Shown here one piece after another: positions 1 through 64,000 of a DNA stretch of 64,000 nt. A model generated the notes under the pieces. The model did no database searches. It was not told the DNA's origin and saw only the letters and a list, made by a program, of their open reading frames with translations. Made by a program: the position numbers and the translations under genes. Each line of letters starts with the position of its first letter. Within the stretch, counting starts at the first letter, position 1. The DNA lies in contig NC_058494.1 of the NCBI RefSeq assembly GCF_020382885.2, positions 14,216,001 to 14,280,000 of the forward strand. The letters are read 5' to 3'. Origin of the DNA: Scatophagus argus. Its lineage: Eukaryota > Chordata > Actinopteri > Scatophagidae.

Positions 1-309
1 ACCTGCAAAGTAGGAAAATATCCTGTGTGACTGTACCAAATTCTTCTTGACCTGACTCCCCCCCGATCAAAACTGACCTTTTATACTGCCTCCCTCTGTC
101 CTGTCACTAAATTATTCCAGCCCGCCCATCCGTCTACCTCCCTGAAATCTCTTCATGACACTTCTAAACTTAATCTAACTTTTCAGTTGTCCCTGACATG
201 ATTATAACTGGAGGAGTTTTTATTTTCTGTTTCATCTCTCTGAACATTGATGTGCCCTCCTTAACCCCATTTGAACAAAGAAGATCATACCACAAATGAC
301 ATGCGAAGG

Positions 310-350
<41 letters not shown>

Positions 351-1216
351 ATATATGCCTGTATGTTTGGATCATAAACAGCATTTATGAACAGGGTTTG
401 GGTCACGTTGTTTGTGTTTAAGCAAGGCTATTACATTTCGAGAAATGAAAAACTTGCAGACTTCTTACGTGATATTATCGTTTCTCTTTTCTGATGAGAT
501 GCACTAAAGGATGCAGTCATGTTCTGCTTGCCATGTCCACCTTGTGATCGGATGTACTACTTTTAAGATGCATCGTTCCGACTTTACTGTACATGAGAAG
601 ATATTACATCAAGCAGTGACCCTGAAGTGGTTTAACTGTGCATGCTGTACTGCAGTACAAACCAAACCTAATTCAGTCTGACAGAACAGTCCTGCATTGA
701 ATTCCTACCTTCATAAAGTTTATACTGTTCTGTTTTGTTGAAAGTATTTGAAAGCAGGAGGTGTCATCTTTCTGGTCCGTTAGGAGGCTGTGGTTAGTGG
801 TGCTGCAGAACAGTATTGTGCTGAAGACATTCAGGTACAATGTCTGCCTTGTTCTTGTTCACTCTGCCTTTCAGCCACAGTGAATAGTGGGAAAGGGGTT
901 ACAGCAGGACGGGAGGGAGTGGCTGCATGTGGGAGTCAGGTAACTGGGACAAGCGGGAAGGTCTGAGGGCCTCTGGTGGACAGGTAGATGAATGGCAGTG
1001 GCTGAGCCTGGGAACGTGGCTGAAGTTGTTTATTTTGTCCAAACAGGAGCCCAAGCCTCAAAATGATTAGAAGTAAATGAAAATTAAATGCCTTTGCATG
1101 AAAACAACTTGTTCACAGTAGCTGTCAATTAATTTTCTGTTAACTATTTGTATAAAATATACTTCTATATACTGTTGGGTAGTTTAATTTAGTGCAAAAC
1201 ATATTCTTTCTATGTC
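1..1216. other. Intergenic, no gene recognised
   Basis: I see no supported coding exon here. The stretch has a pyrimidine-rich start, one long TG microsatellite (312-349) and otherwise mixed AT-rich sequence. The short reading frames present are not bordered by convincing splice sites and show no family resemblance. It could be the 3' UTR or last intron of a gene that starts to the left of the window, but nothing shows this. Confidence 0.5.
312..349. repeat. (TG)n microsatellite
   Basis: An uninterrupted run of about 19 TG dinucleotides. It makes a spurious Thr/His-rich open frame on the minus strand. Confidence 0.97.
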
Positions 1217-1440
1217 AAAGTGTGCAAAAATCTTATCCTGTAAAGTAACTGAACCTGTCAAATGATGTAGTGAAGTAAAATGTACAATATTTACATCTGA
1301 AATGTAATGAAGTAGGACTTGAAAGCAGCATGGAAAAGAAATACTAAAGTAAGGTATCTCAAATTTGTACATAATTACAATACTTGAGAAAATCTACTCA
1401 CTGCTAGATACATTCCACTAAACAGTACCAGTTTGAGTAC
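1217..1440. repeat. AT-rich interspersed repeat, 'acttaagta' type
   Basis: The segment resembles a repeat very common in percomorph genomes. Its recurring words are taaagtaact, gtagtgaagtaaa, gtacaatattt, ctgaaatgtaatgaagtag and tacttgagaaaat. Related relics lie at 23.87-25.2 kb and 28.37-28.96 kb. I recognise the family from memory and cannot give its superfamily. Confidence 0.6.
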
Positions 1441-1618
1441 AAAGTAAAAGTAATGTCAGTGTCAGCATCACTGACTCATGCATTAGGGCTTAGATCTTTT
1501 ATTTTATTTTATTTTTGTTGTCATGTGATAACCAAGAATCTACAGTTGTGCTTTATTCTAATAATACTGACTGTGATAAAACCATTGTTTTGTTTTATTT
1601 GTTTGTTTGTTTTTATAG

Positions 1619-1717
1619 ATACAGGAAGATACCATCGCATGGGACTCTTCGCACATCCCCCATAACTCACCCCATCAGAGGGAGAAGAGGGAGTCATGCT
1701 ATGTTAATCCCTCTGAG
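1619..1717 (+). other. Exon-like open segment, gene unknown
   Basis: The segment is 99 bases long. It follows a long T-rich tract ending in tatag and is followed by a good donor, GAG|gtaaat. One frame is open for 33 codons, starts and ends in phase 0, and reads IQEDTIAWDSSH at first and ESCYVNPSE at the end. YVNP would fit an SH2/Grb2-type tyrosine motif. An in-frame TAG sits directly before the acceptor, as expected for an exon. The same frame also stays open for more than 50 codons beyond the donor. I cannot assign it to a gene. It could be a late exon of a gene to the left, or chance. Confidence 0.25.
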
Positions 1718-1829
1718 GTAAATTTTGTACATTTTTTTAAAACATTTTGTTATTTAGACACTTGCAGGTCCACACTCTGTAGGGTCCAGAGCCAAGTCAG
1801 GAAGCTGTTGGACAGGACATCCACGCTAA

Positions 1830-2899
1830 ACACCACAGTGGATCTCATCTGTCACATTTATTTTTGTATCTTGTATCACAGTACTAATGGCTCATTTTCA
1901 TAAGAGCCCTCCTGGGAAGGCTGCAAGTTAGCATTCACTGTAAACACTGTGACATTTACACTGGACAGCTGTGTCAGTCTGTCTGTGTGTATATTGTACA
2001 AATATTAAAATAATGGTTCCACTATTGGATGATAATAATCACACTGAAAACAATTCAATGGATGGGACTGGGGCCTCATTTAGCCTGTAAAATTTTTCTT
2101 AGGCTTAGCTGAACTTAGTCTGAGGATCATTACTGACAGCGTGCTCATGTTTGATTCATAAAAAAATTCTGAGCATTAAAATCTTAATCAGTTTCTGTGA
2201 ATCCCATTTGTAAGTTACACAGTCAAACTGACAGCACCTTCCTTATGAGATGCCAGCAGTGAGGAAGAAGAGCACACAGTGATGGCAGACGAGACTGAGG
2301 CCAGGCAACATGTACTGTTTGGTGGACTCAATGAATCAATCAGGTGGGGGCAGAGAGACAGAACTGTGCCTGATATTTAAAAAAAAAAAAAAAAAAAGGT
2401 TTCGCTTAAGAATTCGGTATGAAGATATTAAAGAATGTATTCTGTACAAAATAATGATAGTGGATCTGGTAGCACCTCACATCTTTAATTCCTATCACAT
2501 TGCTCATAAAGTTCATGCAAAGTTCTCCACAGGCTTGGACACATATGCTTCCCAAACTGGAACAGCCATACAATGACCAGCAGGAAAATCACTTAAGGCA
2601 GGTGTGGACTTTGCTTAGAGATAACAACATTTTCGTGTCAAAGCCAGGTTTTATAAATAACTCCTTATACATGGTTTTCTACTTAAGTCCTATGACTACA
2701 ACATCGTAAGTCTGTTTTATAAATTAGGCCCCCGAATATCTTTTTATTTCTGCATTTCACAAATGTTAAACTGGATGATATGTTAAGTAACAACCCAAAT
2801 AAACTTTCCCAACTTCTGTTCTACTCTTCTTCTATTCAGCTGAATTCTCCATGTCTGCAGTTGTCAATCAGAAGCTGTGACTAACAGAATTATCTTAAG
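1830..2899. other. Intergenic, no gene recognised
   Basis: AT-rich sequence without a supported exon. It includes a run of 19 A at 2379-2397 preceded by mixed sequence, which may be the tail of an old retroposed element, though no source was recognised. Confidence 0.4.
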
Positions 2900-3175
2900 A
2901 CTGACAATAAGATGGCTGACTGAAATGATTTGGTTGTACATTTATTTCAAAATACCACTGTTGGTTTATAAAGCACTGAACAGTTTTAGTCAGGCTAAAA
3001 GACATTTGTGGTCTTACGCACTGTACATATGCAGGCCTGCTTACCGTCCCCAGAGACAAACCTCAACATGGAGAAGCAGAATTCAGCTTTTATGCTGCCC
3101 ACATCCTGGATCAAACTCCCAGAAAGGTTGAAGTATGTCATGTCTCACTGTGCTGGTCATTCTTTAACTGTTATT
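2900..3175 (+). mobile_element. Decayed LINE 3' fragment (reverse transcriptase C-terminal region)
   Basis: Plus-strand frames contain YFKIPLLVYKALN followed by AYRPQRQTS, and in another frame LTVPRDKPQ. This is the order seen near the end of many fish LINE ORF2 proteins (pattern ILLLVYKALNG, then LTVPRxRxK, then a WNSLP-like block, here SWIKLPERL). The pieces lie in different frames, so the copy is frameshifted and dead. The clade (L2, CR1 or Rex1-like) cannot be settled by eye. Confidence 0.65.
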
Positions 3176-3539
3176 ATTAAGTTTTACTCTTATTATTAAC
3201 TCCTTATGGATTTTTAGCTCTGTGTTTTTTTCTTTTCTTTTGCTTGTTTCTCTTTTTTTCAGGGGGCTGTTGCCCTGTGTTTATTTTATATCTTATCTTA
3301 ATGAGTTTGAAGTGCACTTTTTTAAAATTTTATTTCCTCACACTAAGCTTTCTCCTCTTGTTCTTAGGTATACTACCATTACCATTTTACAGTGTTTCTT
3401 TGTGAAAGGGAGCTACGAACTTCTCAGCCTGTTGTACTAATAACCTATCAGGCCCTCTGCTGGTTAAAGATTATAGTTCAAAGAAGCGCTTCACACTCTT
3501 CATGCTGGGCTGTGTTATGGTAGCACTGGGTAAAAGGCA

Positions 3540-3767
3540 AGACCCGCCTTGTATCCATCGTGATTGGTCCAGACTGTGTGGCACCGTATGTCCGTTTGTC
3601 CAATAGTAGCTTCAGCTGGTGTCACGTGGTTTTTCAACACCCGGAAGACATTGATAACGATTCAATCCGGCGTTGCCTACAAGTTTGGTTGTAACAGCCA
3701 AATTGGTTTCTTATTATTTAAAAAACATTTTATTTTCACCGGTTGCTCAGCAGATTTGTTCTCCAAG
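3540..3767 (+). promoter_or_regulatory. Probable promoter and 5' UTR of SERHL copy A
   Basis: The stretch directly upstream of the copy A start codon holds an inverted CCAAT box (ATTGG, 3563-3567), a direct CCAAT box (3600-3604) and a palindromic E-box CACGTG (3623-3628). No TATA box is evident. The CACGTG site is shared with the promoter of copy B. The start site is not defined by sequence alone. Confidence 0.5.
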
Positions 3768-6700
3768 ATGATGCAGACTTTGAAAGGCATCAGACACCTG
3801 CAGTCCAGCACAGTAAAACAAGCAGGTAAATATAAACGTTAGGAGAAGAGACAGGTGAAATGAAAAGTGATTACATCATTTGTAAAGTTCGTGAATAAGC
3901 AACACACTGTGCAAAAATAGTACGACATTTTATAATAGAGGGCTCATGATTTTCTTTTCAATAGTTTAAGTCATTTTTTAATGTAAAAATGCCAAACATC
4001 TGTTGGCTCCAGCTTCTCAAAAGGGAACAGTCTACTTTCTCTGTCTCATGTCAATGTAAATTAAAATATTTTGCAGTTTTGACATCTTGCTCAAGGTCCA
4101 ACAAATGTAATAAATTAACAATAGTCTCTAATAATTAAGAGATTAATTGACAGTGAGAATCATGAGAATCCAAAAATAATGTTTCTACTAAGTCCGCCTC
4201 AGTTTCCCACAGCTAAGTTGTCATGTTACTTATTTTCTCTCTCAAAATCATTCAGTTTTTTAAATCATGATAGCGTAAAAAAGCAGCAAATTCTCTGGTT
4301 GAAGAAGCTTCGATGTCTGTGTATTGATTAAATATTTAATCAGCTAATTGTTCCGGTACAAAACAAACATTTTCTCAGCAAATATTGGTCACAAAGTTAT
4401 TCTGGTTAAGAGTAGCTTTAGACACACAAAACCTGTTTTTTACTGAAAGAGAGCAGGTGCGTATTTCCCTTTATATTACCGAGTCTGACAAAGGGAGACG
4501 ATAGAGGAGGTTATAAGGCCTTGCATGAGTGTGATATGTGTCCAGTTTCAGAGCTCTCTGTGCCCGTCCCCTGGGGAGAGATCAGAGGTAAAGTGTGGGG
4601 TCCTGACCACGGTCATCCTGTGCTGTGTGTGCACGGCTGGGCTGACAACTGTGGTACATTCAACACCCTCATTCCCCTTCTACCCAAAGGTAATTGCTGT
4701 CTTGGTAAACTGGAGATCTCATGTAAACCTTAACACCCACTGATGGGGAGGCTGAACTGTCTTCACTTTCCCCTCCTCTGATTTTCTTGTACACATAGCA
4801 TACATCAACACGTTTGGCTACTCCTGCGGTCACTCACGCAGGCTTAGACTTTGTCTCAGGAATGTGTTTGTGTGTCCAGTGCAGTTGTTTCTTGCAGGTG
4901 CTGTAGCTTAGCTGTTTGAGCAGCTACCTCTCATGCAGAAAAGACAAGGGTGTGGATCTTCCTCTGGCCTGCATGCATATTGTTTGATAATGATATTACT
5001 AACACTGACATTTTAAAAGACACAGACATTACCATTGTTGTTGGTTGATTGCTGTATTTGGTTTTGTTTTGTTTTCCTTAGTCAGAATCAGATGTGCTTC
5101 AATATTTATTTCCTTAAAGACTTAGTATGGCAGTTTACTTGGTGACACTCAGTCCATCTGTCTGTCCTTCCTCTCAGAGTGCAGATATGTGGCGGTGGAC
5201 CTGGCAGGTCATGGTCTGTCATCACATCGTCCACCTGGCGTTTTCTACTCCTTTCCTTCATATGTGATGGATGTTCGCAGAGTCATTGACGGTGTGTGAG
5301 TTGTAATTAGAAGCTTAAAATTATTTTGTTATTAAACTTTTTCCTTTTACACATTTGAAGTGTTGTGCCTCTCAAGGCCCGGTTACTGGCTCTTTTCTGA
5401 AGCTATCAAACAGTACTGTACAGTTTTACCACAAACACCAGGCACCAGCTGAGCTGTCTCCATGACAACCAATAAAATTCCACCCTCTGGACAAGACTGC
5501 TGTTCCTGTTTGTCATTTTAAGTGAAGATTTTTTCAGTCCCAAAAAAAAACAACAAATAACTGAAAACTGAATAATATATAGTATTGTATTGTAAAATTA
5601 TGATGAGTAATATATTTTGACGCTCTAGTGCATATAGACTGTCGTTAAAAGATAGCAGCGATGTTGTCGTTTAAGCTAAAACAGTCTCCATGTCTGGGAT
5701 GAGATACTGAACCTGGTTGATGATCTGTGAAATTAACTCCCACAGCTCTGCAGTGGAATAAATTCTCCATCATAGGTCACAGTATGGGTGAGTGCAGCTT
5801 AACAGCAGAATTAGAGCAACTTGAAATATTTGTGATGTATGTGTAATATTTATGTGTGCATTTTCTTGCTGTTTTATTTCAGGTGGTAACATTGCTGGGC
5901 TGGTAGGTGACAGTGTCAGGACAGGCTGTTTCACCTTGTTGCTATCACACACACACACACACGCTGACTCTGTACAGACTGTCTAGATATGCTGTGTGTC
6001 ATTTGTTGTCCATGCTGTGTTTTCCACAGTTCAGCGCACTGTATCCTGAGATGGTGGATGCTGTCGTACTGCTGGACTCTTATGGATTCCTACCCACAGA
6101 TCTGGTACTTAAACAGAGTACTGTTACTACAGGGTTGTAATTTGTTGTTCATATTGATACATTTTAGTTACTTTGGATTTTCCCTCTTTTGCTCCAGAGG
6201 TAATCATTTATCTTTCAAGCAATGCTTTAAATTGCAGCATGACATTGAACATAGAACTACCAACCAGAAAAATGTCTCTTGGCAAACCTAAATGAGGGTT
6301 GACCCAGATGCCAGACAGTCTTCTTTTAGATGGCTAGAATTAGTTTTGCTGCTGTCATGGTTCTCAACAATACATTTTTTTCTTAGCTTCCTGGACTGGC
6401 ACTCTTGCTGCTTCTCTGAAGTATCCATTCATTCATTGCACTAAACTGACACGACGTGACCTTGAATTCCCAGCATTACACCTACCAAGTGTGAAGTAGA
6501 TCGGATCAGAACTGCTCCTGAGATATTTGGTAGACAGACAGATTCCTTGCATAATAGATTATTTCCTTACTCCGCTTTTGTCCATAGTTTTGAGTTTGCC
6601 TCCTCCTCATCATCTGTGTCTGTTTTCTTGCAGAAAGAAGTGCCTAAAGTGATGAGGCAGGGGTTTGATGGGATGCTTCAGTTTGAAAAAAAGTCAGAAG

Positions 6701-8258
6701 AGATGAAGACAAAAGTTTACACTTATGAAAACGCAGTAGAGAGGTGTGACACCTTCCTATTTATGGTGTTTAAAAGCTACTCAACTTTCACTTCATCGAG
6801 TAATATTGCACGTACAACTGTTGTCTAACAAGGCCTTTTATTTCGTCCAGGCTGCTAGCTGCAAACCCGACTCTGTCTGAGCAGTCTGTGCGCGTCCTTT
6901 TAGAGCGAGGTCTCATCAAAGTTGATGGAGGTACAGCTTTACCGTCCTCCTCCCTGATCATATGTTTAATATAGATGCTCTGCAGAGGAAAAATAAGTTC
7001 ACTCTCTGAATAATCTCACTTTGTTTTTACTCTTATACCCAAAGTGTGATATATTTTTCCCTTACAGGAGTAGTGTTCTCCCGAGATTTTCGTATTAATC
7101 TGGTAAGTCAGTGCTGAATGGCAACTCTTCACTTTGCCTTTTTTATTTATCCCAAAGGTGTCTTATGTAGCTCATAAAATACATATGCAGTATGTTTTAT
7201 TCTATGTTTTCAGAAAAACATAGTGCGCATCAGTTTGGAGCAGAGTCTGGAGATGCAGTCGAGGATACAAGCCTCTATTCTAGTTGTTTTGTAAGATATT
7301 CATCCACCTCACATTTCTATTTTACATGCACAGTGCAAGCAGATTTTATTCCATGCTAAACATACACAAAATCCTTCTGTTTGTCTTTCCAGAGCTGAAG
7401 ATGGCTTTGAGAAAATATTTGCTGAACAAGATCAAAGGAAATTTGTATCAGCACTTCTCCAGGCCTACAGGGACAGAAATGTGAGTGTATTTTTGCAGTT
7501 GTGGTTGTGTAAAGCAGGTACACGAGCATCTTGGTGCTTATTTTTAGCCATTAAGTCTGTGTGTGTAATTGTGCCTTGTAGACAGACAGTGCCACAGATG
7601 CAAAATTAGCAGAGTAGAACAAGCTGAAAGTCTCAGAGGCAGCACAATTATTATAGCTGTGACCCTCGACACTGACCTACATGCAGCAACTCGGTCAAGT
7701 GCTGCTGATGGGAGGGAAACCAGAGGACCATCTCCAGTGATGGTCTCTTTCTAATTATCTTTTAATTGTTGTCCATGGGCTTCTGTAAATCTCACTAACC
7801 TTCTTATTATAAAGTAACCCTGATCCTTGTCTCAAACATTGTAGCAGTTGGACCTGGTAAGGCCTTGAAAAGACCTTGAATTAGAAGGTCTTTAAGAAGG
7901 TATGGGAACTCTGCAGCTGTTGCCTACACTGCCACAACCAAATGGCAGACAGACACAGTTGGTGGCGAGCTGAGAACCATGGTGGAGAATTTAACAGTAT
8001 TCACCTCATCATGTTAAACCAGTCAAGTTCACAACTTGTTATTGCCACCGCCAAGTGGCCAAAAAGAATTAGTGCAGGTAAAAATGTTCCACTTGTCTCT
8101 TCCAGCACATGGTGGTGACTGTCCCCGGCGATCATCACATCCATCTGAATAATGCTGCAGTCGTTGCTCCACTTGTGTCTGACTTCCTGCAGACCAAAGT
8201 GCTGTCACAGTCAGCCAAACCACCAGGTGAACAGAGTTCAGAGTTTTCAAAGTTATAA
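3768..8258 (+). CDS. serhl: Serine hydrolase-like protein, copy A (12 exons)
   Basis: Putative alpha/beta-hydrolase of the SERHL/SERHL2 family; the substrate of the family is unknown. Exons by splice sites and phase: 3768-3825, 4546-4689, 5178-5291, 5746-5787, 5883-5902, 6030-6104, 6634-6743, 6851-6930, 7068-7102, 7214-7290, 7393-7480, 8106-8258, giving 331 residues. The oxyanion loop LCVHGWADN is near residues 46-54, the nucleophile elbow GHSMGG has Ser118, and the catalytic His is probably His291 in VPGDHHIHL. VSELSVPVPWG closely matches the start of human SERHL as I remember it. The N-terminal leader is basic (MMQTLKGIRH) and the last residues are EFSKL, a canonical C-terminal peroxisomal signal. 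No frameshift or stop is seen. The start is chosen because its exon gives the right phase and has A at -3. Confidence 0.88.
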
Positions 8259-11200
8259 CAAACTTTTTTTTTTTTTTTTTTTGGCCTTAACTCTACAACA
8301 AGTTCTTGAAATAATATTGTACAGAAACATGCCTCTTATTACATGTGGTGAACTCCTGAATTATTTAATGTATTTTAATCAATATTAATGTGTGCTCGTT
8401 GATTTGAGTGCCAGTGGCCCTGTCAGCACTGTACGCCATTTATCACACCAAGCTGTTTGCAGATTTTGTATAAATCAGTGAAGAGGGAGTGTTGAGTTAG
8501 ATGGATATACAGCAAAGCCAGCAAACATGTGGTTTTGGTTTTGTATCTTGTGTTTTTTTGATCCACTGAATAGGTGTCTTTCTCAACCAGGTTCATTTAC
8601 TTCAGTGAATTCATATTAAGTCTGAATTTGTCATTTGTTTTCATTGTGCTGACAGAAGTCAGCAGCAGGCTTACTGTATGCAGTATTAGCTGTATTTAAA
8701 CAGGAATGACATATCCTGTAATTTTGAAAGTCACAGTAAAATGTTACATGAAAATGTATGATGATGGTATGGTAAAGTGAGATACAAAAGCTTAAACGAG
8801 TATTCCACTAATTTTGCGTTGCACTCCTTTGAAATTGTTGGACAGGTTTTTTTTTTTTCAAAAAAAACAAAAAAATGTCAAAGTTGATGCAGAAGAACCA
8901 GAGATGATTGTCTTTTTTTAAAAAATGCCATTCTTCTTCCTTGTCAAAACCTGGCGTCAGCAGCTTTACCCACAATGCCACTCATCCACCATTAGTTCAT
9001 TTATACATTTTATTTTATATGTAACATAAAAGTATGAGATTCCATAGTCAAGCCCCACTACTGGACAAAAATTCAGGTTAAATATTTAATTTGGAATCCT
9101 ACCAGAATTTGACAAGCACACGTCATTTCGGCTGAAGTCTCACTCGCACCATGATGGGAGGCTCCTGTACGACTCTTCTCGGTGTTGTGTGCAGGTGGTG
9201 TTTTCAGGCTGCTGAGCTGCAGGTTTATTTGCAGTAGGCAGTGGTCGTATCGCCGCGTACCTCCTGCCTTTGATGGATGTTTGAAATGCACTGTGGCGCG
9301 TTGGATTCCTTAGATGTCTGCTGCTGGCTGTTAATATTTTAGTAGTTGCACACTTTCCCTCAAGTGTGTGTGTCCTCATGTTTAATTTCAAAAGTTAGTG
9401 AGCTGAGGGACGAAAGGCTGTCGTTCTTCCCACATCACAGTGAAAGCAGATGTGGAATCTGGACTCGAGTACTGTAACGCAGGGTTATTTGTTATAAACC
9501 TATGAAAGTACAATTCCTTAAGTCTTAAGAAACACCTTAAGCTTTGATCACCTTAGTATTAAGTATCTTTGGTGGCAGACTTGGGTTGTCTGAGGGGTGA
9601 GGGAGAACACAAACCTGAAGCACCAGCTGCATGTGGTGAGAGGAAACGTCATGCGGAAAGTCATGTTGCATTTATGGTGAAACAGTTTGTATGTTTCTGT
9701 CTTGCTTTGGCTCAGGATTAGGCTTCTGATAACTAAACTAAACCTGAAAACACCAAACCAGTTAAACAGTGGGACTGTAGGGGAAAGGTGTAGAAAACAG
9801 AGCCTCTTAAGAGTAATGACTAATTTAAAATATGTGTGGGTGTTATGAACAAACTTCGTATCCTGATCAGCATTACAGATTCAAAAAACAAAACAGAATG
9901 TATTATTGTTAATATTATTATCATATTTAAGTTCTCATAAATTGTCACATTTCCGAATTACACATGAAAGACTGTAACATTGTTTGATAATATGAATAAA
10001 TATTTAGAAATCTTGTCTTATGTTTAATGTACTTCATGTGTGTGCATGTGGTGATGGTGGCTCTGTGACCTGCTCTGCAGCCCCTTCATGCCTTTCAGCT
10101 GTCTCTCCATCTATAAAAAGTCTCACCATAAAACTTCCTTTTTGATTTTCACTCGTCTGACCTTGTCCTCTGTGGCTGCTGCTTGGCCATCTCTCCTTCT
10201 GCACGATGTGAATACACAGATTTGCTGTCCCTCTCGCTGCCCCCTTAGACTCGTCCTGTGCACAAGTATAAACAGCACTGTCAGCCCAAGCCTCTTTATT
10301 TGTTTCTCATTTACAGAGCCAGGGCTTCGTGCAAACAGCCAATGGACTCTGAGAAGATATTTGCTGCTTCTGCCAAAAGGTTTACTGGGTCAGAATTGAT
10401 GGCCCCACCTTTAACATCACTGATCTGTTGGTATATTTTGGGGGGTATATGAAAAAAAAAATTATTTAAAGGTCCAGGCTGTAGACTTTAGTGGCATCTA
10501 ACAGTGTGAAATGAAAGCCACTTGTCTCACCCTGTGGTGGCTACTAAGAAACCACAGGCCATTTTGTAGTCAGTTTGTCCATTCTGGGCTACTGTAGGAA
10601 CACAGTGGATGATGGAAAACATAATGATTCCCATTTTCAGGTGATTATGCACTAATAAACGTTTAACGTGATAAACCTTTGACGTTCAGTCACACAAAGA
10701 TGGACATTGGAGCTGCTAAGTAGAAAGATGGCATTTAGCCGTGTCTCTTTTTTCTAAGTTTCTGAGTTCTAATTACATTTTAAAGCTTACACAACCAACA
10801 ACAGCAATATTATAAACACTACAAATCTGAATAATCCAACAGGGTGGGGCAGCTGGTAAAAACATGGAGTGATTCCAAGTCACTAAGATGAATGAGATTT
10901 ATGTAGGGAGAATTTATAAATGTTTGCTGATGCTATTGTGCTGACCTTGTTTACGTTGCTTCAATAAAATTCAACATGTTTTCATTTTTATTAGCTGGCT
11001 CCCCTACAATATAAATGACTGACAGAAATTAAACAAGTTTACACGCTTGGGGGGGTTGTGAATGTTTTCAGCTTTTGAGAGCCACCGATCAAATTCGGGG
11101 CTTTTTAAAGATTTCCAAAGGAAGGATTTTCAGCAGATTGAGTCTTTGAAGGTGCGTACTATAGAAGAACAAGTCTTGCCCTACTTCTGATCTAACCTGT

Positions 11201-11657
11201 GTTTCACAAGCCTCTTTTCCACTGAGGATTTCTTTGTTTGGTCTTTATAAGAAGCTGAAACATAATCCTGGAGAATTCTGACCCTATTCTAACACCTATC
11301 TGCACCTGTACCAGAGTACTGGACTGTAACAGAGACATAGTCTATCTTTACAGATAGACGTGTCATCAAACCCTAATGTGAGGTGTAGTTATTAATTGCA
11401 AACAATCTAAGCCCTATTGCTTATTGTTTTTTGGTACACTTCCCACCCAACTGCCACATCATGCATCTGTGTTAACCAATGATGATCAAGGACCACCAAG
11501 GGCAAAGAAGCAACGTAATGGACAATGAATCACATTACGAATTTGTGAGTCTCTTTCTGAGAAGCCGAGACTAAACTGGAAGCTTTGAAAGCTGTAGACA
11601 CATGAATATCATCATGTCTAAGTATTTATGTATTTAGTTGCAGCACTAGTTTAAATG
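8259..11657. other. Intergenic between SERHL copies A and B
   Basis: I see no coding exon. The stretch holds a poly-T tract just after the copy A stop codon (about 8265-8282), several A- and T-runs, and a possible late polyadenylation signal AATAAA at 9995-10000. A CT-rich tract near 10070-10320 gives open frames without family resemblance. Confidence 0.5.
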
Positions 11658-12060
11658 TACACTATATAGACAAAAGTATCCTGACATATTTCTTTATGGG
11701 GTTGTTTTTCAGGGCTTGGGCTTGGCCACTTACCTCCAGTGAAGGGAAATCTTAATGCCTCAGCCCACCGAGACATTTTGGACAATTTTATGCTTCCACT
11801 TTGTGGCAACAGTTTCTTTTCTATCCCTTTCTATGACTGTGCCTTAATGCCCAAAGTAAGGTCCATAAAGACATGGTTGGATGCGTTTGGTAGGAAGAAC
11901 TTGACTGGCCCGCACTGTGTGGGCCCATCCAACACCTTTGGGATGAACTGCAACGAAGATTGTGGGCCAGACCTTTTGGTCCAGCATCAGTGTCAGACCT
12001 CACAGATGCTCTACTGCATGAAAGGGGAAAAATTCCCACACAAGAGAGAGCAAGCTTAAA
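11658..12060 (+). mobile_element. Tc1-like DNA transposon remnant, copy 1
   Basis: It begins with a terminal-repeat-like tacactatatagacaaaag and continues with a decayed Tc1-type transposase. Recognisable blocks are VKGNLNASAHRDILD, a YDCAL block where the family has HDCAP, then KVRSIKTWLD. Frameshifts scramble the D-P-N-P-I-E part. The right terminal repeat is missing. The same element type recurs at 46.9, 54.4 and 56.1 kb. Confidence 0.8.
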
Positions 12061-12369
12061 CATGATAGATTATTGACTTTATGAGGTGGGTCTTCTGTCT
12101 TCCTGATGCTGGTTAAGTCGAGCCCTGAAGCCCCGCCCCCACTGCCGTGCAGCGCTTGACCTTTGCTCCCCAGACACCCACCTGCAAAATGTGAAGTAGC
12201 TCGAGATACTTCAAGACAGACAGACAGAGATTTTTTTTTTTTTTTTTGCTTTTGTTTTTAGAAGTGTTGCATAACAGCTGAAGTTCAAGAGTAAAAACAC
12301 TGGGTCTATACAATGATGCAGATACTGGAGGCGCTGCCTGAAAGACGCTACTGAGGGGAACTAAAAGCC
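12061..12369. other. Intergenic, no gene recognised
   Basis: Short spacer between the Tc1 remnant and the copy B promoter. It contains a run of T at about 12231-12247 and no supported exon. Confidence 0.5.
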
Positions 12370-12498
12370 CACGTGCAGTTCCGTCCTGCTCTCCACTACC
12401 GACAACGGAAGTTTAATTAGGCTACTTGGCCAGGGCACGTGTTAACGTATTGTCTGTTATGTTTGTTTAGAGATGCGAGTTAACTTTACGGAGGACAC
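12370..12498 (+). promoter_or_regulatory. Probable promoter/5' UTR of SERHL copy B with two E-boxes and a uORF
   Basis: Two palindromic CACGTG E-boxes (12370-12375 and 12436-12441) lie upstream of the copy B start. They could bind bHLH factors of the USF, MYC/MAX, CLOCK or TFE types. A nine-codon upstream reading frame starts at 12473 with G at -3, and its TGA stop (12500-12502) overlaps the main ATG at 12499 as ATGA. The sequence gtttgtttag just before 12471 could also be a splice acceptor, so the 5' UTR may be spliced. Confidence 0.45.
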
Positions 12499-15400
12499 AT
12501 GAAGCGTCTTTTGGCATCCAAACAGCAGCTTTTAGCTTGTAGGTATCTATTGAGGAAAGTACCAAACAGACCCGTGAAGGCCTGCAATGGTGAATGAAGG
12601 TTTTTGTTGTTGTTCATTTCGAGGTTTTTTTTTTCCTGTCAGATCTTATGTATGCGAGCTGGAGACTTAAATTTCAGAGCTGTGGGGAGAATTGGTTAAA
12701 TTAAGTCCACTATTGTAAGATTGCAGACAGTTCAGTTCTGTGAGACCATTTTTGCCTGTCAGTGCATTAGTTTGCTGTGTTTAAACAGCACTGCTCCTGA
12801 CTGACTGCTAAACTATAATGATAATAATGATAATTTGTTAACTCTGATGTGACATGTGTCCAGTTTCAGAGCTCTCTGTGCCCGTCCCCTGGGGAGAGAT
12901 CAGAGGTAAAGTGTGGGGTCCTGACCACGGTCATCCTGTGCTGTGCCTGCACGGCTGGGCTGACAACTGTGGTACATTCAACACCCTCATTCCCCTTCTA
13001 CCCAAAGGTAATCATCCATAGAGGTTTGAGTAAAAAAAAAAAAGAACTGCTTTGTAATATGGTAATCATTATATAAACGGAGACAGTGTTCAGTCGATAC
13101 ACCTACAATTAATTAATTCAAGGGCAGAAATGATTACTTAATTGATTAGTGAGCTTAAAAAAATGTGATGCATAGATACTTAAGTACTGTACTTCAGTAG
13201 CCTTTCCAGGAAACGTAGTAAATAATTGATAAAATGTAGACCCACTCACAGTTGTAATGTACGTGTTTGGCGTGAGGCGTCTTTTCCCCTGAGTGTGTTG
13301 TTTACTCTCTCTGTCCTCTCAGACTGCAGATATGTGACATTGGACCTGGCAGGTCACGGCCTCTCGTCACATCGTCCTCCTGGAGTTTTCTATCATTTTC
13401 CTGACTACTTGGCAGATATACGCAGAATTGTTGATGGTGTGTGAGTTGAAAAAGTTGCAGAATAATTTTTAGCCAAGCCCTCATTGTTCCTGTGTGTAAC
13501 TATGATTAAACCACACTTTAGACTTTTGGCAATAAAAACATTTTTTTTCTGTGTGGAGATACCCTCCTGTTTGATGATCTGTGAAATTGACTCCAACAGC
13601 TCTGCAGCTGAAGGAATTCTCAATAATAGGCCACAGTATGGGTGAGTGCATCTTTACATGAGAGTTTATCTTCATCTGTGTTGTACATGTTGCTTTGTTA
13701 CAAAGTCATTTAAAATCCCACTGGGACCTTGTTTTATTTACAGGAGGTGACATTGGTGCGATGGTAAGAGTCAGTGTTTCACCAAACTCTTCTCTGCGTC
13801 TTATCTCTTTCTTAACATAATATACAGAGATTATTTTTCTGTGTTCCCATATGATTTTAGATTGTGCTCCCCACAGTTCACTTCGCTATATCCTGAGATG
13901 GTGGATGCTCTCATACTTCTGGATGTTTACGGGTTCCTTCCTACAGATTCAGTATGGACCATTTTGACTCCTCAAATTACTGTAGAGCTGTCATAGTTTG
14001 TGTGGGTAAAAGCAGATCAGACACCTAGAAGAAAAGTCATGTTTTTTTTTATTTTGAATTTTCAAATTTTGTTCATTCAGCTCTTCCACAGCTTGTTTTT
14101 TTCGTAGATTTTTCGTTTCCCAAAATAAAGGCCAAAATAATGTTTCAGCAGGTAGACAGTGGCAGGAAAAACTTCCTTTTAACAGGAGGAAACCTTGAGC
14201 AGGACCCGGCTCACAAAGGAGAACCATCCTGCTGATAGACGGCTGGGTGAAGGGAGGGGAAGAGGAGGTAGACAGAGAGGATGAACGAGAGAGAGAAAGA
14301 AACATACATGTTTCATACATCTTTTTAGTCATTTGCTGTATTTAGTGTCATAAAAAAGAGCTCTGCTGTACTTCCCACAATGTCAGTTGTCTCTTTTTCT
14401 GCAGAAAGAAATATCCAAAGTGATGAGGCAGGGGATGGATGAGATGCTTCAGTATGAAAAAAGGACAGATGAGAAGAAAAGAGTTTACACTTACGAGAAG
14501 GCGGTTGAGAGGTATCACCCGTCCATTTATGAAGGACATCAGAGTTCTAATAATCCTCCTATCCTCAGCTGTCTAAAATACTAAAATATTTTATTTCTTC
14601 CAGGCTGTTGGCTGCAAACCCGACTCTGTCTGAACAGTCTGTGCACATCCTATTAGAGAGAGGTCTAGTTCAAGTTGACGGAGGTGCATCTTTATCTTTT
14701 ATTCTCCTCTCAGAGAGAAATAATCTCACTTTGCTTGCTCTCATCTGCCGGCAGCTGAATGTTTTTCTCTTCTGCAGGATTTGTGTTCTCCAGAGACCTG
14801 CGACTTAACTTTGTAGGTCTTTTTTAACCTGCCAAACCTCCCTCCCCCTACATTCACCACCTCCTCTCTGTGAACTTGTATTTTTTTCCACTGGAGGTTT
14901 AGCATTCAGTTCATAAAGCAAATGTGTTTTATTTTATGTTTTCAGAAAAGCATAGTGCGCTTCAGTTTGGAGCAGAATCTGGAGATGCAGTCGAGGATTC
15001 AAGCTTCTGTTCTAGTTGTTCTGTAAGATATTAATCTCTACACTGAAACTGATATTTGCATTATAGTGTTATGACAAAGTGATGAAAGACTTTAATTGCT
15101 GGCATGCAATAGCAAATGTTCTGGGTAGAAAAACAGCTAATAAATCATGTCTTTCTTTAATATGTTCAAGTTATAAATCTGTCTGTATCGTAGCAGCATA
15201 CTTAACCTTTCATCTCACTGTGTATATTATCTTTCCTCACATTGAAAATGGTCAAAATCTCATTCTTCCAGAGCAGAAACAGGCTTTAACAGAATGTTTT
15301 CTGAACCAACTCAGAATAAATTGGCCTCAACAATTCTTCAGCGTTTGCGGGATAGAAATGTGAGTTTGCGATAAAGTGAAAATACAAAATGTGTGAAGTG

Positions 15401-15619
15401 GTTTTGTTTTGATTATATTTCCATCTTAGTGGTCACTGATTCTGCATATCTGCAGTTAATATCCCTTTCTGTTTGTGTTTGTTTCAGCACACAGTGGTGA
15501 CTGTGCCCGGCGATCATCACGTCCATCTGAATCAGCCTGAGGTCGTCGCTCCATTTGTGTCCGACTTCCTGCAAACCAAAGTCCTCTCACGGTCGACTAA
15601 CCGAGAGCACAAGTTATAA
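12499..15619 (+). CDS. serhl: Serine hydrolase-like protein, copy B (12 exons)
   Basis: Second tandem SERHL-family alpha/beta-hydrolase. Exons: 12499-12589, 12864-13007, 13323-13436, 13600-13641, 13744-13763, 13877-13951, 14405-14511, 14604-14683, 14778-14812, 14946-15022, 15272-15359, 15488-15619, giving 334 residues. Phases match copy A exactly; exon 7 is one codon shorter. The nucleophile elbow GHSMGG has Ser129 and the probable catalytic His is His301 in VPGDHHVHL. The 30-residue leader encoded by exon 1 (MKRLLASKQQ...) is rich in Lys/Arg with no acidic residue, which looks mitochondrial. The C-terminus is REHKL, a weak match to the peroxisomal signal. Exon 1 rests on phase and donor only, so the leader is less certain than the core. 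The core is intact. Confidence 0.87.
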
Positions 15620-17144
15620 ACTACAAGTCAATTTCTGCTGTTGTTTACAAGTACAAACTGTGTGTTTACAGTAACAAAAGTCCCATAAAGTGCTTTAAAA
15701 ACACTACATAATTCCTGTTGAAATGAGTTTGTGTGACAGGATGTTAGATGTTGAGGAATCAGCCTTCACTGTTTTAACTTAACTGTCCTTTATTTTAAAT
15801 TTATTGACATATTTTTAATATGTTGGATCCATTTTTAGTCACATCCACCAAGTGCAGTGAGAGGTCACCACTGCAGATTGACTATTTTTCAAGAGTTAAA
15901 TTTCAAGGGTGTTTAAGGACTCATTTCAGGGTAGAGTGTGAGTTTCCATCACAACTTCACCAAAGTCCAAAGTGGATGGAGGAGGGAAAAGTCTAATTTC
16001 AAGGTGTCCTCCTGGAAATGATTGAGCAGAGGTTGTATGTCTCCAGTATCCTCATCTCGTCTCGCGATGTCCTCAGTTCATCGATGATGGCTCACTGAAG
16101 ATCTGTCTCCTTCTGTGTGAAATGCCACATCTGCCCCTTTTCGTTTTTGATGCCAGAAGTGGAGGTGGTCTTTGTTAGAGGTGGTCCTCCTCTATTATGA
16201 ATCACTGTAGGAAATAGCGTGTTTTTTACGGGATCTTCAACAAACTGGGTGTGAAAAACGTTTGACGTTTTGGGAACACGTGTTCTTTTTATTGATAAAA
16301 GTTAGTGATAAGATGAAGCTTTAAGCTGATATTGATCTGCTCATATAAGAAGTGAAATATTGGCCAAAATGACAACTCTGAATGTAAAAATATTTATGTT
16401 TTTCAATATTTTCCACATAATGTCCATTAATGGCCAAATTATACTTTGTGACTTGGATGCAGAAAAAAGCAAAACTGGGGACTTTACAGCTTGTCTCACA
16501 AATACAAGCTAAATGCGTAGGCTACTTTTGTCCATATGGTTTATGTGGTCTCCAGCCTTTCACTGATATTCTGGGCACCAAGCACACATGGTGTTATATT
16601 GTAAATGAGTGCATATCAGAAGATTTTATTCAGTGATGTGTAATTATTAAGGCCAAACAGGCCACAATTGAACTTTAGTAAGAAAGTTTGATCTTAAATT
16701 TTAAATGACTCAAATTTCATACTAAAAGATTTGATTGGTCAAGCTTGTTGTGGCTGCACATATCTTGAGGTACAGCTGGGCAGCACAATGTATTCTAGAG
16801 CTTATCTCATTACAGAGGAAAGAATGAGTTGCAGTGTTGTTCTCGGATGACAAGCTTTTTCCCTGCCTCATTGCTCCTGCAGGAGACTGCCTGACAGGTA
16901 AGACTGAGGGACAAAATCGCATAAAGTAGAATTATCTGATCAAAGGTAAGCGCCACCCCAGCAGTGTGTGATGATTGGCCATAAATGTAGCCTGTTATTC
17001 TGAACATCCAATAAAAAAGTTTGTAGCAGAAAATCACGTTGCTCTTGTGTACCAAAGGTCAGAGGTTGCGTTTCAGTCCTCACATGGACATTTCAGCATT
17101 TGTTTTATTTGAATACTCAGCTTTGCAGGCAAGACACAAACAAA
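15620..17144. other. Intergenic between SERHL copies B and C
   Basis: No supported exon and no clear promoter motif. Copy C lacks the CACGTG box seen before A and B. Confidence 0.5.
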
Positions 17145-20100
17145 ATGTCATCTACAATGATACAAACAGGTAGTTTGCTTCCAGTAAATATCTGTCAGAT
17201 CTGTGTTTCTGTGTTGCTTTCTGAGGTTGTGACATGTGTCCAGTTTCAGAGCTCTCAGTGCCCATCGCATGGGGAGAAATCAGAGGTAAAGTGTGGGGTC
17301 CTGATCACGGTCATCCTGTGTTGTGCCTGCACGGCTGGGCTGACAACTGTGGTACATTCAACACCCTCATTCCCCTTCTACCCAAAGGTAAACTTTGACA
17401 AAAGGTATTTAAACAGCATTTTAAGGAGGGGGGCATTGGCAAAATCAAACTGTGTCTCAGATCCACACTACATATTGATTCTAAGCACATTTGCTTAGGT
17501 ACAAACTAGAAAAGTGAAAATAAAGAACACTCAAAACAGACAGCATGTAAATACTGTTTGATTTTGCTGGCTAGCTAACATCTTCTCCTACAGGCTGATC
17601 TTGAGTTCTCTCCAATGTGGATTTTTCATCCCTCTTTGTCCTCCCTGTCAGAGTGCAGATACGTGATGGTGGATCTGGCTGGTCACGGCTTGTCCTCCCA
17701 TCGTCCTCCTGGAGTTTTCTACTCTTTTTTTGCATATGTGGCAGATGTACGCAGAGTGGTTGACGGTGTGTAAGTTCAAGAGGTTGTAGGACCTCTTTTA
17801 GTTTCCCTCAGATCTCTTCAGGGCTCTGATGTCTCTCTGTGAATCAGAGCTGTTACAGTAAACTACAGCTGTAAGTGAAACTGGGTTTAATTCCTGCAGG
17901 TCTCCAATGGACAAAATTCTCCATCATAGGCCACAGTATGGGTGAGTCCAACACCATGCAAACAATGCAAAAATATAAATAATACACCTGATTCACTACT
18001 GACACTGTGCTTTTTTTACATCTTCTACCATAAAGCTGCAAAGCTGATTGACAAGTCTAGAGAAAGTCAATCAACAATTAATCACTTATGGTTCCAACTT
18101 CTCAAATAGTTTGGTGGAGACTTTTTTTTTATTATTTATTTATTTTTTTGTATTTTTTATTGTTGCAAATTAAAAGCCTTTGTGTTTAGGACCACTGGTA
18201 AGACTAAATAAGGAATGAGAAGATGCTACCTTGAGTATTTCTCACTTTTGTTTTAGACATTAATTTTTCAAAAAAAAAAATCAACAAATTAATGAGTGAT
18301 GAAAATATGTGTTAGTGTTAGGTACAGCCTTACAACCAATGTTGGAATCTCAATGAAAGAAAGTCAATAACAAAAAGATTTTGGACAAGAGCTTTGAGCA
18401 CAATCATTTGTTCATTCTCCTACAGGTGGTAACATCGCTGCAATGGTAACTAAGATTCATCACATGCAATTTTTCACTGTTTTTACACAAAATACAGACA
18501 CTATCTTTATTATCTTGTATGGTATCATGTTTATCATATTGTGGTTTTCACAGTTCAGTGCACTGTATCCTGAGATGGTGGATGCCATCATACTTCTGGA
18601 CACTTTTGGATTTTTACCCACAGATCCAGTAGGCTACTTCTCTGGTTTTAATTATCATTACACTTTGTATGCAGCCTTTAAAAAGAAAGATAATACTGTC
18701 AATGTCTTTTGCAAATATTATCACATTATTCCTCAGTTATCTTAATGTTCCACTGCCGTCAATAGTTTTTGACCTTCTCACCTCTTTGTTTCTTTTCCTG
18801 CAGAAAGAAATATCCAAAGTGATGAGGCAGGGGATGGATGAGATGCTTCAGTATGAGAAAAAGATGGAAGAGAAGAAGAGAGTTTACACTTATGAGAAGG
18901 CGGTTGAGAGGTATTACATCACTCCAGTTCAAGTTACATAAACCATCATTCATGTTGGATGTTTTGAAGTAAGTTTAAAGGGTGATCTCCACTGACTTCA
19001 CACATCAAAGTCTGTTTACTGGTGTTGGGTAGTATTATTCAAAGTTGTACAAAACCTTTTTCTGATCAGTTGCTTCAAGTCATGTCATTTAAGTCAGTAT
19101 TGGTTGTGTCTGAAGACTGAAAATGAAAAGAAAAAAAATTAGCTGGCATTGTGGGTTTCCAAAAAAATAAAAAGCTCACCAGACCTCTGTAGCCCACTCC
19201 TCATCTCTGCTTGAGGCTACATTAGCTGCTACTAGCATTTGAAATTCCTGCTGAACTTGCAACAGTGAAGTTTCACTGTGGGTCATATAGACAATAGGTT
19301 TTGTCAAGGAAGAAGAATGTTTGGAATAAAAAAGACATGCTTCATCTTCAGTGATGCTTTTTTATTTTTTTAAACTGTTCATGATGGATCTGGCATGTTA
19401 TATGAGTGTGATGCTAAATCTCTGAGTGTATCTGTGAGTACTTAACACGATACAATAAATCACAATTGTTTTATTTCTTCCAGGCTGTTGGCTGCAAACC
19501 CGACTCTGTCTGAACAGTCTGTGCACATCCTATTAGAGAGAGGTCTAGTTCAAGTTGACGGAGGTGCATCTTTATCTTTTATTCTCCTCTCAGAGAGAAA
19601 TATTCTCACTTTGCTTCCTCTCATCTGCCGGCAGCTGAATGTTTTTCTCTTCTGCAGGATTTGTGTTCTCCAGAGACCTGCGACTTAACTTTGTAGGTCT
19701 TCTTTAACCTGCCAAACCTCCCTCCCCCTACATTCACCACCTCCTCTGTTAACTTATATTTTTTTCCACTGGAGGTTTAGCATTCAGTTCATAAAGCAAA
19801 TGTGTTTTATTTTATGTTTTCAGAAAAACATAGTGCGCATCAGTTTGGAGCAGAGTCTGGAGATGCAGTCGAGGATTCAAGCTTCTGTTCTAGTTGTTCT
19901 GTAAGATATTAATCTCTACACTGAAACTGATATTTTATTCATAATTTTAGAACTTACTATACTTTTAACATATGAACATGTAAATCCTATGTCCCCATGT
20001 GCCTAATGTATGAACTATTTAATGTGTGCTAATCATCATAAATTGTCAAAGCACATCATACTAAAATGTGTTTTCAGAGCGGACAAAGGCTTTGGTGCAA

Positions 20101-20784
20101 CATTTCCAGACTCACGCCGTCAGGAATTGTCCTCCACACTTCTCCAAGCCTATCGTGACAGAAATGTGAGTTTAAATCTTGGGGGAAAAAAAATCTAAAC
20201 AGATGCTGAAAGAAAAGGGTAAAGGTTGAACATACAGACTGCAACAACCCATCATCTGTGTGAGGTGAAGTCACTAAACTGCATTCTTTGGATCTGATGT
20301 GTGTGACAGACCTGATTCACTCTGCGCCAACATGTAGACTAAAACAAGCAATGTTGTCACAGGGATCAATAAAGTATTTCTGATTCTGATACTGAAACAC
20401 TGTCTGTCTGTCCAGGTGTGTGTCAGACACCTGCACAGATCTTAAAGTGGCACCATAGTAAAAGCTCAATATCTGAGAATAAACAGAAAGTACAACAAGA
20501 GAATGAGATGAGGAGAGAATAGAAGGTAAAACGTGAGAGAAAAGATCTTTCAAAGTTTAAGTATTGGGTTATGAAAACTCACTGCATCACTGAACAACAC
20601 AAAGAAACTTGAGCTATAAGAAAAACATTTTCAACTTATCCTTGATTTTACTCAAGTGTTGGTCATTATTTCTCTCTCACAGCACACGGTGGTGACCGTG
20701 CCAGGTGATCATCACGTCCATCTGAATCATCCTGAAGTCATTGCTCCTCTGGTTTCTAACTTCCTGCAGACCAAAGTGATCTAA
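17145..20784 (+). CDS. serhl: Serine hydrolase-like protein, copy C (12 exons)
   Basis: Third tandem SERHL-family alpha/beta-hydrolase. Exons: 17145-17169 (tentative), 17244-17387, 17652-17765, 17900-17941, 18426-18445, 18554-18628, 18804-18910, 19484-19563, 19658-19692, 19824-19900, 20078-20165, 20683-20784, giving 302 residues. The oxyanion HGW loop, GHSMGG (Ser107) and VPGDHHVHL (probable catalytic His279) are all kept. The proposed first exon supplies only MSSTMIQT and was chosen because it ends in phase 1 before gtagtt; another upstream exon is possible. The protein ends in QTKVI: a TAA cuts off the tail that in copy B ends HKL, so no peroxisomal signal remains. Exons 8-10 with their introns are almost identical to copy B, while exon 11 is very different. 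Confidence 0.85.
20361..20391 (+). mobile_element. LINE-type 3' tail in copy C intron 11
   Basis: The words agggatcaataaagtatttc and then tgattctgat match the 3' end of common fish LINEs (L2 or Rex1 type), which end in a short tandem of TGATTC. Only the tail is recognisable. Confidence 0.5.
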
Positions 20785-20886
20785 AACAGGCACACAAGTC
20801 ATAACACACACACACAGTCATGTTTCCATCAGTTTTGGGGACATTACATTAATTTCCTGGAGGCTAAACCACTGCCTGACCATAAC

Positions 20887-20892
20887 AATAAA
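20887..20892 (+). terminator. Candidate polyadenylation signal of SERHL copy C
   Basis: AATAAA lies 103 bases after the copy C stop codon, a usual spacing for a short 3' UTR. Confidence 0.5.
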
Positions 20893-22071
20893 ATATTACT
20901 TGCCTAATCCTAATCCTTACCTGAACTTAACCCTAACTTTTACCCTAATATTTAATGATTTACGTTTTGTGAGCATAAGTAAGGCAGGTCCTCACAAAGT
21001 GACTGTGTAAACAGATTTGTGTCCCCACAACTACAGGACACATACACACACACACACATTTTCAATGTGAAATTTCACACTCACACACAGTGCACTGAGA
21101 GAAAAGTCATTAACATAATGTTCTCTGTCCTGAAATGCCACTATTTGTGCAGTACTGTTTACAGTACTGTTTGTGCATTTAATGCATTTAATTGTGTTTA
21201 GTTGTCCTCATTTCACTGTGATGACAGGTGTTTATGATACCTTCTGCCTTGAAATAATTATTGCAATTTTGTTCATGTCATGCGTTTTTTTTCTAATTTT
21301 AATTTCAATTTTTTAATGCCTCTAAAAACCACCAGGGGCGATGATGAAAATAATATATTAATTGTTACAAAGTCCTCCAGTTCAACACAGCATATCATAA
21401 AATCAGATCAAATTAATTACATTTTTAGATAAAGTCGATTAATACAGATGCCAATAATGTTAGATAAAAGAAAGAAAAAGACAAGGCTTCCTAGTTCTGA
21501 TCCTAACAAAGTGTGAGATGTTGCCTTTTATTAATACATTGCATTGTTGTCTGCTATAGCGAGATCTGATTCAAAATAAAATGACTAAAATTCTCCAATG
21601 TTCATTTAAATTCTTTATGTAGCGTATGTAATATGTCATCAGTTCTGTTTGACGCTGATCTGTTTATCTCAGCTGCTTTTCATGAATCTGATGCTTGTGC
21701 CGAACGAGCTAAAAATGGCAGTCATTAAAAGGGATGACATCCTCTGACAACTTTTCATTATGTAGGTCATCCGATTTGTATTCAGCTTTTGTCTCAGAAA
21801 CCAGCGAGACAAAAAAAAAAAAAAATCTTTTTACCACCCTTTTACTCAGGGGAGTGAGTCTATAAAACACTGCAGCTGCCGTCAGTCAGAGCAGATATGA
21901 GAGGTGCTGCTCACACAAAAATGGCCCCCTCTCTCTCTCAATGTCACATAAACTGTATGATGGCCTTGGTGTTAAATGGAGTGGAATTGATTTTACGCAG
22001 CGAGCAGCAAGGCGGCGAGCACCCAGAGACATCTGAAGGCCCCCCCCCCCCTAAAAAAAAGAGATTATAGT
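20893..22071. other. Intergenic between SERHL copy C and the SMIM45-like gene
   Basis: AT-rich, with short CA repeats (about 20806-20816 and 21048-21058) and A-runs. No supported exon. Confidence 0.5.
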
Positions 22072-22133
22072 TATATAAGTTTCCCTCCCACTCCCTCCAT
22101 CATCTTCATCAGCAGGGGCGTTGTCATAGCAAC
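22072..22133 (+). promoter_or_regulatory. Core promoter of the SMIM45-like gene: TATA box and RFX X-box
   Basis: A TATA-like TATATAAG at 22072-22079 is followed at 22120-22133 by GTTGTCATAGCAAC, a near-palindrome with one mismatch per half to the classical RFX X-box GTTGCCATGGCAAC. Transcription would start near 22105, which places the X-box close to the start or just inside the 5' UTR. Confidence 0.5.
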
Positions 22134-22358
22134 CCCCACCCCTCCTTTTAAACGTCAGAGCGAGGAGCCGGAGGATGAAGCCGCATGCAGCTTCTGTCTC
22201 TTGTGCCTCTCAGAGAGCACCTGTGATTTTGGCTGCTTCACATTCAGCAGTCGGAGCTGCGGCGCTGGAGGTAATCTGATGATCGATTTGACTTCCAGCT
22301 GCTGCACATCGTACACCGTCAAACACAGGAAGACCGACTGATTCAGCAGCATCTGCAG
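22105..22358 (+). other. Predicted 5' UTR exon of the SMIM45-like gene
   Basis: The segment downstream of the TATA box ends in a strong donor, CAG|gtgagc, at 22358. It would splice to the acceptor at about 22765, just before the coding ATG. The left end is estimated from the TATA box. Confidence 0.45.
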
Positions 22359-22770
22359 GTGAGCACGATGGCTTTATTTACTACCACAGGACTATGTTTT
22401 AGAGTGGAACTCCTGTGTGTGTGTGTGTGTATTAGCACATTTAAAAAAATCATATTTCTCGGTTGGACAGAACAGAACAGCAGTGACAGAATGTTTGCTG
22501 CCTGCCGGAAGCTTGTTGTGTAATGTCTTGTTTCCTGTACTTCTTCATAAGGAATGAGTGAAAATAATGGGACACTGAGATGCTGCAATTTGTCATGCGT
22601 GATATCTCACCCTGTGGAGAGTGAGTGTTTGCAAGGATTTAAATAACAGGTTTACTCTGCACATCCATCCCTCCCCAAAATCTTGCCACCTTTCCCTCCA
22701 TCGTGTTTTTCCTCCCTGTCTCCATTTTTTGCCCTTTCCTTTCCTCCACCCCTTCCCTCTGACAGCAGTT

Positions 22771-22971
22771 ATGTCGTGGCTGTTCTTGGACTGGTTCATC
22801 CCCCTCTACCTGCTGGTGTCGGTTTTGGTGCTGGCAGGCTTCGGAGCATGCCTGTACTTCCTAGAGCCCGGGCTACAGGATGCCCACAAGTGGAGCAACA
22901 AAACAATCCGGCATCACCCGCTGGTGGCCAGTGTGAACTGCAGAGATGACGATAGTAATGCACTGATATGA
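22771..22971 (+). CDS. smim45: SMIM45-like small integral membrane protein
   Basis: A 66-residue protein encoded entirely in one exon, directly after an acceptor (ctctgacag). The N-terminal half reads FLDWFIPLYLLVSVLVLAGF, one transmembrane helix at about residues 5-30. It is followed by LEPGLQDAHKW and a short polar tail. As I remember human SMIM45 (68 residues), it shares the pattern FLDWFVPVYLVISVLILVGF, then EPGLQEAHKW, so this is a close match over the first 41 residues; the tails differ. Molecular function is unknown. It lies near septin-3 as in human. No signal peptide cleavage site stands out, so it is probably an uncleaved membrane anchor. Confidence 0.9.
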   Translation: MSWLFLDWFIPLYLLVSVLVLAGFGACLYFLEPGLQDAHKWSNKTIRHHPLVASVNCRDDDSNALI

Positions 22972-23755
22972 TCAGGAGGATGGCGAGGGGGGGGGCAGGG
23001 CGGGCTAGTGGGCCATCTGGACAGGGGTGCTGCCACTGGTCCGGTGGGATGGGAGCCAACACCTTAAAAATGGAGACAGAAAATGGAAGAGAGGGATGAG
23101 ACAGATGGGGACCTCATCCATTGTTACAACTTTTCCCTGATCTCTAACATACTTTAAGCTTTTGCTACAGAAATCAGGGAAAAGTGAAGCCGAAGGGTTT
23201 TGAAAAATTTCTAAAACGAAGCCAAATGCACAAGGAGGAGACCACATCCAGGTGATTTGGGGACATGTTGCCCTTTAGAAATGTGTTTGAAACATGATGT
23301 AAATGTCACTTCATCTTATACTTGTGCCAACTTTTACATACGTTTTGTAATTTGACAATCACTTTACATACATCATGAAGTTTACTTATATTGTGTATTT
23401 AATTCGTGAAGTGAATGACATAAGTGCAATGAATCTGTTGCCAGCAGGGAGGGTTTTTAATCCTCTCTCTGGTGCCGTCGGCATGGCAGCTGCTGAGAAG
23501 CATGTGGATTTTTAGTGCCGCTGTGCCAAAATGGTGTAGTAGTGATTTTATCATAATAATATGTGCTGAGTAAATGCAACTGATTTATTCGAGGTGCCAA
23601 AATTATCCTAGCTGGACCAAGACAACAAAACAATAGTATTTGGGAATGCTCCAAGTGTGTTTTTGTTTTCAGTGTTCTTACTTGACAGCATGGCGGGGAA
23701 ACAGGGTGTGTGACAGCCCTCTTTTGATGATCATATGCCTCCTTTGTTCACACGA

Positions 23756-23761
23756 AATAAA
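23756..23761 (+). terminator. Candidate polyadenylation signal of the SMIM45-like gene
   Basis: AATAAA lies about 785 bases after the stop codon, giving a moderate 3' UTR (22972 to about 23780). A second AATAAA follows near 23812. Confidence 0.5.
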
Positions 23762-23865
23762 ACAGTTTAATCTTCAGTTCCTCACTGTCGGCGTGTCATT
23801 GTGCAGTTGAGAATAAACGAGTAAAACAATATTTAAGATTTGTGCAGTGTGTCTGCACCGGTGGT

Positions 23866-25200
23866 GGAAAATAACTAAGTCTTAAGGCAAACCAAGTTTA
23901 TTACCGTATATGGCAACATTCAGACATTAAAATTAAAATAGACATCAATTACTGTACTTAAATACAATTTTAAGCTACTTGCTCTTGAGTACTTCCATTG
24001 CATGTTACTTTATACTTTCAGTTATGATAAGCTTAGAAAATTAAAGAGAAAAGTCCTTCACAAAATTGAGTCTTTGGCAGTTCTACCAAAGACACATTTT
24101 TCTAAACTTCACTCACATTTTCATTTAAATAATTGTTCTAGGCACAAGAAAATCCACAGATTTATCCTGTGACCTCTTTTAGGGGCCTGACCCCAAGGCT
24201 GAGAACTGCTCTACTAAAATACTTACCTGTGTTTTATGTAGCTGCTACACCTCGACCAGCTACATCAGTGAAAATTATGGAAGTTTAACAGGGGCCATAT
24301 ACTTCTACTTTTGACACCGCTACTCAATTTTGCTGATAATGTTTAATGTGCTTTTGCTTGAGTAAACCTCTGAATGCAGTATCTCTACATTAATCTATTT
24401 GGTTAGTAATTTAAAGCTCTGCGTCCCTTCCCACCATTGATCTGCACTGATCTACACAGATGAAGGACACATTTGGACTTCACAGACAGTATCTCATGAA
24501 CCAAATGAAATGAGAGAGCGGAGTGGGAGTGAAACAGTGCAGCTTCAGTGTCAAAGGAATGAAGAGAATGGCACTTGTGTGCCCACTACTTCCTACTGCT
24601 GTGTTCCCAGTCTCAATCTCTTTGACTTATTTACTCAACTCGGTGTGTCAACAACAGAGACTGAGCTTCACTCAGCAGGTCAGTGTCTGTTCTTCTCAAA
24701 ACATACATTTTTCATTGTAAAAAAATAAATTGCTATGTGGTGGAATGTGTTCATGCATAGACTTCCAGATTGCAGTGTTTAAAAATAACTTGCATTTTAT
24801 CCAGATCAGCACTTTAGAACCGATTTTAAGGTACTTGTACTTTACTCAACTGGAATATTTTAACCATATGCCACATAATAGAGAGAAATGCTGTGCTTTT
24901 ACATTTATTTTACAACTGTGGTTGTTTGTTTCTTACTTGCTTGTTAAAACATATGATGAACTTGTAGAATATGTTGCATTGTTATGGATTAAACTACCCA
25001 ACAGTAGGGCTGAGGTCCACCTCAGCCAGCTAGAGGGGAACAAGTTAAAAACTACTTACACATGAATGCATTAGCTTAAATAATTTAATAATTTTAAACA
25101 TGTTAATCACTCACCGCTGCCTTTTTTTCTGTTTAATGAGTACTTTCACGTTAAGTACAATATATCTTCAGATATTTCTGAAGTACTTACTTAATTGCCA
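23866..25200. repeat. Relics of the AT-rich 'acttaagta' repeat family, at least two copies
   Basis: Words such as ggtggaaaataactaagt, actgtacttaaatacaatttt, gtacttccattgcatgttactttatac (about 23866-24030) and aaggtacttgtactttactcaa (from about 24830) match the percomorph repeat also seen at 1.2 kb and 28.4 kb. The copies are broken up by other sequence. No coding exon is supported in this stretch. Confidence 0.55.
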
Positions 25201-25330
25201 CAGGATCTCCCACCACTGTCAGTCACATGCAGAAAATGATTGCAGATATAAATATTTGATATATATCTGGCACCCTGATTTTCCTTCACTTCTGCTCTCC
25301 CACCTATTAATTCAGACTTTCTTTTTCAGG

Positions 25331-27501
25331 ATGAGTGTTTTTCACCGTCCGGCAGCTCTGATCCCTAAAGTATCTGCATCCGCTGGAACAGAGGAACATC
25401 CATCAGCTTGTTTGTCACCTTCTTGCTCCCTCTCTTCGCCTGTCATCAAAAAGAAACCCATTCATATCCCATCATTTGATGAGAAGGGACACACTTATGA
25501 AAAACGCAACAAAAAACAGATGATCGCTTACAGGTAAATTGAGATGGAGCTTGATTTCTGTCTTAGTTTTATGTGCTATGTAATGTGATGCGTACTGTAT
25601 TCATTTTGCAGTTTACACTTTATTTTCTTCTCTCGTTTAGTGCCAGATCTTTTGTTCCATTTTCTGCCTCCAAGACATCAAGTCAGCCCTCTTGGGGCAA
25701 ATCATGTCAGCAGTCACAGCACAACCATGGAGAAAGAGCTTCAACTCTCCCAAGAACCAAACCAAAAACATACAGCTCTCCAACTCTCTCTGCAAAGCCC
25801 AGCATCTCCATTTTTCCAGCTCCAAAGCCAAATTCCTCTCCCACTCTCTCCTCTCTGAAACCAAAGCCAAGTGATTCTCTTCATCTCCCCGCCTCACAAT
25901 TGAGTGATGCTTCTCCATTACTACACCAGCGTCAGCCTCAGCCAAGTATATCTCCAACTCTGACCATCCCAACACTCAGACTGAGTCCGTCTCCAACTTC
26001 TCTTTGCCGAGGAGTGAGTTTGGACAGCCCGGGAGGCAAGCAGCCATCTCCTGTTGCGAAAGAACGACGTGCTAAATCGATTACCATCTCGAATAATAAA
26101 GTTGAACCTGAGCCCAGCCAACAGAAGTCTTCAAATGAGACAAAGCGTGACTTTCTTGACCAAAAAGCTTTAATTGACTTCACACATCCGACACTGAGAA
26201 GAGTCTGTCCCATGACGTGCACAGAGTTTCAACATCAGATACACTCCGAGTCCCAGAGACAGGCAGCCACATCTCAGCAGTCCTGCTTAATGCAAGAAAA
26301 AGTTGGTTTTAGTACAAAAGAAAATGCAAAGGATAAACCAAAACCTCTGCCCAGGAATGTAGACATTACTGCAATTCCTAAACCAAAAGCAAACATCAAA
26401 CAGCAGCAGGAATTTCTGCCAAGTGGAGCAGGTACACGAACATCTTTTTCAGAGTCTGAAGGGATTAAGTTTGCTAATGTTGTTCAGAGGGAGTCTCAGC
26501 CAGTGTCTGATGGTCTGGCTACTCAGTCGAGCCTCAGCCTTCACAGGAAACGTATGGACTATGCTCAGTTTTTACCAATTACACCGCAAATGTCATTTTT
26601 CAGAGAGCCTCCATTGAATCAGTTGATTGTTTCACCGAATATTGAGACCAGAAGAAGACAATTTGGCTTCAACAGTGAAACAAAAGCAGAAACAATGCTT
26701 CTACCAGGCTCTAAACTCACAAGACCTCAGGGAGAAAACAATGTAAAGGCAATTGCAGGAACTTCAGCGAAATTCTTTGAACAAAGTGTATCTCAAAACA
26801 TCAAGTCTCCTCAGAAACACAGATTCTGGTTGAGCGCTCCAAGGCAAATCACCCAGATGGATGTGAGCAGTGCAGTAAGTCAGTCCGACTGTGTTTCCAA
26901 GGACAGTTGCTGTTCGAGAAACACTGATGGCAGAATAGCGGGTGCTCAATGCGAACACAGATTAAATCAACTGCCACCTCTCAGAGAGGAGGCCTCCCGA
27001 CCTGCTGCTCTTGAGTGCACCACATCCAAAACCACCTTTTCAAAATCAGATATTATATCACACAGACCTCAGTTGGATTCCAAACAGCATCCAGAGCAAA
27101 ATAAAAACCACAATGGGGTGAATCTCAGTGACACAGGACTGTATCAAACAGGTATTTTTGCACCATCTGACCGTCATGGGGTGCCCACAAAGCTACCAGA
27201 ATATCCCTCAGAGAAATGCGTTGTAAGCTGGCCACCGTCTATGGCGCTCTGCCCGTTCAACACAAACAGTTCTGGCATCAGTTCAAAGGGGCTCTTTGAC
27301 CTGTCGTCCCAGCAACAGCACAGTAAGCACCAGAGACCAGACGAGACAACAACAACAGCGGCTTCTCTTCAACTACACCAACCAGATTACTCTGCAGCAG
27401 ACAGAGCACTTATCAAGGAGGAACCAGAGGACCCCTATTACGTCACCATGTACTACCCAGGCTCAGTGTATGTGGGTGAGTACAAGCTTTACAGGGTTTA
27501 A
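25331..27501 (+). CDS. Unidentified Ser/Pro-rich protein, 687 residues, two coding exons
   Basis: Exon 1 25331-25533 follows a clean acceptor (ttttcag|GATG); exon 2 is 25641-27501; phases agree (2). I do not recognise the protein. The first 70 residues hold a block that looks conserved: PIHIPSFDEKGHTYEKRNKK, then QMIAY and SARSFVPF. The middle, about 550 residues, is Ser/Pro/Gln/Lys-rich, without hydrophobic segments or Cys/His clusters, and probably disordered. The C-terminus changes character: a sumoylation consensus IKEE at residues 659-662, then an aromatic stretch DPYYVTMYYPGSVYVG. An acidic, aromatic end after a disordered body suggests a nuclear adaptor or coactivator, but that is a guess. 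A strong donor-like G|gtgagt at 27475/27476 lies nine codons before the stop, so the annotated end may be an intron read-through. Confidence 0.75.
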
Positions 27502-28369
27502 TTGAACAAATTCCTCAAAGCTTACATGACATAGACTTTTCATGTCTTGTTTTTAAATCTATTTAAAATAAGAAGTAAATAATTTTCTTCTATCTGGGGT
27601 GGGGGAGTGGGGGGGGACACACTCAGCCGAGGGGGTGGTCAAAGAGGATAGTAGGGGGATTTAAGACATCGCTGCTTATCAGTGGAGTACCAGACATGCC
27701 AAGGAGAGAGACGTGACAACACTGGTTAGCAGACTTCTATCAAAGTGACAAGTCCGTGGGACATGCCAATGCAGCACTCAACAGAGACAAACAAACATAA
27801 CCAAAACATGCAGAAAGGAAATCAAAAACAGGACATAAGGAGAGCAACTTGGAACTAATGTGTGAGTACCGTGACACAACTGTGGTTCTCCTCCTTTAAG
27901 AATGATTTTACTCAAAAATATCAGAGCAAAACATACTGTGCAAATTGTGGATGATAGAGATTTAAAATAAAACACTGCTAAGCATAAGTAAGGTGTCCAT
28001 GTCCCTGGCTAGGATCACAGGCGTATTATGAGACCATTTAGGATATCTTCCTCTTTAAAGTGAAACGCAATCTGCTTGAGAGCCTTCTGCAACAGATTGC
28101 ACACTGTATGTTCAGGGGTTGTGCATAGTCCACTGAACTGTCATATTGTTTTAAATGAATAGCCTTTAAAGGGCCTACAAGGTTTGATTTACAGAACAGA
28201 CCTGGCTCTGGGACCAGCTTTTTCTGGAGCTTTCAACTGTCTTCATCAGCAGAGTTTATTCAAATGTCATTCACATGGCTCTGTTTATATGAGTTTGGGA
28301 ACCATTGTTGTAGTAGGACTTTTAGGACATTGACCTTACAGGTTTCACCACTGGTATCTAAGTGCAGTT
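27502..28369. other. 3' flank of the unidentified gene
   Basis: G-rich tract at about 27595-27660, then mixed sequence. AATAAA at 27966-27971 is a candidate polyadenylation signal. I found no convincing further exon that would continue from the donor-like site at 27476. Confidence 0.4.
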
Positions 28370-28957
28370 AGCCAAATATTGTACTTAGAGTACTTACAGT
28401 TTTGGGGCCTTTTTGTACATTTCTGGAAACATTGCACTTTTTTACTCTTACATGATAAGTTCATCAAATATGAACCACCCACCAGTATGTTAAGCAGTAA
28501 AACGAGCTCCATCCAGACCAGCTACAATATTAAAATGATGCTCACCTCACAATGCATGAGATATAGTAATCCAGTAATAAAGTATATCCTGCCACTGAAC
28601 CAATACCTTTGAAACTTTTATAGTTATGTTGATAAGACTGCTGGACCTATAGTTAAGTGACTATAAATGATTTACACGAGTAATAGAGTATTTTTAGACT
28701 GAGGTATTCCTAACATGCTAACTTGGAATGTAACTGCACGTTCTCAGATACTGTTTTATTGCATACAAAAATAACATATAAACATAAATAGGATGTAAAT
28801 AGAGTAGTTAGTTAAAATTGTCTTTACCTAAGTTGGCTAATGGTAATTAATGATAAAATACAAAGTACTAGGTCTTGTCATGAGTTATTATTTACGTTGA
28901 AGCACCTCTACTTTCACTTACACGATGAAACTCAGTCGGTTACATTTTCCACCACTA
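28370..28957. repeat. AT-rich 'acttaagta' repeat relic
   Basis: It starts with attgtacttagagtacttac and ends with ctctactttcacttacac and ttacattttccaccacta, the usual ends of this percomorph repeat. The middle is decayed. Confidence 0.55.
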
Positions 28958-29150
28958 TAGCTTACCTCAACATACAGGAGAATTTTTACATTTTGAAAAA
29001 AGTTTCTGCACATTGAATTCAGATTAAAGCTGATTTATCCTTAATTAATTGAAATTCAAATTCAGCGCTCTCTAAAAATAGTCTATAATACTGACACTCC
29101 AAAAAAAGCCAAGCTGCCAAAAAATAAATGTCCCTTTGAGGCAATCAGAC

Positions 29151-29203
29151 TGCGCGTGCGCGCTGTATCTCCCCACTCCTTCTCCTCTTGTCGTCATGGT
29201 AAC
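29151..29203 (+). promoter_or_regulatory. Septin-3 promoter: NRF1-like site and RFX X-box
   Basis: TGCGCGTGCGCGC (29151-29163) fits the NRF1 palindrome with one change. GTCGTCATGGTAAC (29190-29203) fits the RFX X-box, with a perfect right half GGTAAC and one mismatch in the left half. Both lie roughly 80-230 bases before the donor of the predicted first exon. No TATA box is present. Confidence 0.5.
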
Positions 29204-29284
29204 CGTAAAGGGGGGCTTACGGCCAGAGGGAAGGGGAGAAGAGGTACCCAGACTTATCACATGACCGCTCCTCATCTTATCACA

Positions 29285-29379
29285 TCTGTGTTTGGATATA
29301 CACCGCTTGGACCCTGAACGACAACAGATCACACTGTCGTGTCTTCGAGCTGATTTGCAGACCAATTGAACGGAAATCG
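29285..29379 (+). other. Predicted non-coding first exon of septin-3
   Basis: The segment ends in a strong donor ATCG|gtaagt at 29379 and contains no start codon in a good frame. It would splice to the acceptor at 30791, two bases before the septin-3 ATG. The left end is a guess. Confidence 0.5.
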
Positions 29380-30791
29380 GTAAGTGTGTCAGGCAGCACA
29401 TCAGCGCTTTTGAGGGAGCCGACCGTTAGTGGACCGAAGCTAGCAGCTAACGGGGATCTGCCGCTATCCCTTAACGTTATTATCCAGCATGACTGGAGAG
29501 AGACAATGGGGTCGACTGGCTGTGATGGAGCTCACCTCCAAACGCCTGCGTTGTATTAAAACAGATGAAATATGGCAAACTGAAGTGTGGAGCCGCAATG
29601 TGTGGCCGTTTTTGTCAATTGCGTGGCTATCCAGAACAAAAATAACGTTTTGTTTTGTTTTGTTTTTTTTTAAGTGGAAATAGGACGTAGCTTTCATGTC
29701 AGTAGTATCATCAGCATATGTTCCAGTCTTCAGATATGATTTGTTGCAATATTTAGGTTAGCTCACTATAAATAGGCAACTGAAAAAAATCTGCGAATCT
29801 GGTGAATGTATGTGTGAAGCAGTAAGGAGCAAGAAGGCTGACAGAGTGGGGAGCAGAACTGCGTGACGACTGGGTGTTGTGACTCAAAGTGACAGCCACT
29901 GCCTCAGCGACCTGTGCGATCTGTGTCCACCACTGTGGCTGCACTGACCTACTGCATGGCAGCAGGCTGCTCCATGTGTGCACCCTGGAGGGCTGAGCTT
30001 ATCACCATCTTGGCTCAGTCTCTTGTCTGTTACTGTTGCCATCTGTCTGCACTGTTTGCTTCACTTAAAGGATCACTTCACTGAAACGTGTTCTCTAACT
30101 TAGGTGTTGTGAAAGTTAGACCCGCCCCCACCACGAGGGGAGGTAAAGCTCTAACCTGAGAGTTTTGGTTATCAGAGTAGCTGCTGATTGATTGATTGAT
30201 TGATGGTAATGGATAAATCACCTATTCACTGCAGCCACAGTGCTCATGACATTAAACCTAAACTGTGTATCTGCCAATACTGAGAAACATAACCCGAAAT
30301 ATGCTTGATTTTTGAGGCAAATGTTGATGTTGATATATCACTTCAAGATGTAACTTCAGCAGAAAAATCAATTTTCACCACTCTGGATTTCTTAACTTAA
30401 AGTCTAAACTTAAAGTCAGAAGACTAATATACACTTGTGACTGCTTTAAACATTGAGCTGGAGACCAGTGACCAAATGAATGTAACTGATAAATATTGGG
30501 TTCTATAGTAATATTGATGAATAACTGTATGTAATGTGACTCTGTGAAATCTTGCTGATCTTTTCACAATGTCCCCATTACTCCAGAGACATATATATTA
30601 AAACCAGAACTCTCTGCACGGCTGTGTGCATGAAACAAATACATTTGAGTAATTTAGGTGAACCAACCCTTTAAAAGTACCCTGACATCGTTTTTTCACT
30701 GTAGAAAAAAATAGAGGCCTCACATGGCTCTACTGGCCTACTTTCTAGTGATGTATTTTTATTTTTATCCTCTTCTCCTTTTCCTCTGCAG
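29380..30791 (+). other. Intron 1 of septin-3
   Basis: No supported exon. It holds a short (TGAT/TTGA)n tract near 30184-30205 and a T-rich run ending in cctctgcag at the 3' end. Confidence 0.5.
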
Positions 30792-30793
30792 AC

Positions 30794-33700
30794 ATGTCAG
30801 ACATAGTTCCTCCAGAAGTGAGACCCAAACCGGCTGTCCCTGTCAAGCCTCCAAATGTAGGGGCTCCTTCCCCGTCCACCCCCTTCCCAGTCCAGGGCCC
30901 GGGCATCGGAGGAGGGGGAGGGGGTGGCGTCTCAGCTCATCCTCCAAGTGCCATCCCAGTACCCATCGGGGGCCACGGCCCAGTGCACATTAGCAGCCAT
31001 AGCGTGGGTCATGGGGTGGGCCACGCCACAGGCCATGGTGCAGGACACACTGCAGCACACAATGGAGGTCATGGTGGCTCCCACAGTTCCAGTGGTGGAT
31101 CAACTCTGCTGGGATACATTGGTATTGACACCATCATTGAGCAGATGAGGAAGAAGACCATGAAGACGGGTTTTGACTTTAATATCATGGTTGTTGGTAA
31201 GTCACAGAAGCCTGTGGATGAAGTGAAAGATGAATACTAGAAGAGGCAACGCCATGGGAAATATCTTCACATATTATGAATTTATTTTTAATCTCTCTGT
31301 CTCGGAAAGAATGCAAAGCGATCTAAATGATTTCATACGTGGACGCTTTCTGTTTCTGTCGTTCCGTAATTTTCACAGCCTGTTTTGTCATGTTTCTCTT
31401 TTCTCAGGTCACAGTGGTCTCGGTAAGTCAACTCTGGTGAACACCCTTTTCAAGTCCCAGGTGAGCAGGAGGAGTGCAGGGTGGGCGCGTGATGAGAAGA
31501 TCCCCAAAACCGTAGAGGTCAAAGCAGTGTCTCATGGTGAGTACAAGGAGACAGCTACTGTCCTTTCACTAGTGCCACACATTTATAGTAGCACATAATT
31601 TGACTTTGGGTATTAATGATCTTTGACCATGTTCTTAAAAGTCCCACTTACATTATATTGGTGCATCCTGGTGAGCTTGCCATTTATTCTCATCCTGATG
31701 AGCTTGCCATTTATTCTCGTTGAGCTACAACTGCATGAGCCAACGTCTGCCTCTGCTGCAGGCTTTGATCCCTTGTTTACTTTGGCTGCAATTACTGTTA
31801 TAGCTGGTTGTGCCCTCAAAATCACTGCTAAAATAAATTGCTGTGTAATAATTATACTGTATGTCATATGAAAGACCTACCTGACTTGTGTCTATACTGG
31901 GTTGTTAGCTCTACAGAAAAGGTAGGAAAAAGGTTACGTATTTGTCTCTGTTTGCAAAATATCTAAAAATTAGTACATAGATCAGAAATTTACCAGACAG
32001 ATTACTGACAGATGACGTATTAGTTTCAAAATTCAATAACTAAATTTTGGTCACAATCTGGGTGTAAGACTCCTTCTGGGACACAGTTTTCTGATGCAGT
32101 GTCAGTGTGCCAGTGCAAAGTTTAGCGTGTCCATTGTTAAAAGATTTCAGTCAGGACAGGAAATCACATCAAATAGAAAGGGTCAAGGCAGGGTGGCAAA
32201 CAAGCTTGCAGGAAACAAGAAGGCTGTACCACTAAAGGTGTGGTCACATTACCTTTCAGTTAAAAGAAAATTTTCCACACTTCGCCCTGAGACAGGATGT
32301 GATTTCACGTTTCTGATGTGATTAGTAAACATTGATTGGAGCGTTCACAGACTGTAAACGGACTGTATGAGACTGTATGAGAGTTACCACAGTTTGTAGT
32401 TCTGTAGCGTGATAATGTGCTTCATCTACACACTCTAGAATAACAACACTTCCAAACACAGGGCATCAGTTTTTCTAGCAGAATTGGAAGCATGTTAGTT
32501 CATCTGTCTGATGAACAGGAGGAATGATTACACATATATTTAATGCTCATATGAGTTCCTGATTAATATGTCAAGACAGACTTGAAAACGTGCACCGATC
32601 CTTTAAGGGCTGCTTGTTGCCTTGACACATACTTTGTGTATTTGAAACTTGTAATCAGTAGCGACTATTACGTATATACTGTGTAATACCCCCATGTGTT
32701 ATATAACATGTACTGGTAAGTGAGCATGTGAAATGTTTATCTGAGCTATATAATGATTTTTTAAGAGTTTTGGAGTTCCGTTATGAAAAACATGACCATC
32801 TGATCTATAACTAAACCATGACAAATGGTTTTTAGTCCACAGGGCCCACAGATTCCCACTAGATCACTGACAGCTTCAATGTTCTTGACTGTGAGGATCT
32901 TCACAGGGAAGAGATAGTTTCTGCCCATGGACAGACTTGTTGATCTTCAGCCCAGATAATAATGTATTTGTTTACACATATATAAGTATTGTAGGTGCAT
33001 CAGAACTTCTATTGTGTTTAGCCTGATACAAGTCAGACAGTTGCAAAAGTCTGCCACAAATAACGGCGGACAATCTCAGAACTGAGAGCTACGTTTCCAC
33101 GGTAACTGTGAATTACCTGCTGACGACTGACACGAAGAAGTAAACATAGCTCAATTTGTGGTTTGCTAACAATGTTGTTGAGCGAGGACAGAATTGTTGT
33201 TTACCTCATAAAACATCCATGTAATTGTGATATTCTTCCACATTACAAATGTTATCTGCTGGAATAAACAGAGCTGAGCAGCAAACCACTTTTGCTTGAA
33301 AAGAGTCGTAATTTAGCTAGAATACGGAACAAATGACTCCTGTTTGAAGCCACACTGTGCAGCATTTGAAAATATTTGCCTTCGACACCCTTCTCTCAGC
33401 ATTAGCATCAAATCAGTTATAGTGGCAGACCAGTTTGTGAAATTACTCAGGGACTTTTCAGTATGTAACATGCAGTACTGTGCTCATAATGGCATCCGGG
33501 ACTGGAAAAGTGACTGAACTTCCGTCCATGATGATTTTACAGCTCCAGGGAAACGAGTGATATGTCAAATTCTGGGATGGAGCTCAGCTGTTTGGTTTCT
33601 GCAGTTCACAAGATGATCCACACATTGCCTGCGGTTGACAGTGACCTGACATTATTATGCTCTTCCCAGTGAGAGACACAGCAGACGTGTGGGATCACAT

Positions 33701-35928
33701 CACACAGATGTTAAAAATACTGTATCTCAATCTCATACATTATATACAGATCAGTTGTATGCCCACATGTAAAGCAACAGATATGATTTGGTCTTTTCTT
33801 TGTATGTGTGTTTGTAGTCCTTGAGGAGGGTGGTGTGAAGATGAAGCTGACAGTTATCGACACTCCAGGCTTTGGAGACCAAATCAATAACGACAACTGG
33901 TGGGCTTTCCAACTCCTGGATGATTAAACCTACAATGTCATCATTACTGCCTTGTCTTTACAAAGAACCAAGACGTTTTAAGTTTTAAGTCACTGTATAA
34001 TAAAAATAATAATAATAATAAGTATTTTTATTATTATTATAATAAGTATATTTAAAATGCTCCTACACAAGTAAAGTGTTCTTTTTCCTCCCCTTCTCTT
34101 TTCTCGCACAAGTAATCCTTTTTTTCTCAAGCTGACATCTCCTGCTGTATCCACAGCTGGGAGCCCATTTGCAAGTACATCAATGAGCAGTATGAGAAGT
34201 TCCTAAAGGAGGAGGTCAACATCACCAGGAAGAAGCGCATCCCTGACACCAGGGTGCACTGCTGTCTCTATTTCATCTCCCCAACAGGGCACTCGTGAGT
34301 ACCACTTTATCAGAGATGGAGATTAGGAAAGTAATCACTAAGCCATCTTTAAGTATCTAATCTAAATAGGGATGTGTGTTTAGTAATTTGGTGGCAAAGG
34401 CACTTTTACACACATACTCACTCAATGTTCATGTCCCTTCATCCAACAATATTTCTTTTCAGATTATTAAAACCGTAAGTTTGCTATTTTACATTACAGA
34501 TGACACATACCTCTCTCTCTCTCTCTCTCTCCTCTGAACACCTCGCAATTAGCTCTTGCTGACAACTGTGAAATTATTCTGTAATGGATAAATGGATACA
34601 GTCTTTTGTGTATTACAGCCAGTGTATCGCATCCTTCTTAGCCGGGGTAATTGAGACAGACAGGATGTTTTGTGCGCAGGCAAACAACAACTGGGACACA
34701 ACCTTTGTGCAACGATAAGCCCACTTTTCAGCAGCATTCACACTGTACGTCTTTTGTAATTGCTACAAGACATGAGAAAGGTCGTTTGGCAAACAAAACA
34801 TGACCAAAAAAAACAACATGCGCCTCCTTCTGTTGTTTGTCACCCTGACTGTTTTTTCACTGTTGCATACAAACCTTCTAGAAGAATCATGAATATTTAC
34901 CTATTTTTTCACATTCCTTGTCTGTTTTTTCTGTTCACTGTCTGTCCCAGCCTCCGGCAGCTGGATGTCGAGTTCATGAAGCGTTTGAGTCACTCTGTCA
35001 ACATTATCCCTGTCATTGCAAAGGCAGACACTATGACCATTGAGGAGAGACAGGAGTTCAAACAACGGGTGAGTTTCACCAGTGATCCCACTTAAAGCTA
35101 CAACTGATCAATCAGCCAGACCTCTGTAGCAGCAAAGGTGTCTGCGTATGGTCAGGTCTGTACTGAATCTAATGTCACGTCTGTACTGACATTTCTTGAC
35201 AATTGCAGACAATTATTCAATGACACAATGACACTTATAGATATTAGACATCTTAGTACAGAAATGCTGTACACAGATATGCTTGAGGTAATGTAGAAGC
35301 AGTGTTCAGAGAACTGGCAAGTTTATTTTTCAACTTCAAAATTTCTCATCACTCAGCTGTTTACTTGTGAAAGAGCTCTAAAAACATCACCTTGCACCTT
35401 GTTATTCGGTGAACATAGTGCAGCATTTAACCAGCTAAGGAACAGATATTTCCCACAGGAGTTGGTGGTGACCAAATCGGTGATAAAAGAGAGTGACTAC
35501 TTTATCCATCAGGTGGCCAGAAACACACATCACAAATAAATGGTAATGTTGCCTCCTGTTTGTTGGATGTGTAAATAAGCAGCTGTTTGCTAACAGCATC
35601 ACCATATGTATTTTATAAGGTGATGCCCCCAGGGGCCCAGGGTTAAAAAAGAGATTGAGTTGAACGGGCCCTAACCTCTCCAGACTGCTGGTTACTCAAG
35701 TGATTTGTAGAGAAAACTCAGATATGTATCGTTTCCTGGCTTTGTTTTATGCTTTAGGTAAGGAAGGAGCTGGAGATGGGCGGGATTGAGTTTTATCCAC
35801 AGAAAGAGTTTGATGAGGACATGGAAGACAAGAGTGACAATGACAAGATCAGAGTAAGCGTTTCTTTCTTTTCTTTCACACAAATTTGTCCTATGATTTT
35901 CTCATTTCCCACACCTCCTTTCAACCCT

Positions 35929-35962
<34 letters not shown>

Positions 35963-38272
35963 AGCGCTGCTTCCTTCAAACAGAATGTCAGGGCACTTGG
36001 GCATGTTGTGCATTTGTTTCATCTCATAAACCTTGTGCAGCTCTCTCTGGTACACTGAACCAAGTTGAAAAGTCTCTGTTCATAGGAGGCGATGCCCTTT
36101 GCTGTGGTGGGCAGTGACAAAGAATATCAAGTGAATGGCAAACGAGTTCTGGGGAGGAAGACACCATGGGGAATTGTAGAAGGTGGGTGCTATGGCCTTT
36201 CTTAATAATTAACATTTGCAGTCCCTTTGCATTCACATTGACATTTGTTTCTGTCCAATTTTTTTTTTGTTACAGTTGAAAATCCCAACCATTGTGAGTT
36301 TGCCCAGCTGAGAGATTTCCTGATCAGGTAAAAAAATAAACTTTCTAACCTGTTTAATAAACTGTCTTTACAATAGATTATGAAATGCTCATTGAGAATG
36401 CAATAAACTTAACTTAAGGAGTAATTAAATTTCTCTGTCATAGTGTTTTAACAATAACATGAATTGGGTGTAAAAATAGAAAGGGCTGCAGTTAATGATC
36501 TGCCAATTATGTTCTCAATTTATTGAATAAAATGTCAGAAAATACTGAAAAATTGCTGTTACCCAAATTGAATTCTTCCAATTGAAGCTATTCACTTTAC
36601 TATCACATAAGGCAAAGAAAAACAAAATTTACATTTGAGAGGCTGAAACTGTGATTGTTTACTTGAAGTACACCTCCAGTCAAAACATGTTTTTCTTCTA
36701 CATTTGATTGTTTGAGCTTCATTGAGTGGATTGATGTATGTGCAGAGTCCAACACTATAAGGCTGTTTTCACATTCATTGCTTAAAGTTTATGCAGTAAA
36801 GAGTTCACTGAAACTCAGATTTTAAGAGGCGGAGCCTACAACCATGATTGTTGACATCACAAATAGTTTTTGAGCCAATCCTGGTCCAATTCAGCTTCAG
36901 CAGGTGTGATGTGGAAACTTTAAGCCCACAGTGTACATGCACTGTGTATGGACTTTACAGTGAAGTAGAAGACAGCTTGGCCACTTCTACCAGCTCACCC
37001 AGGGGGACACCAAGGCATTCCCAGGCTAGATGAGAGATATAAGCCCTCCATCCTGACCTCAAGACCTCAAGATACTTACACTCCTCCACTTGGGGCAGCA
37101 ACTCTCCTCTGACCCGGAGTGGGCAATCCACCCTTTTCTGGCTTAGAATCATGGCCTCAGATTTAGAGGTGCTGATCTTCATCCCAGCCGCTTCACACTC
37201 GGGTGCAAACCGTCTCAGTGCGAACTGGAGATCACTGCTCGATGATGCCAAGAGGACCACATCATCTGCTAAAAGCAGAGATGGAATCCTAAGGTCTCCC
37301 TCCACCCTCCCCCACTTGGCTTTGCCTAGAAATTCTGTCCATAAAGATTATGAACAGAACCCGGTGACAAAGGGCAACCCTGACGGAGTCCAACCTTACC
37401 TGGAAACGAGTTTCACTTGTTGCTGGCAATGCGAATCAAGCTCTCACTCTGGCAATACAGAGACTGGATGGTCTGTAACAATGGACCAACCACACCATTT
37501 TCCTGGAGAACCCCGCACAGGATGCACTGAGGGACTTGGTCGTAAGCCTTTTCAAAGTCCACAAAACACATGTGGACTGGTTGGGCAAACTCCCACAACC
37601 CCTTCAGCACACTTGAGAGGCTGTAGAGCTGATCCAGTGTTCCACGACCCGAACAAAAACCGCATTGTTTCTCTTGGATCTGAGTTTCAATGGACTCTCC
37701 TTTCCAGCACCCTAGCATAGACTTTCCCAAGGAGGCTGAGGAGTGTGATCCCTCTATAGTTGGAACACACCCTAAAAAGGTAGACCACCACCCCAGTTTG
37801 TCACTCAAGGGCACTGTCCCCAATGACCACGCAATGTTGCACAGGCGTGTTAGCCATGACAGCCCCTCAACATCCAGAGCCTTGAGGTACTTAGGACAGA
37901 TCTCATCCAATCCAGTGCACCGCCACTGCGGAGTTGTTTAACTGCCTCAGCAACATCCGCCCCAGTGATGGAAGAGCTAAGAAGAGCCTCCGGGCTGGGT
38001 AGACTTGTCCTTGGTTTTGTCTCACCCTTCCCCTCACTCATATGTATGTCAAAAACAAAATAACACTGACACCTGTCTGTTTCATATTCATTATGTACTG
38101 CATATAACTAGTAATCATTATTTTGGTATCTCTCTTTCTCAGGTCTCACCTCCAGGATTTGAAGGAGGTCACTCATAACATTCACTATGAAACTTATCGT
38201 GCCAAGAGACTGAACGAAAATGGAGGTCTGCATCCCATATGCTCCAATGACACGCAAGAAAGCAACCTGTAG
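30794..38272 (+). CDS. septin3: Septin-3 (GTP-binding cytoskeletal protein)
   Basis: Septins are GTPases that polymerise into membrane-linked filaments; septin-3 is the neuronal member of the SEPT3/9/12 group. Coding exons: 30794-31196, 31408-31536, 33818-33899, 34157-34294, 34951-35068, 35758-35853, 36086-36182, 36276-36327, 38143-38272, giving 414 residues with all phases consistent. Visible parts: a polybasic stretch RKKTMK before the domain, P-loop GHSGLGKST (135-143), G3 DTPGFGD (192-198), G4 AKAD (274-277), and the septin unique element including [12 protein letters not shown]. The [19 protein letters not shown] start resembles human septin-3. It ends [16 protein letters not shown] with no coiled coil, as expected for this group. 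Odd points are a long Gly/His-rich N-terminal insert with histidine at every fourth residue from 61 to 97, and His136 where human has Gln in the P-loop. Confidence 0.96.
30974..31093 (+). repeat. 12-bp in-frame repeat encoding ten His-x-x-x tetrapeptides
   Basis: Ten consecutive 12-base units each begin with CAC or CAT, placing His at residues 61, 65, 69, 73, 77, 81, 85, 89, 93 and 97 of septin-3. The other positions are mostly Gly, Ala, Ser and Val. Units differ from each other by many bases, so the array is not a fresh slippage product. It sits between the Pro/Gly-rich N-terminus and the [11 protein letters not shown] segment before the GTPase domain. Confidence 0.95.
31665..31718. repeat. 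27-bp tandem duplication
   Basis: Two adjacent copies of a 27-base unit beginning atcctg and ending tattctc, differing at one base (ggtgagc versus gatgagc), in septin-3 intron 3. Confidence 0.9.
31719..33817 (+). other. Septin-3 intron, no other gene
   Basis: Rest of the long intron between coding exons 2 and 3 (31537-33817). I see no extra exon. A third X-box-like sequence GTTTCCACGGTAAC lies at 33093-33106, with a perfect right half only. Confidence 0.5.
36957..38041 (-). mobile_element. Rex3 (RTE-type LINE) reverse transcriptase fragment, antisense in septin-3 intron
   Basis: Minus-strand frames give, in order, [55 protein letters not shown] (motif A Asp), [11 protein letters not shown] and [18 protein letters not shown] (motif C, ADD). 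The two sites used by the standard Rex3 PCR primers are recognisable at 37362-37382 and 37784-37803 with few mismatches, which supports the family. Several frameshifts and stops split the frame, so the copy is dead. It occupies about 60% of the last septin-3 intron, opposite to the gene. Confidence 0.9.
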
Positions 38273-40555
38273 TCAGTCAGTCATCTAAGAAGTGAGAATA
38301 AAAATTGGCGCAGTGAAGCTGGTGCAGATGAATCTATGATCATTGTCCCCATGGCATTGCTGCATGCTTGGTGCTTGGAAAACATTTAACTCTGTAAAAA
38401 TGTGTCATTTTTCTGATTCCAAACTCCTCTAAGCATCCCCACAAACAACTATCAGACCTCTCCGGTTTCATTTCTTAGTCATTTCTATGAATATTTGGAT
38501 GACAAGACAGTCCCACCCAAAGAATTAGTGCCATCATAAAATTAACATTTTATCTACTGCCATTGCCTTGTTATTCATCATCGCCTGGGTAGTGAAAGCT
38601 TAGAAAGTGCCACTTTATTATGTGTAAGAGGCTAATTTTTAAGTTTTAGTGTTGTGCTATATTTGAATTCAGACAAATTATTTGATTCGCTCTAACTGTT
38701 AAAACTCCTACGTAGTAGTGATGCACTAGTCAGCTCTGCAGTTGATTCTAAGGAGCAACTGGAGAAAGAATCCCAGTGGTTTAACTGTCAGGAGGGTTTA
38801 ACAAACATTACAAGCTGTGCTGTCTTCTGTGATACCCACCCTTACAAACAGGACAAATTAAATTTCTCTAATGTTCCCTTGTCCAGTTTGATTTTTCATT
38901 TAAAAATGGTTTGCTTCCGTAGGCTTCCATACTAAGGAGAGAGAAAGATGCAGCATCAGTCACATATGAAATGCAATTCTGTGGGCGGCAGTGTATATAT
39001 AATTAGTCCACAAGGTGCATAACTGCACAGTGCAGATACTGTGTTTCCTTGATTCACCATCGTAGCACATACAAACTAAACACTTGTAATGAAATGTAGT
39101 CCAGTACATTTGTGTTTGTGCTCACTTGCATTAGCTGACTAAGGTCTTGCAATTACTCTGGAGCATCATTGTGTAACAGATCAGTGGTTTTATAAAATAT
39201 TACATATTCTTTTCCAGGACTTAGATTGACATTTTGACCTATATTGACAAATAGAATAGACAACACAAATCCAATTTTAATCTCAATGCCTGAGACATGT
39301 AATTTAACCTGTGTTAATTTACAGAAATGAAAGGCCAATAACGCCACAAAAAAAATAATTTCATACACAATCTTACTCAAATGGAATACAATTAGTATAT
39401 AGTGTAAATCAGTCTTTGAAAATCACTAGTCTTTGTTCAACTTTTTTTAAAATTTATCCTTTTATTTTGTATAAGGCTTGGTTGATTAATGTATTTTACA
39501 CTTCATTGTACCCCAAAAACAAAAAATGACCACTGGAGTTCTTTGTATACCTTGAAAATAATTAGTTTTTTTTGTTTAATGACTTGTGCTTACAAACATA
39601 CATTTTATGACCAGTATTTGTTAAATTTAATGCAATTTTAAAATTAAATTCACCCTGTACACCACTTGGTGGCAGCACACTGCTATGTATAAACAGTAAT
39701 TGAAGAGAGCAACAAACAGGCACTGGATCAGCTTCTTGTCCAAGTGCTGAGATTTTCCGAGTGCTGAGATTTTTTGTTGTAAATTTATGTGCTATTGAAG
39801 TTTACAGAATTAGTGTCCTCCACTGCTGTCAGTAATAGCTGTCATATCTCTCCAGATAAGATTTACAAGCATATTACACCAATTGATATAATATTACTGG
39901 TGTAATTATTCCAAATAAGTTTATTTATTAAGTTGTAAACATGTTTACAAAGTTGTCTTCAGGAACATTTATACTGTTCTGCCCTGTACTGTCTGGAGTA
40001 AAGGACAAATATGCCAAAACTACAAGTAATTCAATCTATTCAACAGCTATCATTCTCTCTGGTTTGAATTATAATTTACAACCATAAACGTTTTGATATG
40101 AAATGTGAAGTCTGCAACAAACTGGTAATAACTGTCTGTGATTTTGGTGCAGTCAAAGGTTTCAAGCAGAAATTTAAAACAGTGTTTATGTGTGCATGCT
40201 TGTGTCCATACTGCCTGTTTGCTTGCAGCCAATCAGTTCACGTATCACTGCAACTTTACATCAACTTATTCTGAATGTGTGATGTGTACATTAAATTGCT
40301 ATATCATGAGGTAATGTGCTGCTGTCCTAACTTCTGTAACTAAACTGATGGCCCACTAGCCACATCACTCATCCCTTTGAATTGGTAAAACTTCACAATG
40401 TACATGTATTTAATGTATACATTTCTCAAAGTCGCTGTGACTTCAGGAAATGTGACATTGAGATATATTTTCAGTGTTATATTGAGTTATTTATACATTA
40501 ATGTCTTATTATTGTAATTTATTCTTTATTTAATAAAAGCACATTCCCATGTTTT
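38273..40555 (+). other. septin3: Probable long 3' UTR of septin-3
   Basis: AT-rich, without any supported exon, from the septin-3 stop codon to a strong polyadenylation signal AATAAA at 40532-40537 followed by a GT/T-rich element. This gives a 3' UTR of about 2.3 kb. No stronger earlier AATAAA is evident. Confidence 0.55.
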
Positions 40556-43500
40556 GTTGTTTTTGTTTTTGTTTTTTTGAAAGCTTTTTTGTGAATGTCT
40601 CAATAAGTTCACTTTTACTTACAGTAGTTTCAAGAGATACAAAGAAAATTGTATTGGAAGTTGTATTGTAGTTAAATGTAAGTTGGTATATAGCTAAAAC
40701 TTATTAGAAACAGAAGCAAGCAGGATATTATTAGTTAACAGTTAGTTTTGGTTTTCATCAAACTTTTATGTAAATTTGACCACTGCTGAACTGTAAAATC
40801 ACTGCAAGATACAGTGACCTCAACCCACTGCTGAACTGCATCTGCTCAACTCTACTTTATTTGTAGTGTGAGTCTGAAGGGTAGACCAATGAGCTGCAAC
40901 ATAATGAGCTGCTGTCTTAATAGATCAGGCGTTATGACTGCAAGCTCATGTGGCTCTCAGTTTTAGACATGGGCCTAATAGGAGGTGTGTCATGAATGAT
41001 GGTATATTATGAATATTATGTGTTGAATAAATATTAAACCACAAGTCTTCACAAACAGGTTACTCACTGGTGAAAATGAATATGCATCCTTTCCTGTTTG
41101 TGTGAGCTGCAGACTCACTAGCTGCAAACTGTAAAGCTCACTGAGAATGTCAGTTAATGAGAGGGCTGCTAGAATGACCTTATTCTTAAAGCATTATCGA
41201 TGGGGTGACCATTTGTGTTTATGGTTTATGTTTAGTCTGTTTCACATTCCGGTTATAATGCTGAAAAAATGTCCATAGAGTCTGCAATGGCATGATTCAT
41301 GGTTTTGCAAGTAATGCAGATAACAACTCCTTGACCTTAGTAGTTATCAAACAGAGTTAACAAAGAAGCATGGGCAGTGTAGGAGGACTCCTGAAAGGCT
41401 TTCCAGTGAACTTTGCACTTGCCTGAGTGGATTTTTGTTGTATATCTGTTATTAACTTCACGGAGCCAACTGGTTCTCTGTCTTGTGGTGTGCCACAAGG
41501 CTCCATTTTGGATCCTTTACATTTGTCTCAAAATACATGATTTGCCTGCAAATTATTAGTCATTTTATTAGTAAAAAAGGGTCATGACTAACAGCCTTTT
41601 ATCATGCAGTGTATTAGTAACTGTTCTTGCCACAAAATAACATTAATTAATAAACAGTCATCGTGTCATATCATTTTATCACAAGAAAGAAATGCATGAC
41701 ATTTTTATTATGGAGCAATCTAACTTAAGCTTTTAATGTTTATTTGTTCAGTGTGGAACCACAGACAAATATACACCAGGCCCACAATCAAAGGGGGCCA
41801 CAGCAAGGGTAGGTGCATGACTCCACGGCAGGATGTGACACTATCCTGTTTTCCAATAAGCAATAGTTTCCCTGATATTTTAACTCATCTTATTAAAGCA
41901 TGTGTTTTGTGGTCTTGTAGAGCTTCCTCAGTAGAGCCCTCCAGGAGAGGTGTCTTGGTAGAAAAATACTTAAAGCTTTCGTGTAGTTGGACTGGTAAAC
42001 TACAGGTGAAAAAGAGAGGAATCAAGCAAAAGCATATGAAACCCAGAGATTGACACTATGCTGCATGTTAGATTTTATATCGGTGGTGGTTTCCATTTCT
42101 TACTGCTCTGCCCACGTGGTAATGCAAGCAATCCAGCTAACAACTTGTGGGTAGCAGTGGTTCACCAGGGCCAGGAGTGAGTACCATTGTGCTATTATGA
42201 TTGATATTGCCGATGCTGAACTACACTCTGTTGCTAACGGCAGCACATGTCATGTACCTGGAGATCCTTCACTGCTTGCAGTGGCAAGTGTTATTTCAGT
42301 TGGATCCTCCATACAGTGCTGACATTTTGGACATCACCTCACAGCAGGGGTGCTTAGATATCACTTTAAGAGAAGGCCTTAATCCTAAAATAGGCTGGAT
42401 ATCAGTCCTCAGGCATCAGGTCTCCGGCTTCGATGTTTCTTACCATTAGCTAACTTAGCTAACACTGTAACACTGCAGCTGAAACAGTTATTCATGTGCA
42501 TGCCTACAAAAATTTTCAGGGAAATTGTTGGATTAATGTTATGTCATGTTAAATTTTTCATTTAATGTTAACATGTGAGTTTGTCATTATTGTTCTTTTT
42601 TTAATTAATTAATTAAGTTTATTTCTCAGGGACAATACAGATGTGATATGTATTTACATGCTTGACCAGGTTTCTCCGGCTCAGACAGTAATTCTAATAT
42701 CTTTAAAGTTTAACTACTTGCCTGAGACCACCTTGTTAAACAGTAGGTTAGGTGCAATATGATCAAAGCATTCATAGCATTCATGTATTGCATATGGATC
42801 TGAAATTTTCTAGGTTCCACCCAGTGCACAAAAATGAAGTCAAAATATCCTGGACACAAGCACTACCTGTGCTGTACTGCTGACGTCATTTGGAGGCAGA
42901 GTCTATGCAGAAATGGTAGTGTGGTGGGGGCCTTGGGATCACATTATTGTCCGAGCACCTGCCCGATACAATTGTGAGCAGGGCTCAGCATCAAATAACT
43001 AATTAAAACCAAACAGTGTTTTAACCATTCTGTTACATGTGCCATTGTATTGGTTAGGGTGGTAGTAGCCTAGCTTTATGCATTGCTGTGTACAGTGTCA
43101 TCAGCATATATTTGAGTATCTACCTTGGTGCATAAGGATGGCAAATAGCTGACTTATAAGCTAAACAGAAATAGGTCCAATATGGATCTTGAGGGACAGC
43201 CCCAATAACACCACTCTTATCCAATAAGAATTTAACCTTCTCTTTAAAAAAGCATTTAGTCATCTATGTAGAGTGACTGGCTCCATATCCAAACTGCATT
43301 GGATGCAGAGAAAATGTGCTCTTGTTCATGCAACCTAGGTGAGTTGAGACACGTGGGTTTCAATCATGATGTCAAAACAGTCAGTGTTGGTTATCTGCTA
43401 CGACTTGTTATTTATTAAAATATTTACTAAAATATGGTACATGGAAAAAAGGAGGCGAGGACAGGAAGTTGTACCATGGCTGGAAAGTCAACCACCCACT

Positions 43501-43639
43501 GATGGAGCACTGGGATTATTCTATCTGTGAGAAAAGTAACATAAAACAGAACACTTCAAATAAAACACTAGTATAATGTGCCACCAATCATAACAGCATC
43601 AAATGTGATTGAACTTCCAGCACCTAAACCACTTGGGGT
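40556..43639. other. Intergenic, no gene recognised
   Basis: AT-rich sequence. A block at 42165-42440 shares ordered words with 43978-44100 (an accaggagtgagtacca-like start, then attatgattgatatt, then cagcaggggt), suggesting two pieces of one unnamed old repeat. Confidence 0.45.
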
Positions 43640-43950
43640 AAGCCTTGTCCATATCTGTGGAAGGTTGCCGAGGTAATTATGAAGCTCCTTGCTGGAAAAG
43701 CACCAGGTGTGGATAAGATTCCCACTAAGATGCTGAAGGCTCCAGATTGTTGGGCTGTCTGGACTCACATGCCTCTTCTGTGTGACATCTGTGGCAGACC
43801 AGGGTGGTAGTGGTTCCCATTTTTGAAAAGGGGGACCTAAGGGTGTGCTACATTTATCAGGTTATCACACTGCTTAGTCTACCAAGGAAAGTTTATACCA
43901 TGGAACTGGAAAGGAGGCTTAGACCAATTATCAAACCTCAGATTCAGTAG
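43640..43950 (+). mobile_element. Rex3 LINE fragment, sense strand
   Basis: Plus-strand frames contain LAGKAPGVDKIPTKMLKAPD and, after frameshifts, MELERRLRPIIKPQIQ, the stretch just before the QCGFRPGRGTLDQ block of Rex3. A site similar to the standard Rex3 reverse primer lies at 43792-43811. The region corresponds to the part just upstream of the middle of the 37-38 kb copy. It is a dead fragment. Confidence 0.75.
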
Positions 43951-44194
43951 AAGCGCTGTTGACTTCGTCTCTCCATTCACTAGGACCAGGAGTGAGTACC
44001 AGTGAGCCATTATGATTGATATTAAGTGTGCATCTGATGCTGTGTGTGGAACAACATTTGGAAATTAGATCACAGCAGGGGTTCTCGCACAGCACTAAAA
44101 GAAACATAATTCCTCTACTAAAGATCTTTCTCTGTTGTATGAAAGAGTTTAGGTATCTCAGTGTCTTTGTTCCCAAGTGACAGCACAATAGAGT

Positions 44195-44382
44195 GTGAGA
44201 TGGACAGGGGATGGTGACATGTATAGGACTGCTCTGGGGGAGTGAGATGGACAGGGGATGGTGACATGTATAGGACTGCTCTGGGGGAGTGAGATGGACA
44301 GGGGATGGTGACATGTATAGGACTGCTCTGGGGGAGTGAGATGGACAGGGGATGGTGACATGTATAGGACTGCTCTGGGGGA
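44195..44382. repeat. 47-bp minisatellite, four perfect units
   Basis: A 47-base unit beginning gtgagatggacaggggatgg and ending tgctctggggga is repeated four times with no visible difference. Because 47 is not a multiple of three, the array stays open in more than one minus-strand frame, producing artefactual open frames. Confidence 0.97.
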
Positions 44383-44439
44383 GTGCCTCAAGAATTGTGC
44401 CAAAGATATTGAAGCCTGATGCTGTGGTGGAGTTGGTAA

Positions 44440-45260
44440 GAAGGCTGCATTTTGAGGCAGGGTGCTGGATATGCGGAGCGTTGGAGAGAAGGACGGGAGT
44501 GTAGAGCAAGAGGTTGGCAACAGGGATGCAAAGCAGGAGGTCTGCAATAGGAGTGTAGAACAGGAGGTTGGCAGCAGAACAGTGGAGAAAGCTGACTAAA
44601 GACCTGGATGAGCAATAATGGAGACAGCCAACTCATGACCTGGTGGGCTTTGGCACAGATGACTGACTGATGACCTGAAGATCTGGAAGCTCTAGCAAGA
44701 TGTCAGCAGAGACGACCATCTGGAGATCTGGATGATCTGGCATGGCAACAGTGTGGTCGGTGGACTAGAGATCTGGATAATATGGCTGGGTGGTAGTGAT
44801 GAAGGCTGTATGGGGAATCGAAAAGATCTTTATGGTGGACAGTGGCAGTGCTGGAACGTCTGGGGACCACACATTCTTCTAGGGGTTTCCAGAAAACAAA
44901 AAAGGCAAAACACTTTTAAAGTTGATTTGTTGACATCAGAGTAGTTCCTCAATTGGTCTATTAAAGGCTTGTAGGTTTCAAGGGAGGCAGGCCACTAACT
45001 TGCTAGCTCAGAGGAAGTAGCATCACGTAAGCCAGCTCAGGGTAGGCAAACTGGAGACCAGCACTCCCGTGGATAGCCAGTAAGGAGGCTGGCTTGAGGC
45101 TAGCAGATTGAGATGCATGCTGAAGGCTAACAATTCCAGGCAAGCTGGTTGAAAGCTGACAGGCCAGTGTGCAGACTGAAGACTAGTCGACTGGAGGTTG
45201 CTAACCAAGGTACAGGCTGGCAAGCAGAGATGCAGAGGAGCAAAGATATCAACCTCACCA
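44440..45260. repeat. Degenerate tandem-repeat region
   Basis: Following the minisatellite come imperfect repeats of about 25-30 bases (words aggaggttggca, ggagtgtaga), then a tract rich in gatctgg (44600-44790), then imperfect units with caggctgg/gaggctagc words (about 45030-45250). There is no coding signal. It may be the inner repetitive part of an unrecognised mobile element. Confidence 0.5.
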
Positions 45261-46487
45261 ACCTAGGCTTTGAAGAAGTAGGCTGATTCCTCCTGCTCAA
45301 TACTGGAAGTGCTGTAATGCAAGTGGATCTTCTGCTAGAGGTCTCAATTAAATTAAAGCAGTGGTTAGGTATAATAAAAGAAATTATAAAGTTATCTAGA
45401 ATATTGAAGTTCTCTAACAGAACAAAAATTTTATTTGTTTTATTTTTTATGTTTTATTTATTTATTTCTATTTTCTCTTACTAATGCATTCCATGGATAA
45501 TGTTATGTTTCTCATTTCATTTCAGAAAAATATATAACTGAAAAAACAGCAGCTATTTATATTCTTTTATAGCTTTTCTTTGAGGTTTGTAAAAATCTAA
45601 TACTCATTGTCACAGATGTTACACAATATAGCTTTCTCCTTTGCTTGGCAATCAGTGTGACACACATTATTTCCAAAGGTTTTCAAAGAGTGATCCAGCT
45701 ACAGTATGTCTTCTTCTTTCTCTGGTTTGTAATAATTTGTTTTGCAGCAATTGCTACAGCAACCCAGTTTGATAAATAAGACTTAACCTCATCTGTTTAC
45801 TTTCCAGAAATTATACTTACTGGTCAGTTACTGATACTGCTCCAAGCAATCTGTAATCGACCCCAAAATTCCTGATTGGAGCACCCTTAGTGAGAAAGAC
45901 ACAAAGGAAATCGATCACCAGTTTTTATCCATTTCTTGTGAATTTGCTCTCAAATGGTATCACTACTGCCTTGTCACTTTCTGTCTTTTCCTTTGAGACT
46001 TGGTTTATCAATCTATTCCATGACGCAGTATAAAGGAGGTAATATTGTTCGCACATACTGTATCTTTATTATAGTAATAATTTCAACACAAAATCTGCCC
46101 CAGAGTCAGGGGATGGAGTATAGTCCTATCAGACTGACTCAGTGGGTATTGACTGTGGTATATGGTAGGAATATCAAGTGATGAGAGAGAGATGTCAGAT
46201 ATTCTCAGGCTATTTTGACATGTTCTTTTCCACAAATAGGATTCAGAGTTAAAGCATATGAACTGCATTGTGTTGTGTCTGTGCGCGTATTTGCATGTAT
46301 AGGGATATGTCTGAGTGAGTGTTCATTTTTAGCATTTTTACTTGAACATGTGCTGTTTTCTGATGGACAATGGTCAACCCATCAGTGAGGAAAGTGCCCT
46401 GGAGCCCTGGAGATTTAGACTGCAAAATTTATTGAGGCTTGGTACCAAAGAGAACAGGAAAACCATCCATCATGGTTTTTAAATTTA
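45261..46487. other. Intergenic, no gene recognised
   Basis: AT-rich sequence without supported exons or recognised elements. Confidence 0.45.
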
Positions 46488-46770
46488 TAATTTAAGATAC
46501 TTTATTAATCCCAAGCTAGGAAATTACTTCTCTGCATTTAACCCATCACTGATTGAAACACATACATGCAACATGCAGTGAAACACACAGGAGCAGTGGG
46601 CTGCATCAAGCATCCAGGGAGCATATATTGGGCATCACCCGGCTAATGGGCGGTGGGGACATTATCACTCCACCACACTCAAATTTTTCCTGCCCGTCCA
46701 GTGGGGGAATTGAACCAGTGACCTTTTGATCACAAGCCGATTCTCCAACCTCTAGGCCACGGCTGCCTCC
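46488..46770 (-). mobile_element. tRNA-derived SINE, minus strand
   Basis: Read on the minus strand, the element begins GGAGGCAGCCGTGGCCTAGA with an A-box-like TGGCCTAGAGG (46749-46759) and a B-box GGTTCAATTCC (46706-46716), as in a Pol III promoter of a tRNA-derived SINE. The body ends with a LINE-like tail (tgggattaataaagtatctt). The match to tRNA box consensus is good; I cannot name the SINE family with certainty. Confidence 0.75.
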
Positions 46771-46878
46771 ATACACTACTTTTAAAATCTGAAGATCCGG
46801 TCCTCCCGCAGTCAGTTTATAAACCTACTGCAGATTATGTCAGAGATACTGTACACCTTATAAATGGTCAAACTCAAT

Positions 46879-47389
46879 GTACACTGTATGGACAAAAGGA
46901 ATGGTTGTGCTAGTCCCCTTACTTCCAGTGAAGGGAAATCTTAATGCTTCAGCATACCAAGGCATTTGGACAATGCTATGCTTCCAACTTTGTGGCAACA
47001 GTTTGGGGAAGGTTCTTTTCTATCCCAGCATGACTGTGTCCCATGCAGTGCACAAAGCAAGGTCCATAAAGACATGGTTGGATGGGTTTGGTGTGGAAGA
47101 AGTTGACTGGCCCACACAGAACCCTGACCTCAACTCCATCCAACACCTTTGGGATGAATTGGACTGGAGATTGCAGGCCAGGCCTTTTCTTTAAACACCA
47201 GTGCCTGACCTTCAGTGCATGGATGGGAAAAATTCTGACATAAACACTCCAAAATCTTGTGGAAAGCCTTCCCAGAAAAGTGAAAGCTGTTATAACTGCA
47301 AAGCTGGCTGTGTATTTAGAATGCAATGTCATTAAAGTCCCTGTTGGTGTAATGGTCAGGTGTCCCAATACTATTGTCTATATAATGTA
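46879..47389 (+). mobile_element. Tc1-like DNA transposon remnant, copy 2 (both ends present)
   Basis: Terminal repeats are visible: tacactgtatggacaaaagg at the left and attgtctatataatgta at the right. The inside encodes a decayed Tc1-type transposase with VKGNLNASAYQGI, ARSIKTWLDGFGVEEVDWP, and TQNPDLNSIQHLWDELDWRL, where the family has SPDLNPIEHLWDELE. The change of the family Glu to Gln at this DDE position and the frame breaks indicate a non-autonomous, inactive copy of about 510 bp. Confidence 0.85.
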
Positions 47390-50300
47390 TCTACATATAC
47401 AAAATTAGACTATTGGCTGTTTCTAAACAAGGAAACACATTTACCAGTGTTAGCTCAGATACATGAGGCCTCCCAGACCACTGTCAGCACATTGCAGAGG
47501 AACTGTGTGGCTGTCCCTCAGAATGTGCACAATCACCTCAACTGTAGTGTCTAGTGAGGAAGGCAAACTTCTCCTGTGACCTTGGCTGCCCCAGCAATGC
47601 CGGTTCAGTTCCTACCAGAGTATCTCCTGCTTCCTCAAACAGCTATGATTAATCTCAAGAAGAGGCACCACCTGCCCGCCTCTACACAGATCTACCGCCA
47701 TCTTCAATGTGACCCCAAGGCTTCTGCCTGACCCCAAGTAGCCCACTCTTAACCCTCAAATATGGAAAATTCCTGAACAGAAAACATCTCCCTGATGAGC
47801 AGAGTGATGTGAAATTCAGTGAGCAGATTCATGCACACCAGAGGATGAAACATTTTAATTTTCTACACTTTATGAGCCTTGCCCTGTCCTCAGGCTGAAA
47901 TGTCACCTTCATACATGCTCAATCTAACACGCAAACTGCCATAAAAGTAGCTGAGCTTGTTCACCATGTAAAAAGACACACCCTTTTATGCTATTTTAAT
48001 CACCTAATTGCCTTTTCTTTTATTCCAGCCCAAGGATTCATGAAAACTGTGACTTCAGTATTCACAACAATATAAGAAACACAAACCATTTTGATGTTTT
48101 TGAATTCTGACAGAATCATTCTTTCACAAAAGAACAGATACTGGAGATATTGAGTGGTACACCTAGCTGTGTTTTGGAAGCAAAATGCTTGGCGAGAGTA
48201 GTTCTTCCTGTTTGAGGTTCAGCTCATGTTCACAATGCAGTTCTGCAAAAATGTTGTATTATCAAGAAACTTAACACAATAAATATACATCTCAGCCAAA
48301 TAGCCGAATTTTGAGACGCATGCATGAAATCGGCTTGCAACAGTGTGTAAATACACATAATCTTCAAGGCCGTTGAAGTCACACACTCATACAGGAAACA
48401 GTTTAAAATGCCCATCATTGCCTCTAGATGTCACCAGACCAAGGACACCCGAGGATTTTTTCCATTTCCACTTAATCTGAGTTCCTGATGGAGCTCTAAT
48501 CTTCATACATAATACACCAACTCATAACAGTTGTGACAGTATGTTTAACAAGTTTTCATAATAAAAGTAAGGATTTCATCGAGCTTTACCTCTCGCTTTA
48601 GGGGTATAAAAATTATACTATAAATTCATGTTTCATATTTTTGAGAGGACATGAACCCCCTGAGCCCTGCTACGATTACATGCTTGGACAGAATGGATTT
48701 AAACACATTTTTCTGTATGTCCATTTGAATCTTTATTGTCAGACAACACTTACTTGTATTATGTCAGATGAGGAGAGCTCAGTTGGTTGCAACACACTGG
48801 AGCTTTAACGAGGAGAATCAAAAACTGGTGTTGTGTGGTGCACATTTTGTCTGTCATCCAAACCACATGTTTACATTACAGAGATAATGTCACATGTATT
48901 TTTGTAACAGAATTGTGCTCACCTCTTACTTTTCAGTAGCTATTTTATAGCAATGCAGCTGGGCTGCACAGTTACACAACATTCTCGTATGTGTTTCTCT
49001 TCAGTAACTATCGTCCCATGCTTATCACTGACAATTTGCTAGTTTGAACTACTGCGCCCCCAGCTGTCCTGGTTAGGAACAGTTTTCCCTCGCCCCCATT
49101 TTTTCCCCTTAGATTTGCTATTTTTTTCTTGCAGAGATTTTCTTGCGTTTACTGAGAGGCTCAAGTCCTTGACACACTATGGCTGTCTATTGCTTGTAGT
49201 TCTTGCAGTGTGCCTGGCTCCACAGGCACAAGAGGCAGTACCCTCATGGCTGAGTCATCATGTTGGTGAATTTCCCCACTGCGGGATCAATAAAGTTCAT
49301 CTTATGTTGAACCAGGGTTAAAGGCAGTCTGTCTATTGCCTGACTGCTGTCTGTTCAATGTTTTTCGTTATGATTGTTTACTAATTATTCTTCACATTCG
49401 CCTTTTTATTCCTCTTCCACAATCAAAAGAGGCTGACCGAAGGAAATGTAAGTGCAAAAATACAAAAAAAAAAAAAACCCAAAAGAAAACAAACAAAAAA
49501 AAGCAAGGAGTTTATGTAGCTCATCTGCTCCACGAATGCATTAACTTACAATAATAAGACCGCAATAAATATGTTTTTATAATTATTTGTGCGACTTTAT
49601 TCCATTTTTGAGTTAAAACCTACATGCAAATTGCAAATTCTTCTTTTGAAAAGTGAAACTCCGAACACACTTAAGAAACTGTTTCATATAATCGATCTGC
49701 TGCTTGCATACATTGAAAAATGTCAGTGTAGAGGAGGCACTGTGTTAGATTGTAGCCTAGCTTGTTTTGTTGTAGATTTAAAAAAAGGCTTCTTTCTGTA
49801 AGACTTGGACTGCAGACCTTCTCTGGTGTGCGAGTGCATAAGAGACAGGGAGAAAAAGCACAGATCAAGGAGGAGCACAGCTGCCAGCTCCTGCAGATCA
49901 CAGGGACTTTGGCGTATGAACATACAACCTCCTGCAAGGGGGGCGAGCTATGATAGTCTACAGTGGATGCAAAAAATTGTTTTTCCATAAGGACAGGAAC
50001 CTTTTAACGCTTATGATTAAAACACCATTATAATTCTCCCCCTGCTGGCTCCCCAGGGAATTACAACTTTCATACACAGAAGTGAGTCAACAAAATGGCT
50101 GATTTGTACAATGCTGTATGATGTCAGAAGACTCCTAAAAACTAGACCATGTTGTTCATTCATGTATTAGATTTTAGGTAAATGGGAATAAAAAGATTTG
50201 TCCTTTTCTTTTTATGTAAGTCTAAGAAGTCATAAAGCAGTCTCGGGTTTGACCATCTTCATGTCTGATTTAACATTTCCCAAAATCATCAAATGAAGCG

Positions 50301-50429
50301 TAAACCACTCAAGGTCATGCAAGTAACACAGGACAACTCAAACAAATATACAACCTTAGGATGGATTGCCTGCAAACCTACAATTATACCACTGTCTGTA
50401 GTTAACAGACAATTTTTCAGACTGTTGTT
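47390..50429. other. Intergenic, no gene recognised
   Basis: Mixed sequence. It holds a LINE/SINE-type 3' tail at 49269-49305 and an A-rich tract at 49461-49503. No supported exon. Confidence 0.45.
49269..49305 (+). mobile_element. LINE/SINE-type 3' tail
   Basis: aatttccccactgcgggatc followed by aataaagttcatctta is the 3' end shared by several fish retroposons. A relative lies at 59067-59113 (acccactgcaagactaataa then aggcctatcttatctta). The bodies are not recognisable. Confidence 0.5.
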
Positions 50430-50884
50430 CATTTGACTCCTCCCTCACTATATAATCCCTCCCCCTCCGCCCCGCAGTCTCTGCCTGTCTTGGACAAATC
50501 ACACACCCCTCCCTTCCCATGCTAATGCTCTGCTCCCTGTTGTCCCTACTTCTAACTGGCGGGCTCTGCGAGGTCGTTTCAGCCACACTGCAGTTTGGTT
50601 ACTCCAAGCAGAGGTGATGCTGCTCTAAAACAGACTTGTGCTAGTCCTGCCAGATAATCCATACAAACCGATCTGTCATGTCCTGGAGCTGTTCATACCT
50701 ACCTTGCCGGCTTTAGTTACCGACCTCAACACCGCCGCCAGTAGAGGGATTGAAAAAAGAACTGAAGCAAACTAACGTTTAGACCGCGACGGTTGGTCAA
50801 AGCGACCGAGTGCGTCGACCAACCGCCACCGACGGCTGACGTATGAGGATTTTTTTTTTTTGTGCACGAAAAGAGGAGGAGTCT
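50430..50884 (+). promoter_or_regulatory. CpG-rich promoter region
   Basis: CG dinucleotides are dense from about 50780 onward in an otherwise CpG-poor window. A CRE-like TGACGTAT lies at 50837-50844. A nine-base perfect inverted repeat CGGTTGGTC/GACCAACCG has its arms at 50790-50798 and 50817-50825. An upstream TATA-like sequence TATATAATC is at about 50450. Confidence 0.45.
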
Positions 50885-51136
50885 AATCGTGAGCGACAGG
50901 AGACGGCAGTCAGTTGAGTTCGCGTAAGCTCAACTCCACAGTTGTAGTGGCACAGCTCACTGGTTTCCCCGCTGTATGTAGAAACCCGAAGACTGATAGC
51001 ACATCCTAAGTGCAACTGTTGTACACAGCAGCGTCCAGAAGAGCTCGACAGGGGCTGGAGGAGGAGGAGGAGGAGACGGTCGGTTACAGACGAGACTGAA
51101 AATCGCGGGAATATCGCCTGGCGACGCGACGAGTCG
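50885..51136 (+). other. Likely non-coding first exon of an unidentified gene
   Basis: CpG-rich, with a (GAG)n tract near 51058-51075, ending in a strong donor GAGTCG|gtgagt at 51136. There is no long reading frame on the + strand. The following 12.8 kb shows no recognisable coding exon, so the gene would have a long first intron leaving the window. TCF20 and other 22q13.2 neighbours are possible by synteny but nothing here identifies the gene. The left end is estimated. Confidence 0.45.
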
Positions 51137-54100
51137 GTGAGTCGCGGTATTGCAACTAGCATGCTAGCTAAGCAGCTCTCACTTGCATTGTATGTAAACT
51201 ATACAGACAACATGCTTCTTGTACTCTAGGCTTATGATTATACACATTTGGTCATGAATTACAAGAATACTTTTTTTCTGATTTTGGTATGTGGGTGGAA
51301 CATTTTATTGTGAGCCCAAACATTGTTGGATTGTAGCGGGTACAGAAAGTTTACGCTGGCTAGTGCTTGCAGATACTTGCTTAATGGATAATGCATCAGT
51401 AACTTATTTTAATATTGTTTTTTAAAAAAAATTAAACTCTTTTTTTCTTTTTACTACCAACTCACATCGCGGCTGACATCTGCCTGAATTTTTTTCTTTT
51501 GAAAAATCAGTGTCACAAGTTTCACGGTTTTGTAAATCGCTTTAATAAAACTACTGAATTGATAATGGACATGAATTCTGAATGATGTATTACATATTAC
51601 ATTTTTTCTTATTATGCATGTAATCTGTCCTTTGTTTCTTAAGTTAGAGACTATTGTGTGTGACTATTCGTGTTGCTAAGCAGTGCTAACTTGGTTGAAG
51701 AACACTTGTAGACAAATAGACAAACATATGAAACAAAAGAAAACAAAAACTGACCCAGTTCTCCACTGATTCAAGTATGAGATGCCCTCACACCACTGAT
51801 GTTGCCAGTAGTCTGATATAAGTAATCAATCACATTTATTTCAATTGCGTTATCATTTAGCTACTTTGAACATACATTTGCGTCTTTGATGTATTTGCTC
51901 CTGACTGTTGTTACAAGCAGCAAGCACATCCAGCGCACTGCAGAGGTGACAGTTTGTGGCAGGGGCAAAAATGAAGACCTATTTTGAAGAGAAAGTGTCT
52001 TTCCTGACATATTAAGAAGTGTATGTAATAGAAAATACTACATTTTGCCATTTTCAACTTTGCCACTTAATTATCTTCCTCTGTAGAGTTGTGATGATGT
52101 GTTTTTTGTCTTCTTAAAATATTTCAATAATTTAATGAAGATTTTAGGAGTATTCCCAAATTGAAAATAAATACCAAATCAGGGCCTTTGTGGCACATAA
52201 TACAAAAAATATGCTCAAGTGAAGAGAAAACTGCTGCATTCTCTGCAGTTAAACCCCCCTTTTGGTCTAAAGTGGTACAGCCCAGTAATTTTCCATGCAC
52301 CACATTGTACTAGGATGTGGGTGTGGCTTAATGTCAATGGTAATACAAGAGTTTAGGAGTTTTTCCCTTTGCCTTGCCCTGTGAGTTTCTCAAAGAGAAA
52401 AAAGTCTGCATTTTTTTCTTATTTAGATGAAATGATGAACAGATAAGTGACCAGTTTAGTGTTTGCTATATGAATCTGAGAGCCATAAGTCACCCACAGT
52501 TTTGGGGGATTTGCTCTGCATTATTGGACCATTTCATCATATTCTGGATTATTTAAAATAAAAAGAATGACTCAATTTAGTAGATAAAAGGTGAGCTACT
52601 GCAGGTTTGTTTTTGCCTTTTGGGAACCTGGTACAGCCCCGTTTCTTGTTTCACCTCCCCCACCTCTGCACTTGTAATTCATTACACAAGCTGTTTTTTC
52701 TGCTGAAGAGGAAGCAGTCTTGAAAGGCTCCACCTACATTTTTTAAAGCTTTCCTGTCAATGTTAGAAGTCAGTTATTTTTTGCCTAGCTAAATTTGTTT
52801 ATCTCTCATCCAGTACCATCAGTGAGAATTTCCTTTTTATTGAACAACTGCAACATTAATTTGAAGAGCTAGCCATTTTCAAATTATACAGGTTTGATGC
52901 CAAATGGAAGTCAGTGCTGTGCAGCTGTTGCTCCATGATCCACCACAGGTCCTCTTGAAACCCGACCATCTCAAATGTGCATTAAGCAGTATTAAAAGGG
53001 ATAGAATAATACTTCTCATTTCAGCTGCCCTGCGTCTCTGTTACAGTGCATCATTGGTAGATGTTACTCTCTAACATCTACCAAATATATTATCTGGCCA
53101 GAAGTTATGTAACTACCAACTTTTACATTTACAAAATGATCAAATGTTATGGATGAGAAATCAGCCATTTCATATTACTGTAAGAGAGCTAGCGTGTGCA
53201 CCAACATAAGGGTGTCTGTGAATATGCCAGCATTTCACTGTTTTCAACATATCTAACAAACTGTATACTCTCTGCACTTTCTGGATATTGTGCATTCATT
53301 TTTTAATACTGTTTATTACTGAATTCCAAATTGTGTATATATGCAATTTAAAAACTTACTTAGCAACTCTCTTTCATGATGATCATGATACAAAATTCAT
53401 AATGGTATTATAACAGGTAAGGAAAAAATGCTTCCATATCTGTTATTATTCCATTATGAATTTGCTCGATTAAGGTGTTAACGCCAGTATTTATTTTTTT
53501 GTCCACATAAATTGGAGCAAGGTTTCCTGACATAAATGATTAGTTTGTCTGCAGTGTGTGTGCGTGAGACATTTGAAAGATTCTGCCTCATTTTAATGAT
53601 TTTACAAACTTTGTTGATGTAAAGCTGTTTGGGAGTGATAGCAGGGTCCAATCCTGTAAATTTATGTGATCCTAAGTTTGTGAAAGTATGTAGATACAGG
53701 CATGTGGAGAGGGCTTCTGAGTCCTCCTACAAGAAAATTTGTAATTTTTCAATTAAAAAATATGCAATTTCACATCATTTACCATTCTTTTTACATCTTG
53801 TGTATGAAACTGCAAAAGCTAGACGAGATAATAAACAACACCTAAGCTTAATAATAACACTTGCTGAAGGAGCCCAGTAGAACCTAACTACAATCATTAG
53901 CTCTGGAAGAAGTCATTTTTGATTTTGATTAATTTTGATGATCTCCACACTGATTTTGCATTTATTTGGCTTGAGTGGTGCTCAAAACAGCTTGGTCATT
54001 GCACCTAAACCTTGTAATGGCAAGGAAAACCTTGTATAAGAACTGGTTTCATCCAGTCACAGCCAGTTCTGTGCTTCAGGCTGAGAATGGGACTGATAAG

Positions 54101-54411
54101 AAACATGATCTTGGTTAAGTCTCAAAATAACCTTTGTTGTTCATCATTTATGTACTGCACTGATGTTAATTAGAAAAGCTTGTCTTAAATTAGTATTTTG
54201 CATTTCACACAAAGACTAATAAATTAGTCAGGCCTGTTTGTAGTGACCTTATAATATCAACATATCAAGTGTCATTTCAAATGTTCTAACTAAACTGTTA
54301 ACCTCCAAAAATATTATAGTTATAAGCCACGTGTGTGTTTAAGGTTTTAGATTGAGGTTGGTGCAGAGTAGATGTCTCACATACAGTACAAGGGCTTGTG
54401 CTACGTGCATG
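51137..54411. other. Probable intron, no exon seen
   Basis: AT-rich sequence without supported exons or recognised mobile elements. Confidence 0.45.
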
Positions 54412-54990
54412 TACACTATATGGACAGGTATTCAGACAGACAGACCTCTTTATTATAGAGTTCAGGTGCGGTATGAGGCTGTTTTTCAGGGGTTTGGCCA
54501 GACGCCTTCCAGTGAAGGGAAATCTTAATGCTTCAGGATACCAAGACATTTTGGACCTATACCTAGACTTATACCTCCAACCGCACAGCAACAGCCCAGG
54601 GTAAAACCCCCATCCACCCCAGCATGACTGTGCCGCAGCGCACAAAGCAAGGTCCACAAAGATTTGAGGATGAGTCAGGTAGAAGAACCTAACTGACCTG
54701 CACAGAGCCCCATCCTCAACCCCATCGTTATAGAGACTGCAAGCCAGGCCCCCCTGTCTAACACCAGTGCCTCACCCCACAAACCCTCACTCACTGCTTG
54801 AATGGGCAAAAAAATATACAGAAACACTGCAATGTCCCATGGAAAGCCTTCCCAGAAGAGTGGAAGCTGGCACAGCTGCAAATGGGAGGACCAACCCTTC
54901 AGCAATGACCATGCATTTAGAATGCAATGTCACCACAGTTCCTGTTGGTGTTATGGTCAGTTGTCCCAATTCTTTTGTCTACATAGTGTA
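54412..54990 (+). mobile_element. Tc1-like DNA transposon remnant, copy 3 (both ends present)
   Basis: The left end tacactatatggacaggtat and right end cttttgtctacatagtgta are inverted-repeat-like. Inside are VKGNLNASGYQDILD and, further on, a decayed copy of the AHKARSTKI-type and ESLPRRVEA-type blocks. An internal duplication (LYLDLYL) and frame breaks are present. Confidence 0.8.
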
Positions 54991-54997
54991 CATACTT

Positions 54998-55225
54998 GTA
55001 TGCACACTCATTCCAGTAGGCGTACCTTGCTGGTACTGGGTTGGACCCCCTTCTGCTTTCATAACTCCCTTAATTCTTTGTAGCACAGATTCAACGGGGT
55101 GTTGCAAACATTCCTCAGGTTTTGGTCCATAATTGCTGTGACAGTAGCTCACAATTGCTGCACATCCATGGCGTGAATCTTCCGTTCCATCACATCGCAA
55201 AGGTGGATTGGAGCTAGTGACGAGG
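54998..55225. repeat. Teleost interspersed repeat, probably DNA-transposon-derived
   Basis: Words such as ccttgctggtactgggttgg, acccccttctgctttcataac, acattcctcaggttttggtcc and catcacatcgcaaaggtgg are familiar from an abundant fish repeat. I cannot name the superfamily. It abuts the Tc1 copy 3. Confidence 0.55.
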
Positions 55226-56129
55226 GATGGGCATTTTCAATAGTATCTTCAAGTACTCACATTCAACCCTTTTTGTTCCTAGTATTATGTTCCTTTAGTT
55301 CTTAGATGTAATCTAAGAATACAGACCAAAACCGCAATCTGACAACTTAAAGTTTAGATGGATCTCGAAGGGGTCCAGAGTCAACTTTCAGGTGAATCAG
55401 GGAGATCGATATTTTATGTCCCCTTACTTCTGTTTCCAAACGTCACGTAACCTCCTTCCATGCTCTCATGTACCAAATTACCAAATCCTGAACTTACCAT
55501 CTCAATGTCACAGGAGCAGTCAAAACCTGTTAGACCAGGCTATGTCGTAGCTCCAAAATTCTTTTTCCAGGAGCATGAAAGAAACTGTTTTTCTCAAAAA
55601 CTAGCTTATAAATGAAACTCAAAAATGGTTTAAATAGACACATTTAGGATCCGAAGTAAAACTCTGTTGACACATTTATCAATAAACTGTTTAAACAGTT
55701 TATTTTAAACAGACTTATGTGCATTGTTGTGGGCGATAGTGGACATGCGTGTTTTTTTTACTGTGCGCTCCAATGACATGCGGTTACTTACGATCCTGCA
55801 GTCTCATTTTTATGTCCCACCAGACTTGATTGCAGGCTATTCTACATCTTCATTTAACACGTTACGCTAACAAATCTAACCCTAACCCCTCACGGTCTTG
55901 CCGAAAAAAACCACGCCTGTCATGAAACACACCCGTTACTACAACCAATGAGGTGCATGGAAATCTAACCCCCCCCCCATTACTCCTGTTGTTATCAGTC
56001 ACTAGGGAGGAATGCGGACATGCTAAACAATGTTAAATGTCAAAATCGTAAAAAGTGGAGATACGTTTTTTTCGGCGGACAGCAACGATATGTGGCAGCG
56101 TACATGTGGACATCTAGAGAGAAGGTTCA
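55226..56129. other. Probable intron, no exon seen
   Basis: Mixed sequence with a run of C at about 55971-55979. No supported exon or recognised element. Confidence 0.4.
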
Positions 56130-56474
56130 TTGCACACAGCATCTTTTTTCAGAGGGAGGGGAGTGTTTGATGGGGTTTGGGTCAGGGCTCTGTTCAGGCT
56201 TGTCAGATTCTTTCGTACTGGACTCATCTGGCCTTGTCTTGGTGGACCTTGCTTTGTGCGCTGGGGCGCAGTCGTGCTGGGGTGGAGGGTTGCCTTCCCT
56301 GGACTGTTGCCATGGGATTGGAGGCATGACATTGTTCAAAATGCCTTGGTATGCTGAAGCATTAAGACTTCCCTTAGCCATAAGTAGTCCAACTCCTGAT
56401 ATGAACTCCTGAATATCACACCCGGATTCAATGATTTAGAGATGTGTCCAGATACTTTTGTCTCTATAGTGTAC
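56130..56474 (-). mobile_element. Tc1-like DNA transposon remnant, copy 4, minus strand
   Basis: Read on the minus strand it begins tacactatagagacaaaagt and encodes GSLNASAYQGILNNV, then QHDCAPAHKARSTKTRPDES and EQSPDPNPIKH, a decayed Tc1 transposase. The left part is truncated. The family Glu of the PNPIEH block is Lys here. Confidence 0.8.
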
Positions 56475-58439
56475 CAAATGCAGAGATATCTGCCTTTCAC
56501 AAATACAATTGAACTACATGACAATTCGCTTGTGGCACTAATAGAATACATTTGAAAAACTCACCAGCACTGCCTCATTCCCGAAATCATGACTCAGTTA
56601 CTCAAGAAAATCCACAGACCTTGCTGTGACTAGATTTGTGTAGGAACTATTGTCTTTCTATTTCACTGAGCAGAAGGAAGCATCTGGCTACACATGGAGG
56701 AGAGAATAGCTAACTAAGCAAGCAAATGTTACAGCTCAACTGATGAGAATGCCATTAATGTTTGCATCCCACCCTGTCACAAGCACACGGCACTTGTCCA
56801 GATGTATGTTTCCTTTTGTGCAGTGATACTTGATAGAAAAAAAAAATAGTTCCTTCATGAAGGAACTGTTTGCAACAAGTTCTGTGGATTGTCTTGAGTA
56901 ACCAGGTCATGATTTCTGGAAACAGACATTTCTGTTAATTGATTTTCATGTTGGTGTTGCTTTGAGCACTGTAAGCGTGGGTAAAGCTAGCGGCGCACTT
57001 AATGCACTTAAAACAGGATAAATTGTGCTCATCAGGGAATCGAGAGGACGCTGCAAGGATTCAGGTGCTAAGGCCCCAACAGAATAGAGTCTCACAGAAG
57101 ATATTGCTTTGAATTATTTTCGCTAATATGAGCAGCGGAATGATTGTGCAATTTGTTTTTTTTTTTTTGCAAAGGACATTAAATGCATCTACAAAAATGT
57201 ATACTCTACAGATGTTAATTTTAAGCTAGCTGGCAATGTACAATTATGTGTGTGAGTGGCAAGTGCATAGGCATTGTTCTGTGTCTAAAATTTATTTTGC
57301 TTTCTGGCTGAACATACTTTCTGTGGGTTTCTATGGTTATACCAGTGCATGTTTGTGGTCATGGTCTTAAGGCTTAAGTATGCTTGAAACAGAATTATGT
57401 CAACAAACAAAGGTTGTTATGCTTATTCCAAATGGCCAAACACAAGGGCTGGGCAAAAGCTAGTGAACATATGCCCTTTTAGGCTTCATCGGGCTTTTGC
57501 TGGTCTTTTTCTGCACTCTTGATCTTGCAGTCTTGATCCTAAGGCTAACTTGTTTGGAGTTGTCTGCAGGCTTGGACGCCTGAACTAAATGTGTTAAGAG
57601 GTGCCCTACTTGGAGAGAGATGCTGGCGGTGTGTGAGGTTGCAGAAACCACAGAGGGAGATTCCACATTCCTGTGGTTCACCAGGGCTTTATCAAAGTTT
57701 TGGATGGTTTCTGCCAGTACCGGCTGGAGGAGCTTGGACCTAACAAAACTGCAATGTTGGACAGTGGTTAGCTGTCATTGATAGCTTCTGGCAACTTCAT
57801 GCCGCAAACTTGACAAGCTTGACAAGGCCAGCAAAGGTAGATGGATAGACAAGGATCCTGGGCTTGCTGTGGTCACGTTTCCTCTGTTTGACTAGAAAGA
57901 TGTAGACGCATCCTTGATGCTAGGTGTGGACAATCTCAGGATTTGAGTTTGAGATTGATTTTGAAGTGGTCTGTGATCTACTTCTTATGCAGTTTGTATC
58001 ACAGTTCATCATAAGATCACGCCCAGTTTGCTGTCCAATTTCATCGTGATATTTTTTTTATAGTGATCATGGCTTGGGATAGGCGTTCCTTTGTCTTGAG
58101 GAAAGACAAGGTCAGTCTTGTTTAGATGATGCAATGGCATGCACTCTGAGAACATTTCCAGGAAAGCAGTGATGTTGTCTCAGATAATCGTAATGAGATT
58201 AATAACTGGGCATTGTTAGCATAACAGCTGTAGGAGAAACTCAAACAGAAATTTAGAGTGGTAAAAAGCAGGGCTGTGTGGAGAACTGCATGACCGCAAT
58301 ACCTCTGCCTACTGCTGGATTGAAGCCATTACGATCACCACTGTCATTTTTCTTCATATGGTCAGTCTCATGTCATTTTCCTGTTCAGTGCATTTGAAAG
58401 GAGAGCTGGCACTCAGACTGTAGTCACGAACAGCATCTG
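56475..58439. other. Probable intron, one unexplained open frame
   Basis: No recognised exon. On the minus strand, 57735 down to 57460 is open for about 91 codons (starting SKLLQPVLAETIQNF, ending KPKRAYVH). I cannot assign it. The sequence upstream of it on that strand has stops but also coding-like runs (GCVYIFLVKQRKRDHSKPR), so a decayed pseudogene or element is possible. Confidence 0.3.
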
Positions 58440-58509
58440 ATTGGTCGACAAGTCAGGAACATGGTCTCTGATTGGTGGACAGATTCAACTCAAGGCATCA
58501 TGGGATTGG
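58440..58509 (-). promoter_or_regulatory. Cluster of three inverted CCAAT boxes
   Basis: ATTGG occurs at 58440-58444, 58471-58475 and 58505-58509, spaced 31 and 34 bases. Regular spacing near three helical turns is typical of NF-Y-bound promoters. The strand given is that of the CCAAT reading; the transcription direction is unknown. Confidence 0.4.
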
Positions 58510-59639
58510 CTGAGGACAGTTGACAACCATGCTAACAACATCAACAGTAACTGCTTTCAACAAGGAAAATCACATCACAGAAATTATTTTATCATTGTGG
58601 ATTCATTTTACACTGTGGGTCAGAGCTGGATTACAAAGCTTCTGAAAGGAATACGATAGACCTGACACCAACATGACTGGCCCAACAGAACTGTTAGAAA
58701 GGTGTTTATGGAGTTGCATAAACACATATACTGTAGATTCACTGCCAGATTGACAACATACTGCTATCCTTTTCCTTTACTCCATGCACATTCTCCATGT
58801 CACTGCTTGCCCTCTCTTGCTCTGTATACACACATTATTGTCCAGTTCCTTAAAAAAGCCACACTACTTTTACTGCAGTGTCACTCAGTAAACCAGCATA
58901 CCATGGAGATTCATTGCTTTTTTGTTGTGTTAAGAAAAATCCTTATCGCATTTTTCAACTGTGTAGCCACTTGATAAAACCATCTTACACAGAAACAATA
59001 TCAGGCTAATATTATTGATTGTAATTTTTCCATGCAAGGGAACTAGTCATTAGAACTATCCGTTTCGAGAATTTACCCACTGCAAGACTAATAAAGGCCT
59101 ATCTTATCTTATTAGTTAGTTTTCTTGTTATGCTACAGTACCTGCAACAGTGCCACTCACATGTCATTAAGTGAATGGCTAACAAAAGTACCTTTTACTC
59201 AAAACTATGAGAACATATAGCACTACGAATTCCAACACCATTTAGCAGTGTTGTCTAACACTGCAGACTGGTGTTGTGGTGTAGCAGAGCTAACTGGTGA
59301 TACAGTTGTCAGGGTAACTGTCGCAAGATCAGATCACAGTTTGAAGTTAATTTGTAATCATTTATTCTGATTATTGCAGAATGATGATAGTCCCATAATA
59401 AACAGAGATGTTAAAAAAAAGATATAAATAAACATTCACCATGTGTTGAAGATTAAATACACAATACAAAAATGTGTTCCCCATTGCAGATCAAAAGAAA
59501 GCAAAAATCTCAACAGAACAAAGCAGCAGGGAGGGAAAAAAGACATAAGGTATATAACTAAATAGAGTAACAGGGTCCAGCCATGTGCAGGCAGAGTCAG
59601 CTGTGTTCATGATAAAAGGGATTCTTTCTGCTGTAACTG
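58510..59639. other. Probable intron, no exon seen
   Basis: AT-rich sequence with a LINE/SINE-type tail at 59067-59113 and no supported exon. Confidence 0.4.
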
Positions 59640-62600
59640 TATACAGCAGGAGCAGCCATTTTGTGCTGTAACATTCCCTGCAAGCGATCTATCAGAAGGA
59701 AAGGAGTGAGGGTAGGGAAAATGTTGAGTAGGCTAGCTTGTTGACTGATCCAAATCATTAAACTCAGGAATTGTTAGCTGGATGTTATGTCTGTTTTTCA
59801 CCAAAAACGATCTGTATTTTTCCTAAAGCTGCTTTCTACTCATGCCCAAATGGCAGAGAGTAAGAAGCAGTTTATAGCTATGGATTTATCCCTCCATAAA
59901 AACATCTTGATTTTCATGTGACACATTTATGTGAAATGTGACATATTTAGAAAACAAGAAGAATTATTGAGACTGAAAATTTCATTAGTTAGCTATAGGA
60001 GAAGAGCCACTCTTTCAGGTTCAGAGTTGGAATTTCTACCAGTTCAAGAGAACTATGAATCACTAGATAACTTTCTCTCCTGTTCAACACAGGCTACTCT
60101 GGGTTTGAACTCCAAACTACAGAGCTTGAATCATTTTTAGAGCCTTGAATTTGCCATTCACCTCTCTAGCTCCCTCCCTTGTTGTTGAGAACACCCTCCT
60201 GCTGCAATGGTTTAGTCCATGATTCGCTGTAAACTCTAGACTGAAGCAGACTGCCGTTGTGGGGGAGGGGTGTTGGCGCTGTCTAAGGCTGTGGACTTCA
60301 GTTTTGACTGTGTGGAGCTAGCTATAGCTCATACGATCTGACCAGAATTGTAGTCACTCTAAAGATGGTCTCTTAGTTATCAGAGTTTTACCTGATAAAG
60401 GAGGGAGCAACTGCATGTAGATATTTCAGTTGTGCAGTTAACCATTTACTTCAGGGGATCAGCATTATTTTCATTTTTCACTCTGTTTGTTGTTTATTCT
60501 GTAGTGTGCTGGTCAACGTTCCTTAGCTTTTGTTGTAGTCATAACATTAACCTTCCTCAGCAGCGCATGGATTAAGAATAATCACCATGTGCATGCTTGA
60601 TTCACATGGAAACTCCTGGTTTTACCCACCCCCTCCCTATTTTTCTTCCCTTTTTCCTTCTACCCAGCTCTTGCTAGTCTCAGCTCATGTAAAAGAAATG
60701 AAAAAAAGAAGCACGCGTACAATCTTTGGGCAATGAGAGGACTGGGCTAGGAAGCAGTGTTTTTATACCAATGCTTAAGAGATAAACTATGTTTTGAGAA
60801 TAACTGTTTTTCACAGTAATGTTTCGGCATGTTTGAATTGTCTGCTCTTGACGCTCTGTCCATTTGTCGATTTTCTTTCTTGTTGAATAGCTGCAAACAT
60901 AAAACTGCGTGATCATATGGGAAAGCATGAAAGAAGAATGTTCATCACACCATGAATGAGATTAATGTGAACAAAAAAACTGGAACACTTCCACTGAGTC
61001 ACAATATTCAAATGTTTAATATTTGCTTTGCAAGGTTCACTTTGTTAATGCGTGTGTATTAATTACTTGCAGTTTGGTGATTAAGCTTCGGTCCCAGGCA
61101 GTCTGTTGCAAAAATTAACATATGCTAGCATATCTAGTATTTATTATCATTTAACACCATTGTAGGTAGATGTTTCTCTGGGAAATATAACAACATGACA
61201 TCTACTCGAACATTTTTACTCTTTAAACAGATTTTTTTGTTGCTGAAAATTGTGATGTTATTAAGATTCAATAACTGTGTTGGGTCTTTCTATTTATTCA
61301 TGAAACTATTCAGTATTACTGGTAGTCATATATACTGCTTGTGGGATTTAAGTACCTGTGCATCCATCAGAGCACTTTCTGTACCTCCTCTGTACCCTGT
61401 TCAGGACCATTAGGGACTGGAGCTCGTCTTGCATACACTGGGTGAGAATTAGAGCACCCTCTTGTACAGGTTGTCAGTCTGCCACAGAGCTAACACCTAT
61501 AACACAAATACAGATACTCACTTTCACGCTTTTGGACGATTCAGCATTTCCAGTCCACCTGGCTTCTGTGACTGTGATGGAGAAAGGAGTGATCTAACAA
61601 ATGTAAAAAAGAGAAGGGCATGTAAGTTTACATAGTGGAGATGTACATTTCCCAATACAGGCGCCTCTCCTGATCACACAATCGGTGCTTGCAACCAGTT
61701 TTTTTTTTTAAATTCAGATCATTAGCAAGGGAATAGCAAAGGATCGTAGTACTGTTTTTCAACACGCTGTGAGAAACCGCCTGCATTAATGTGGAATATC
61801 TAAGCCATAATGAAAATAATAATAATAATACAGTAGTAACCTGCTTTAGGGGAACTGTGCGAAATTAATTTTGCCATCTTTTTGCTAAATAATTTATTAG
61901 ATCCATTCAACTGACATTAAAAGTCTGTGAGAATTATCTACATAGGAATTACTATTAATGACGTGGTGCTGTCGTAATATGATAAGATGTGCAAGATATC
62001 AGTGGATCTAAGGACTCTGTGTGGCTGCGCACAGCAGACCAGGTGGCCATTTTGAGTTTCAGTGAATCCAGATGCAGGCAGTGAGGATGGGGGATGGGAA
62101 GACTGCGCACTGTGCGCAGTAAGGTTGGAATGCAGGCTCTGCTCTCACTAGCGGACATCTTTTTTTCCACTCAGTATTTAGCCTCCACGGATAATGTCTA
62201 ACATTAGATACCTGCCAACATTTTTTATTATGGTTAATTAGAAATTAAAACCTGCAGCATCCTCTGTGTCTGAAAGAGACAGCTAAATGTCTGGCATTTT
62301 GGTTGCAACACAAATAGCAGCCTGAGGGAGAAAAAACATTATTTTATTACCCAGTTAACCAGACCAGAGGTTCATAAAACATTTAGCAGTGTGGCTCTGA
62401 ACTTATGTGAGGTGAAAAATGGAAGTAATTTGTTTTGTTAACTCTTCAGTCATAATTTCAGTCAGCACAAGACCTGGGGGGCTCTTTACAATAATACAAT
62501 AACACTGAAATTCTAAACCAGGATTTAGAGGGCAGCACTGAGATGTAAAGAAGTAACAGTATTAGATACCATTACATCAGTTTTGCTGTTTTTGTTCAAG

Positions 62601-63790
62601 ATCCATGTATGAGGGTGGAGATTACTGCAGTTACGCTGTACTTTTTTAGGAGGTGGAGTTTGTTATAGGATCTCCTCATGCCTGTGCTCAGCATGCTGCT
62701 CACAGCAGCGCTGGTGGCCATTTTGTGTTTCTGCAGTAGCAGAATCAGGGGCTGGGCAAACCACGCACAGCAAGGTTTCATTTGCTCTCACAACAGGGCT
62801 TTTGATGAAGACAGATGAAGATAACAATTGAATAGTCATTGTAATTACAGATTATATTTCCAGTCTGCTGCTTCTTCAAAAATGCATTTCTCTGTCTGTT
62901 TTGCGTCTCAATTGGTCAAATCGGGAAATTATTTAAAATAAACCTTTTTATGAAGAATACATTGGTGCAAACTTAAATTGGAAGTTACAATGCAAAAATA
63001 TATTTTTCAGCTTTGTCCTTTGTTCCTCTTGAGTAAAGAACCACCCCCGTGTTGGAATGGTTCAGTCCGATCAACAGCAGCCCTTTCTGCTGTGGGAGAG
63101 GCTGGGTGGATTGAGGCTGCTTAGTGTGTCAAGCTGTGCTCTAATTTCTTGCTGTGTGCAGCTAGCATGGGACTGTGAGGCTAAAAAGTGATATTTCTTG
63201 CTTGTTAATGTAGTATGCGTAACAAAAACTAACAAAGAAAAACTAAATATAGTTTTTTTTTCTGAAAAATAAACTTTAATGTGGTAGTTGTGGTTATTTG
63301 TGAGTAGCAGTTCATATGTCTGAGAAAAGTGCTTATTTGGCTTATATTAATTTGTTTTAAGGGACTACATTTAAAAACATTGGCTAAAAAATCCTTGCAG
63401 TTGTATTTTGCTTTTTCTATGAAAATCCATGAAAATAAACTGACCTGATTTACCAAATGTGTAACTGCACTTTGACTGTTCCATTACTTAAATGGTTCCT
63501 CCTTTATCTCCTTTGTTTTGAATAGCCCACCCCCACTCCCTCCCGCCACTGGAATGGTTCAGTCCATGTTTGAGTTGGAGAGGCTGTTCCAGAGAGAGAA
63601 AGAAAGTGTGTGTGTGTGTGTGTGCGCGCATGTGCGCTAGAGAAAGTGGGAGAGAGACAGAGAAGGGGGGGAGGTGAGTGCAGCTGCCTCTTGGGTGATT
63701 GTGCTGTGGGTGTGCAATTTAGCGCTGGCTGTGCGCCGCTAGCTAGGCCCTGACTTTATTGCACGTTGTGCTGCTTTGTCATATTAAAGA
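59640..63790. repeat. Region of repeated non-coding modules (P and Q)
   Basis: Module P (acccxcc..., then tggaatggttcagtccatg, then a ggctg-rich part and an agctagc block) occurs with cores at 60206-60222, 63053-63069 and 63551-63568. Module Q (cacagcag..., then ggtggccattttg, then a gcaaggtt and tgctctcac block) has cores at 59651-59663 (weak), 62043-62054 and 62714-62724. Order of words inside modules is kept although identity is modest. No coding frame is shared. Confidence 0.45.
63609..63632. repeat. (TG)n microsatellite
   Basis: A short TG tract running into GCGC-rich sequence inside the third P module. Confidence 0.85.
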
Positions 63791-64000
63791 TGCCATGTTC
63801 TTTGTCATGTTAAAATATGTTTTCCTGGTTATTGTTTGATAGCATATGAAATGAAAAGCTGCATTATAATGATGCTGGTTTTATAAGTAGAAGAGTCTAA
63901 ACCATGCTCCTCCCCTTTACCTTTGAGCTTTTCTCTCACCTTTTAAGTCATGTGGTCCATTGTTAAGATGAGTTATTTATCTGACCTCTAATGGATGCCC

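Follow-up and report, generated by a model that had tools for sequence, protein, structure and literature searches.

A ten-unit histidine array in exact register before the alpha0 helix of septin-3 in the fish Scatophagus argus

Septin-3 is a filament protein of nerve cells, and its gene lies on the forward strand of the window, by which we mean the whole stretch of 64,000 nucleotides analysed here, taken from the genome of Scatophagus argus (570.7 Mb in 48 contigs). Nine exons joined with GT-AG ends (Table 1) give a frame of 414 residues that runs intact to its stop. Residues 126-398 of the joined product match the Pfam Septin family (PF00735, E 5.3e-117), and the best match among solved structures is human septin-3 (4z54, 577.5 bits, E 1.4e-172, residues 110-395), with a higher score than the best septin-9 match (457.2 bits) or septin-12 match (404.4 bits). 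The sequence-only reading had named the gene septin-3, and the intact frame, the domain and the structural match all sustain that name. Where the exons ending at 35853 and starting at 36086 meet, the joined product is one residue short of 4z54, so that this junction may have been placed one codon away from the true splice. By its length alone the protein is without a C-terminal coiled coil, as the frame ends 19 residues past RAKRL.

Table 1. Features of the septin-3 locus, in positions of the window
Feature	Position	Strand	Basis
Exon with ATG 30794 of the MSD... frame; acceptor cag/AC, donor TTG/gtaagt (31197)	30792..31196	+	continuous frame, start to alpha0
Insert relative to human septin-3, about residues 22-103; rich in Gly, Pro, Ser and His, no D, E, K, R, Y or C	30857..31102	+	length difference, assumed human N-terminus
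His49 codon, in the four-residue register of the array, three steps upstream	30938..30940	+	translation
Ten-unit His tetrad array H-x-x-x, residues 61-100	30974..31093	+	translation of exon
Region of alpha0 helix with polybasic PB1-like stretch	31121..31165	+	identity to 4z54; limits our own
Exon with P-loop GHSGLGKS	31408..31536	+	exon joining
Exon with DTPGFGD	33818..33899	+	exon joining
Exon	34157..34294	+	exon joining
Exon with AKAD	34951..35068	+	exon joining
Exon; 3' junction may be one codon off	35758..35853	+	exon joining, 4z54 alignment
Exon	36086..36182	+	exon joining
Exon	36276..36327	+	exon joining
Last coding exon and stop; end computed from the 414-residue frame	38143..38272	+	exon joining

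Translation from the ATG at 30794 places His at residues 61, 65, 69, 73, 77, 81, 85, 89, 93 and 97, that is, at ten of ten positions of the register. The codons run from 30974 to 31084 at a spacing of exactly 12 bp; six are CAC and four CAT, and their first and second positions are invariant. A ten-of-ten, codon-phased array had been claimed from the bare sequence, and translation confirms both its coordinates and its register. The 30 residues between the His are Gly (11), Ser (7), Ala (4), Val (3), Thr (2), and Ile, Pro and Asn (one each). The pattern holds up, and it gives a hint of having been preserved at the level of the protein; any role for it is putative. A further His, at residue 49, is possibly the remnant of a once longer array, and the register positions between it and the array, 53 and 57, are not His.

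How does the fish protein compare with its human counterpart? The start of human septin-3, as we assume it to read, resembles the MS..VP..RPKPAVP.KP start of the fish protein when the two are aligned, and the exact ends of the insert depend on that assumed N-terminus. Human septin-3 (PDB 4z54, 3sop, 6uqq) shares the GTPase core and a similar N-terminal start with the fish protein, but its N-terminus is without the insert. Before GIDTII there are 42 residues in human and 109 in Scatophagus argus septin-3, and the fish Trp160 and Trp206 equal human Trp93 and Trp139 plus 67 residues. Since the alignment to 4z54 is gapless from residue 110 past Trp206, the 67 extra residues lie ahead of residue 110; from there to residue 134 the fish protein is identical to chain A of that human structure. 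Excerpts of PMC9356936 discuss W93, W139 and W284 of human septin-3 (one listing prints W193 for W139), and the Trp positions of our assumed human sequence agree with those published there. From the comparison of sequences, then, the N-domain insert is present in this fish and absent in human, and in the fish it is presumably disordered. The sequence-only reading had held that mammalian septin-3 is without the array, which is so for human, where a protein 67 residues shorter has no room for it. It had also put the array just before the GTPase domain, and the array does adjoin the alpha0 helix on its upstream side, with the Septin domain beginning at residue 126.

Is the array part of the main protein? 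The segment might be spliced out, or translation might start downstream of it, and to that extent it is of interest that an upstream coding exon matching MSKGLPETRTDAA, which we take to be upstream coding sequence of human septin-3, was not found among the eight candidates that passed a narrow donor filter. One of the eight, with a KGL string, was judged unconvincing. The array exon, however, has consensus splice ends, its acceptor scoring well in a simple matrix whose weights we assumed, and a single frame connects the conserved MSD..RPKPAVP start with alpha0. Four in-frame internal introns of this exon pass a crude, loose filter. One of these (30818-30895) would keep the array, and those from 30818, 30857 and 31016 all end at 31144, inside alpha0, at an acceptor that scores poorly with the same assumed weights; the one from 31016 would take out part of the array only. 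Because the introns that remove the array cut into alpha0 at a poor acceptor, skipping of the array alone looks unlikely, to judge from the DNA, and the phasing of the His codons itself argues for translation. We consider it very unlikely that the array lies outside the main protein.

Does the array have relatives? A 32-residue alpha0 query finds four places in the genome, septin-3 and three other genes of the SEPT3 group, to which we give our own labels, septin-12-like for L010 and septin-9-like for L011 and L012. The alpha0 exons are alike, those of the paralogues sharing an FNIMVV or LNIMVV end followed by a GT donor, but the frame before alpha0 in the paralogues is short or rich in Glu and Lys: within the same exon it reads MSESAKPQQPTPQGKGEKSHNSDFSYVGIDA in L011 and MSEAVVDTMLPPAVGGLYGEKAGGPVVDFSYVGIDA in L012, and L010 has a Glu/Lys-rich stretch. 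In the alpha0 exon, to which this comparison applies, a His array is missing from all three. The array peptide, searched against its own genome, matches itself, the single candidate past a loose first look that leaves others possible. The exon protein gave 32 pattern matches in viral contigs and 594 in prokaryote contigs, none upheld by tblastn, in searches able to reach close relatives only. Pfam offers no family for the exon product or for the array alone up to E 10, and tRNA and Rfam scans of the window give nothing. Among solved structures the 134-residue exon product finds septins and, apart from them, a weak resemblance of its residues 63-115 to ribosomal protein L15 (E 0.029), which was taken as a chance match of low-complexity sequence.

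A His array in a septin is apparently unreported, in that we have seen no report of one in the open-access literature. Among the matches listed, titles and the starts of abstracts mention neither a His array nor a metal site in a septin, and of the matches listed for histidine none carries the phrase "every fourth residue". Peptide strings of the septin-3 N-terminus have no match among the open-access papers searched, and the accessible portion of a paper on zebrafish sept3 (PMC5313478) has none of the terms "histidine", "N-terminal" and "N-terminus".

Could so regular a spacing be an accident of composition? When the 81-residue insert (residues 23-103) was shuffled 200,000 times, no His run at any one spacing between 2 and 6 exceeded eight, a length reached once, against the ten observed; within the shuffled composition of the insert, a chance origin of the run is excluded. 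At the level of DNA, six CAY at 12-bp spacing are matched five times on the two strands of the window, always inside the array, and never in 100 dinucleotide shuffles of the window. Beyond the His codons the picture changes. Compared pair by pair, the units have a mean identity of 0.375 over their nine x bases, and shuffled codons give 0.353 (p=0.137); the similarity of the x bases of adjacent units has p=0.107 when the 30 x codons are shuffled, and the stretch is absent from the output of Tandem Repeats Finder. Between units, the first two positions of the His codon have an identity of 1.0 and the third has one of 0.467; at the x codons it is 0.407 at first and second positions and 0.311 at the third. 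A tandem repeat of the slippage type would have units alike beyond the His, and these units are not, so that the codon-phased 12-bp repeat of the sequence-only reading stands for the His codons and fails outside them. We set aside a constraint on the nucleic acid, as the third positions of the His codons vary between C and T, and an origin from a CA microsatellite, as the array cannot be read as CA repeats, in contrast to the locus L022.

What would be expected if the ten His had been kept without selection? We used a neutral star model with the base composition of the insert and with divergence matched to the observed identity of 0.375. With kappa 2, the probability of retaining ten of ten His is 1.8e-7 at a branch of 0.7 (expected identity 0.387) and 1.3e-9 at a branch of 1.0 (expected identity 0.327); with kappa 4, the corresponding values are 5.9e-7 (0.413) and 7.2e-9 (0.353). 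A branch of 0.1 raises the probability to 0.08-0.09, but the expected identity is then 0.83, contrary to observation. The model ignores nested duplication and presumes a common descent of the units that is invisible outside the His codon, and the argument for constraint comes from one sequence, chosen as an extreme. If the units share one ancestor, neutral keeping of ten His has a probability below 1e-6, and this hints at constraint at the protein level. It had been claimed that the His were kept while the rest changed; within this one sequence the codon positions and the star model agree, with the proviso that the x positions do not drift freely, since they are confined to small residues. Selection on the spacing, which had also been suggested, may instead be selection for His amid Gly and Ser, and the metal binding, pH-dependent assembly and condensate-type contacts put forward in the sequence-only reading are conjectural.

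What might the array do? No Asp, Glu, Lys or Arg occurs in residues 19-111 (about 93 residues), and the 134-residue exon product has no Cys and a sole Tyr, Tyr108. With no other charges and no Cys, the 11 His are the only side chains there that titrate near neutral pH. By simple arithmetic with an assumed pKa of 6.3, their mean charge would be +0.8 at pH 7.4, +2.6 at 6.8, +4.3 at 6.5 and +7.3 at 6.0. The alpha0 region, which includes RKKTMK, begins 13 residues past His97. In the parts of PMC8640212 drawn on here, the septin N-domain, which precedes alpha0, is described as mostly unstructured and as more variable than any other part of the protein; subunits of the SEPT3 group meet one another at the octamer centre, and closure of the SEPT3-SEPT3 interface displaces alpha0, which is proposed to free PB1 for membranes.

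The reading that we put forward, tentatively, is that of an ancient 12-bp coding repeat that has diverged save at the His and has left a soft, titratable and metal-competent patch. The insert probably arose long ago from such a repeat, whose units would since have diverged everywhere but at the histidines. The 11 His would determine the charge of the region, which would be close to neutral at the resting pH of the cytosol and more positive on acidification, and the imidazoles of the array could offer ligands for Zn2+ or Cu2+. The patch would sit directly before alpha0/PB1, a helix that may be buried in the SEPT3-SEPT3 interface or released from it and that, once released, could bind membrane, and two copies of the array would meet at the octamer centre. 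With the patch next to alpha0/PB1 and two copies of it expected at the octamer centre, its protonation, or its binding of metal, would be predicted to shift the membrane state, the interface state or the bundling of septin-3. Of all this, the sequence itself shows the array, the gene, the lack of other charges and a His that never varies among the ten units; the disorder, the descent from a repeat, the selection, the response to pH or metal and the effect on alpha0 are inferred. We count for this patch the exact His register, the invariant first and second positions of the His codons, and the star model. Against it, the pH of the cytosol rarely drops by much, and Zn and Cu are very scarce there in free form. 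The content of Gly and Ser argues against an alpha-helical metal site with i,i+4 His, and we therefore rejected a helical His-metal staple. One can imagine a stronger form, a proton- or metal-gated switch in which ten-His combs at the SEPT3-SEPT3 interface hold or release alpha0/PB1 in some fishes, so that presynaptic septin assembly would respond to activity-dependent acidification or zinc, but this we think unlikely.

Two other His-rich systems invite comparison, the prion protein, which is a cell-surface protein, and the His-rich proteins of squid beak, which are extracellular material proteins. Presynaptic zinc is plausible, and was counted for a metal site proper, where Cu2+ or Zn2+ would bind H-G-G-like units in the manner of the prion octarepeat and cross-link septin-3 subunits. 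The array units include HGVG, HGAG, HNGG and HGGS, which resemble the HGGG-type unit of the prion protein, but the low levels of free Cu and Zn in the cytosol weigh against such a site, as does the lack of any match of the array peptide to a solved structure up to E 10. The octarepeat, PHGGGWGQ (PMC2663819, in excerpt), likewise places its His at regular intervals along a flexible, Gly-rich N-terminal domain, and is reported to bind both Cu(II) and Zn(II) when the pH is neutral and Cu(II) alone under acid conditions (PMC10249355, in excerpt); septin-3, for its part, is described as a presynaptic protein (excerpts of PMC9356936). The octarepeat, however, has a period of eight with Trp, Pro and Gln, whereas the septin-3 array has a period of four and no Trp, so that at most it works like an octarepeat. 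Open-access literature on septin, SEPT3 and Zn2+, in its titles and abstract starts, has no metal site in a septin, and a metal site proper seems to us rather improbable. The squid beak proteins have disordered, modular His repeats that undergo pH-dependent phase separation, with Tyr contacts stabilising the droplets (PMC6884462, in excerpt). They have Tyr partners where the septin-3 array has none: no Tyr occurs in residues 1-107, and the array is without an aromatic residue of any kind. Might the array, in the manner of homopolymeric His tracts, serve as a localisation signal, or else offer a patch to which polyanions such as polyphosphate, phosphoinositides or nucleic acid bind? Binding of polyphosphate by His-tagged proteins is reported over the range pH 5.5-7.5 (PMC11094774, in excerpt), and human His repeats of at least six His target nuclear speckles, flexible spacing being tolerated with no fixed spacing code (PMC2644819, in excerpt). 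The known cases, however, are consecutive or dense tracts, and a spacing of four dilutes the charge; moreover, the description of septin-3 in PMC9356936, as excerpted, is presynaptic and not nuclear. A patch or signal of this kind we regard as quite improbable.

On present evidence a null reading is about as likely as the functional one: a largely neutral, low-complexity insert, that is, a slippage-expanded coding repeat in a tolerant disordered region that needs no specific function, possible if far from assured. The His would have persisted through turnover of units or through mild constraint against charged or bulky residues. The variable, mostly unstructured nature of septin N-domains (PMC8640212, in excerpt) fits such an insert, and beyond the array the insert is of ordinary low complexity, with a run of seven Gly and a richness in Pro and Ser. 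One would think, though, that recent slippage should give similar units, and none such are seen here; retention of ten of ten His at the observed divergence, below 1e-6 in the star model, also stands against neutrality. How common are CAY arrays in this genome? As background we took 200 kb, read on both strands and made up of a fixed stretch of 10 kb from each of contigs C1-C20; at 0.035% of the genome and unselected for coding sequence, this is a weak background. It contains 37 rows with at least five CAY at spacings of 6, 9, 12, 15 or 18 bp, eight of them at 12 bp; six of the eight are one CA microsatellite, and the other two are further five-unit arrays, both on the minus strand of their loci, one HPSI-like (L021 8480) and the other HSLT-like (L025 2483). 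That two such arrays occur elsewhere in the genome favours the neutral insert, and that no non-microsatellite 12-bp run in the 200 kb exceeds five units does not. The L025 array, in DNA of unshown coding status, reads HSIT HSLI HSLT HLIA HSLT, with His kept and neighbours varied, so that the picking of His runs can itself give part of the look of preservation.

What follows from either outcome? If fishes have kept the His register in common, septin-3 would be a cytoskeletal GTPase with a titratable or metal-binding comb beside a membrane helix, and such a comb would offer a means by which pH or metal could act on the assembly of septins in nerve endings. If they have not, the array is a clean example of a striking amino-acid pattern arising in a tolerant disordered region.

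The window holds other features. Open frames at 4422-4730, 6466-6825, 18398-18742 and 18633-18938 (plus strand) resemble exons of what we take to be a serine-hydrolase-like gene; 4422-4730 and 18398-18742 have no Pfam family. By eye, a similar exon occurs in 6466-6825 and 18633-18938, which suggests a local duplication upstream of septin-3. A 644-codon open frame at 25567-27498 (plus strand), Pro/Ser-rich in its first part, likewise has no Pfam family. Open frames at 36958-37937 (minus strand), antisense in the last septin-3 intron, resemble what may be a fragment of a non-LTR reverse transcriptase, and those at 11685-12056 (plus), 46823-47191 (plus) and 56130-56435 (minus) resemble what we take to be remnants of Tc1-type transposases. 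At 44195-44385 a 47-bp unit is repeated 4.1 times with 100% matches, and is probably a recent minisatellite.
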